A stretch of 64,000 bases of DNA from Rhynochetos jubatus (taxonomy: Eukaryota > Chordata > Aves > Eurypygiformes > Rhynochetidae): positions 102,955,086 to 103,019,085 of the forward strand of contig CM050650.1 of assembly GCA_027574665.1 (NCBI GenBank), written 5' to 3'. Below, in pieces: positions 1-64,000 of the stretch. The notes beneath the pieces are model-generated. The model did no database searches. It saw nothing but the letters and a program-made list of their open reading frames with translations, and was not told where the DNA came from. The translations under genes were made by a program, and so were the position numbers. Within the stretch, counting starts at the first letter, position 1, and each line of letters starts with the position of its first letter.

Positions 1-1169
1 TTGCATCCAGAGTCAGTTTATCACTGTGTTTGTAATAAATCTTTGTATAGAATTTTCTCAAGACCTGAATCTACACAATAAGTTAGGGATTTGTTCAATC
101 TTTTCTTGACACACTTACAACTACTATTAGCGTGAATTCCCATACCTGCCCACTATAGAAAATAAAGTCACTGAACCAAATCATGAGAGCTACACTATTC
201 AATATTTAAGTGCCTAAATCCAAGAAAATAATCCGTGAAATCCTTGCCTCACTTGAACACTTGTGTTAAATTTTTTGGAATTTTGGTGTTTTTGTCTTCC
301 TGTTATCTTATTTTCAAAGAGTCAAGGTTAAAAAAAACCCAAACAACAAAGAGAAAAACCAAACTAAGAAAAGGACAGGGTATCTGAAAGTCTAAAGTTT
401 TAGCAAGTGGGGTAGGCATTTGGCTGTGTGCCACAGGGTTCTGCGCCAGTTTATCTGATGTGTCATTCTGCCTGCCCAGAAGAGACTGCCAAACTTTCAT
501 GCAGAAATCCAGTCTGTTTGTCTTGTAGCATTGTCTAGCATCGTAAGTCCTTAAAATTCCCTATGTTCTTATTGCACAAGCACCTATCACTATGAAAAAA
601 TGTCCAAAACTTTCTGCTGTGGGACAGATGCCATTTCTTATCTGGAGCTAGTCAAGATCTAAGGACACATCAAAAAAGGCCAGGAATGGTGAACCTCCAA
701 GCATACTTATCCCATCCCTCCCACATCCTATGACCCTGAACTACTGCACTTGAAGGTATTCTGAGTGAAAGCGCTTTCCCTGCTGAAAGGGAAGAGCAGA
801 ACAGCAGAGCAGGAGAACAGAGGCAGGAGCAAGCCTTATCCTGCAACTGTTATCAGGGCACCTGGTCAAAGGAGAAGGCTCAGGATTAACACTGCTTTTT
901 AGTAATGACTGCTGGTCACTGATCAGTGGTAGCTAGTGCAAAATGCAGCAACATTTTGTTCTATCCTCTGTGAGAGTCAGGCATTGTAATGCCTCCTCCC
1001 TGGCACTGCAACCCTGGCACTGCTCGCTGCAGAAGTGCTCTGCTTCCAACCGAAGAGTGAAGGCTGCACTTAGCCTGTGTGCTGTGGTTTCAACTTCCTG
1101 AGGCTGAGGACTGGATGCCCCAGGCTCTTGCTCTAACTGGTGGGGAATTATTTAAAAGAATAGGCAATT

Positions 1170-1188
1170 AAAAAAAAAAAAAAAAAAA
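1170..1188. repeat. A19 homopolymer
   Basis: An uninterrupted run of 19 A. It could be a relic retroposon tail or a simple microsatellite. No retroposon body is recognisable upstream. Confidence 0.9.
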
Positions 1189-4100
1189 GAAAATAATCTT
1201 GCTTGCTTTATCACTTCTTTTATAACAGAGCAGTGTTGTAAGACTACTTTCAAAAGAGGAAGGAGGGGGAATCCTTGGTGGATGCAGCTTCCTGATAATT
1301 AATTCCTACTATGTTCTCATATAATCAGTGGCTAACGTTAGAGCCTGACCCTCAGCAGGCAGATATACTTTTCTGTTAGTCATCGCTCTGCATGCCTTCC
1401 TTGGGTGTCACCTGTTAGCACAACTACACAGTTCTTTCCAGGTCATGGGCAACACATACTCTGCTTCTCACTTTAGCATTATGCTTATGTTCAAGACCAG
1501 CTTCAGCTCTGCTGAACAGATTGAAGTCCTAGTGAGGCCTGAATTACCTAATAGCAACAACAACAACAAACCAATTCCAAATTATTCAACATTCCTTACA
1601 GATTTTAATTACATTTACCATAAGATCAGAAAATTCCATATCACAGCTGGATAAAATCACTGGACTTTTATTCCCTGGGTTAACACAATACACAGTAGGT
1701 ATCCTGCCTTCTAATAAAATTCTTCTTTGATGTCTTTTATCACAAGATTTTTATGATTGTGTATTTTTATATTATGAAGCTTATAATAAAAGCATACCCT
1801 TTTGATCATTAGATTTTTGTGCTATACTTTTCAAGCTAATAATAAAGGCTAAACTTGAAATGATATCCTGTTTGACTTAATATGAGGCATAGGACACTTG
1901 TTTAAGGACTAAGGCTTGTTTATGCTTATCCAGTAAAAATCACCCAGCATAAATAACTTGCAGAAAGTTTATAGCCTACTTAAATGTCAGGAAAACATTA
2001 TTTTAATGACTTAGCTGCTAACACACCAAAGGGATTATGAATACTCTGAACTTAAAATACATAAATGAATAAAACTGCCTGTGTGCTTTGTTAGATTTTA
2101 TGTGAAATTTCAGTATAGTTACTTTATCCAGAGGTCTATATTGATGATGATCAAATAACCCTCTCTTTTTGGTATACATTTATTTGCCTAATAAATTCTT
2201 CAACACTAGTCAGAAAATACTTACAATGTGTCAAAAAACCTCCCAGAAAAACAACCAGTCTTGTTTTAATACTACTTACTTGGGAAAGAATATGGCATGG
2301 AATAATTAAAATAAAAGCAGCTATTATCAGTAAGAAATCATCAATCAATAGAAATAATTTTTTCCAAAGATTGCATTGATTACTCTTTAAAGAATATAGA
2401 ACAATTTATCAGATACTGATATACATACCAGTGTACAGTGTCAGCGTAACATCTAAGAACACACAGGGGCCATATACATTTCTAATGAAACCAAAAATAA
2501 GACTCAGTTAAAATAACATTTCATGGTCAATACACACAAGAAAGACAGGGAGTGAGTAAACATGAGTTTATTCTAACAATGTTTATAGAACAAAAATCAT
2601 TTTTTCAATTAAGAGTACTTACTTTTCTAAACACAGTTAAAAACAGTAAAAAATACAAACTAGAACCCACTACAGTAATAATAACTGATAGGAAGGGAGG
2701 TCAGATGATTTCATTAGCTGGACATCATTAACAATCATCAAAGGCCAAACTCAAAAAACTCCATTTCATAATTCCTTAAAAAAAAAAAAAAAATAAGAAA
2801 AATGCAGTTTTGAACAGACCTGACCCTTCACAGAGCAGATGAATAGTGCTCCATGTCAAAAGCATGTTTAAAATAAAGAGCAAGAAAAAGGCAAAGGAGG
2901 GAATATTCCTCAATTAATGAAATACAGCATTACATCGAACTATAATATCAAACTTGTAACTATTCTGAACTAAAAAGAATGTACAGGCAAAGTCAGGGAG
3001 GCAGTTAGGATTTTACTTTCCTGAAACTATATCTGAACATTAAAATTTAAGAATGAAAAGAAGTACCTTGTTTTCAGCATATTAATGGGAAGAATCATAG
3101 TGACTTCTTATGAAATGTGTAATTCTATTGAAAAAGTGTCACAAAATTTGGTCAGAAATGCACGATATAATTTGGTACATGGTTAACTGGAGAATAATAA
3201 AAAGCTCCATATATAAAATTACATCAACTGTATTTTAAGTGGCAGGAAACATTTACTTGTCTCATACTGTCACCACAGAACTGTGCAGTCCAGTTACATC
3301 TTTATACACAGACTTTAATGTTATAGGAATATGGGTAAGGGCATAGGCAAGGATACATAAGTGAAAATAAAAATCACTGTATAATTCTCAATTGTCCAGA
3401 TCTAATACACAGTCAAAAGCATTTTTAAAAAACGGTGTGTTAAGGCATAGGTAGTTAATGCAGTGGAAATGTTCATGGTAAATAAAGTTCAAAATCTGTC
3501 CAACCCTGGAGTTAAATAAACCATTCCAAAATCTTCTAATAAATTCTGTCAAATGGTAGCAATTTGTAGCAGTCCTTATGATTCATATGCAATATTGTAG
3601 CATCAGGTCTGCAAAGTCAATAAATCTACATTAAGGCAAAATTCCTGCTCATGTATAGAAACAAAACCCATGAAGCAGGAACCACGCATGTCGAACCCAT
3701 TAATTTTTTTTCCTTGATGTAATTGTGTATTTTTTGCAGAAAGATGTTTCCCCTACATTTCAATGCATTCCTCAGGTGTATGTATGGGATATATGTCTTA
3801 TGAAATTATGTTACATGATTCAAAATGTGTATCAAGGCTTACGATTTTCTGATACCTTCAGAGAGTTCTCTTTCATGTGGGGAGTTGAAAGCAAATGGAA
3901 ACTGATTCCTCTTTCCTGAATTCTGATTACTCTATGTATTTTATATGCTATTAATGCAGTTGTATTAAATAAACTAAACTCAAAAGAAGTTTCAATTAGC
4001 ACAACAGCTACAGCGTTATGTATAGGAGCAGCTGAGCAAAGCTTTACATACTTGTATGTAGAAATGGCTTCCTCTGTTGCCTATTGACTTACTTTACTGC

Positions 4101-4874
4101 ACTACAACTGCAGGATGTCGTAAAAGAATATTTCATTTTGTATTGTTCACGCACAACACCCAGAAGTGTGCTAGGTCATTTGCAGGCATAAAAGAAACCT
4201 CTCTCCAAGGGATGGTGCCTTTATTCTTCCTTGTTTGGCTGTTACCTTTAATCTAAAATTAAAGCCACTTACACTGATAATATATGCTTGCTTCTTGTAT
4301 GTCGAAAGCAAAACACAGACTCTGGTATTCAAGCAGGCTGCAGGATCAAAAGCCTCATCACTGCCTGGCAGGCTATGAAGTAGCTGCCCCTGGAGAAAGG
4401 CTGAACTTCTGCTCCTACCACACAATTCCTGGCCAAAGAGCCTGGCAGACCTCCTCCCTTGCACTGCAGGGAGCATCCCTGGCAGCTTCCATTGCTAAAG
4501 AAAACAGAAGCAGCAGCAGCTATTTGCCTCCAGGCTGTAAGATGCATCATTTCAGGCAACTAATCCCCATTAAGAGGGTTGTAGTAGAAGACCTACTCTT
4601 GCAGGGATAGAAAAATGTGAATACACTTTTAATTAAGGACTGGTATAAAGTGACAACAGAATTGGGACTGTGTGATAATATTAATGACATTTTGAACTGT
4701 TACAGATAGAGCTTACTCGTGCCACCCATGCTTGCAGCTGAAGCTTGCTGTACAAAAATGAGGCCCCAGAGGCTTGAGCTGCCAAGGTGCAAAGCTCTCT
4801 CACAAAGCAGTGAGTGCTCTTAACGGAGACCAAAACCAGAGACACTTGGTCACACTCAACCCCCCACAGAAATG

Positions 4875-4953
4875 CCCGGAATCAGCATCAAGTGTATCAA
4901 GTATATCTTGATTCCCGGAATCGGCATCAAGATCAAGTGTGTCTTAAACTGGG
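4875..4953 (+). repeat. Imperfect 39-bp tandem duplication
   Basis: The string CCCGGAATCRGCATCAAG occurs at 4875 and again 39 bases later at 4914. Both copies are followed by related 'caagtgtatc/caagtgtgtc' sequence. The second copy carries a small internal 'atcaag' insertion. This is a simple local duplication with no coding role visible. Confidence 0.75.
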
Positions 4954-7900
4954 AGCAAAAGGCAAGCAGAAAACAATCTTCTGATAATGTCCAGCTTCTT
5001 TGTCCCTTCCAAAGGCCCCGCATGGCTGGTTAAAATTATGCAATGTCAACCATTCCTGTTAGTGGTGCTGATTTTTCTTCCTGAACATTTTGTCCTGTAC
5101 TCAGCAGCACCTCAGTCTGAATTCAGCCTCCAGCTATATTGCAATTCCTTGTGATTTATAGCAGGAGATCTGACACAGATTTCTACAGCAGTATATTGCT
5201 ATGCCCACTTCCTTCCAGACTGGGATTTCAGTCTCTTTCTCACATTTAGGTGTATCTGTAATTTTTCATTTCATTGCCTTAGATGCTAGGCATACTTTGC
5301 TACAATTGGTGATACTCTGCTATCGATTGGCAGTTGTCCTTTAAATCGCCATCTGTCTCTGCCTTACCCCAGTCCTGCTGATGCCAGCTGTGATGGTAAC
5401 TGGACACTATTGCTGGAAGATCGTGTCTCACCAGTTCACACTATTTGCAGAGAAACCCAACAACCACAGGGAAAAAAAAAATAGTTCTCATTATACCAAA
5501 TGTTGCTCAGTGATTCCAGCACTGATGGCAGCCAGACACTGGCACCTAAAGAGAGTCTGGTAGCTGTGCTGGGATATAGAAATCCAACATACGAACTCAG
5601 TAACTCTGAGTAACATCAGAATGAGCAGCTTGCCTGATGCTCACAGACCCACTATCAGTTACATGTGGTCTGTTTCAAGGTGTTATTGTTTGTAAACCTT
5701 TGTAATGTTCAAATAAATATTATGGGGTTTATGTGCATTTTAAACATACCCAGAGGTGGAAAGGATATGCAAAATCTCTGTTTGGTAATTCAAAGATCAC
5801 TGTATGAAACCTCGGAGAGTCTGAAAAGAATCAAAATGCATGTCTAAAGTGAGCATGTTGCTCACTGTCTTTACACTGCCTGATGTACATACATATATAT
5901 GTTTATATCATCTCATAAATAAAGCTGCAAGTGATGACATGCATAAATAGCTCCTGGATTTTTAAGGATTAATAAACTCCTGTTTTTCTTGTTCTGTACT
6001 GCAGACTGTTTCCATATGTACTGCTATTTATGTACATTTCTAATGCTAATATGATGTTGATCCAAATATGCATCAGGCTTGCTTTTTCAGGTGTGAATCA
6101 TGAATGAATCCATTTATCCACATTACTGGATTTGTTTCTGATTTAACATGTGAAGAGAGGTCAAATCCAGGTGATGTTTTTGTGCTGAATGCTGGACGAA
6201 TTAGAGATTATCATTACGTATACTAAAGGAAGATCTATCCTGGTTATCCCAAATGACAGTCAGTATAAACTTCGTGGAAAACATAATATTTCTGTGCTTA
6301 CTAATTCCGTAGTATTACAGAAATATGAGTTAGGGATCTTTGTATTTATTTGATTTTGTTGAGGTGGTGGTAGTACTGTTCTTAATAGCTGTTTGTCTCT
6401 TAAATCAGATGCAATGTTTACCAGGAATTCAACTAGCTAAGACACAGACTGTTCATAAAAGCCCTTAAAACAGCCTCTATTAAAATGTCTCCACTGTGAG
6501 ACAAGATAGAAGTACTCTTTCCTGAGACTGAAAGTGGAAATGTCATTTGTCATTTGGAAACTAGAAATCTCTCCCATTCCCTGTTTTTAGATTATGGTTT
6601 TAAAGCTCTGACATTTTTCACTGCAGCTTGAACTACCATGTGCATAAATACATACACAGTTCTGCAGTCAAGCCGTTTTTCCAAATCAAAACAAATCAAC
6701 AGCTGCTTAAAACATGATGCTGCAGATACTTCTGGGCAGGAACAGTCTGATTTGCCCATTGCATGAGTATTGATTTTTGATTGCAGAGGTTATTCTGCAG
6801 ATGAAAAGATCATAATCATACTAAGAGATGCTCCACTGAAAACTTGCACGCTACAAAACAAAGTGGAAAAAAAAATTCAGCTAACTGAAAAAGAAAGCAG
6901 CGATTACTGCTATCTTTGTCCCTGTTTCTAGGACCCTGCTGTAAATTAACTTAAAAGCCTGTTCATATCAGTACTACCTAAATAGCAAGAAGTGGAAAGT
7001 TGGAAGTTGGGCAAAAGAGAAGGAGAAAAAAGACAAGTAAAGAGCATTAGTTTCTTTATGCACAGCAAGGACTTGGCCCAAGTTCCTCTCCATCCTCCAT
7101 TTCAGAAGCTTGGAGGATAGATCTGTAAACAGTGAGGGTCTGGAATTCAACAGGTCAGAAAAAAATGGATTTGTGGATTGTAAAGAAAAAGAAATTATTA
7201 AATATTTGAGATAAGAAAGTGCCCAGCTACTGAGCCATGGCTTGGAAGCACTTCAGGGCCATAGGCATGTCCCTGTTTAACCTCAAAGTTCCTGAAAGCA
7301 CCCCAGCTTCTGCATCAGTGCATTTGTAGAACACCCTGGGCTGTGGGACTCAGTTAATCATGTCAGGATATGGGAGGTAGGCTGGTTTCATGCCAATATC
7401 TCACAAAGTCCCTAATCTTGCTATACATGCACCGTGCTTGTATAGTGTACACAGGCTGTATGAAAAAATGCAGGTGCGGCTTCCACCTCCTTCAAAATGA
7501 AGAAACTGTCATTCTCCTGCTAACCTTTGGTATTATACTTCCCTGATTAGAACATTCGCTCTGCAAACAAAAGATCCATGGTCATTTTTCTGCTCAGCAT
7601 GAGCAGATTTAACCTTACATCCTCTACCTCCTATGTGAGTGTCCTAAATATCAGACTGCAGACACTTCTCTGCATGTGACAAGGAAAGTATCATCCTCTC
7701 CTACTGAAAATGTAGCTTTGCAGAAAAACCTAAGATTCATGGGATAAATAGTCAAATAGAGAAACTCAAAGAAATTATCAGCTATTTTTGTACTTAAAAC
7801 TATCAGCTTTGTGGAAAAGAAAATAAGGAGTTGACATGAATCAGCGTGAAGCTGAAATATCAAACTAGGGGTATCAGACCACTACCAACTCCATTCAGAA

Positions 7901-10900
7901 ATCATTGGTTGTCCTTTATATCTTTTGGGAAGAGGCTGATCCGGCAAATGCCACAGGTACATTTGGAGCATATTTCTCAGATCGGTCCTCCCCAAAGCTT
8001 TACAGAGAGGAACAGGGAGCCCGAGGAGGAAATTCAATCTCCATACCTCTGGAGGGTAGAGTAAGCAGTTAACTAATAGATATAAGGGGACTGAAACCTG
8101 TTGTGGATCTAGTTCAAGGAAGAGCCACAAGAAATATTGTAGATGCCCATGTTTCGGGTGTAGCATTGAAGTACTTAAGAAGATAATTCTGTGTAAGAAT
8201 TTTCTGTGTAAGAACTCGGAGTTCTTTCTTAAGAACTCCAGCACACAGAACATCTCCTCCCCTTCCTTCTCCACTGACCTGCATGTATGCACAGTTGTTG
8301 CTCTCACATAATCTTACCCCTCTCTTCTGGCTGCTATTGCACAGCCATTTCTTCCCCTCCTTCTTAAATTTTTTATCCCAGAGGTGCTAACACCGTCAGT
8401 GATGGGCTCAGCCTTCGTCAGCGGCAGGTCCATCTTGGAGCCAGCTGGCATTGGCTGTCAGACATAGGGGAGGCTTCTGGCAGCTTCTCACAGAAGTCAC
8501 CCCTGTAGCTTCCCCCGCTACCAAAACCTTGTCATGCAAACCTGATACAAATCATCTTTTTGATCTCCTCTTTAGTTTGCATATACAAAGATTTTTTTTT
8601 TTTCATTTACCAAAATTGTTTATCTGTTTAATAGTGAGGTTTGTGCAATAGATTTCATTATGGCTAGAAAGCAACAGTGGGTAAGCGTTCCACTAAGTAC
8701 TGCAGTGTGATGGTGAACTATGCAAAAGAATAGCATGAAAATCATATCATTTTCATATTCAAACTTCCCAATTTTTTTCATTCCAGTGAACTGACTATGT
8801 TCAAATTTGCAAAACTGCTATGCAACAGTCCTTTCTTCTGTCCTAAGTTGTTTTGTCTTCCCTTGTTCTTTATTTCTCATTTTGGTCAGAGATGCTCCTT
8901 CTGCAGAAACATGTACTATCATCTGCTCAAATTGCTACAGATTTTCTCTGAATAAAAAGCTTGGAGCATAGAGGAAGTGATTTTATATCATAGCTGAGTC
9001 CAGCTAAGTTAAAATGAATGCCTCGTTCCTTTACTCTGAACATAGAAAGCAGCTTTCTCTGCATTTATTTGAGTAATCTAAAAGGAGGTATTGACTTTGA
9101 GAAAAACTTCAGTTGAATCCATATTTACTTATGTTTCCATTTTTAGGAATTACAGTAATACGCTTTTTCTCCACCATCAGTTTCAAAGTACACCAGCTCT
9201 AGATGAAAAGTATAAAAGTCAAAAATATTTTATAAATTATGAAGAGGATGCAGGTTCTGAGTGCACATGGATGGAGATGCGATAAAGCTATGGTTTTTTT
9301 AAACTCACTATGGTTAGCTTCATGATACTGCTAGATATTCTGCTCTAGATACTGTTTGAAGAACTGGCTCACAGGTGGGGAGGAAAATGGGCAGTTTTTC
9401 ATTTCCACTCTCCAATAGTATGACTTTTTCTTGAAATGGTGTTATTGTTAGATACTTCTTCAATTTCTGTTTTGAGGAACAATGGGCCAGAAAGATGAGG
9501 CTTTACCAAAATATAATGCAGAGCACACAAGAAAAAAAAGAGTGTGAAATATGGAATTATAAGGTTATTAAGGGAACGGCTGTGGTTGATGTGGCAGGTT
9601 TAGCTTTGTAATTCAAACAGCAGGGGCAGCATGTTGTGGAGCAGAGACATCTGTACCAGCATGCCTCAACAGAAAATATCAGAACAGCATTCTGTCTTTT
9701 TACCACTATTACAGCTCTAGCTGCACCTTTGTCTTCAGTATCTCGACTGCATTCCTGAAATGTTAGGTGCCACTAACCATATCTTTGGATATAACTTAAA
9801 TGTTCTTCACTCAGACTGAGCATAAAGCACTGCCACATCTCGTCACACCAAGGTGTTTCACCTAGTATCCCATGCCCAGCAGTGTTCAAGAGAGGGAAAG
9901 ATTGTGAGAAATTGGGCATGCAGTGACACAGTCCCTCTCTGGCTTTAGTGTCCCCCTGCTTTAACAGCCCCAGATTGAACAGTCTCTGAATGAGAGGCTG
10001 CATCTCAAACACTGTGTCCATGTCCCAAAACAGATACAGCGGGTTTTAAATTTTTTTTCTATCCATGTAAACTCTTATCCCTGTGACTGCCTCTAATACT
10101 CATGTCCTCAAATCCCAGTGTCACAGCACTGATCAGCAGCTATTAAAACAAAGTTGTTTAAGGGTTTGTTTGCTTGTTTGTTCAGCAATTGGAACAAAAC
10201 AGCAGGCAAAGGGCTTTTAAAACAATCAGCCCACACACATATCCAGTCTCACCTTATGCTTTCCTTCAAGCACAGTTAGATAAGCATTCCTCTTGAGTTA
10301 TGGAAATGCAACCATCCAAATCACACACATGACTGCTTGTCCTAGTGTCCTCTGCCTTCCTTAAGTTGTATGCATCTACTTCCAGGAATCCTGCTGTATT
10401 TGCCAAGAGTTTCTGGGCATAGTTATCATAAAGATCAACAGTTTCTCTCCTTCACCCCAAGTGTGAAGTCTTTGGGGCTTGAAATTGTGTTTTTTTCTTG
10501 GACTGATGAAAAATCCATACAGCAGAAGTTTATCCAGGATAGCACCACGCAATACTTGCTCAGTGGCTTGGAAAGCTACACCTATAAGATCCTTCTCATA
10601 TACTGTTTTAGCACTTCTGAGGGTTTGGTGTCTGCTGTCAATAAGGTTAAAATCACTGTAATTTATTGGCCCTATGCAAACTTCTTCATTGGTACCTCTT
10701 CTCTAGGCAAAACCATACAATCTTAAATACAGTCTTAAAATATCTGATCTTATTAACTATAGTGAAAAGATAAGGTATTAGAGAAGGCACTTTTCTGGTT
10801 TACCAAACGTCAAACTAACTGAGCTGACAATTATAGGACAGCTGAGGTTATCCTTCAAGCTACCAACATTTTAAAATTTACTGAAGCTGTTACACTTTGC

Positions 10901-12160
10901 TAGTTTCCAAGAGATAAGCAGTATGAGTGAAGAAGACCTGTTCTTCTGGGTTATCAGAACTTCTCTGGTTCATGCAATTCAGTCAAAAACCACATATGAA
11001 ATATAGTAACACAGCTATAATAAGATCTTATTTAACTTTTTTCTGCAGAAAGACATTATTGTACTGAGTCGTACAAGTTGTTCCACTGTAGGAAATGGAA
11101 TAGCTTAGATATGGGGAAGTCAAGGGAAAACAGAAAGGGAATAGAAAGCAAATACTGTTCTCCAGAAAACAATGAAAATAATATTAGAAAATGAAACAAC
11201 ACAAATTTTGCATAAAGAAATTGAACAGGAGGGAAAGACAATACCTCTGTTTGTGTATCTCTGTTCTATTCAGGCATAGAAGAGGATCTTGCATCCACCA
11301 ATTCACTGTAATTGGAGATGTTCATAGCCAGCATGATAAGGCTATTCGACTTAACAATCAGTCCTCTTAATATACTGGAATGAAAAGCCTTCCTTGGTTC
11401 CAGACTGACTACAGTTCAAAAATGTTAGGCCATCACAGATGTATTTACTTTTCCAGAAATAAAATGTTCTCTAATAAAAAAATCTCAACAAACCTTATTT
11501 TTAAGTCCCATATATTATAGAGAACTGACAAATGTTTTGCCAACATAAGAAATGAACTGCAGAAAGGAAAAATGCTACTTTCTGCAGGAATGTGGAATGT
11601 GTATCTGGAGTTATGATGGGAAAGATGGGGGTAAGGGCAGAGGCAGGATAGTTTGGGAGAAGAATGTTGGGGTAGGGTAGCTGTTGAGTCTGACGTTATC
11701 CACAAGCCATTTGGATACTGAAATTGCCATGTATACTATCAAAAATTGTTCACATTTTCTTCTTTTTCTTTCCTCAAGTAATAAAAATAGTAATCCTTAG
11801 TTTCATATAAGTACATTTTTAGGAAAATTCTTTTTATTATGGAAGCAATGATTCTCTCAGTATCAGACTAGTAGCACTTAGAAGCAGTAGACAGTTTACC
11901 ACCACAGTTAAAAGAAGACAGTTGTATCAAGCAAAAACTGAAGATACCCCAAAATTTTTCCAACTGCTTTGGAAACTCTACTTTAGAAATACTTTTCCTA
12001 TAACCTCATACCATTTTTATTGTTTAGAAGTTAGCACTTCTGTCTCCTGGAGTTCAACAGGAAGTTTGAGCACGTACATAGCTTTAAGTTTTATAGTACC
12101 TCCATAGACTTCACACAGATGTGTCATAGCCCAGATTTGTAACATGGATCAAAACCTAGC

Positions 12161-12361
12161 TTGGAGTCAGAAAGTAGAGAGTGGGATTAAATGGCCAATT
12201 TTCAATCCTAGCAAAAGGTTAATAGTAGGGGCCTCAAGGCTCAAGAGTAGGTGTCATGATGCTTAATGATCTGGAAAGGGGATGAGCAGTGAGAAGCAAC
12301 TTCTGCAGATATCACAAAGATGCTTAGGATGGTCAATCCCATGCTGTACTGTTAGCTTCTT
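12161..12361 (+). mobile_element. CR1 LINE fragment (old, RT region)
   Basis: The stretch around 'ttaatgatctggaaaggggatgagcagtgag' followed by 'ttctgcagatatcacaaagatgct' resembles the CR1 reverse-transcriptase segment that encodes the FxNDLxxxxxx...FADDTKL region, in plus orientation. It is diverged and carries indels, so it is an old truncated copy. The boundaries are approximate, and related sequence may continue toward 12.75 kb. The identification is from memory of the family. Confidence 0.55.
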
Positions 12362-15300
12362 CACAGGGCCTAGGGAAGTCAAAATAATGAGCAATACGGT
12401 GATAGTAAAACAACCCAGTAAACACTTGCACAAAGCCTCATAAAGATTCGAAATTAATTATCAGATTATCAAGGCAACTTAGAAAAATATGTAATCACAA
12501 CTGTAAAAATTCAAGTGTTAGAATATGCTTGATGTATAGCTACAGTTAGAAAAAGAAAAATGTTAGGAATGGGTGATCACTATGGATACTGAGCTAGACA
12601 AATCTTGGACCTGATTGGATACCATGAAGTCATGTTTCAAGTAGACAAGGATCCTCAAAGAGTGAGTCCAAAAATTATCTAGGAAGGAAATTCAAAATGT
12701 TATGGCTTTCCTTCCTTTACTACGAATAAGATTTGCTTTAGCTTGATGATTTGATGATTCTTTAGTTCAATTGTGAATAACTTTTCAAAAGGAAAGGTAA
12801 GGAGAATTAAATGAATTCAAGAGGTGGAAATACCAGTTCTAAAGTTGTTGATACCCTTTGAAATGAATGGTTTTGGAGGTTGAGTCATTAAGCTGGAGGA
12901 TTGAGATCAGACATTTTGCAGCATTAACTGGGTCAAAATGAGAACTTGAAAACACAATGGGAAAAGCACTGCTATTATACCAGTCATTTGATGCAAAGCA
13001 CTGCACGTACTAGCAATTCAAAACGAAAGGGGCAAATTCTAGCTAGAAAGAAGCAACAGTCTTAAAGTCATGAAAGCAGAGAGAAACAAAGGGTCTCTCC
13101 AGGTTGTGTTGATGTCAGCCAGTATATCACTGCTCAGTGATCACCAGGAGCCGGACTCCACTCCTAATACACAGCTTGTACCAGGCTACAGGAACTGCAG
13201 TCCACCTGGTTTTAAATACTATGTATACTAAAGAAATTATACCTGAGGAAATTCTAAACCTGATTGCAAAGAAAAGAAAATAACCTGCCTTCTTTAATAA
13301 TGGGAGAAAAATCACAAGGAAAATAGCATTTTATGAGGATATTTTACATAGATATACAGAGTAAAAAGGGACAGCTGTTGTTGTTACTTTTGAAGTATTG
13401 CATCTCATATTTTGTAAATTTTTATGTATGTTTTATTCAAAAATTTCAATATTTTCCAACTATGTTTGATGAACAATAGGAAAACTCTCGTAGTTAATTT
13501 TTGAGTCATTAATAAAACACTCTGTAGATAAAGAGTTTCTAAAACAACTAAGGAGATACAAACATTCAAATGTTTATGTAATTCACTTTCTGTCAATGAG
13601 AGATTAATTTTGGGAGTTTTGTCAAGCAAAACAAGACTAGATTTATGAAATTACATTTAATCCAAAACATATTATGCATATTTAGATGCCTTACTTTCTT
13701 GATCCAGGAAAAAAAAAAGTAAATACCTTTTAATTCCCCATTTTACAGTCCACCTTTCAGATGGGTAGAGTCTGTAGTAGCAGAACAGGACAAAATCCAC
13801 CATCTCTGTTGCATATGAGACATACCAGAGCACTGAGACAGAGGCTGGTGCTGGCTGCTTACTAATCTTCATCAGAGTGTTATTGCTCTTCTGGGATCTA
13901 TTATCAGATGGAGCCTGGTATAAATCTGGTCCCCAAATCAGGGATCAACAAATGATACTGTGACTTGGCCCCTGTGGGTGGGAAAAAGCTGTGACTGCAG
14001 GACTGCAGATATGACTGCAATACCACAAGGGAGATGGCAGCTGCGTGACGGTCGTTACAGCATCCTCCTGCAGATACAGGATTGTCTGTTGAAAATCCTT
14101 CTGAATTGTTCCTGAAATCTGTCATGATTTGACCCAGCTACAAATGGGTGCCTGATTGCTTATTCTGTGGAGCCAAAGGCAGTCAATTATGATGCTGGCC
14201 TTATCGCATTCTTGTGTTTTGCTGGCTAGAGAAACTGGTATGCCTGAACCAATTAAACCAGTGAACCATTTGGGTTTAGATGGATCTTTGACCTCCGCCT
14301 GTGAAGGCAAGTTAGTCCTGCCATCCTTCAGTAGAAGTGCTGTAGGGCCCAATTAGGCTTCATTCTTCCATTTAGACTACTAATCCAGTACAGATATCGT
14401 GGTTAGTTTACTTTTCAAATTGACAGATTTCAGCCCACAAACCCCCTTCTTTCAGTTCAGCCTTGGACGCAGTACTTTGTAGCTGATGTTTGTTGTGTGG
14501 TAAAGGAAAATATTTATTTTCCCGTACATGTACTCACTGCAGAAAACCTTTGATCCTCATCTTCTCATTCCTCTGAAATGTTATTCCTTGTAATTAATTC
14601 CCCATCAGGCTTCCCAGCTTTCTGGGCTATCCTTCAAGTGGGTAGTAAATGTAATATATTTTCATTCTTTGAATTTGAAAGCCTTCTGTAAAGAGACATG
14701 TGGTGGTCAAAGTGTGTCAAAGGCCACCAGAGGATGCATATAGCATATTGTAAAGTCCAGCTATTAGGGAAAAAACAAGTGAAGAGCAATTTTCCTGCAG
14801 AAAAAAATTACAGTAACATTGGCACCATTTTCCTGAACAGATCAAATCTCATGTGTTTTTGGACTCATATCTACTTTTGTGACAAAAATAAACACCATTT
14901 TTTTTGTTTCTCTTAGCCCTGCAGAAGTAACATAACTATTTGAGACAGCTGGATACTGTTCCATCTTGAGCATCATCGGCAGAATTGCTCACTAAATCCC
15001 AATAGCTACACCTGTTCAAAAGCCTTGCAGGCAAAACAATTGCATAGGTACCACTAAGGGCATAATTTAGCCCTCGGAAACTTTGTTACTGGTGATGATA
15101 TGTGATGTGGAAAGAAACCTGGCTGCCTTTCGGAGCCCAGAATCAGTTTCAAAGAGTGGTGCTCAGGAAAAGCTTGTTTCACTGTTCAGGAAAGATCCTG
15201 GGCTGTGGAAATGAGTGTGATAACTGGGCAGAAAGAGAAGAACCTCACTTCAAAAAATGCGCTAGTTTCACTGGTAGTCTGGCAGGTGAAGGGCTGACTG

Positions 15301-18300
15301 GAATTTCACCATGAATACTGTTCGCGGCCCTAGTGATCTCTGTGATGGTTAGACAGCTCATCCAAGTAGCAAACGTGTGAGCAGATGATATGTAGGTAAA
15401 TATTATGACAGAAAACTTGCTAGGAAAAGGTATCTTCTGCGAGCAAGTAATTTAATATAGGAGATTACAATTTCTATAACATAAACTACATTAAGTACTT
15501 GGTGTCAGCAGTTTCAGTATATCCTTCACTGGCAGTAGTAAGTATGCCTGGAAAATCTGACTCATAGTATGACAGGATTAAACTGGTGAAACCAGTGGGA
15601 AACAAAAATTGTTTTGTAGCCTGTGTGGTGGAATATGAGGTACTGAACACCCTCCGTCCTCCAAACAGCCATATTTATTCCCGCAGTGCCATCTACTGTC
15701 CAAAACCAGAGATATGCTGACAGTAACGAAGAATTTACATGGGTATCTGCTGCAGATTAACGATCTGATCCTGTATTGAGACAAAGAAAACAAATGTTCA
15801 TTATTATTCTAATAGCTTTTCCCATTTCCCATAATTTTAAGTTAATATTCAGGGTTTCTTCATAGATGAAATTTAGTATAAATGGTGCCATACGGTACAG
15901 AATGCCTTCAAAAATGAATGCATGTACTATACCTGAGCTAGAAATTACCCCATTTAGCTTATATAAACACAGAGATAAACATTTCACACTTCATTCAAAT
16001 ACAGACATGTATCTTATTTTCACAGGAAAAACAAATGGGCATGCATGTTCTACCTCATGTGTACTTTAGAAATCTGTGGACTGAATAATTACTCTGAATA
16101 TTTTAAAAGTTCCATAGCTCTGTTAATGTCTAATAATTTGTCTAGATTTCATACAAGAATTTACTAACTTTAGATGGGATTTCTGACTGTATGAAATCTG
16201 TACAGGAAGGGTTATTGCATCAAGTATAAATCCCTAAAGTTTCACAAGATGTAAAACTCAGACCAGTCCTCCAATTGCAGGAATGGGTGAGAAAAATTGG
16301 GATTCCCATTCTGTGGGACCTTCCTTTGTGTTCGGCAATATTGACGGACAGATATTTTGGCCTCACTTGTAAAGCTGCAGGAAAGGAAGGAAAGGATAGC
16401 ATCCCAGCTTTTTCTCTAGCTTAGCTCAAATTATGATTATAGCAACAGTTCCCCCATCCACATCCTCAGCTGTGGAGCCCTGCAAGATTTATTCTTATCC
16501 TATTTAACATCAGTCTATTAGTGCTTAAATGTATTTTGAGGCAGCACAAGCTTAAGTGCCAGAAAGACAGTGCTAACTATATATTTATAAGAAGCACAAA
16601 GCAACATCTCCTTATCAAAATGACTATCTGAAAGTAGCTTCTGGATGAAAAACAACTGACTGAAGCAGAAACTAGGTGAGCTTATTCTGACAATACGAGG
16701 ACAGAACTTGTCATTTTTACAATAGCTACTTCTGAAATGATCAGATAGATACCCTGGGAGATAAATTGGTTTTGTACCACTAGTTGCCCAAATAACCAGT
16801 AGAGCAGAAAATAGACAGACTTCAGTGCCTGATTCCAAGATAACACCTTCTCATTTTAGACAAAGGTTTGTGATCTCCTTTCTTGAATGTATGTATTTAT
16901 CACAGGTAAGAATGGAGCCTGTGCTGAACATTAAATCCTCAAAAGAAGCTTCACAGTAATATTTGGCAAACTATGTTGAGGAAGTCAGGATCATCTAATT
17001 CTGTATTCTTCAAATGTGTGAGTTTCTGCATCTCACTTGTACTAGACATGGGACCCGGTGGTCATATATTCTAGTATCAGTCAGTTTCAACACAGTATAT
17101 CTTCTAAAACAGGGTATTTGAATGCATACACAGTAGAGATTGTTGAAAAATGTTCTTGTACTTCCCAGTCATCTTCAGAATGACTTTAGTGATTAACCAA
17201 CAGTGTATCTGAACCGAACTATCACTTCTTCTTTTTTATCGTTAATACTTAGACAGAGGCTTTCTATCAGTCTGCCTCCCCTCTGAATGTCTGCATCTGA
17301 CCTCTACTTGTCCTCACAGCAAGAGGTTTCATTATTTATTTTGACAGTAACTGTCTTGCCTCCTTCTTGACCACACAGCTTCATATTCTTTCTTAAGTCA
17401 TCTATTCATCAAAGATTAATTCATTGCTCAACAAACACTATCTATTTCTCTTTTCCTTTTTCCTGGCTGGATACACACACTTAAAGCTAATGCCTCTAGA
17501 AATCTATAAGGTTCATCAACTTGGGTGACTATATTCCTCAGTCAGTATCACTGAAGAACACACTGACTTTTTTACAGTTTCAGTGAGTCTTATACTAGCT
17601 GAGTAAAGCAACTCCTATTGTTGGTACTCTCGTGCAAGCCATTCCACTTCCATTATCTTTGCTGCTCTTTTTGAAAACTCTATTTTGAATTGGTGTTTTT
17701 ATATTGTCATTGCTAAAAATTTCATAGGTGTAGACATGCAGCCAGAAGACTATCATACAAGGAGTTAGTGATCCACATGCTTGCTTCATCCTCATGTATA
17801 CAGGTGCACTTTGAATGGCCTGTGACCACTTACCAACCATCTGTGGCAGAATATCCATGACTTCTCAGGTGTATGCCTCCATATCATGGATATCATGGGA
17901 ATGCTCTATAAAAAAATTATAATCACTCAATATATCCATAAAAAATGCATAGTTAGTTAACGTACATTTATTCAGTGTGTATTCAAAAATTAGTGCATTG
18001 TCTCATCAGCCTGAAATATTATTTGTACCTGTTCGGGAATTATTGCTTTATTGAGACAAGGGTGTTGGAGTGTATTGTTCAACGGACTCTTCAAAGCTAG
18101 ATCCACACTCCAAATTTGACTGCTCTCAGTGACTGATGAAGCTGTATTGTGAGCAAGACCCTATAAAAGTACCTATGAACTTAGAGCTGGTGAACCTTAC
18201 CACAGATGGGAATTTTGCACAGTGTACCATGATCCATGAGGAGGTGCTCATCCAGCACTGGCAGAGATCCCCAGCTTCAGGAAGGATGCAAGATTACTTT

Positions 18301-20740
18301 CACATTTTCTATATTTTCCATGTTTTACTCAACACTTTAGGTAACAAGCTTTGAGTGTTGGTGTCTTTCTTACTGAGTCCCCAAAAGAACTGGCAACTCC
18401 TTAGTACAAAAGAGTAGGAAATTACTGTGCCTTCATCCATAACACAAGGAATGAGGAGAAGACTTTCTTCCTACATAAAAATGGCTTCTGAACACTCTAT
18501 AGAGATAAGAACAGTGTGGAGAGAGATCTTTTCCAAAAGACTTTTAAAACCAAGGGAAGAAACACACTGAAGAACAGTCACTAAGGAATGGTCCTGGGCT
18601 TTAGGAGAGTGCTAGTCCTTTCCTTCGTATCATAAAGAAATTCCTTATTAAAACAAAATCACTGACAAGTGACATATTGGCATTTTTCAGTATGCCTTGT
18701 CAGTTCTACAAATTTGTTATGAACTTATGTGCTCTCATAAGTCCACTACTGACTCTATTCTATACTGCTACAGATTTTAATCTTTTCGGTCTGATATTCT
18801 TCCCATTTTACACCAACATATAAAAGAGAAACCCTACTCATTCAAGATTATCAACACAAAAATGGAAGTTACGTGTAGACACAGCCTGTTGTTGCAGATA
18901 CTCTATTCACTGTGGGAAATGGCTTAATGAAATATAAAAGGGAAAAAGGCTTTCGTGCAAGTCCCTGAATGCAGGTGAGCAGGTACAGCTACAAAGAGAG
19001 GAGAAAGTTCTGTCTGGAAAGCACACAGCTTACTGGGCAAACACGATTTTCTGTTGGGCAACTTGGCTAAGATTCCTGCTTTACTTATACACTGTGTTCT
19101 GAGGCATAGACCCTCTCATGTCCTCTTGTGTTTAGGATCAGGCCTTCCACACGATCAGGGAGAAACTAGGATTGAATCCATCTTTCTCTACAATAGTAGG
19201 GATTTCCAAAAATCTGGATGAAATTCAGATACTCAGGAAGAAGATCCATATAGCTTGGATTCAGGAGAGAAAACAAGGTTAAGTGCAGGTCAAAAACTCC
19301 TTAGTCTACATGTGATCTCTTCAAGTTACTTTTGCTGCAGAGTCAGGCAAGTGAATTTATATCATTTTCAGCATCTGTTTAATCTGATTTTGCAGTGGGA
19401 GTCGCCTAATCAATATAGATGTAAGACAGTTTAAGGACCTGCCATGTACTGGTCATACTTCTCAGCCATTCACTTCTGTGAATGCCAGCAGTGGTACAGC
19501 CAGTCAGATTAACCCACAGCGGTGTAAGAAAATGTGTTGGATTACGTACAGTAGCAGAGGAGATGACCACTCAGGAAGTGCCTTTAGTGCTCATGGTGGT
19601 AAAGGCTATACCTGACTCAAAGGGTTCTTCCTATCCAGGGTGAAGCTCAGCAGTTAATTTATCTGCTGGCAGTGTCATCTGCAGCCTCATTCTCTGTATA
19701 ATGTTCTGTCTTCTAGTGTCGTGAGAGCAACTCATGGCTTAAGCCTATGCAACTTCATAACAACGTAACTGGCTGCCAGAGAAGAGAAATTGTCGCTCAA
19801 CTGTTTATTCCTCAACTTTTTCTGACATCTGATTTGTTACGTAGCGCAATTTAGACTTTAAAACAAGAGACCAGAAGATTAACCAGCCCAAGGTCCTGAT
19901 CCCACATCTGGGCTAAACATACACCAAAATACGTCTCCATTATGTCCAAGTTCTTCCCTCAGTGATATCTAATCAATATCACTTAGGACAACAAATTGGT
20001 GTGAAGGAAGACAACATTTGTCACCCACATTTTGCTATATTATAAATTCTTGGCAATATCCAAAAAGTAAGAGCAGATTGACTTCCACATCCTTGACTAA
20101 CTTTGCAGAACCTGCTGTCGGGGTCATGCAGCTTCTATGTGCAAACTGTGTAAATTTGATATGGAAGTTGCTGTGACACAATGAATATGGAACAGTGTCA
20201 TTGTTCAAATTAGGAATGCCTTAAGCTTTGACTCACAACAGCCTTTTTACTCCCTTCTCTAATTACAAATTCTGCCATATGAAAGGTCATGAAACTGCAA
20301 GGTAGGACAGCATGTGAGGGAAATGAATAGAGTTCCTCTGGTGTGGCTCTGACCTAAATCAAGATGACAAGTCAACCAGCCTTTTTAGCTCTGTGATGTT
20401 TCTGAGTAAAGGCTTTCAAACTCTGAAGCAATTTTCTGAAATCAGTAGACAGTGACTAGCTACCAGGACCTAAGGCTTAGACCTGTGAACTCATCATTGT
20501 TTATACCTAAATCAGACATGCATTCATTTACTGGCTAGTATTATTAAATTTCCAGAGTTAGATGCTGACCTAAAGTTAAAATCAACTACAAGATTCCATT
20601 TTATTCTAATGAAAAAAAAAATGGTTGGGTTTTAAGAATTTGATCGTTATTGTTATCACACTTTTAATTAATTAATCATCTAAAACTTTTTGAGGAAGAT
20701 AAATGCATACAGTAATTCCAGTTACTGATTATCTGTTGAC
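12362..20740. other. Non-coding AT-rich DNA, no gene recognised
   Basis: No host exon or clear mobile element was recognised. All open frames are short (about 106 codons or fewer) and featureless. The sequence becomes markedly more GC- and CpG-rich abruptly at 20747, where the provirus begins, which marks the boundary of inserted DNA. Confidence 0.6.
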
Positions 20741-20746
20741 ACAGAG
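20741..20746. repeat. Target-site duplication, left copy (ACAGAG)
   Basis: The six bases before the left LTR are ACAGAG. The same six bases follow the right LTR at 25834-25839. A perfect 6-bp duplication is what alpharetroviral integrases typically produce, and it confirms both LTR outer boundaries. Confidence 0.95.
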
Positions 20747-21012
20747 TGTTGCCTTCGCAAGGCGTGGCGACCTGGTTCAGGAACGGCACGGCGACCCCCC
20801 CCGGGCCGCTCGGGCCATCTGCTCACAGACACCAATGTGGTGGACGGCAAATGGCGTTTATTGATGTGTAACACCGCATTATATGGCTTAGGTTTGTCAC
20901 GTCACTTCCGTCTGTTTACATTGCAAACTACACGCTACTGGCTATCAGGGGAGGGTCCCTGTCTTTCCGTACAGCACGTAATCTTCCGGCCGCCAGATCC
21001 TAACTACCCACA
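20747..21012 (-). repeat. 3' LTR of provirus (left end of window copy)
   Basis: On the minus strand it begins TGTGGGTAG next to the polypurine tract and ends GCGAAGGCAACA. It is identical to the copy at 25568-25833 at all 266 positions, with no indels, including the 8-base C run. TG...CA termini are present. It supplies the 3' processing signal (AATAAA) for the proviral transcript. Confidence 0.97.
20857..20862 (-). terminator. Polyadenylation signal AATAAA in 3' LTR
   Basis: Minus-strand AATAAA lies just upstream of the predicted start of R (GCCATTTG), the same arrangement as in avian leukosis-type LTRs, where the signal sits at the U3/R border. In the 3' LTR it would direct cleavage roughly 20 bases downstream, near CCACA. 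The identical copy in the 5' LTR is upstream of the start site and so would not be transcribed. Confidence 0.8.
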
Positions 21013-21025
21013 TTTCCCCCCTCCC
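21013..21025 (-). other. Polypurine tract (plus-strand primer)
   Basis: On the minus strand this reads GGGAGGGGGGAAA, immediately followed by the LTR start TGTGGG. A purine-only run abutting U3 is the standard plus-strand primer site of retroviruses. It fixes the inner boundary of the 3' LTR. Confidence 0.93.
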
Positions 21026-21247
21026 TATGCGTAAGTAAATTGACTAAAATGTAACAATCTCGAAAATACGTATATCGCAATCTTGGAATTGTATCCCGTT
21101 CTTAAGCTATGCTTTACAACAATTTTGACACATATCATGAACTTGAATAAAAAATATAAGGCACGCTAGGTGAGAGGCAACAGGGGTGTTACTGGGAATA
21201 ACAGGGTATGACTGGAGATAGCTAAACAATTCTGAACAAGAACACTT
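21026..21247 (-). other. Proviral 3' untranslated region
   Basis: About 220 AT-rich bases between the env stop and the polypurine tract. No open frame or known motif was recognised. A 3' non-coding stretch here is where related avian retroviruses carry direct repeats or transport elements, but no repeat structure is visible by eye. Confidence 0.6.
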
Positions 21248-21682
21248 TTATAGCAATTGTCGGTATTCTATCATCATGATATTAACTGTTTCTAGCCGGC
21301 TTTTAACAAATGACATGAACTTATTCAATACATGGGGTCCAAAAATCAGTGCTATTACAATTATTATAATTGGCCCTATCAGGGTAGATATCAGGGAGGT
21401 CAGCCATGGTGAATGGTTAAACCATGATGCAAACCAGTTTTGTTGTGCTTCTCGTTCTTCTTTTTTCGCTTCTCCAATCCTTCTCGCACTTTCAGGTGTG
21501 GACAGGATGCTTGTTGACTTGCAGTCTTCTCCTGCTACCAGTGCGTACGGGTTATAAGGGCGTCTGATAAACCGGTTCTGTGGATAAAAACTCACAATTT
21601 TTGTTAGTTTCATTCTGAAGATTTGGTTTGATCGATTTAAGCGGACACCACTTAACTTTTCCATCTTTTTTAACCGCAGCAT
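21248..21682 (-). pseudogene. env: env remnant: C-terminal TM of gammaretrovirus type
   Basis: A 144-codon frame overlapping the 3' end of integrase. Residues about 68-144 are the end of a transmembrane subunit: a charged linker, QQNWFASWFNHSPWLTSL, a hydrophobic anchor at about residues 93-118 containing LIGPIIIIVIALIFGP, and a cytoplasmic tail ending at the stop. This 'WF..SPW..' pattern with a GP-rich anchor is characteristic of gammaretrovirus-type (CX6CC) envelope proteins. The upstream residues (about 1-67) are not recognised; they overlap pol and may hold a short piece of the env N-terminus. The surface subunit, fusion peptide, heptad repeats and CX6CC motif are all absent, so most of env has been deleted. 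It is not a functional envelope. Confidence 0.8.
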
Positions 21683-22349
21683 ACCCTCGTCCTGTAAGAA
21701 CTAGCCTCCACCCTTGTTCCCATTCCCCTAGCTTGTTTCTAATTATGACCAGCGGGCCTTCTTCTAGCGCTCGAGTAGCCCAATGTTTCTGGGTGGGGCT
21801 ATTCACCTCTTCCCCCCTAGGGAATTGATTCAGTGCTAACAGAGCAGTCGCTAGCAGGCGTGCTTGGTCTTTTGGGGGAACAGCATTGGTAAAACCTTCT
21901 GTTTTTGCTAACACCTCTAATTTAGCTTTCAGGGTTTGGTTCGCCCGTTCGACTATAGCTTGTCCAGTGCTATTATACGGGATGCCGTGTGTTAGGGTGA
22001 TACCCCATTTCAATGTAAATGCCTGGACAGATCTAGAGACGAAACTTGGGCCATTATCTGTTTTAATCTGATTGGGGACGCCAAGCCACGCCATGGCCGT
22101 CAGCCAATGTTGGATGGTCGCTTTCGAGTCGGCCTTAAGGTGTTGTGTGGCTACGATCACTCCACTGTATGTGTCTACGGTCACCGCTAGCCACGCTCGA
22201 GGTTTCAGCAATTGACAGAGCGTGAAATCTGTTTGCCACACCTCGGAGGCCTTAAGACCTCTGGGGTTGACTCCGCTAGACCACAATGGTGTTTTCTGAC
22301 AGTGGGGACATGTGGCTACTATGTGTTTTGCGTCAGTAATTGAGATCTC
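21552..22349 (-). pseudogene. pol: pol remnant: integrase (zinc-binding Cys pair, core, C-terminal domain)
   Basis: A frame open for about 265 codons directly after the A31 tract. It contains the CPHC half of the HHCC zinc finger, then the catalytic core: D in WQTDFT, D in TDNGPSF and E in IVERANQ. Exactly 35 residues lie between the second D and the E, as required for DDE retroviral integrases. The C-terminal domain (GEWEQGWRLVLTGRGYAAV) is intact and ends at the stop 21552-21554. Sequence style is closest to alpharetroviral integrase. The His pair of the zinc finger (LHESLHIG) lies on the other side of the A31 tract in a different frame, so the domain is not translated as one unit. A frame open from 22286 has only a non-ATG start. 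Confidence 0.92.
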
Positions 22350-22350
22350 G

Positions 22351-22351
<1 letters not shown>

Positions 22352-22382
<31 letters not shown>
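22352..22382 (-). repeat. A31 homopolymer interrupting integrase
   Basis: 31 consecutive T on the plus strand (A on the minus strand) sit inside the integrase zinc-binding region, between the His pair and the Cys pair. The tract changes the reading frame; the upstream frame reads a lysine run and stops at 22319. Related integrases carry only a short stretch of about two residues here. It could be real expansion, a poly(A) insertion during reverse transcription, or an assembly error. Confidence 0.9.
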
Positions 22383-22385
<3 letters not shown>

Positions 22386-22924
22386 AGCGCTTTAGCTCCG
22401 ATGTGGAGAGACTCATGTAGCTGACGAGCATCTCTTAACGTCCACAGTCCTTTTGCAGCGGCGTCTGCCTTGTCGTTGCCGGTTTGGAAAAACCCTTTGA
22501 TTGGGTTGTGGCTGTTTGTGAACACGACAGAAAAAGCAAACCGCTCCTTGTCTTCCTCATGCAATGGTATTGAAAAGAAACAGTCTTTAATATCAAGGAC
22601 AGCACACGGTTGCCCTTCTGGTATCATGGAGTTTATGGGCAGCAGTGTTTGAACGGGACCCATTGGTTGAATTATCTTATTTACTTCACGCAGGTCATGA
22701 AGGAGACGAAACCCTTCGTTGGTTCGTTTGGGTATTACAAAAACTGGTGTGTTCCATGGGCTAGTGGAAGGCTCTATATGACCTCGCTGTAGTTCACGGT
22801 CGACTAGCTCAAGAAGAGCGTCCATTCGAGGCTTTGATAGGGGCCACTGCTCGACCCACACCGGGTCGGACGATTTCCACGTGAGTTTAATAGGTGGAAG
22901 TGGGTGTGCGGCAGTGGCCCTCAT
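22353..22924 (-). pseudogene. pol: pol remnant: N-terminal RT fused to RNase H end and integrase start
   Basis: Starts at the ATG overlapping the protease stop (ATGA) and lies in the -1 frame relative to protease. Residues 27-133 are RT fingers and early palm: WPLSKPRMDALLELV, SPWNTPVFVIPKR, LLHDLREVNK, and motif A with the catalytic Asp in AVLDIKDCFFSI (residue 111). At about residues 133-137 (near 22513-22526) it jumps to the end of RNase H (SHNPIKGFFQTGNDKADAAA, residues 138-157), then the integrase N-terminus with the zinc-binding His pair (LHESLHIG). The YxDD active site, thumb, connection and most of RNase H are missing, about 1.3 kb. The protein could not be an active polymerase. It then runs into the A31 tract. 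Confidence 0.92.
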
Positions 22925-23493
22925 GATAAATTTGTCACCCTGGCTTTCAAAAGGGATAGAGCGTCCCTTCCCAATAGGGGTGGGGTTCCTGACATGACAT
23001 ATGGAAAGAGGGTAATGGTTTTTTCTGGTCCCTTTTCAGTGTGAAGCGTTATTGCTACCAATTGAGTACTCTTCCGAGCTCGGGTTAGTCCTCCGACTCC
23101 ACCTACCATGGGGGCGTTTTCCAATTTCCAATGGGGGGGCCAATTCGTTTCAGGGATAACTGTAACATCTGCTCCGGTGTCAATCAAAAAGGGGATACTA
23201 ATAGTGGTGTCATTTAAGGTATTATAGAGGGAACAAATCCCCCATACAACTGGTGGACTATCGCATTTTACTGCCAGGGCCACCCTAAGGTCTCGTCCCC
23301 AGGAGCTGGTTGTTGCTGCTCCTGAGGTAGGGACTGGTTTGGATGGTTCGTTGGTGGAGTCATAAAATTGGTTGGTTCTCGAGGGGGCAGTAGGTTCCAT
23401 CTGGGGTTGGCATAACTGGGCCGCCTTATGTCCCAAGCGGGAGAGGGCTGTGCGCGGCCCGGGTGCCCCCTCCCCCATACGTTTCCCTGGTTT
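22921..23493 (-). CDS. pro: Retroviral aspartic protease frame
   Basis: Open from just after an in-frame TAA (23494-23496) to the TGA at 22921-22923. Counting from the first ATG (23478), residues 97-109 contain the active-site motif FLIDTGADVTVIP, residues 125-130 a glycine-rich flap (VGGVGG) and residues 168-172 LLGRD, the conserved segment near the end of the domain. The domain looks complete and its key residues are intact. It would be made as part of a Gag fusion, not from its own start. It is in the same frame as the 5' part of gag but separated from it by stops. The end overlaps pol by ATGA and carries a frameshift heptamer. Confidence 0.9.
   Translation of the reverse strand, partial: KPGKRMGEGAPGPRTALSRLGHKAAQLCQPQMEPTAPSRTNQFYDSTNEPSKPVPTSGAATTSSWGRDLRVALAVKCDSPPVVWGICSLYNTLNDTTISIPFLIDTGADVTVIPETNWPPHWKLENAPMVGGVGGLTRARKSTQLVAITLHTEKGPEKTITLFPYVMSGTPPLLGRDALSLLKARVTNLS
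22927..22933 (-). promoter_or_regulatory. -1 ribosomal frameshift heptamer AAATTTA (pro to pol)
   Basis: Minus-strand A AAT TTA lies in the correct phase (ACA AAT TTA) three codons before the protease stop TGA. This is the heptamer used at the gag-pol junction of avian sarcoma-leukosis viruses. Slipping back one base enters the pol frame, which overlaps the stop by ATGA. A downstream stem-loop or pseudoknot is expected in the following pol sequence but I did not fold it. Confidence 0.82.
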
Positions 23494-23580
23494 TTAAATT
23501 TGCATTCTTTAGCGAAATGTCCTTTCTTTCCACAGGCCCAACACGGTCCCCTCGGTCGATTTTGACGCGGGGGGGGGGGC
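23268..23580 (-). pseudogene. gag: gag 3' segment: second nucleocapsid zinc knuckle, shifted frame
   Basis: After the C11 tract the second CCHC knuckle (CWACGKKGHFAKEC) is in the +1 frame relative to the rest of gag. The frame continues through a Pro/Gln-rich stretch (NHPNQSLPQEQQQPAPG) to TAA at 23268-23270. The protease frame is -1 relative to this segment and overlaps it for about 220 bases. I found no good XXXYYYZ slippery heptamer in the overlap in the right phase. That leaves open whether the original layout was gag/pro in one frame (as in alpharetroviruses, with two compensating indels here) or in separate frames. Confidence 0.85.
23569..23579 (-). repeat. C11 tract causing the gag frameshift
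   Basis: Eleven G on the plus strand (C on the minus strand) lie between the two nucleocapsid zinc-knuckle segments, which are in different frames on its two sides. A one-base length change in the tract is the simplest explanation. Homopolymers of this length are also a common sequencing error. Confidence 0.85.
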
Positions 23581-25440
23581 TGTGGGTGGGTCCCCAAAGT
23601 AAGGGCAGTTTGCCACTATGTGGCCTGCCTGACCACATTTAAAACATACCATCACATTAGCTATTGCGGTGCGAACAGCTACCTGAATTGGGGCTAAATG
23701 CTCTTCCTTTGCGACATGCTTGATCATGGCTGCGATACTTGACCCTGCTGGCAGTGATCGCAGGATTTCTTTGGTTGCCGAATTACACTGCTGGCGTAAA
23801 CAATCTGCAACGACCGGGCCTTTCGCTTCCGCGGGCAGGGTCGAGGAGTCGACCGCTGCTTGAAGGCGATCCACAAACTGCGTAAAGCTCTCGCTTTCAT
23901 TTTGCTTAATTGTGGACCATGGTGATGGCTTGACAATAACTCTAGAAGCGGTGCGAATAGCTTCTCTAGCCGCGCGAGTAGTTGTCACAATTTCATAGGC
24001 CCCCAGGCCCTGGGCCTGCGCCTGGGGGGTAATCATTGTTGGGTCTGTACCTATCAGCCGCTGCACGCCAGACCCATATAGTGGGTGATCCGCCCCGGTT
24101 ACTTGGGCTAGTTGCCTCACGCAGTTGTCCTCCCATTCTTGTTTAAAAACAATCATTCCTGCCCCATCAAAGATCAATCTACACATTTGTTTTATATCAA
24201 ACGGGAGCAGATCGTCTCCCCCGAAAATACCATCTATGAGGGTGCAGACCATGGCAGAATTAAGCCCTTTATCTGCAATTGCCTTAGCAATCGCTTGTAT
24301 ATCCTTAGGGTTTATTGGCGAGTGGACCCTCTGTCCCCTGTCTGTCACCCGGACCGGGAACGCTAGCGTGGCTGATGGGGCCCAATCGGCACACGCAATT
24401 TTTATTTTCCTCCAATCAGTGAGAGGAATATTTTCCTCTCGGGGTCCCTTTTTATTTTGGATGGGAGTATTTTGGCTTTTGAATGTATCTAGTCTCATTT
24501 CCTCCTCCTCTGAGTTTGAATCGGTTGCGAGCCGCTCGTCCCAGCTAGTGTCTGACTCAGAGCCGGAGCTCGACTGACCGGGTACTTCCGGTTTTCCGTA
24601 CCTTTTTGTTGGGACCCGGCCCCGCCCGCTTCTTCTGTGGGCGGGTCGTTCCCTCCCTCTTGACTCGGCCCTCCTTCCTGTGTCGTCCCGCCCTCTGCGC
24701 GGCGGGGTGTTCGCCCTACTGGGGCGTTTCTCCAGATGGCCGCTGTGATTGGCTTTCCGCCCTTCGATCACGCTCCCCTCCTTCCCCCTATCGCCCCCGC
24801 CCTCTTTCTCTTTCCCGTTCTCGTCCCTTTCTTGTTCTCGCGCGTTTGTTAGTGCTGACGCTTCCTCCTTATCTCCACCACTGGCATCTTCGCCCCGCCC
24901 TTCTTCTTTCTGTCCGGCGCCATTTTGGGGCGTATAGGGCGGCGGTTTAACCCAACCCTCCTCCGACTCTGGTCTCTCCGCCGCGCCCCTGGCTTCCTCG
25001 GCTAGCCCACCCCAGAAAGATTTAGCTTGTTTCTGCGCTTCCGTAGGCGGGTCGGGGTTCGGGAGTTGAGGGGGCGTGTCGCCCTCTTGCCGGTCTTTAG
25101 GCTCAGCAGAATCATTACCGTCTGGGGGGTGCAAAGTCTGTGTGGCTGCCCCGACTGCCGTTTTCGGGGCGGCCAACAAACGGTCCTTTGCCACCCTCCA
25201 GGTCTCCTGTTCTTTTAAAGTCTTCTGCAGTGCCTGTACGACTCTCCCCCACGACTTAAGGTTTTTCCCACAGCCCGAGGACATAGTCTCCTCGGCTAAC
25301 GCTTTAGTGTATTTATCCCACACCTCAGGGTGGAAAATATCCACTGGCTGGTCAATGACCCCAGTTTTAAAAGGCCTCGCAACTGCGAGAGTAAAATCTT
25401 TGGGTTTACAATCAATACCCCACTGCTCATATAATAACAA

Positions 25441-25447
25441 TACGACC
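25441..25447 (-). promoter_or_regulatory. Candidate subgenomic splice donor in gag codon 6/7
   Basis: Minus-strand AAG|GTCGTA begins right after the sixth gag codon, the same position as the env splice donor of avian leukosis viruses. The intron side GTCGTA is a poor match to consensus, so its use is uncertain. If used, env mRNA would carry the first six Gag codons. Confidence 0.45.
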
Positions 25448-25464
25448 TTCACAAGGGCTTCCAT

Positions 25465-25547
25465 CCTCCTTGTTGGTCCGGGAGCGTCCTCCCCGCCGGG
25501 CTGGTCCAGCCGCTCCGGCCGCCGTTCACCCGAATCCAGGCGAGTTT
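25465..25547 (-). other. Proviral 5' leader (PBS to gag)
   Basis: Only 83 bases separate the PBS from the gag ATG, GC-rich and with no upstream ATG. This is much shorter than the leader of exogenous avian leukosis viruses (a few hundred bases). The packaging signal must be short, extend into gag, or be partly deleted. Confidence 0.75.
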
Positions 25548-25565
25548 TCCCGGGTTTCGGCACCA
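25548..25565 (-). other. Primer binding site, tRNA-Phe
   Basis: Minus-strand TGGTGCCGAAACCCGGGA lies two bases (AG) after the 5' LTR. It is complementary over 18 bases to the 3' end of vertebrate tRNA-Phe(GAA) including CCA. Avian leukosis-type viruses use tRNA-Trp, so the primer choice differs from that of its closest-looking exogenous relatives. Confidence 0.9.
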
Positions 25566-25567
25566 CT

Positions 25568-25833
25568 TGTTGCCTTCGCAAGGCGTGGCGACCTGGTTCA
25601 GGAACGGCACGGCGACCCCCCCCGGGCCGCTCGGGCCATCTGCTCACAGACACCAATGTGGTGGACGGCAAATGGCGTTTATTGATGTGTAACACCGCAT
25701 TATATGGCTTAGGTTTGTCACGTCACTTCCGTCTGTTTACATTGCAAACTACACGCTACTGGCTATCAGGGGAGGGTCCCTGTCTTTCCGTACAGCACGT
25801 AATCTTCCGGCCGCCAGATCCTAACTACCCACA
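25568..25833 (-). repeat. 5' LTR of provirus
   Basis: 266 bp, identical to the 3' LTR at 20747-21012. Read on the minus strand, U3 is about 155 bases (25833 to about 25677), a short R follows and the rest is U5, ending ...GGCAACA before the PBS. It contains the proviral promoter described in the next entries. Such a short U3 is unusual but self-consistent. Confidence 0.97.
25676..25749 (-). promoter_or_regulatory. Proviral promoter: C/EBP-like, ETS/CRE-like sites and TATA
   Basis: On the minus strand, in order: GTTTGCAATGT (25739-25749, C/EBP-like), GGAAGTG followed by GTGACGTGA (25718-25726, CRE-like), CCATATAATG (25698-25707, TATA-like), then AATAAAC and GCCATTTG. By analogy with avian leukosis LTRs, transcription would start at the G near 25676, about 28 bases after the TATA. 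C/EBP-type sites are also typical of avian leukosis enhancers. Factor binding is inferred from motif only. Confidence 0.7.
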
Positions 25834-25839
25834 ACAGAG
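25834..25839. repeat. Target-site duplication, right copy (ACAGAG)
   Basis: Exact match to 20741-20746. The empty allele is predicted to carry a single ACAGAG joining the two host flanks. Confidence 0.95.
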
Positions 25840-27624
25840 ATATTCAATGCCTAATTTTAGTGGAACTTAAGACATCTAAATTCCTGTAAGAATTGGTGTA
25901 TAGTCATTGAAGTAACTTGTCCAGGTTCAGTTGGAAGATTGGGATGGTACCAGCACTGAACTCAGCTTTTCCAAATCCAAGGTCAGCACCCTAACTTTAG
26001 AGCTTGCACCATTAAAAATTGTCAATATTCACCCTCATTGTGAGATTAGGGCATTGATGAACTCATTAGACAGCCTCCAGATCACCGTAGTTTAGGAATA
26101 GAACTGACCTTGTCAAGAAACTATGAAAGTCTTAAATTCCCCCAACTGTGGTTCTCACAAAACTGTAGCCTATAACTTTCTGAGAATTATTGCCGTATTA
26201 TATACTCTTTTTTTGTCTTGAAAATGGTTTCAAATTTTTTTTTTCTTATCTGATCATTCATTTTAAAAAATGGGCAGTTCTTTTGGAAAATCACTATCTT
26301 ATGTTTGATAGGTATACCACGGGGGTTTGTAGATTGTGCTCAGGACTTTGTGTGAAGAAGGCTTGGGATTTTGAGAATAAGAAAATCATGAAATATGCAT
26401 CGAAAAAAGAAGGTTTTTAAAGCAGTGCAAAATTTATATGTGAAATCCCCTGCTGACAAAGAATCTAAATTGGATACAAAATAATTCAGAGGAAATGGGG
26501 AAAAAAAAAGAAGGAGAGAGGGAAGAATACCTCAGACCACAAAGTCCTTTTACAGGTGAAATTCAAAGGTTCATAAATCAATTATAAATATGTGCCACAG
26601 GCTGCAATTTTGAATTCCAGTTCCCAGATGTGAATCATGGTTTATTTGTTTGCCTGTTTAAAACATAAAAATGAGAAATTTTTTTTGTTTTTAAATCAGA
26701 CGAGTAGTAGTGAATATATTCACTTAAGCATTTTTCTTTCTTTCTTGTTTTAATCTACAGTATTTCTTAAAATGAAACTTTAAGTCAATAATTTAAGAAT
26801 AAAATAATTTACAGCTTTGGAGGAATTGTTGCTCTTGGGTCAACATCTACTTTTTAAAAAAATACTAAAATATTTATATTTGCATGATGAGACTTAATAT
26901 TTTATTCATGTACTGAAAACACTTTAAATAACATTAAGGATTATTTTTGCAGTCTCACTGAATGTACGTTTCATAACTTCATCAGAAGGCCCCAGTACCA
27001 ACAACATCCTTTCCACTGCTGCATGGCCATCAGCTAAAATGCTGCCCAGTGATAGCTCTGAAGACTAGCAAATCTCTGAAAAAAATCAGAAAAAGTTGGA
27101 AAAATTATCTTCACACAGAGAAAATAAGATTATCAACAGCACTTTTTATGTCTGTTTGGCTGCTAGAACATATCGAATAGTATGAAAATAATCCTTGAAA
27201 ATTACAAGGGACTTTCCCAAAACCCAAAAGGAAGGGAAGCTGGACATGCTATGGTAAGGATAGCAAGTAGACATATTGCTATATGCAAGGCAGTGATTCC
27301 CAAGTACTAGATAGGAACCACAGCATTCTCACATGGATGCTGCTCCAGATCCTGTGGTACTACAGCACAGACTTCCTCACACTTCCCCAAAAATAGTGAT
27401 TTCCATGGGGCAGTAGCTAAAGGCTATAGTAGCAACCAACAAAAAAATGTAGCAAGATGATGTACTTCCCAAGAGTACTTTGAGCATAAGACTGCTTCCC
27501 ACAATTCAAGTAATGTATTTTTGGAAGAGAAAAGACAGGATTTCTGCTTCTTACTCAAAAAATCATGGACTTCATTGGCCACTAGAAGCTGAGCCAAGCG
27601 CATACACTAAGCACAGTGCTCACA
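25840..27624. other. Non-coding AT-rich DNA, no gene recognised
   Basis: Host flank of the provirus. No exon, RNA gene or mobile element was recognised. Confidence 0.6.
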
Positions 27625-27775
27625 TAGAACCATAGAATCTTGTAACTTGAAAAAACTTTATCATCGAGTCCAACCATTAACCTAACACTGGTACCAGCCC
27701 TAAACCATGTTCTTAAGTACCTCATCCACACATCTCAAATACCTCCAGGAACCTCACTTTAGGCTTCAAGCTGGC
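27625..27775 (-). mobile_element. CR1 LINE 3'-end fragment
   Basis: Starts with 'tagaaccatagaatc' and 'gagtccaaccattaac', the reverse complement of the CR1 3' terminal sequence, and continues with 'accatgttcttaagtacctcatccacacatct...tacctccagg', the CR1 3' UTR read backwards. It is a short 5'-truncated copy, moderately diverged. Confidence 0.85.
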
Positions 27776-30700
27776 ACTCCCTTATGTGGAAGAGTATCCA
27801 CTTCTTCCACAGTGCCGCAACCTAGCAGCAGTGCTGTGACAGGCTCACATGTGCACAAGCTGTCCGAGCAGAAGAGAGAAGCTGGCAGAATGCAGAGAGA
27901 GGTTATATCAGTAGTATTTTCCACAGTGGCAGCTTATCCCTGGCACATGATCCATCATGTAATCTGCTCTTCCTCATGTAGATGCAGCACATGTTTTGTG
28001 AGGTGTAAGATTTCAGACACATGTTTTATATGCCCAGACAGTAGGAGGTTTCTGGACAGTCTGTCTTATTTCTCTGTTCCACTCATGACAAGTAACACGT
28101 CTCCAGCACCCTCAGAGGACACTTAGGAAATCAGACATTAATGGCAAGATAGAAATTCTCCTGCCTACATTACAAATCTTGTTCCCATGGCCCCCAGGGG
28201 TTCCACTTCTGCTAGGGCTCTCATCAGCTCATTTGTTGGCAGCAACAGTTAGGCTTCTTTGAAAATGCCAGCTGTAGAAACATAAATGCCTTAGGGATCT
28301 TAGGCATACAGAGAGATTAGTGCCAGTACTGAATATGTTACTGTTGCCTACCTGGTGCACTTCGGTGGCTATTTGCTTGTTCAAGCGTCAAAATCACTTT
28401 TAAAAGCCTGGCCAGAGGCTCTTAGCGCTCAATATACAAACAAGCAGATTAAAAGACTGTCACTACTGGACTGATATTCACAGCAGGGTTTCCATGTATG
28501 CAGCTAATAAATAAGTAATGACAATAGAATACTTTCTGTTCTGCATTTGATTCTCTAATATTGTTCTGCAGTACTACTTCCAGAAAGACAAAAGAGACAG
28601 AGATTGGTTGATTTTTTTCCTAGTCCCACAGAAAAATTTTGGCAGAAGCAAAAATAAAACATCCGTTTCAGTCCTTGCTTACTTGAGCAGTCATGTAACC
28701 TGAACAGAATTATATATCTGAACTGCATTATTTGTGTATTGGCTCTATGTCTATGAAAACAGTAACTTAGAGAAATAATATGAAAATGTCTCAAAATGCA
28801 TTACAAATCAACCCATTTTTCCCCTTATCGTCTGCACACATATCAATAATATCCTTAAAATCTTTCTTTCATTCTGCCTCCGTATCCGGAAAGAAGGCAG
28901 TCCTGATGTAGATGTAATGCTGACACAGCCAGTTTGCCAGCATGCTCTCTGCTACTTAGCAGGAGTAGCTATGGGGGGGGGGGGGTGGGGTGGGTGTAGG
29001 GTGTGTAGATGAGAGGATGAATGGTCTTAAGTGCATTCAGGTGAGTTCCCTCAGAAAGTATTTATCAGTTAGTACAAATTGGGGCTGCTCTTAAGATGCT
29101 TTAACCTGCCTTTGAGTCATTCAAACAGAGTAGGTACCCTAATTACCATCACAAAGTTTGTCCTCTTGGCTGTATCCAGAATGAAGTGCCTAGCACCAAC
29201 AACTTTAAATAATTAAATTAGACTATTAACATTCAGGAATAGCATCACCTGATTCAGTGGACGCAGAGCAGCAGACTACCTTGGTGTCATAAGTAGGGAT
29301 GGAATATAACTTCTGCATCCCAAAGCAGGAGATGCCTGATAATCTTATTCTGAACTGCAGCTTCAAAGGTCAAAAAACTCTTAGGGGAAAAGCAGCAGGG
29401 AATATGGCTTATATCCCATAACAAAGAAAATCTGAAATGTACTGAAGAACTTTGAATTTAAATAGCCTCAATAAGGGGATGAATGGAAAACAAAAGAATG
29501 CAAAACCAAGCTTCTAAACCTATATTTAAAGAAGGGAGAAAAGCCAAAACTTAGATGACAGTGGCTCCTAGAGGATGACAAGCATGTAAGAAAGTCATTA
29601 AAGATGATCCAAACAAAGGGGAAATGTGACCAAACTGAGTGGACAAAATCAAATTTAACTGTGCTGAGGCAATCCAAGAACAAAATGACAGATTTATAAG
29701 AACAGTACTTAGTTCAAAACAAACTGGCATGCTGCTGAAATGAATGCAAGCAGGGCACAGCCTTATTGTTATGCTAATTTTTCTCACAATCTGCATATTG
29801 GAAGAAAGAACATAGCAAAGAAGTGAAACGATAGGGCAAAACAGTACAAGAAAATGTCAAAGTGAAAAGACAAGCCTTCATTTGCTAACAATTCTTTCTG
29901 TTTCCAACAGGTCTTTGCTACTTTTCCAAAGCCAAGAGGTCCTCTTTATTTTTTCTCCTCTTGTAACCTTCTCTACATGTTATTGGAAAAGGTCAGAGTA
30001 AAACAAAACAAAATCAAACAAAAAACACACACCCCAAGAAAAAACATCAAGGTGACATAGCATTACAGAAAAAGAAAAGCTTTTCAATAAAACCATGTAT
30101 TAAAAAATCTTCCTATTCCATGGATGCAACTTTTTTTTCCCCCAGGAAATTCCAAGGACAAGGAACGATAACATTTTGAATATATTTGCCCTTATTTTTC
30201 ACATTTGCTTGTTCTCTTTTTTTTTTCCCCCTCCCTTCACCACCACTTCTTAAATGCTCTTTCTGTCTGGACCCCAGCATATTATTCAGTCGCAGATTGC
30301 TGGACTGCATCATAGTTTTGCACAATCACCTCAGATAAATCCTCTTGTCTGTAGTTTCTACACATTTGCAGAAATCTTAAAACTTTCCTCACTGCTTTCT
30401 AGTCTCTTCTAAGCACCCATCCTCACGATTCACAGCATTTCCTTTTGTTGCCCTGCTGACAAGTAGAGATTACATGGGGCTGCTTTATGGAAGTCTGAAT
30501 CCTTGTTTGTGCCAGGTATCAAAAGGCTCACACATGCCACCATAGAGAACTCCTTAGAAGTCAACAAACACCACAGGCTGAGAAACGACTTTGGTCAAAA
30601 GGAAACAATCTGTTAATACCACCGAAGATATATGTCAAAATCAAGCCTGTAAAAAATGATACTGTCCAGAAATGTTGTTAGCATTTGAAACTAAGTTTAA

Positions 30701-31407
30701 CTGATGAACAAAATACCAGGACACTGAGCCATTATAACCATCTTGGGAGGATGGGGAAGAATTTTTTCTCTGGCAATAACTCCAAGAGAACAGATGGGTG
30801 CAATAGAGCAAACAGTTCCTGGGATTCTCTGAGACACTGTAGCACAATTAAGACTTCATGGTTGTACACCAAGAGACGTCCTTGAGAAAGAAAAGAATGA
30901 GAAGAAAAAGGATATCTAACTGTCTTAGAGAGATTTGTATCCTGTCTTCTATTTTTCACAATACAAGAATTAAAGAGTTTCTGATTAAATATGCAGCCAG
31001 TACTACCTGGCACCTGATAATGTGAGATTTAGTATTCTTTTTCTGTCCCTTGCCCAATGTTTCTTTTTCTGGTCAACTGATTTTTTCTTTAGCTCACTGT
31101 TCTGCCTTCTGCTTAAAAAGTCCTGTGTTAACCAGGCAAAAGTGCATCTTGTGCAATGTGACTATGAATTTGTGACTAAAAAAGCAACATATACAATCTA
31201 ATATTGGAACAATTTTTCTAGATCTTTGATTAGCCGGTAATCCTATGCGGTTTGCCTGCTTGTCCTTAGCAGTGCAATCACAAAAATGTGCCTTCTGTCC
31301 CACTTTTGATCCATTCCTTTGTCTTCCCATTGCATGTTCCTTTTGCTTAGTCTTTCAGGAAGCATGATAGTATTCCCATGACAAATTAAATTTTATGGAA
31401 TACTACT
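27776..31407. other. Non-coding DNA, no gene recognised
   Basis: No coding exon or RNA gene was recognised. A G-rich run at 28973-29002 is the only conspicuous item. The 139-codon plus-strand frame starting at 27707 begins inside the CR1 piece and has no domain. Confidence 0.6.
28973..29002 (+). other. G-rich tract, candidate G-quadruplex
   Basis: Thirteen G, then TGGGGTGGGTGTAGGGTG. Four or more G3+ runs with loops of 1-4 bases satisfy the usual G-quadruplex rule. Formation is not demonstrated by sequence alone. Confidence 0.7.
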
Positions 31408-32078
31408 TGTGGTGGGTTTGATTGTGATAGAGTTAATTCCCTTTACAGTAGATAGTATGAGGATATGTTTTGTATTTGTGCTGACAAGAATATTGATAAC
31501 ACACTAATGTTTTCAGTTGTTGCTAAGGAATATTTAAATCAAGTCAAGGATGTTTTCTGTTTCTGATACCTCTGTTTCCAGCTTCTTCTTTACAAAAAGC
31601 TGGGAGGGGACACAACCAGGACAGCTGACCCAAACTGAACAAAGGGATATTTCATTCCATAACACATCATGCTCAGTATATAAGCTGGGGGGAGTTGACC
31701 GTGAGGTCAGGCTCTCAGATCCCTCAGGTACTGGTGCTCTCTCTCTCTCTCCCACACACTCTGGCTCTCACCACTTGGTAACTGGCTGGGGATCTGTCAG
31801 TGTGTGGTGAGTGGTTGTATCATTTGGGTTTGTTCCTATTATGATGACGATGACGATGATGATGATGATGTAGTAGTAGTAGTAGTATTTGCATTACATA
31901 TTATTATTTTTATTATTGGTGTCATTATTTTATTTCATTTATTTTCAATTATTAACCTGTTTGTACGTCAACTCATGAGTCTTCTTACCTTTTCCTCCGA
32001 TTCTCTCCCCCATCCCACTGTGGGAGGTGAGTGGGTGGCTGTTGTGTACTTAGTTGTGCCTGGGGTTAAACTACAACA
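31408..32078 (+). mobile_element. Solo LTR, avian ERV family A, plus orientation
   Basis: Starts TGTGGTGGG and ends ACTACAACA. Diagnostic blocks shared with the copy at 57636-58126: 'gatagagttaatt', 'cagttgttgctaag', 'aagctgggaggggacaca', 'ccaggacagctgaccc', 'aaagggatatt', 'catgctcagtatataa' (TATA region), a trinucleotide-rich stretch (31841-31890) and 'ggggttaaac'. Flanks CTACT/TTACT give a 4 of 5 match for a 5-bp TSD. No internal retroviral sequence is adjacent, so it is a solo LTR. The 103-codon frame over the trinucleotide repeat is not a gene. Family class is from memory (ERVL- or ERVK-like). Confidence 0.85.
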
Positions 32079-35000
32079 TTACTCCAGTTCAATTATCTTT
32101 TCTTCTTCTTCCTAAGATAAAGGAAATCTTTGACCATCTTTACTATGAGACAAAAAGTTTGTGAAACACCTTATTTTCTTCTAAAGGAAAAGCAAATAAG
32201 GAATTTCAAATGTTAGAATGAATACCTTAATTTGTAGTTCACATTTCCAACTCTATGTTGTCCTTCTTAAAAGTTTTAAAGACTTTCAGCAGTGACTACT
32301 TGCCATGAACTAACTAAGGTTCATTCACCACAACTTCACTCAAATAAATGTGACTTTACATCTCATTGTAGTCCCAGTGACATTCAGGCTAACATTAGGG
32401 TAAATTCCTGTTATAGACAATCAATATCACTACTAAGGCTTTCACAGATTTTCACCAACTTCAGTGATGCAATGTAACATCCTTTGTTCATGTTTAGTCT
32501 CCTTTTGTGTGTGTATCCTCTTTCAACAATCTGCAGTGTGGATAAAAACAGTACAAATATACAAGGCAGCAGGGCCTGGATTTTTACCTCCCTAGCTGAA
32601 AACCTGCTGACTACAGGGTTCTTGTTTGGTGTTTCTCTCTAATCAATCAACTCTTGACTCTAAAATCTAAATAGTATAGGCAACATGAAAGACTCACTGT
32701 GCAATAGCACATTGACTAAGGACAAAGTTGGGAATTTAAAGTATTCATTTCAAACCTTTATACAGGAGATATTCACCACTAGCTGTGATTTCAAATGAGA
32801 CAACTATTCCTCCCTGATTTTGCACTGTCCATGGAATTTGGGAGTGCCTGATAAAGTGGGGTGCCTCAAGGACTTAAGTGCAACTGAGGTCCTTTTCTGC
32901 CTTACATCTGGCAAGAGAATTCAGTATCTTTTTCCCTAGATAAAAGTACCTAAATTTAGAGTCATACTTCCAAAATATAGGCGCTGTATTTTGCAACTAA
33001 GTAAACACAGTTTCTGGTTTGCTTATCTGGGTTTAAGTATCTAAATTCCAGATTTTTCCTTTGGGTTCTAAAGTAGCATTTAAGTTCTTTCACTACATAT
33101 TTCTAAGGGGCATGTGAGAAAGCAGAAAAAGGAGCATGTATGTTATACCCCAAGCAAGAGCACTAAGGCTCAGATGATCACTCTTTTCACCAGCTGTCTT
33201 ACATATATTATTCTAAGTATGCAATCCTTTTCAATCAAATAAAGTTAGAACAAACATGCTGAAAACAGTCACTTTACCTTCTTAAAAGCAGAATTACTTC
33301 ATGAACAGATTTTTTTTTTTTTTAATTTCACAAGTGTTACACAGGCTGCAGTGCCAGTTTAAAGTAACTCTTTTTGTTATTTGACAGAGAGACTGCCTTT
33401 TATTCTGTGTTCACATAGCATCAGACAGTTGGGTGGTGCTCCATCACTCAGGCTCATAAATGCTATGATTATATAAATAAAAAGTAGTAACAGGATTATC
33501 TGTCAAATATAAAACTAATTTTCTCAAAGAACTTGGGAACTTGTATAAAGTACTGTTAAAGCATTGATTTCCTGATTCAGCCTCATTTTGAGGAACAGTG
33601 GTCTATAAAAGACATCAGGTACAGTTTCAAATGCCCATCAGTGGTTACTGGATGGCAGAGGGACTGAAAGCAGTAAAGATTTCCATTTGCAGTACTACTG
33701 AAGGGGAACAGTCATCAAGGAACTCAGCGTTGTGAAGGAACTTTCTCACCTGTGAGAATCAAACTTTCAGTTACAGGCATGACTCATGGTCCAAGAGGGT
33801 TATAAGCATCAAAAGCCCACTCCTGCAAAAGGTGACTCAGATGAATCAAATATCTCAAGGAGAAAGTAATCTTTTATTAAGTGTTTTTGGGTTTTAGGTG
33901 TTTGGTGCCTCTTCATTGATATTCATACTAGAGCTAACAAGTGGTTTCCAGCTTATAAAAATTAAACTCAGTCTGGGAAGATACTGTTAAGCGCTGTGTC
34001 TCTAGGGAGAGCATACTTGTAGTTCTAATAAATAGAACTCTGCATTCATATTTAACAAGTTACTTTAAAGAGAGTTACTTTGACTGTAATTAGTTTCATG
34101 TGGATAAAACTGCACAGTACTTCTTTGGATCCTGGCTTTGCAGTAGATACTGATCCCTGCAGTAGATGATACGTGCTTTGCAGTTTTCCTTGCAAATTGT
34201 TGCAATAGCTTAAAAATTAGTTTCCCAATAATCACACAGCTGTTGTATATTATTCTGTTTTGAGATATGAGTATTATTAGTGTTCACCAGTTCAAATAGA
34301 GAACATCTTTCATGATGATAAAGCAGGGAGCACACTTCAGAAATTGCTCTTTTTTGCATGATTCTATCTTCTAACTTTTCTTTTAAGAGAGTAAAGAAGA
34401 GAAATCAAAAGATGAATGGTCACTAGATTCCTTGTCATGTGCAAACGCCCTTAACAAACTTATTTTGGAAAAAGAAGTACTATAATTCAATGGAAATCAA
34501 ACTTTGAAAGTGCAAGAACAGTATAAAATGAGACTCACTTTGAAAAGATAAAAATTAATACTGTGAAATACATAGTTACAAGGTGATTAAGCTATATTAA
34601 GCCCACAGAAATTATGGAATCACCACTTTCAGAAATTTCAGAAGTGGGCTGGGGAGGCTCTGGACAACTTGATGCAGCTTTGAAATTAGCCTTTCTTTGC
34701 CCATAAGTCTGGCTTATATCACTTCCAGATGTATCTTCCTTTTCCTTGCACTTAAACCTTTCTATCAGTCTGAAAATATCCCAGAATAAGTGTCATCTTT
34801 TTGTCTTTCCTGGGTTTCTTTGTTTACAATTTAGATCTTAAAGACAGAAAAAATGTTAGCATCTGTTTGCTTAGCCCCACACATGCTAATTGCTACACTT
34901 GGCTACCACAGAATCCAGGAAATTCCTTCCATCCTGCTATTGTATAATAATGTGGAAGGCTATTTCATCGGGAAAGTGGTGTTTGACTCCCACAAGTACT

Positions 35001-37488
35001 GGGTTCTTTCAAAAGTACCTTTTTGCTGGAAACCCTGTTTTTCTACAGGTGACTGTATGATATGTTGAATATAGTCCTCAAAATAGAGAAACACAGTGAG
35101 AGAGCCTGCATAGTAGAAATATTTCAATCATGAGACTTCTATATTTCTTGGGAATAAATTCATACCAATGGGTTGTTTATCTTTATATGGCCCTGCAGCA
35201 TAGGTAACCAAAAAGTAAGCATTATCACTGTCAACGCTCAAGGGATTTAGTTTAATATATCGTGTACAAGTGTTTGTTAGGTTTCAGAAATATTTGTTTA
35301 TAAATGTTAGTTGCATCCCCCCTAAATAGGGATGCAACTAAGATCTTTTGAATGTCCTTCTAGAGGCTTAGAGAGTCAAAACTTGCCTAATTTATATGAA
35401 TTGTCATTTTTTAGAAGCACTGGAATACACTCATGCAGTTATTGCTTTAGCAGTCTATAATGAGGCATGGGTGTGGACTGCTGGCTTTCATCAGGATAAA
35501 ACTCAGAGCATTCAATGGTGAATTTTATCCTGTTGTAGAATTCTGTACTGTCTTATCAAATTTTAAAGAAAGGATATAATTTAAAACATTAATTCTTTTC
35601 AAACTTTCTAAAAACAGGGATTTATTCTAAATGTCCCCAGGTTTCATAAGTAGATGCTGATGACAAAGTACCTGTATTTAATTATTCATGTTCAGCTCCT
35701 GTTTGAACTGCACAATCAACCTTTTTCCTACTTATGAAAGCCTTTTTGCTTTTTTTTTTTAAGTTATTCTATCATGATCTGAAACAAGATTCAACTTTGT
35801 GATGGACTACCAGTGGAGAGAACAGCAGTAACTGAGCTGCAACATTCACAGTTCTTAAACTCCCCATAGCTCTGAAGTTGCTGTTTGTATGTATATAACA
35901 TTCCTTAATGCATTTTCAAATGTTACTTCTACATTTCTTCTCAAGCATCACTCTACCATAATTTAAGAGCATAAAATGGGGTGTTGATCATCTCACTGCA
36001 AATAAAACACATTACTACACTATCCTATGGTGTGCTTTCTTAGAGAGACTGTTCTAGGTACATCATATTAGTCATTTTTAGTAATGGTTCCTGTGATATT
36101 GCCATGTTTCAGACAGTTAAAACCCATATATTTTGCAAAACCTTTGAGCAGTATCACTCTGGCATTTTAACATCAAGCATTGGATCTTTATGAATATTAT
36201 CCTTGTAATTACTGATTGTGTGAGTACCACAGTCACTATTGCCTGTGCAACAAGGTAAAGCTATGCAAAGAGGAGACAGCTAAACTCTGATTTTTTCTCC
36301 ACTTATGAAGTCTTGGCTAGCTATAATGTATATAGAAGAAATAAAATCAGGGAGCACGCAGAAAAAACTGACATTAGTTTTATGTTAGTGCGGCAACTTC
36401 CTCCTCCTTGATAACACAAATATGCTCAGAAGAAGGATAGCATAAACTACAGAACCTGGTAGAAATAATTAGTTTTGAGACTGAATTCAAGGCCTGGAGA
36501 CAGACACAGGAAGCAGTGTTGCTACATGAGCATTGGAAGGAGCAGGAACTACCCTTATCTAAACTGGATAAGCAGAGTAGGTGCGGCAGTCTGGATGATT
36601 AAGTTAATTGACTCAGTTGTTACCTTTGCATGACATTATTTCTATACATGGGGACATAAATGGATGGATTCTTTCTCCTCCTCAAAGGTTATAGGAGACA
36701 TTCTCCAGCTCATCACTCTTAAAAGAATTGCTTCAAACTGAAAAGCATAGAAATTATGAGGCCAAATCTTTAACCCTTCAACTCATAGTAAAAAACACAT
36801 ATATATATTTATAAAAGGAAAACAAATCCTCCCAGTTTTAAAGTGTTTATATTACTGCTGTCCCAAAGCAATTAATTGTGTTTTAAATTCATAGCATTAG
36901 AGGAGACATTACTAAATGGGAAATAACTATGACTGGGTGGAGGGGTGTTGTTTGATAAACTTAACCCTCAGGGTACATAATTAACTAGAACCAAGGATCA
37001 TTTTCAGAAGCCAATGTATCAAAGAATTTTGTAAGCTATTCTTCTGGCAAAAACCACTGCCTGTCCAGAGCCTAAATAAATTACTATACATCAGTCCTTT
37101 TTGCAACCCTATGTATTATCAGTTAACATTAAGATATTTTCAGGTTTCTTTAAGTGTATTAGGACTTTTTGATTATTTAGATGGTTGAAAATTAATTTGT
37201 TTATATCTAAATTACTCGGTTTTATACATATCACACTCAAAGAATCCAATCCCACAAAGCACTTAACATTTTCCACTGCCATTAAAGCAAATAAAAATTG
37301 AGGCTCCTGACCCCTCTAAGGACTGGGCACAAACACGAGTAAGATAATTCTTTTCCCCACTTACCATCTAAATTCATTGTAAACAAGATTCTCCTCTGCT
37401 CTTGAGAGGACAGTTTCTAATTTAAAATCTGATTATCATCTCATTAATTTTAGCCAGTAACTTAGTCTTACAAAAATTCTTAGAGGGT
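32079..37488. other. Non-coding AT-rich DNA, no gene recognised
   Basis: No exon or RNA gene was recognised. It contains T-runs near 33310 and 35751 and one conspicuous hairpin at 35307-35341. Confidence 0.6.
35307..35341. repeat. Perfect 13-bp hairpin with 9-base loop
   Basis: Arm TTAGTTGCATCCC (35307-35319) and its exact complement GGGATGCAACTAA (35329-35341) are separated by CCCTAAATA. It does not extend further. No terminator-like or known RNA context was recognised. Confidence 0.85.
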
Positions 37489-37540
37489 TCTTTTTCTTTC
37501 TTTTTTTCTTTTTTCTTTTTTTTTTTTTTTTTTTTTTTTT
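37489..37540. repeat. Pyrimidine tract ending in T25
   Basis: C/T-only run with 25 consecutive T at 37516-37540. It may be the reverse complement of a retroposon poly(A) tail, but no retroposon body was recognised. It could equally be a simple repeat. Confidence 0.85.
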
Positions 37541-38478
37541 GTGTAAGGAAAAGGATAAAGGAAACTGTATTAAATTGGGAATTAGAGTTTGTCATTGTAA
37601 CAGTCTTTTTAGTTTTCATGTTTTTCCCTCTTTGCCCACTCTGCTTTCCATCTCATCATTATGCATCTACATTTTCCTCTATACCTACTTTTAGGTATAG
37701 TGCAGTTTCTAGAGGGGAAACATTTTTATCTCAGTAAATAATATATACATATACCTATATATAAATACACACACATTCATACAAATAAATAATGTCAATA
37801 TACAAATTCCTACAAATTCAGTCCTCCCTTCCTGACTTTACCCTTCAAATTTACACTTCTTATAGACTATATGTTAGGCAATTAATCAAGTTCTTCCTTG
37901 TTGTTGTGTCTTATATTCTACCACCACTGCTGGGAAAAGAAACTGAATTCAGTTGTATGTATGTATTTTTTTGCCCAATACTAGTCATGGCTCATTGTCT
38001 GTCAAGGCTTTAAAAATATCTCTGCAAGTGTGGCATTATTTAAAGTCTTAAATTAGAAAGGAAAAGAGCACAGGACAAGCAGCATATTTGCCTGGGGTGA
38101 GAGCCACTGCTACAGATTAAAGGAATTAAAACCCCCATCTCCTCTCTGCAAGATTAATTGAGCAGGTGTCTCTGCAGTACAGTGTTCAAAGAAAAGCATC
38201 AGCTTAATGGAAGTGCAGAAATGCTGTTCTAGGGGAACTAAATAGCTGCTAAAGGTCATGCTTTGCTACAGGACTCCTGGACTTTCCCACAGGCTGCTGG
38301 TACCAGTTCCTTTTCTTGCAGCACCCAGCAAGAGCTCAAGCCTGAGCATTACCTTGCCTTTTGTTTGTACAGAGATGGGCACCATGAGAATTCAACTGTC
38401 ATGAAGGGTAAAATCATGCTACCTTCAGCTTTGCATTCAGGGTCATCTTTTCCTTGAATAAGAGAAACGTGTATGTCA
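37541..38478. other. Non-coding DNA, no gene recognised
   Basis: Nothing recognisable between the pyrimidine tract and the CR1 cluster. Confidence 0.55.
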
Positions 38479-38662
38479 GAAGGGATCTCTGGAGTTCTGC
38501 AGGCCCATCACCTACTCAAAGCACAATGAGATCAGGTTGTTCAGCTCAGGGTCACATCCAGTCCCATTTTGAATATCTGCAAGGATGGAGAACCCACAGC
38601 CTCTCTGGGAAACCTGTGGAAGTATTTCCAACCTCATGATAAAAGGCCTGTCATAGTCTTTA
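38479..38662 (-). mobile_element. CR1 LINE 3' UTR fragment
   Basis: 'gatcaggttgttcagctcagggtcacatccagtc', 'aaggatggagaacccacagcctctctggg' and 'aacctgtggaagtatttcc' are reverse-complement CR1 3' UTR blocks. Orientation is opposite to the CR1 that follows immediately, so two separate insertions lie head to head. Confidence 0.8.
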
Positions 38663-38663
38663 T

Positions 38664-39932
38664 AGTTGCAGTCACAGAAACATGGTGAGATGACTTGTTA
38701 CGACTAGAGTGGTGTAATAGGTGGCTACAAACTCTTCAGAAGGAATAGGCAAGGAAAGAGAGGTGGTGGGGTAGCCCTGTATCTTAGGAAGTGTTTGGAT
38801 TGTCTAGAGTTTAATGACGGTGATGATAAGGTTGAATGTTTATGGGTAAGAATCAGGGGGAAGGCCAACAAGGCAGATATCAGGGTGAGTCTGTTACAGA
38901 CCACCCAACCAGGATGAAGAAACAGACAAAATATTCTATAAGCATCTGGGAGAAATCTCACAATCACTTGTCCTTGTTCTCGTGAGGGACTTCAACTGAG
39001 CAGATGTCTGATGGAAATAAAATACAGCAGAGAGGAAAGAGTTTAGGAGGCTCCTGGGTTTTGTCAAAGATAACTTCCTGACACAGCTGGTGGCTGAGCC
39101 AACTAGGGAAGAGCCCCACCTGACCTGTTGTTTGTGAACAGAGGACTTGTGGGTGTTGTGACAGTTGGAGGATCACAAAATGATGGAGTTTTTTATTCTC
39201 AAAGAAGTGAGGAGAGGCTCAGGAGAATTGCTACCTTGGACTTCCAGAGGGCATGCTTTGACTTGTTTAGGGGCCTGGTTGACACAGTTCCTTGGGAGGC
39301 AGTCCTGAAGGGCAAAGGATTCCAGGAAGGCTGGACATTCTTCAAGAAGGAAATCTTAAAGGCACAAAAGCAGGCCATCACCAGTTGTCATAAGATGAGA
39401 AAGCAGGGAAGAAGACTGGCCTGGCTGAACAAAGAGCTTTGGTTGGAACTCAGGGAAAAAAAGAGAGTCTGACATTTGGAAAAAGGGGAAGGCAACTCAG
39501 GAGGACTTCAAGGCCAGTCTTCTTCCCTGAGATTTCTCCCAGCTGCTTATAGAATACAGAATGACCGAATATCAACAAAAACTTTATCTGGCTATGGCTG
39601 TAAAAGACAATAAAGAATGTTTCTATATATGCATTAACACCAGGAGGGCTAAGGAGAATGTCCATCCTATATTGGATGTGGGGGGAAACATAGTGAAGAA
39701 GTCTGAGGTACTTAATGTCTGCTTTGCCTCAGCCTCAGCTCACTTTAATACTGAGCTATTAAAAGAGAAAGAACCAGTTGTTTCCCAGGTACCTGGCCCT
39801 ATGAGCTGGAAGGCAGAAGAGATGATGTAGTGCTTAGGGACATGATTTAGGGTAGACTTGGCAGTGCTAGGTTGATGGTTGGACTCTATGATCTTAAAGG
39901 TCTTTTCTAACCCAAACAATTCTGTGATTCAG
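38664..39932 (+). mobile_element. CR1 LINE, ORF2 endonuclease part joined to 3' end, RT missing
   Basis: Long plus-strand CR1. Recognisable stretches run from 'cagtcacagaaacatggtgagatgac' through the endonuclease half of ORF2 (the frame at 39128-39472 gives LDFQRACFDLFRGLVD and AWLNKELWLELREKKR) to 'ctgaggtacttaatgtctgctttgcctcag'. At about 39828 it jumps to the 3' tail 'agggacatgatttagg...ggactctatgatcttaaaggtc...aacaattctgtgattc'. The RT domain is absent. Several stops and indels show it is dead. A 28-bp inverted copy of its own upstream sequence lies at 39528-39555. Confidence 0.88.
39528..39555. repeat. 28-bp inverted copy of 38933-38960 inside the CR1
   Basis: The reverse complement of 38933-38960 (attctataagcatctgggag...) matches 39528-39555 at 27 of 28 bases. 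The family normally has unrelated sequence at this later point, so this looks like a templated inversion. Confidence 0.8.
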
Positions 39933-40256
39933 CATTGGTTAAGCTGCACCTCAAATGCTGTTGTTGCCTGGAGGTTACAAGTGCAGTGGGTGTCGGTCTC
40001 TTTTCCTAAGTAGCAAGTGATAGGATGAGAAGAAATGGAACCAAGTTGCAGTAGGGGAAGTTTAGATTAAATATTATGAAAAAATTTCTTCAACAAAAGG
40101 GTTGTCAAGCATTGGAACAGGCTACCCGATTAAGTGGTTGAGTCACCATGTAGATATGACATTAGAGTCATGGATATTGGTGGACTGGGCAGTGCTAGGT
40201 ATGGTTGGACTTGATGATCTTAAAGGTCTTTTCCAACCTAAATGATTCTACAATTC
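39933..40256 (+). mobile_element. CR1 LINE 3'-end fragment
   Basis: Plus-strand CR1 3' UTR: 'gattaaatattatgaaaaaatttcttcaac', 'gtcaagcattggaacaggctaccc', then the terminal 'ggacttgatgatcttaaaggtcttttccaacctaaatgattct'. It follows the end of the previous CR1 directly, giving two CR1 3' ends in tandem 325 bases apart. Confidence 0.85.
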
Positions 40257-43200
40257 TAACTGTCTATGTTTTGTTTACTGCCTCTCATCCTGTCGCTATT
40301 TACCACTGAGAAGAATCTGTCTCTGTGTTTACTATATCCCTCCCCCCATAGTGTTCCAGGCAATAGTAAGATCTTTTCTTCATAAGCCTGAGCAAAACCA
40401 GGTCTCTTAACCTCTCTTATGTGCCCCAGCCTGATTGCTATTGCATACCTTGTAACGCCAAAATGATAGAGATGTCTCTGCCCTACCATTTGCATGGCTC
40501 AGCTGCAGACTCTGAAGTTATAATCCTCTATACAACAACTTACCTCACGGAGAGAGGGCAAAACAGAGAGACACTGAGCAAAACTGAAATTCCTTTCACG
40601 GTTTTTATACCATCATTGTGTATGTAGATTTTACGCCATAAACTATGCTGCCTTTGCTGTAAAGTATTTCTTCATCATGCATCTCAGGAACTCTTCATCA
40701 TTATATACTAAGTATTGTAATGGTATTACCATTAACAAACCTTTATTTTCACATCTATAACCTAATTAACTGTAAAGAAAGTGAACAGCATCAATTAAAA
40801 GCCAGGGAGAAAGGTTATGTAACGTGTAATGCCTGATTAGTGAAGCTTCAGGGTCTAGTGATCAATTACAAATTTGTGACTGATTCTGATTAGTGTCTTC
40901 TTGAGCGCTACTGAGTATCTTATACTTTTCTTAGCTATAGTAAAATAAAATTTTTACTTGCTGCTTTATAAAATAATAGATAGTTGCTCTGTATAATAAA
41001 AAAGGTTACATTTTACCATTTTAATAATTCAGGAATTACAGTTATAGCTGATCTTGAGCATGAATTGTAATTTAACAAATTGTGAATGGCATGATGGTGG
41101 CTTGAACATTTAATGGGGCAATTTGTATGTGAGAGGGAGCTCATGAAAATGTCAGTGAAACAGAGGATACCTTAGCATGGTACAGTGCATTAGATCATTC
41201 CCTGCTTCTAACTTTCATTGTGAAACAGCAGCATTTCTTTCCATGCAGTGGTGCTGGAGAAAGGCTCTTCCTTAACCCAGACTAGGCCACGATCCCCCCT
41301 TCCTGTGGGAAAGCCAAAATTATTGCTGCTGAGTCCATCTGCTGTCTTTTTTAACCACTATTTGTTGCAGAGAGAACCCAGCTGGAATGGAAGAGCCTGG
41401 TTAATGGGGAAATGATTTGGAGTTTATCTGAGGCTGAGGTCCCATACAGCCAACCTAATGGCTATTTACTGCGTTGTCATCTGTGCCTGCTGGATCCTGC
41501 TATTTCAGTTCATTAACCTAGTGAAAAAGTGTCCATGTTGGGATGGCCACTACAGCTGCTGCAGGGAAAGGGTTGGAAACGTGTAGAAGCTGTTGGGTGA
41601 GGGCAATGTGTTACATACAGCACAATGGTAGCCAACTTACTTCATTTAAAAGAATGATATGTGGAAAGAGGTGTGGATTGTTTGCATGGATCCATGCAGT
41701 TTTTTTAGGGTAGGAAGAGGTCCTTGCCTTGCCCTTAAAATCATAACTCCTTCCTTTAAGCGTTAAGTTGTCCTTCTGTAAGTTGGTGAAACTTGCAAAA
41801 CATTTTGGAATCTTTTGTAATTATTTACATTAATGCATTACATGGGGAGAAAACCAATCATGACAAGGCTCTGGAGTGGTTCCAGTTACTTCCAGTTTAC
41901 TTTACAGAGGGCACTATTAGCAATCTCTTCTAATTTCAGTTCTCTATGTTTTAAAAATGTGGGCCTGCCCTGCATTAAATACATGACCTTAAAATAACAT
42001 TACGAAGCAATATAGCCTGTGTATTTGTTTAGGTTTGCACAATAATTTAGAAAATTAGCCTGATGTGGTTTTTGCTGGCCTGGATGAGAAACGTTAGAAC
42101 TCACCCTGATGGTGCAGGTAGGCCAACAGCTTATTAACCTACCCAGAAACAAAGGAATGGATTAAGGGACAGTAGAGTCAACCTTAAAAGAATAAGGGCA
42201 CCAGAGGCTAATATCTGGGGATAGGTTTGAGGTGTCTGTCTTTTATTGTTCATTTATATCTGGATTAAACTAGGCCTGTGAAAATGGCGGTTTGAATTTT
42301 AGGCTGGCATGCTGCTGCACCGAAGAGCAGCTAGAGCTAAGTGGACATGAATGGCTTCAACTGCTCAAGCCATCTGGATAGAGCTGCAAGTTGACACTAT
42401 GGTCACATGGCCTTAAAAGCCTGGCCCCAGATCACAGTTTGCACTACATTGCTGTAATGGATATATTCTGAAATTGCCTCCAAACCTGATTCACTCCTCT
42501 GCTCCCCAAAAGTATGAAGATACATGTTATAGACAGACATTCCACCTCAACATTGAGTTGTATTTTTCATTTTTCTGCTTTACTCACACCTTGTTAAAAA
42601 GTACATTTCTTTATCTATTGTTTGTCCATCACATTCATATGTTGTATCAGTTTCCCGATTATAACAGTAGTGAAGTGCTTCTTAATCTCTAATATATTTA
42701 ATCTCGGACCATGCGTGCAAACATTGTCTCCATTCTGAAGTACACTCCAAAGTGGGAGTTGCATATATAAATAACTTTAGGGAGTTTATAGTAAAAGTTT
42801 AGCAGACCTGTCTTGGGACCGAGGCTAGTTGATCACCAACTTGATTTTTTTCTCTCAAAAATGGATAGGCAAGGGATAGGAAAATCAAGAGAATCACAAT
42901 GAGGTGGTGGTGGCAGATTTAGCAGATATTGGTGTTGATGGTTTATGGAATTATGTACACTGCGAATCACAGGGAAAGAATTTAGAAGTGAAGGTCAGGA
43001 AATCCTTTAATATAACACTTCAGTGACATTAGTATCTTGTAAACTGCTGGAACAAAATTCATATTCTGGGTCATGTTAATCTTGAGGTTGTTAACTAAAT
43101 GCTTACAATTAGAAAATAAAATTTTATTACAGACAACCTGGCAACCTCCCTGTTATTACTGACCTCTTACTCAGAACAAATTTCACCGTATGTTAGTACT

Positions 43201-45710
43201 TTTTTTTAACAGTAGCTTTCTGGCTGCACTGAAAATTTTCAGGAGTACATTTTCTCTTGCCTGTGAGTGATGAATTTGTGAGGGCATATTACTGAAATAA
43301 AAAAAGCAAATACTGACTTCTTCAAGAGATGATGACCTTTTACACAGGATTTCAGTAAATCAAAATTTTTTAAAAAGCAAATCCTTTCAGCTATCACTTC
43401 AGTATTGTAGGTACTTATAAATATTTCAAAACTAATATCAGAACAAAAATCAGGTAGAGCTGGAGATGTGTGATCCATAAATGAATGGGTTTATCAATGC
43501 TATAAATGAAGGATGGACTTCTATGGATAAGTATGAGGCAAATTATCCTCATGTCAGTTTTTTCAAGGCAATACATATACAGATCTGGTGCTGAAGACCT
43601 TGTTTGGACATGCGTTATGACAAACACCTCCACCACAAGAGCCCAACCATTATGGTCCTGTTCTGAGATCCTTGAGAAAGACGAAACCAGACTCCGAAAC
43701 AAATAGACTTTTAACTGTATTTTTAACTTTATTTTCCTGCATCATGTTGAGCTGCTTCATGTTTTCATTTTACCTGAGCCATTTTGAGAGTGAATTTCAG
43801 GACTGAATGCATGTGTTTATTGTTGGAAATGGCTGCAGTTGATTAAGTAACCCTGAAATATAACATAGCTCTAGTACAATTCTAAGCATTTTCTTAATTC
43901 AGGAAAAGAATAAAATAGGATTGCTACCACATAATATGTAACTATGATGTAACTACTTCTGTTATGAAATAATTTTGCATGTTCTTGCTTTATGGAAGGA
44001 GAGATTAAAAGAAGTAAAAAAAAAATCAATAAAAGACATTTATTGATGCTCAGTTTTAACAATGAGAGAAGACTATTTCCTTAAAGCTGAGTAATACAAA
44101 ACAAGCCAAATATTTTGGTTAGGATCTAAAACCAAAATGATGTCAGATTAGGTTTTCTGTCTTGTCTGAGACATTTTTAGGTAGCAGTAGTCTTAAAGTA
44201 GACTAAATACTTCTCAGTTTCCTGGTACACTTAAATAATCTGATTCTTCATATATCCGCTGGAGAGCAAAGCAATCAAACTGTTTGGAAATACTTAGGAC
44301 AGAGTAAGGAGGTGAGTAATGGCCAATGGGGATTTGTTATGAATCAAATATTTTGTGCAAAAAAGCACAAAAAGTGGACAATCTCCTCAGTATCATTCTA
44401 GACTGTGTGGCCGAGAAGTTTGGCATATAAAGCACATGATGCAAGGCAATACTATTACTCTTAAGGCAAAGAGAAAAATGTACTCCAGGAAAGATGTAGA
44501 TTTCTTACAGTGGTGAGCAATGACAACAATCAAGAGGTCTTGAAAATGTGATCTATGAGAGAAAATGTAATGAATTCCTGTTGTTTAGCATCAAGAAAGG
44601 AAGAGAATGGGAAATAAAGCAATAGATTTCAAGCATGTAAAGGCAAACAAAAAAGATTACTGCCAAGAGGAAAGAATAATCTCTTCTTCATGACCATGAT
44701 GAATAGGACAAAAACTAATAGGTGCATATTGTAGAAAGATTTAAGTCAGATATGAAGGAAAATATTATAGTAAGAAGCATAGTGGAGCACTGGGATGGAT
44801 TGCCTGGTATTTCCAGTACGGGATGACTTTACAAATAGGTTAGCAAAACATCTATCAGGAGTGACACAACGTATAGGTAATCTGGCCATGAACAGAAGGA
44901 TGGACTGGGTGAAATATTGAAATTTTCAAACTTTTGATTCTGTGCTCTGATTACTTGGCTCTAGTTTATTATCTGACCTATTACTTATAAATAATGTTGT
45001 CTTTAACTCAGCCACCGAGTTTAATCATGACTTTGATTTGACTACAAAACTATTTGGTTGCTTTGGGTTTTGTGGGTTTTGTTTGTTTGTTTGTTTTGGG
45101 GTTTTTTTTGTAATGTTAGCCTTGCAATATGAATGGTTAATGCCTGCTTGCTGCATCTTTTTGTTTCCTCTCCATTCTCCATAAAAATACAATCTGATTT
45201 GATTGGCTAGAAACAACTGGAATTCAAAATCTTAAGAAAGCTTTTTTTTAATTGCTTCAGAACCATTTGTCCCTCACTTTATTTTAAAACTGTTGTTACA
45301 TAACTTGCATGAGTTGTTTAGATTTTTCAATTCATTGTGCATCTTACATATGTTGTTTCTCAGTGACTTTACAACTTTTTTTCCCATGCCTCCTTTGTTT
45401 AACAGTCTTTTCATTATTTATCAAAATATATTCTTTTAAAGAGCAAACTCAGTATTTTCAACTGTTTTCTGTATTATCCATCATTTGATACACAATTTGA
45501 AACAGCCATGCTATGAATGCCTGATCCTTGTTAGTAATCAAGGTTGGTAATCAAGTCAATGAGAATAGCTCAGTTTTACCATGAGTAAATCAGTGCCAAT
45601 TAACCTTCATCCTAGACATATACATACTGCTACTTAGAGATACGTTATTGTTTCTATGTTCCAGTGCCTTTAATGACATTTTTCGTCAGAGATTTTTCTG
45701 AAGTACCAAA

Positions 45711-45774
45711 CTTTTTCTTTCTCTTTTTCTCTCTTCCTCTTTTCATCTTCCTCTTTTTTTTTTTTTTTTTTTTT
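45711..45774. repeat. Pyrimidine tract ending in T21
   Basis: Near-pure C/T stretch with 21 consecutive T at 45754-45774. It is a simple repeat; no retroposon body was recognised. Confidence 0.85.
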
Positions 45775-48771
45775 AGAGAAGGAACATTGAATGGAAAATA
45801 ATTTCGACTGATTTTTAAGCGGATAGTAACAAAACTAGTAGGATTGGACCCCACTTCAAGATGTTTACCCCCGTAGTGCATAATATATACTGTAACAGAC
45901 ATAGTAACAGAAAAATAACAAGATTTTGATCCCTTTCCCTTTAGTATAACATCTAAGTTGGACTGCGTAAAAAAAAAATAACATTTTTTCCTCATTGAAA
46001 AGTTTTTCAAATTCATTCCTGTGTAAAGAATAACAAATGCCTCACATAACAGTTTATAATACATACAAGTATCATGTCACTAGAAAACTTTCAGTTTCCA
46101 TAGAAGCTAACAGAGTAAGTTTCCTCCCTTGGGGTACTGGCACCATTGTTTTCTTTGGATTTGTGAATGATGAATTTAGAGTAGCAGTTGCTTAATGGTT
46201 TCTCTGTGTAAAAAATTAATGAAGAATCAATGCTTATCTCATCAGATGTGTTTCTTGTTTCATCTGACCTCCTTTTAGTGAACTGTTGTCTCTGTTTCAC
46301 ATTTCATCTCAAGTTTTGTCCCAGCCTGTCAGCTGTCTCAGCCCAAAGAAAGTTTTAAAGGAAAATTGCCAATTTTTCTGGATTTTTTTAAGCTGTGAAA
46401 ATTTTAAAATGGGTTTTGTCAATTAGACTTACAACTTAAAATTTTATGCCATTGCTTCTGATAAATCCAAGCCCATGACATGGCATTCTTTCCTTCTTCT
46501 GAAGTTGGATGAGGACATGGTTCTAAACAGTAAAGAACAAATTACATTCTCTAAAATGTTTGTCTGCTGTATCACTTTAGTACAAAATTATTGCAAGTAG
46601 AAATAAAATCAGCTCTACTGTGTATTCTCATTTTAAAATAATAATGCAACTCAATTATTATGGATTGTCATATATAAAATCAAATTATCACACAGTCCTT
46701 CAAATTAAAGGTGAAAAGTTCTAATCAGTAACATATTCAGATTCAACTTAATGCTTATATATTTAATTCTAATGTTAACACCATCTCAGATAAATACTAC
46801 CGACAAACAGGAAGCTATTAAAAGAAATCTGAAATATGTCTGAGCCTAGGACCAATCAGTCTATTTTCATATACAATACCGTACATCTTTAATGTTATCT
46901 TCCTCCACCAGTCTTGTTAATTAGGCAATTATCACTGTCCAAGTACTCTGCTCCTGAGTGAGTTATGGTCAACTTTTTATTAAATTTGCATACAAATGTC
47001 ACATTGTATGGTTCTTTTGCACAACTCAGTGACAGAATTCATTCCCAGATAAGTAACTAAGTTGTTATTCAATGACATATTTCATCTGCTAGATGTTCAG
47101 GTGGGAAAAGGTGGCAAGTTTAATTGATATTAAAAAGAATGGCAATTAGCAAAATTAAATAGGAAAAACAGGACATAAGGGTGAGGAAAACTAAGTTTGA
47201 ATTAAGCTAGAAAATGTAATTATTGGACAATAGTTTCCTTTGACCAATACTGCAGAATCTCCTTATAGAGCATCTGCATTAACAGAATCTGGCTGTAGAT
47301 TGTAGTCTTTTGGTGGGAATAAGTTTGCTGGAAAAAGGCATTTTCCAGCAGGCAGATGTGTCAGTAGACACCGGAGGATAAACTGAAACTGGAAGGCACT
47401 GCAATTTTCAGTGTTTGGAGACAGAAGCATGTCTTCAAATGAAGATTGCTTCACTCTGCTTTGGAAAGAAATGTTGTCTCCTCTCCTCCATCCCCTTTCC
47501 TCCATGGTTAAATCTCTGGGGTCAGAAAATATTGTTCCATGATTTATCTTTGACCAAAGGATTTTTAAACCCTCAACAGGTGATAGTAGTGGAACCAGGA
47601 ACACTAGTGAGGAACTTTATGAGACGGGGACACAAATATAATAATTTCAGTACCTTTCTGGTTTAGTAGTGTTCAAAACTGTTAAGGACTTTATTAACTT
47701 GAGAGAAATCCCTCTGACTCTTACAAAATAAAATGTGTTTCAACCTACCTATTCTTATGGTGAACATTTCTAATAAGGATAAATTCTCTTTCTCATTAAT
47801 CACAATCCTACAAAAATATGCAATTTAATTCACTAGCTTTAGTTTGCATCATAACCACTGTAAATCTTTCCTTCACATAAGACTAGGACATATTTCGACC
47901 CTTTCAGTGTCCTCAGCTGATACAATCATTTGCTTTCACACTATCTGTGACAAAAATTGCAAGTGACAAGTCTTCCTAGCGCATTGCCAGTGATAGAGAA
48001 CTTCTGTTTCAGATGCCCAAATCTTTCTTACAAAGGCATCACACACAATGCCTGCACAATTACACCAATTGCAGCGATTACTTTGTCTATTATTTTTGCT
48101 ATATTACTACCTGCTTTGTCATAATTGTTCTTTATTTAACTGTAAGAAAATATCTGAACGATTTTTCTTCTCACTTTGGTAATCTATGACCTAAGCAGAT
48201 TTATGTCAAGTACAATGCCTTAGGGTCAGAAAATACAGAGCAAATTTTTTTTTCATGTTAGCAGAATAAACATGTTTTCACAGGTAACACTTTTTCTTGA
48301 GATTTTTTTCCCACCATGTAATTTACCCATTTAAAATTTATTAGCTAATTATGTGTGTGTGATGGTATTTGAGATGTAAGGATCTCTTTATTTTGTTGAT
48401 AGCAATTAATTACTTTTCACTTGAGTGTTTTCTAGCTGTGATACTATGAGATGTTCAAAATAATTATTGATAGATTTAGTTAAGTATATTTCACTAATTA
48501 GGGCACTGTGGGGATTTTTAATTGATTTAATTGAAGTTGAATGACTTAGTAGATATATGGGTAGCATATAAAAAGGAACACAAGACTGCGGGAGGCTGGG
48601 AGATATTTGGAAACAGAATAACTGGCTGAGAATTTATGTTTTAAGTATTGGCTGTTCATAAGGACATATCACAAACATAAGATATTTTCCTAATTTTATT
48701 AGGAAATGTTATTCTGTAGGACTGGATTTTAATATATGAACATCTGTTTGTATATGAACACATATATTTAC

Positions 48772-48852
48772 ATATATATATATATATATATATATACACA
48801 AAAACACACACACATACATTCTACATACATATACATACATTTATATACATTT
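48772..48852. repeat. (AT)n then (CA)/(CATA)n microsatellite
   Basis: Alternating AT from 48772 to 48796, followed by ACAC and ACATACAT repeats. It is likely to vary in length between individuals. Confidence 0.88.
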
Positions 48853-49605
48853 AACTTTTAAATAGCTGTTTTCTTCCATGTTTTTATCACATGTAAGTTA
48901 CATGTATAAACATACATTCAAACACACATTTGCCATGTTTGTGCTTTATATATTACCAAAAGGGTAATGAAGGCAAGGGAGATAACTTGTTTTCATAGAA
49001 TAAGAAATTAAATGATAGCACAGATTTGACACAGAGGACCAAACTTTTGAGTATATAATAAAAATCCAAAAGATTTATGAGAATAGTGAATAGAACTGGA
49101 CTCAAAGCTGCATGCAAATTCTTGCTCAGCCACAGGTGCCAGCGAAAACAAAGTATGAACTTAACCCATCAACCATTTGTCAGTCTATGTTGCTGGATCC
49201 CCTCTCATCAGTCAGAGTAGCTATGGATTTTCCTATGTCCTGGTGGTCAAGAACTGCAAGGGGAGTCACTGAGGACATTCTAAAAATACTTCATTTATTG
49301 ACCATAGAAAAGGAAGCAGGAAAGGAACACTGCCTATTGGGCTATGAACCTTTCTATATATCCAATAGCCAGTTAAAGCTGACAGGTAGTTTTACAGCGT
49401 AGGACATATACGTAACATTCTGCTATATCAGTCTGGGATGTGATCTGCCACATTAGAGGAATTTCGTCTTAATATTTTTGAGTATGTCTGAAGTGTAAAC
49501 ATATTTGAGTAGGTTTTTCTTATCTCACATATGATTCACTCCCTTTTTACAAGTGTAACTCAACACTGGTGCTGTGTAACAATGCTCTCTGAAACAGACT
49601 AAGTA

Positions 49606-50643
49606 TTGGGTTTTTGTGGCAAGGTCCTGGTGACAGGGAGTAGAGCTCCAAAACAGAACCACCGCTGGTCAAGGCCAAGCCAGCTAGTGACAGTGGGATA
49701 ATATACTTGAGAAGGTGGAAAAACAAAACTGAGAAGAGAAATCGCAGCAGAGAGAGAGGGTGAGATGTGAGAGCAACTCTGCAGACACCAAGGTCAGTGG
49801 AAAAGGATGGGGAGGAGCTGCTCCAGGCACCGGAGCAGAGATTCCCTGGCAGCCCGTGGTGCAGTCCATGGTGAGGCTGGCTGTGCCCTGCAGTCATGGA
49901 GGGTCATGGTGGAGCACAGACCCACCTGCAGCCCAATATGGACCCCACACCGGAACAGGGAGATGCTCAAAAGAGGCTGTGATCCTGTGGGCAGCCCACC
50001 CTGAAGCAGGGTCCTGGCAGCACCTGTGGCCCCATGGAGAGAGAAGCCAAGGCTGGAGCAGGTTTGCTGGCAGGACTTGTGACCCCATGGGGGACTCACA
50101 CCAGAGCAGGCTGCTCCTGAAGGAAGGCACCCTGTGGGAGGGACCCACACTGGCGCAGTTTGTGAAGAACTGCAGCCCATGGAACAGACTCGTGTTGGAG
50201 AGGTTCATGGAGGATTGTCTCCTGTGGGGTGGACCCCACGTGGCAGCAGGGGCAGAGTGTGAGGAGTCCTTCCCTGAGGAACAACAAGTGGCAGAACTGA
50301 CCACAGCCTCCATTCTCTGTCTCCTCTGCTGCTTGTGGGGAGAAGAGGTAGAGAAAAACAAGACTGAAGTTGAATCTGGGAAGAAAGGAGGGGTGTAGGG
50401 AAGGTGTTTTAAGATTTGAGTTTAGTTGTCTTCTACGTGTGATTCGAACTGTCAATAAATTAAATTAACTTTACCCAAGTAGAGTCTGTTTTGCCCATGA
50501 CAGTTAACTGGTGAGTGATCTCTCCCTGCCACTGTCTTGATCCAGGAGCCTTTAGTTACATTTTCTCTCCCCTGCCCAGCTGAGGAGGGCATTGATAGAG
50601 TAACTTGTGAGCACTTGCCTCCAGCCAAGGCCAATCCACCACA
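49606..50643 (+). mobile_element. LTR of avian ERV family B with internal minisatellite-like units
   Basis: About 1.04 kb starting near TGGGTTTTTGTGGCAAGG and ending AATCCACCACA. It contains the blocks 'aactctgcagacaccaaggtcagtg', 'gcaccggagcagagattccc', 'gtagggaaggtgttttaagatttg', AATAAA at 50454-50459, and 'gtctgttttgcccatgacagttaactggtgagtgatctc' after the signal. I recognise these as a long LTR family common in neoavian genomes. Inside lie degenerate repeats around GAGCAGG. No clear TSD was found and no internal retroviral sequence is adjacent, so it is a solo LTR or truncated. The long frames over the repeats on both strands (212 codons plus; up to 155 minus) are not genes. The left boundary is approximate. 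Confidence 0.82.
50003..50202 (+). repeat. Degenerate 45-52 bp tandem units inside the LTR
   Basis: Units built on 'cccatggg...acccacactggagcagg' recur with GAGCAGG-like landmarks at about 50003, 50055, 50103, 50151 and 50196, giving spacings of 52, 48, 48 and 45. Spacings that are mostly multiples of three keep reading frames open. Confidence 0.7.
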
Positions 50644-53579
50644 ACTGCTGCAGTTTTCTACTAGACTGTTGCAGGTTTTTGTAATAAACGGTTACATTTT
50701 TGGAAGTAAGTTTTGATACCTTTTGCATCCCTAGAGGAGAGGTGATGTAGTTCATCATCAGCAGAAGCACTAATTATATGCTTAAAGAACAACAACAAAA
50801 AAGGCCTGAAATGTTGTCAATTAACTAATATTACGCACAGCTTAAACATGGTTGCTGCTGCCTAAAACATGTATCTACAATGAAAAGGTGTGCACCTTTA
50901 CTGATGCATAGCCAGTTTTGGAAGACAAACTGTACTGAAAATCCAGTCAGGTAAAATGCATGCATCTGTTACACTCAAAACCTGGTTTACAAATAGGAAG
51001 CACACATCATGTATTAGTAAAGCCAAGAATTAATTGTTAAAATTATTGAAATCTTATGAGTATAATCATTAGTAGCCCAGATCTAATTGTTACAGAAAAA
51101 GAAGGAAAAAAAATTGAGTTATATTTGTTCTACACACACTTCTCAGTTGCTCCTCCTTCTGCTCTTTTGGAACCTAAGATTGGTGGTTTCATCTTGAGTG
51201 GAGTTTTACGGGATTTTTCTACCATGTGGAGTACTTTGCCACGAGAAGTATGATATCAATGGTTTCTTCTTCCTAAGCCTAGAATCCACTTGGGGACGGT
51301 TTCGTATGTTTTTAAAGCACTTTTACACCCTTTTCTTTCTTCATTAGGTTGCAGGTCCGTGCTATATCCAAACTCACCATTTATGGTGTCTGTGTATGTT
51401 AGATATGACTTCTTTGTTCTCTCCGTTACCACTAAAACATTTTTTTACCAGTTCCAAATCTCAGTTTCTTTTACTGACCATGGGCAAGTTTTTTATAACC
51501 ATGAGGCTTCTAGTGCCAAGGCTGTGTCTCATTTCTTCTCGACCCATGCCTGTACTTCCCTATTCTGCCTCTGGTGTCTCCACTTCTAAAGGCCTCTGAA
51601 GTTATACCAGGCCTGCATTTCTCTGCTTTATGTCATTATGCTAAAGTCATAAATACCTCATCCTACATTGAGAAAATGCTTATTACAGCTATCTATATAA
51701 AACTGTGGTTGTAATACACAGAGATGAACAAAAGCAAAATAAATCAGCCATAGGTTTCTTGTGTGTTGCCTCAAGGGAGTGGTGGTTCGTTATGACCTGA
51801 GTAAGAAAGACACTCAAATTTTGCAAAGTATCTCTTAAAATACTCTTTACTGGAGCTAACACCATAAAGAAAAAGGAGATAGTATAGATAAATTTACATC
51901 CCTTGAGATACTGGGAACTCTGAGTTGTGTGGTATCAAATGGGCTCCAACCAGGGCACCGCATGCTATTAAGGTCCTCTCCATGGAAATGTTGCCTCATT
52001 ATGATAATTTGAACTCTTACAGGGCTTTCTTAAAGGAAAGCAATACTATTAATTATTTTTACCATTCTATAAAAAGGATGTTCACATGACAATTTCTTGC
52101 TGTACTTCTGGATATGACAAGGACACACAGGTGGTGTATTAGCCGAGTGGGAGCTGCCCATACACTCCTCTGTTACAATTAGCTGTCTACGTACATCCTG
52201 TGGCCAGGGGAGATGTGCAACACAGCACAAACTTGAAAGCCATGCCATGCATGCATGGATAGCACAGCACACGCCTGCACCTACTCAGGTTAATTGTTAT
52301 GTGGATCACTACCTTCTCAGTATATGATGGTTTTCCTGTCAGGGTCACTACACCCAGTCTTTTAGAGAAATTGCTATTGCTGCTAAACCAAGTGAAACAA
52401 AGCTGCAGGCAAGTCAGGAAAAGTTGAGACAGACCAGTTGTCTCAGTTTTGAAACTCAGTACAAAGTTTATGGCCTGTTACTAACAATGGCAATGTTGGA
52501 TTATAAGCCTACATGCTTATAAATCAAACAATATAACAGGTTTTATTGATGTAATTAATTGTCTTATGATAGAACTTGGGCTTGCAGCTAAGACAGAGAC
52601 ATCATCATTTTTATCTTGTAAAAGCTGATTTCATGATCAAGTGGATTAACATTTACAAAAACTAAAGGAGCAACCCTCACCTACAGTTTGAAAAACGTTT
52701 TTAAGAAGAGACTGATTATTTGAATATATGTGTTTCTAAGCATTACTGAAATGAACAGAATTAGGCTGAGTATAGCACACTGAATCTGAAGAATTTGCAT
52801 GAAATATTTAACTGAATTCCCACTCCAAAAAAAAGCTGAAATTCTCAGGGCAAGTTCAGAGGAATAAGAACAGGGTGAAAAGGCAGGGAAGGAAAAAGAA
52901 GGTTTTTAAAGCTAAATTAACGCATATCCAAAGTTTATGCACATCACGTAGCAATAAATACTCTAAGAATAAAAAAGGTCAGCAGGGATGTACAAGAAAG
53001 TCTAAAAATAACTGAAGTGGGAAAATAGTCTATCAAAGATATAAAATATCCAGCAAGAACTTAGAATGAACCCTGAATGAGAACAGTAATATGGAAAATT
53101 ATAAAAGAAGAATCAAAGTGATGTGATGTTAGCACATCTAAAAAAAATACCACGACCATTTAGATTTAATATGAGGTGTGGTCATGGCAACTATGATACC
53201 AGCCCCTTCATTGCTGCAGCTCAGAAGGAAATAGATGTAGATTATTTCAAAAGTCTACCACAAAATTCATAGTGAATTAAAGCTACTTTGAGGACAACTT
53301 TATCTATGTACAAATATGAAAACATAAAATCATCAGGTTACTACTTCAACTCCTACATTTTTCCTGCCCCCTTCTCCCCTCCACAGGATTTTTAATTAAG
53401 ACTGAATGAAACTGTTCTTTTTTCAAAATATTTGACTTCAAGTTTGAGCATCAGGCAACAGAAAATTGCAAACAGATACTGTGAACAGAAATATGAAGTA
53501 GGGAATTCTTTCACACAACAGCTGAATCCTTTCTTATTTTAATTCAGTGACGGTTTAATGCAAAATAAAATGTTGGAAT
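50644..53579. other. Non-coding AT-rich DNA, no gene recognised
   Basis: No exon, RNA gene or clear mobile element was recognised. Confidence 0.6.
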
Positions 53580-54160
53580 GGCCACTGGGGGTCAGAACCA
53601 TGCTCAAAATTCAGATTGGGTTGTTCAGAATCTTCTCAAATTTCAGATATCACCAAGGGTAGTTTGGCAACTTTCCCAGGAAACCTCTTCCAGTGTTTAA
53701 TCACTTTTGTGGCGAAAAAGTTTTCCTTATAACTACCTGGAATCTACATTGCTGCAATGTCCATGACCTTTGTTCTTTCACAATGTTCAAGAAGAATCTG
53801 TCTGTCTCCTTTCCTACCATCTGTTAGGTAACTGAAGACAGCATTAGATCATCCCTTAGCCTTTTCTTCTACAAGCCAAAGAGTCATCTTCTTTGGCCTC
53901 TCATACACAGTCTTTAATCATCTTGGCATTCCTCTGATGGAGGACTTTCTTGTACAAGGAAATGAAAAACTGGACACAGTTCTCCACATGTGATCTCAGA
54001 AGAGCCAAGCACGTATGGATAATCACTTCCTTTGACCAAGTGGCTGCACTTGGCTAGTATGGCCCAGTATGCAGCTAGCCTTCACTGTTACATTGCTGAC
54101 TGCTGTTCAAGCTGCAGCCCTCTGTTCCTTCCTTTCTCTATTCTGTTGTTCTCCAAAACC
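53580..54160 (-). mobile_element. CR1 LINE 3' UTR/ORF2-end fragment
   Basis: Reverse-complement CR1 blocks: 'cccaggaaacctcttccagtgtttaatcac', 'gaaaaagttttccttata', 'catcccttagccttttcttctacaagccaaagag', 'cttggcattcctctgatggaggac', 'aactggacacagttctccacatgtgatctcagaagagcc'. Ancient and diverged. Ends are approximate. Confidence 0.82.
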
Positions 54161-57100
54161 CACAAAAACCTGGTTCAAGGCTCTACTTGCTAGATTAGCA
54201 AGACTCTTGGCAGATACTCTCTTGCTCTGCTTTGTTATCTGACTCCTGCCCCTTCCCAGCAGTCCTTGCTCCTCAAGGAGATAACTAAGGGATTAAAAGC
54301 ATGTTTATAACAGCTTTTCCATCTCTCAATTGAAATCCCTGATGCTGTATGACTTGTTTGCATCCTACTCCAATCCTTTAATCTGTTGGTTCAGCAACTC
54401 AGCTAGAACATACCTTCCCAAGGTATCTCTCAAACATAAGGGAGGAACACTCAGCACTTCCTAAAGTCTAAAACACGGATAGTTTTGTTCTCCTTCCTTT
54501 TAGGATCAAGGTCTCTGAGATGACTGAGGCAGGTGTTCCAGCCAGTGATGAGGACTAGGTCATGTATTGCATCACCATGCTCATTGCACTGAAAGCCTTG
54601 CATGCCAACTGCTGTGTTAAATGTTACGGCCCTGTTTGCATACCCTGTTTGCTAGCACTTCTGGTCACTGATGCTCTCTAGGTATTAGTTAAATCAGATT
54701 TCAATTGCCTTAGGGCAATTACTTCTGCTTTGATTTTTTTGTTTCCTGACTGCACTATGCTGACTGCATGAATCTTGAATATCCTGCACATTTCTTCTCC
54801 TCACCCTGTGCTCCCAACAACAAATCCATAAGCAGAAATGAAAGCAGGAACAGTTATCATGGTTTAAGAGGTGTCCGCTCTTTCTTTTTCTAGCTTTGGA
54901 AACCTGTGTTCCCCTTTGCTGATCACCTGCTTTTTTTGTGCACATAAATGCATCATTATACCACGTACATGATGACTTTAAATAAGGCAATTATGTGACT
55001 ATTTTTGCAACTGTTTAATAGCGTCATATACAGCTTTCTCAGCTGTGTAAGAACTATATTATCCTAAGTTAATTTGATTGATCCAAATTGCAGGACTGTA
55101 AATAAATCTCTTCATATGAAGTGTAAAAAATAGAAGAATAAGAATGAAAGATTTTTCATGCAAAGAGACTTTTCCACACTTGATGACATTTCATGTGCTG
55201 AAATAAATACCTAATCTACTGGTTGGTTTTGTTACTTTGTTGGGTTTTATTCACCTGTCTATCTGTCTCCAGTGATATCACTTCTCTTAAGCATAGCTTT
55301 AAAATTCCTTGAGACAGGGATGAGCTTTGAGCTCATTCTTTGCACAACAGAGGGCAATGGGTCTTGATGGATGACTGACGCTCTTATGAAACAATACAAC
55401 AAAACAGTTGGCAATAATTTACAGTTATTGAACTACCAAGACAGTGGCTACTCTGCATTTTACATCCAAAGGAAAGAATATCACTATGTCAGAATGAATT
55501 TTTTTTCTTGGTTTGTTCTCAGTTTTTTGGTATGTTCCTTTAAAGGAGTTACTCGCCGGTATCCAGGCAGAGAAGAGAAGCTTTTATTCCCAGACATATT
55601 GCTGTTGTAGTGTAACTGCTCTACCCAAAGGCAGAGATGCTTTGAGACTGCAAGGTGCAACGTAGAAGAAAAATGCAAGAAAGAGGTCAGCGAAGCTGAG
55701 ACCTTAGGAAGGTCCAGTGAGATGAAGGGAGCAAAGAGGCAGGGCCAGGACTTTGGGGTGACAGAAAGAAGTATTTCCTGGGGAGGGTACCAGAGATTGC
55801 TGAAGGTCACTGAAAGTACTAAAATTAGGACCTTGCTTGCAGGGATGCAATAGTCAAAACCACTTTTATTTTGTGTAAATGTGTCTCATTTATATTCTAC
55901 TTTACCTGCTCTTTTTTTTTTTTCCTGTGAAAAGTGTATTATTCTAATTTACATTTTAATAAAAGCTGCCTTTTTGTGTGTAAAACCTCTTGTGGTCTTC
56001 TACAGAGAGCACACCATGAGGAAAATGTTTAGGGAGATTCACTTCAAAGCTCAGATTAATTTATGATCCTGTTGTGGCACTATGATACTATCACAATAAA
56101 GCTACTTTAAATTTTTTGGGTGCCATTGAAAAAATATTTCTCTCAAAGTCTCGAACCAGGAGTGTACTTATCCCACCTCTGAACACAGATCAGGACTAAA
56201 GTGAACATTTCTCTGCTTAGACACTGTAGCAAAGCCTGCAATTTCTTCATGTTTCTTACCTTGCTTACAAAAAAGAGACGTTTGCAGTCCAGGCTGACTA
56301 AGCTGTTTTTCTCCTATACGTGTGTTTCATAGCTATTTTGAATGATCAAATCATGTAAGTTCAAGAAACACTGAGCTTTTAAGATTTATCTTATTATTCC
56401 TTGGAACAAAGATCTATGTTGATTTGAGAAGCTGCATTTCCATTTCTTAGTGATCTTGAATTCTCCAGGAAGACTGACTGAAAATAAGTGAAGTAAATTC
56501 CTTTAAAGCTTTTTTTGGTCTTTTTGGAAAACATGGTCTCCAGTTCCCAGTATGGCACAGAGATCTGCAGTATCTTTTTGTAAGCAAAGCATGCTTCCAG
56601 AGTAAGCAACCTTGGCCTCCCAGTTCCTCTTTCACACATTCCCATGACTTCTCCAGGGACGTTTCACTTTTTCACCGTCTTCTTCCCATTCCAAAACTAA
56701 AGGATACTCAGATCCAGTTCCATGGTAAGGTGAACATAGAAAACCTTTTTGTCTTTTTTAAACATTCATTGTTTTTCTCCCTCATGATCCTCACTGGAAG
56801 GTTATTGCAAATTCTGGCACCTTTTTAGTTCGTCATTGTTTCCCAACACTTCTCACACTTTGGAAGTCTTTGCTACATCTCATACTGGATGTGACAGCAG
56901 CATTTTTGTACTTTCTGCATGTATAAAAAATTACTTCTTAGAAAATGTTAGATAAGAGATACATATTTTTAAAAAATATGACTGACTGTTCTCTTATTAC
57001 ATCATCATAAACCCCCATTTTTTCATTGAAATCAATTTACACCAGTATGAATAAAGTAAAATTTCACCTCTAGAATCTCTACTGTTCACTGTATTTTCTA

Positions 57101-57635
57101 CTGCTTCAGCATAGTTGAATGTTAAGAGTATGAATGCTGAAAATAATGTAAATATATTGTTTTCTGGACAATCAGCTCCTTGGTTTTTTGTTCTCTGCTG
57201 GTGAATCCCTGTGTTCTGAAGCCATTTCTATTCCAGTTTGTCAGTTTTCTCTCGTTTTGATTCCTTCACTTCTCAGGAGGGTTTATTCTCTACCTTCTAG
57301 ACAGCCAGGCTTAAAGAATCAGTGACATAGTTATTTGTTGTTTTTATCTATCCCATGGTGCGTGCCATTCTCCCTGCAGCTCAGGCTTTTAAATTAATCC
57401 TTAACTTCTCTCCAGGTTTTTACATACTGCTGCAAGGCAAGGGGAGGAGGAAGCATACAGTCTGATGGCTGTAGCTGTCTGAGAATTATCTGTAGTCTAA
57501 CAGAAAAATTAGGAGATTGTCATCTTTTTTGTAAATGATGACTCAAGTTCTAGTCTCATGACAGTGTAAATCCAATTCTATTATTGGCCTAAACTGAGAT
57601 CAGAAATACTTTTCCAGTATTTCTTCTTAGTATGG
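54161..57635. other. Non-coding DNA, no gene recognised
   Basis: No exon, RNA gene or clear mobile element was recognised. Short frames on both strands lack domains. Confidence 0.6.
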
Positions 57636-58126
57636 TGTCATGGTTTAACCCTAGTCAGCAACTGAGCACTACCCAGCCCATTGCTCACTACCCCATCAGT
57701 GGGTGGAGGAGAAAATCAGGAGAGAATATAAATCAAATAAAATAAATTTAATAATAATAATATACAAAAAAATTATGCACAATGCAGTTGCTTATCACCT
57801 GTTGACCAATGCCCAGCCAGTCCCGCAGCAGCAGTCCCCTGGACAGCTTTCCTCTAGTTTATAGACTGAGCATGAAGTCATATTGTATAGAATATCCCTT
57901 TGGCCAGTTAGGATCAGCTGTCCTGACTGTGCCCCCTCCCAGCTTCTTGTACACCTCCAGCCTCCTCTGTTGGTAGAGCAAAAGAAGCTGAAAAGCCCTT
58001 GACTTAGTATAAACACTGCTTAGCAACAACTAAAACACATACACATTATTCTCACACTAAATCCAAAACACCGCACTATACTGGCTACCAGGAAGAAAAT
58101 TAATTCTATCCCAGCTGAAATCAGGA
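57636..58126 (-). mobile_element. Solo LTR, avian ERV family A, minus orientation
   Basis: Same family as 31408-32078 but inverted. On the plus strand it starts TGTCATGGTTTAACCC and ends CAGCTGAAATCAGGAC. Shared blocks on the minus strand include CAGCTGGGATAGAATTAATT, TTTTAGTTGTTGCTAAGCAG, AAGCTGGGAGGGGGCACA, CAGGACAGCTGATCC, AAAGGGATATT and CATGCTCAGTCTATAAAC (TATA region). GTATG at 57630-57634 and at 58126-58130 is a probable 5-bp TSD with small changes at the LTR tips. No internal sequence remains. Confidence 0.88.
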
Positions 58127-58130
58127 CGTA

Positions 58131-59594
58131 TGACTATTTTATAGTCACTTTGCATTTAAGACTAGCTTTAAGTATGCAACTGACAAAAAAATGTCTGTAT
58201 TCCAGAAGAGCAATAGGAGAAACCCTTTACTTAGGAAAGAAAACCCTCTCCATTCAATACATAGTTTGAAAAGATATTTTGTATGTCTAACCCTGGTCTG
58301 AATATTTCTTGCAAGAGAGATGTCTATGGTTGCCATGGAAGTGATGAAATGCACCCAAAGTTAAAAGATGGAGGAAGTGGCTGGATAAACTGTTGTTGCT
58401 ATTGATGGACCAGCATTGGTACAGAAACCTTATTAACACTAGAAAAGGTTAAACAGTTCTTTCAGCATAATGAGTAAGCAAAATTTCAGCATTCAAGCCC
58501 TGCATGTACCCCCTCTGAGTGGAAAATTAACCCATTCAGTGAAGAAATGCTCTCCAAGAGGAGAGAGTTTACATGGGGCAGAATGCCACCAGGTTAAGTG
58601 CCTAGGTCTTGAACCATTAGCTTCTTTCTTTCATTTTCAGACTCCATTTGTAAGACAGCATTCTCGTTACTAAGTGTAACATCATCTTAGAATGTCTCTT
58701 CTCCTCTCTTCTTAAAAAGGTGGGCACATTCCCTTGCTTTCATGTCGATGCACAAGCATATTCCCATTAACTTTTGTGAAGGAGATGCAAATGCTTCAGT
58801 AAGCAAGCAGCCCCCTTCCCCATCACAAATGGGGAAGAAATGATATTTTTTGTGTGCCTGAGATATGAACTCCAATGAAAAATCCCCTCCAGGCTCTCTT
58901 GGAGAAGCTAAAAAACTCAAGCCAGGATGAGAATACAAAACAAGCCTGAAAGCTGCCAATATTTAAATTAGCAGGATCCAGAGGTGGGTTTTATTGTTTT
59001 GTTTATTAATATGAGATAGGACAATCAGGGAGAAAAATGTCTTAGTAAAATCAGAACAAAAATAGCACTTTTAAGAGCTTGCTTATTTTTTTTCTCTCAG
59101 TGTTTTCTTCATTGAGTTTAATTAAACTCTCCATAGCCTGATGAGCAAACTTCCAATTAAGCTCTTGTAATAAAAAAGTAAACATATAAAATAACTGCCT
59201 TCATGGGTAAGCACATTTGAAATTTAGGTATTCTAGTAAATGTTAGTACTGTGAAAGAACTAGCTCCTGTTTTTTAAAGTTGTGGGTTTAAAACTAGTAT
59301 ATTCAGAATTAAACCACTATTCTAGTGAAAATTATAATAGAGGGTAATAAGATTATATTTTTCATTTTTATAGTATTTAAATTCTCACAGTATCATTATG
59401 CAACAGGTTGGTGATATCAGCAATATTTTCCAGATGCAGTAATTGAGATGAGTCGAAGGGTCAGTTAACTCACTCTCACAGAAAATTCTGTACAAGAAGT
59501 GTCAGAGAGGTGGGATAGGATGTAAAAGTCTTGGAAGAATGCAAAAAAAAATGAATTTGTTGTTTCCAACAAGGTCAGGAAACTATAGATTTAG
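58131..59594. other. Non-coding AT-rich DNA, no gene recognised
   Basis: No gene, RNA or mobile element was recognised. Confidence 0.6.
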
Positions 59595-59815
59595 CTATTT
59601 GATCCCATGGGGAACACCACTTGTGACTGGCTGCCAACTGTGTTTAACTCCATTCACCACAACTATTTGGGCCTGGCCATCCAAACAGTTTTTTTCCCAG
59701 TGAAGCATGTGCCCATCCAAGCCATGAGCACCCAGTTTCTTGAGGAGAATGCTGTGGGAAACAGTGTCAAAGTCTTTTCTGAAGTACAGGTAAACAACAT
59801 ACACAGACCTTCCCT
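59595..59815 (-). mobile_element. CR1 LINE ORF2 reverse-transcriptase fragment
   Basis: The minus frame encodes YFRKDFDTVSHSILLKKLGA followed by a block containing VVVNGVKHSWQPVTSGVPHG, the CR1 RT palm region around motifs A and B (DFxKAFDTVxHxxLLxKL ... SGVPQGS). It is a short, isolated, 5'- and 3'-truncated copy with substitutions (for example Lys-Asp where Lys-Ala is usual) and an early stop. Not functional. Confidence 0.92.
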
Positions 59816-62347
59816 TTCTGTTGGAGAAACAATAAGAGATTATTTAAAAGAAAGAAAAGAAGAAAACATTCTGGGATAATGTCAAAATTAGTATCTGATA
59901 CTGATGCCAGGAATCAGTACCTTGCAGAAGGAGAAATTTTGAGAAATCTCTTTCAGATGGTAGATAAACCTAAAAGCTCAATTGGCTTCATGAAGTGATT
60001 AGAAAAAGAATTTCAGACTTCGGTGTTTGTAGTGCATGTGTTGATATTTTAATAAAATGCAGCATGACTCCAGATAGTAGGTGAGTTAATGCACATACAT
60101 CTATAAAATCATCCTTCTGAACAAACTTAGTTTCCTTGGAAGATAGGAACTATTTCAGCAATTTCTATAGGTAGAGGAGATTTTCTCTGCAGTATTGTTT
60201 ACATTCACCATGTCCCATTCTGTTCAGGCCACCGGAATATTCCTATGTGAAGGACAGACAACCTTCCAAACCTCACATTCATGTAGAGGTCGTGTTGGCT
60301 GATCACAGGCATGGCCTTTGTTACCTTTTTGATTTTCTCTCTCTTTTGTTCTTTGTGTTGTATATTTTCATGAGATATTGAAATGCTATATAATTATATG
60401 ACTCGAAGTAATTCGACCTGAACAATGACCTGCCTTTCCCATTTCCGTTCACTTTCACCTCTGACCCTGAGCTCATACTTTCCAGACTGAGCTCTGTGAG
60501 GAAATTGCTGAATATAATGCTAAATATAGATACTAAAAAATAACTATGAAAGTTAAGTATTAAGTGTTACCAAATTTCAAATCATATACAATGAGAGAAA
60601 TTGACTAAAAATTTATGTTAGGCTTAAAATACCAAATACCTGAATATTTGCATTTTTAAAAATATTTGTATCCTGACAAATAATCCACAGATTTTCCCAA
60701 TTAAATGGAAATGTAAATGGCAGATTTATATGTCACTTTATCACTGCAAAAGACCAATTCTTTTATTATGATACTGTTGCTGCACATCGACTATGGAAGT
60801 ACAGTTTACTGAAAATTTTCTAACTAAAAGCTAACTAATAAAGCTAACGCCTTTTTTTTTTTTAGAAATTAGTCTCATGGTATCAAGAGCAAGGTGGTAA
60901 ATAAATATCAGTTCTGCTATATACAGTCCTGGTTTTATTACTGCTCTCAGTATGTGGCTGTGTGTCCTAGCATACAAAACTATTCACAAGTTTAAAAACA
61001 AACAAGCAGTCTACTTTATTCTGCCGATTTGTATGGAGTTCTGCAATCTCATTTATTCCTCGCATCTATAAATTCTTGTTGATATTTGCTATATTTCTGC
61101 TTCTTTATAATGCATATGCAGATCAAGTCTGGAAAGTTAAGTTTCAAGCAAACTGTACTGAAGTTAGTAGAGAGTCACCCATTACTTGAGTGGCTTTTCA
61201 ATAAGGATGCAGATTTTAAAAAAAAAATAGAAGCTACATTACTGGCTTGGAAAAGTCACTGAATATGCACTTCCTTTATGTGAATTTCTACTCAGTTAAC
61301 TGCTAATGGCAGATGATGTGGTTGTTCATTCATTTCAAATAAACTTTCTGTCTGAAACACCAGTAATTCAACACTATGCCAGAAAGAATGAATAACAGCA
61401 AAATAAAGTTTTGCATTTTGCACTAAGCTATCTTACCATTACTATTGGTCACAAAAATGATTGGATGATGCATCAGAATTTCCTCTCACACTATCTTACA
61501 AGTTAAATTTCAAAGAGATGAGGTCATTAAGTGACCTAGACTTCTTTTCCTTGGGCCTTTACAATGGAATTAGTTCTGGGCTTTGTAGTGTGTTCATATT
61601 AAGTGTTTTAGATTAGATCAGAGTACACCTTTGTAGTGAGTATTCCAGTCATCTCCATTTACTTTGCTTTCGTTCACATTGCAAACTGTCTTGGGACGCA
61701 TGAAATGGATTCTTTTAGGATGAAGCTAAACTTGAAATGTACTTCAGTAACAAGCTTAATGCTCTCCTGAAACAAATCATTATTCAACTAATGAGGGCCA
61801 TCCTAGAACTAATTCAAAGCAGAAAAACCATGGAAATATGGTGCCAAGCCCAGCAATTATTTTTTTCTGCACATCCATACCTATTGATTGGTGCTGTCTA
61901 TCATGTAGTTGTAGCCTCAGTGTTTCATGGTGGATGATAAATTATTCCTAGATGACACTTGGCTAAGAAACTGGTTGCCAGTAGGAATCTCCTTGCTTTA
62001 TTTTTATGCCATATATGTGACTCATCATTTTCTGAGAAATCCCATGCTAAATAGTCCCTATTGGGTCATAAATTTGTTTCCTCTGAAATTAAAAACAAAC
62101 AAACAAACAAACAAACCAAATTAAAATGAATTAAAAAAAAAAAATCAGGATACTTTGGACCAACTAGAGTTCAGGAGTTCTTTGGCACTCTATTTTCCAC
62201 ATTTTTTCCAAACAGCAATAAAAGGTTATTTATAGGAAAGTTGATTAAAAAGGCCTTATGAATTTACAATGTACCACTACATGACATTAATGAATTATGT
62301 GATTTGTACTTTACATCTTGGAGTTCTGTGCTGTCTCAGGGTTCTCC
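59816..62347. other. Non-coding AT-rich DNA, no gene recognised
   Basis: Very AT-rich, with no exon, RNA gene or mobile element recognised. An AAAC repeat lies near the end. Confidence 0.6.
62091..62117. repeat. (AAAC)n microsatellite
   Basis: Five to six units of AAAC at 62094-62115, flanked by A-rich sequence. Confidence 0.85.
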
Positions 62348-62778
62348 CAGTGTAAAAGAAACATGGGAATACTGAACCAAGTCCAGCAAAGGACCATTAG
62401 GATAATAACGATTTTGAAGCAGCTGACATAGAAAGAGAGGCTGAAAGAACTGGAACTGTTCAGCTTGGACAAGAGAAGGATCTGAGGGATTTTATCAATA
62501 TAAATAGCTGATAGTGGGAGAGGTGGGCAGTAGACATAAACACAGGAGATGCCTTCTGAACATAAGAAAACACTTTTTTGTAACGTGAGAATGGTTTATC
62601 AGAAGAACAGGTTGTCCAGAGAGGTTTTGTAATCTCCATTCTCAGAGATATTAAAAACCTGATGGGACACAGCCCTGAACAACCTGCTCTGGCTGACCCT
62701 GTTTTGAGCAAGGGCATTAGACTACGTGATCTCCAGAGGTCCCTTCCAACCTCAAGCATTTTGTGATTCTGTAGTTTG
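62348..62778 (+). mobile_element. CR1 LINE 3'-end fragment
   Basis: Plus-strand CR1: 'ggttctcccagtgtaaaag', 'accaagtccagcaaaggacc', 'gaactgttcagcttggacaagagaaggatct', 'acacaggagatgccttctgaacataagaaaacactttt', 'ggttgtccagagaggttttg', 'aacctgctctggctgaccctg' and the terminal 'gatctccagaggtcccttccaacc...gattctgtag'. About 430 bp, 5'-truncated, ending at the normal CR1 3' end. Confidence 0.93.
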
Positions 62779-64000
62779 AGACAATTAAGCAACCAGTAAC
62801 TTAGCAATGTTAAATGCTGAAACTATTCAGTGCCTACAGTTGCACACTTTTAGGGTCTGTGTGATTGTATTAGTTTAGGATCTGCGTGGCATAGTCAGTT
62901 AAAATCACAAGGTCACTGTGTTTCCCATTTTACCACAAAGCCTTTTGGTATTTTAAATACGTTGTCATTCTCTATTTTCTTGTCATGTTTTCATTCCTGC
63001 TAAATGTGGCCTAGAGATATGCTGTACGAGGGAATATGTTAACATAAAATCACACCTGAGTAGCTTTTATTTTTCAGGTTTCTCAAAATACAACTGAAAT
63101 TTTGTAAAAGAGATTGTTTTTGTTCCAGATGACAAGAAAAGTGAGCCTCAAATATGTTATAAAGCCTGTAAAAACCCATCTCATGAATATTTTTGTTTGT
63201 TACAAGTTTTGATAATATATTACTGCAGAACATACATAATAAAGATGCTCAAAATTCTGTACCATCTCTATACCAGTGTTTCTTTAAAGAGGTAAATAAA
63301 AGATTAAAATGTAAATTTTTCATGAACATTCAGCTAAACGCAGTAGCTATTAGATTAAGTATATGCAATTGTGTAAAGCTGTTAATTGGTTAAGATTCCA
63401 AAATATCTTCTACTGATCTAAATGAGCAATGGAGAGATGCTGCCATCACAGGCCACAGTGATCCAGAATTTTGTGAAGCAGTGACTTATTGGTGAAACTC
63501 TAAATTTTTCATTACTTGCCTTCAGTTCTAATACAATAGCAAAGAATATTTCCAAGGAAACGAAAAGCTGTATAAAATATAAATATGCAGGAAAAACCTA
63601 ATTTTTCTTCTAATTGTCCCTGGATCAAACAAATATGATTGATTTATGTGGTTAAAACAGGCAGTAAACACAAGGTCTAGTGCACAGAGCTGCTACAGGA
63701 GAAACTTGTCAGTTATGCTGGAGAATCCCTCTTCCTAATGGATTTTTTTCTTTCTTATAACTGTTAACCACTGCAGACCCACTGGTGTGAGTTATGCTAC
63801 AATTTATCTTAAATAACTTACGTATCTAGGAATGAACCAGCTTAGGAGTTTCCAGCAGTCAAGTGAAAGAATGCAGGGTTTCTACCTCACTTCATCTCCA
63901 TCCATTAATTATAACCATACTTAGCATGTCTTCTAAATTTCAGGTGACTGTAAGTTCTGGATATGCATTTTCTTTAATATGACAGGTAGGTCATAATGCC
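62779..64000. other. Non-coding AT-rich DNA, no gene recognised
   Basis: No gene, RNA or mobile element was recognised up to the end of the window. Confidence 0.6.

What the first reader, a model, noticed from the sequence alone, without database searches (positions are those of the whole stretch)
21248..22924. Young LTRs on a genome with two large internal deletions
Pol jumps from mid-RT to the end of RNase H (near 22513-22526), and env lacks everything except the C-terminal part of TM. Such decay is odd with LTRs showing no mutation. The missing lengths (about 1.3 kb and about 1.2 kb) roughly account for the gap to a 7.5-kb full genome. The simplest reading is that the deletions predate integration and the defective RNA was copied with helper-virus proteins. 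It may be a non-autonomous family that keeps gag and protease.
Basis: partly seen in the sequence, partly recalled or inferred. Interest (0 to 1): 0.75.

Follow-up and report, generated by a model that had tools for sequence, protein, structure and literature searches.

The report
Bird retroelement copied by its relatives
This is one copy of a large, recently active bird retroelement family that has lost its copying enzyme and envelope, sits at about a hundred places with the same break, and so most likely spread using enzymes made by related copies, as defective retroelements do in mice.

Summary
The provirus (window 20747-25833, minus strand; identical 266-bp LTRs, 6-bp target duplication) lacks 1251 bp of pol, in frame, joined at a 9-nt direct repeat, and about 1.57 kb of env. 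Both breaks recur: the pol join at 96 places, the env join at 141. 38 sampled pol-deleted insertions carry their own 5-6-bp duplications.

The two deletions differ in age. Env went first: 17 of 17 close copies that keep the reverse transcriptase (RT) region share the env break. The pol deletion most likely arose once, from such an env-less copy. By these searches the deleted form outnumbers its close RT-bearing relatives 96 to 17. A sublineage that also lost the integrase frame is the youngest sampled.

Best reading: a non-autonomous family spread by RT (later all Pol) from env-less relatives, closely parallel to mouse IAP I-delta-1. Mobilisation in trans is inferred, not assayed. New member of a known kind; the stepwise series of losses in one bird genome is its interest.

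The parts
25568..25833 (-). 5' LTR, 266 bp, TG...CA
   Evidence: identical to 20747-21012; ends read
20747..21012 (-). 3' LTR, 266 bp
25834..25839 (+). target-site duplication, 5' side of element
20741..20746 (+). target-site duplication, 3' side of element
25548..25565 (-). primer-binding site, looks complementary to tRNA-Phe (tRNA identity recalled, from no call)
   Evidence: leader read
21013..21027 (-). polypurine tract next to 3' LTR
   Evidence: same tract at all 14 3' LTR loci fetched
23509..25464 (-). gag frame from its ATG (MA, CA, first zinc knuckle); breaks near NC in this copy
23569..23579 (-). 11-base C run in NC (element strand); around it this copy's gag changes frame
23481..23487 (-). 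candidate gag-pro shift heptamer, in gag frame in copies with open frames (motif class recalled)
22921..23493 (-). protease frame, 190 aa, retropepsin
22927..22933 (-). candidate pro-pol shift heptamer (motif class recalled)
   Evidence: altered in 8 of 8 B-type copies
22319..23035 (-). pol frame: RT N-terminal part joined in frame to the end of RNase H
22508..22516 (-). pol deletion join: one copy left of a 9-nt direct repeat of the undeleted 6-kb copies; 1251 bp missing
22352..22382 (-). 31-A run in the integrase zinc-binding region, breaks the frame in this copy
21552..22391 (-). integrase frame
21486..21490 (-). env deletion join (about 21488); about 1.57 kb missing
21248..21487 (-). remaining C-terminal part of TM

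Best explanation
The window holds one member of a non-autonomous endogenous retrovirus subfamily. Shown: an env-less lineage that keeps the RT, RNase H and integrase region exists in the same genome; a form lacking 1251 bp of that region, joined at a 9-nt direct repeat, sits at 96 places, with its own target duplication at 38 of those sampled. Inferred: one older member of the env-less lineage lost this stretch during copying. Because the deleted form has no RT active site and little RNase H, its RNA (which keeps LTRs, PBS, leader and PPT) was packaged with the RNA and Gag-Pro-Pol of RT-bearing relatives, copied by their RT and integrated. The same co-packaging explains why alleles are exchanged between the two forms. 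At first the deleted form kept an open RT-fragment/integrase frame; a later sublineage (B) also lost that frame and has an altered pro-pol shift motif, yet is the youngest sampled, so by then all of Pol came from other copies.
For: Shared pol join: 13 of 13 short LTR pairs, absent from 4 of 4 long ones; 96 places, control 0. Own TSDs. Single origin: same join and same left-flank allele in 30 of 30 loci and in the 12 further copies; among 15 close RT-bearing copies read there (11 of 13, 4) 12 carry another allele, 1 a third, and the 2 least similar ones the allele of the deleted form, as do 2 of 4 older relatives. The catalytic YxDD motif lies in the missing part; an 833-aa relative aligns with a gap of the same size. 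RT-bearing copies: 30 of 30 candidates scored, 17 at 98-100%; 3 of 4 read have no stop in 1988 nt of RT-RNase H-integrase. Exchange: 6 of 6 shared variants near the end of integrase segregate in both 36 deleted and 15 RT-bearing copies; four-gamete violations in 40 of 91 site pairs. Overlap in time: LTR-pair differences; four RT-bearing pairs also have LTRs identical to the window's.
Against: No expression, particle or transposition data. The LTR search ranked copies by identity to the window LTR (40 of 355 candidates scored), so zero divergence there is partly selection. Some places share 8-base flanks and are probably duplicated blocks, not insertions (C117, C116 and C34; two on C30; three on C32; C29 and C146). 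One sampled deleted copy had no TSD (C48:18728270). Recurrence of the deletion at the repeat, rather than one origin, is not strictly excluded. The RT-bearing copies were read for stops in only 4 of 17, and not for function.
Confidence: 0.92

Rival explanations
1. Deletions happened in each provirus after integration, or are assembly errors.
For: Short direct repeats can mediate genomic deletion; the join does lie on a 9-nt repeat.
Against: 95 exact and 1 near-exact copies of the same join, with the same linked left-flank allele in 30 of 30 read, would need about a hundred identical accidents; separate TSDs.
Confidence: 0.02
2. The deleted form spread by duplication of host DNA blocks rather than by retrotransposition.
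For: Some places share flanks: C117/C116/C34 and two on C30.
Against: 38 sampled insertions have their own TSD.
Confidence: 0.03
3. The helper was an exogenous or env-bearing endogenous virus, not the env-less RT-bearing copies.
For: Env-bearing relatives exist in the genome (C115:4025891 and C1:143103217), and integrase relatives up to 92% identical are listed from other birds. Infecting new germ cells would need an Env from somewhere.
Against: The two env-bearing copies read have 3' LTRs only 90 and 93% identical to this one and RT pieces 91 and 96% identical to the close group, whereas env-less RT-bearing copies have identical or nearly identical LTRs and share alleles with the deleted form.
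Confidence: 0.12
4. The integrase kept by A-type deleted copies is made and used by them in cis, so that only RT is borrowed.
For: 22 of 27 readable A-search loci stay open from the join to the integrase stop; variants shared between deleted copies are mostly silent (3 replacement, 12 silent; expected ratio 2.4 to 1).
Against: Unshared variants are less skewed (15 replacement, 13 silent). The silent excess can come by exchange with RT-bearing copies. The B type, whose frame is broken, shows few replacement changes too (3 of 8 variants, 6 copies) and is the youngest sampled.
Confidence: 0.3

Closest known systems
Mouse IAP type I-delta-1
   Same: Env-less parent; one shared internal deletion in gag-pol that keeps a frame open; non-autonomous; needs proteins in trans from full-length relatives; causes most new insertions (PMC6466679 and PMC7411935, passages seen).
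   Different: There a 1.9-kb deletion fuses gag to pol; here gag and pro are untouched and 1251 bp of RT/RNase H are lost. Avian and alpharetrovirus-like, not IAP. No transposition assay here.
Mouse ETn/MusD and VL30/MLV pairs
   Same: Non-autonomous LTR element moved by a coding relative or retrovirus (PMC6466679, passages).
   Different: ETn and VL30 internal regions are largely non-coding or replaced (recalled); here the deleted form keeps gag, pro and often an integrase frame.
Chicken EAV-HP / GGERV10 and ART-CH
   Same: Young avian elements with defective internal genes; [quoted passage not shown]
   Different: Sequences not compared here. The passages seen describe no shared in-frame RT/RNase H break beside an RT-bearing env-less relative.

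Membership tests
Non-autonomous (internally deleted) endogenous retrovirus subfamily | Same internal breakpoints at many independent insertions | tested here: met
   96 places, control 0; 38 sampled insertions with own TSD
Non-autonomous (internally deleted) endogenous retrovirus subfamily | An enzyme needed for copying is missing | tested here: met
   417 codons of RT and RNase H missing, including the catalytic motif
Non-autonomous (internally deleted) endogenous retrovirus subfamily | Cis signals kept: LTRs, PBS, leader, PPT | tested here: met
Non-autonomous (internally deleted) endogenous retrovirus subfamily | Related coding copies of similar age in the same genome | tested here: met
   17 close RT-bearing copies, LTR pairs; 4 read for stops over 1988 nt, 3 without any
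Non-autonomous (internally deleted) endogenous retrovirus subfamily | Mobilisation in trans seen directly | not testable with these tools
   needs an assay; step referred
Genus Alpharetrovirus | Enzymes closest to RSV-type proteins | tested here: met
   integrase hits include chains named RSV and avian sarcoma virus integrase (1c0m, E 2e-70), best other group E 5.9e-43; protease top hits RSV/MAV at about 2e-13, HIV-1 single chains 1.9e-6 or weaker, though tethered HIV-1 dimers reach 5.4e-13; Retro_M domain
Genus Alpharetrovirus | Protease in the gag frame (recalled as the genus rule) | tested here: not met
   gag, pro and pol lie in three frames in copies with open frames
Genus Alpharetrovirus | tRNA-Trp primer (recalled) | tested here: inconclusive
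   PBS read; assignment to tRNA-Phe is recalled, no tRNA gene was searched
IAP I-delta-1 | IAP sequence | tested here: not met
   alpharetrovirus-like enzymes; it works like it, it is not it
IAP I-delta-1 | Env-less, frame-keeping gag-pol deletion dependent on full-length relatives | tested here: inconclusive
   env-less and in-frame pol deletion met; dependence inferred only

The most novel reading that the evidence does not exclude
One bird genome holds a ladder of parasitism in which each loss (env, then RT/RNase H, then the whole Pol frame, perhaps in parallel most of gag-pol) was followed by a new burst, and deleted RNAs keep exchanging segments with their helper by co-packaging, so that the excess of deleted copies may now limit the RT-bearing lineage.
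Probability: 0.3. Interest if true: 0.7.

Novelty: new member of a known kind. Interest (0 to 1): 0.5.

Why it matters
The best-described non-autonomous retroviruses with a young helper in the papers seen here are those of mice. This is a separate vertebrate case in which the parent, a first-step parasite, a second-step parasite and the exchange between them can all be read from one genome, so the order of losses and the dependence on enzymes from other copies can be tested in populations.

Tried and rejected
Deletion after integration and misassembly: rejected by 96 shared joins and by own TSDs. Window copy as representative: rejected; its A run and C run break frames that many relatives keep open. 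The idea that both deletions arose together: rejected, since RT-bearing copies already lack env. The same pol fusion in other birds: none of the 120 hits listed (of 425) covers the whole query in one alignment (best listed coverage 85%); a Chaetura protein lacking RT has other break points. The phage collection gave no match. Selection on gag: the first 465 codons give about the neutral replacement ratio among 15 copies, 14 of them without a stop, so no claim is made.

Rows dropped before counts: LTR-pair sums leave out 4 of 23 deleted rows (two of C117/C116/C34 and one of two on C30 with shared flanks, and one outlier with 24 differences near one LTR end) and 4 of 13 RT-bearing rows (one of C29/C146, two of three on C32 with shared flanks, and one with 12 differences and no TSD); one RT-bearing 3' LTR was cut at 244 bases. 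Integrase variation uses 39 of 42 loci (3 lacked the anchor); the exchange test drops one more RT-bearing row for a gap. Frame reading uses 27 of 30 loci (3 lacked the anchor), and the shift motif 27 of 30. The 10 B-type LTR pairs were chosen among the 31 with a perfect 181-bp match, so they lean young.

Full report
The element. The provirus lies on the minus strand at 20747-25833. Its 266-bp LTRs are identical, begin TG and end CA, and are flanked by the 6-bp duplication ACAGAG. PBS, a 103-nt leader, gag, pro, part of pol, a remnant of env and a polypurine tract follow in order. Integrase matches chains named RSV and avian sarcoma virus integrase best, protease RSV/MAV, and MA is of the Retro_M type. 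But gag, pro and pol lie in three frames in copies with open frames, with a candidate shift heptamer in each overlap, a layout recalled as betaretroviral. The env remnant is the end of a TM with relatives in raptors, petrels, a crane and others.

The pol break. Compared with 6-kb relatives in the same genome, 1251 bp (417 codons) are missing; both edges of the missing stretch carry the same 9-nt repeat, as expected of a template switch during reverse transcription (inference). The missing part holds the catalytic YxDD motif. An independent 833-aa relative from the protein database aligns with a gap of the same size.

The family. The window LTR has 355 candidate matches in its 1.33-Gb genome; the 40 scored were all identical over 266 bp. 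By position they form 17 LTR pairs: 13 spaced about 4.8 kb and 4 about 6.05 kb. All 13 short ones, the window's included, share the pol join; none of the 4 long ones does. DNA queries over the join gave 40 of 40 and 40 of 40 scored matches spanning it (156 candidates each). A pattern count gave 96 places, 95 exact and 1 with one mismatch, control 0.

Independent insertions. The 12 elements all have 5-6-bp TSDs (9 deleted, 3 RT-bearing). In one search, 22 of 23 deleted and 11 of 13 RT-bearing copies have one; of the two RT-bearing copies without, one piece was cut before the flank. Some share flanks and are counted once. In one search, 10 of 10 have TSDs. This leaves 38 deleted insertions with their own TSD.

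Order of events. 17 of 17 close RT-bearing copies lack env at the same point (3, 13, the one on C1 by its join); at least one 96% copy does too (L091). Of three more distant copies looked at, C115:4025891 and C1:143103217 keep env there: against them the env deletion is 1569 and 1563 bp (positions), and the extra stretch matches TLV_coat at E 4.7e-70 and 1.7e-109. The third (C18) was not resolved. So env loss came first. The allele just left of the pol join is the same in 30 of 30 loci. Of 11 close RT-bearing copies read there, 8 carry another allele, 1 a third, and the 2 least similar carry that of the deleted form; the 4 carry the other allele. Of 4 older relatives 2 carry the allele of the deleted form and 2 do not. 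The simplest reading is one deletion, in an env-less copy older than the present youngest RT-bearing ones.

Two deleted types. Copies found with the window's own join (A type) often keep an open frame from the RT fragment to the integrase stop: 22 of 27 read, 18 of these open back to the start of the pol frame; 5 are broken, 4 of them, the window among them, with a visibly expanded A run. A second type (B; 8 of the 13 short LTR pairs) has a one-base insertion just after the join that closes this frame and an altered pro-pol shift motif in 8 of 8, against 5 of 27 in the A search. The 3' part of gag and the protease frame are both open in 6 of 8 B copies. LTR pairs differ by 2 in 2660 bp for 10 B copies, 26 in about 5054 for 19 A-search copies and 8 in about 2394 for 9 RT-bearing copies after dropping shared flanks and outliers. 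At a recalled avian rate of 2e-9 per site and year this is about 0.2, 1.3 and 0.8 million years; the samples were not drawn evenly and the B sample leans young. The type that can make no Pol of its own is the youngest sampled, the clearest sign of supply in trans.

Exchange. Six of six shared variants near the end of integrase segregate in both 36 deleted and 15 RT-bearing copies (duplicates not removed), and 40 of 91 pairs of shared sites fail the four-gamete test within deleted copies. This fits recombination in particles that hold both RNAs; recurrent mutation could add to it. It also means that the silent excess in integrase (3 replacement, 12 silent among shared variants; 15 and 13 among unshared) cannot be read as proof that deleted copies use their own integrase.

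Numbers. RT-bearing copies: 30 of 30 candidates scored, 17 at 98-100%, 8 at 95-96%, 5 at 91-93%. By these searches the deleted form has 96 places against 30, and against 17 close ones, duplicates included on both sides. The env join is at 141 places, of which 100 were listed: 65 have the pol join, 15 an RT piece and 20 neither. Eight of the 20 were looked at: 6 have gag MA sequence where pol should be, in one register, one has MA and CA in another register, one has its LTR there. Three of those 6 are identical over 501 bases, and some lie near contig ends, so duplication is likely for them. This points to a further, shorter class not worked out here.

Literature. Passages of PMC6466679 and PMC7411935 describe IAP I-delta-1: env-less parent, 1.9-kb gag-pol deletion with a fusion frame, dependence on proteins in trans, most new insertions. 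Passages of PMC4607243, PMC5260121 and PMC5006616 cover chicken elements, the first with a presumed helper. The searches listed no row that, by title or abstract start, describes this family; for most rows only the listing was seen, and the library lacks most subscription journals.

Noticed in passing
window 22352-22382; L035, L037, L042, L044, L036: A run at one point of integrase, 17 to 43 long in these copies and short in many others, in deleted copies and in one RT-bearing copy; a hypervariable tract that sometimes keeps the frame.
   Followed up: partly
G000 C1:100124869, C2:85956325, C4:476305, C5:77229760, C7:548598, C25:12814990 (L199, L201-L204, L206): A further class with the env break but MA sequence where pol should be, same register in 6 of 8 looked at; L202-L204 identical, perhaps duplication near contig ends.
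   Followed up: partly
G000 C115 (6 RT pieces, 3.1-4.1 Mb) and C18 (4 RT pieces, 8.7-9.0 Mb): Clusters of older RT-bearing relatives; the one C115 copy read keeps env.
   Followed up: partly
window 21552-22391: Integrase 87-92% identical to penguin, heron, rail and turaco proteins: spread among distant bird orders may be recent.
   Followed up: no
P0152: A Chaetura pelagica protein with protease and integrase but no RT domain, with other break points; perhaps a parallel deletion or a gene-model effect.
   Followed up: partly
window 22921-23493 and overlaps: Alpharetrovirus-like enzymes with gag, pro and pol in three frames.
   Followed up: partly
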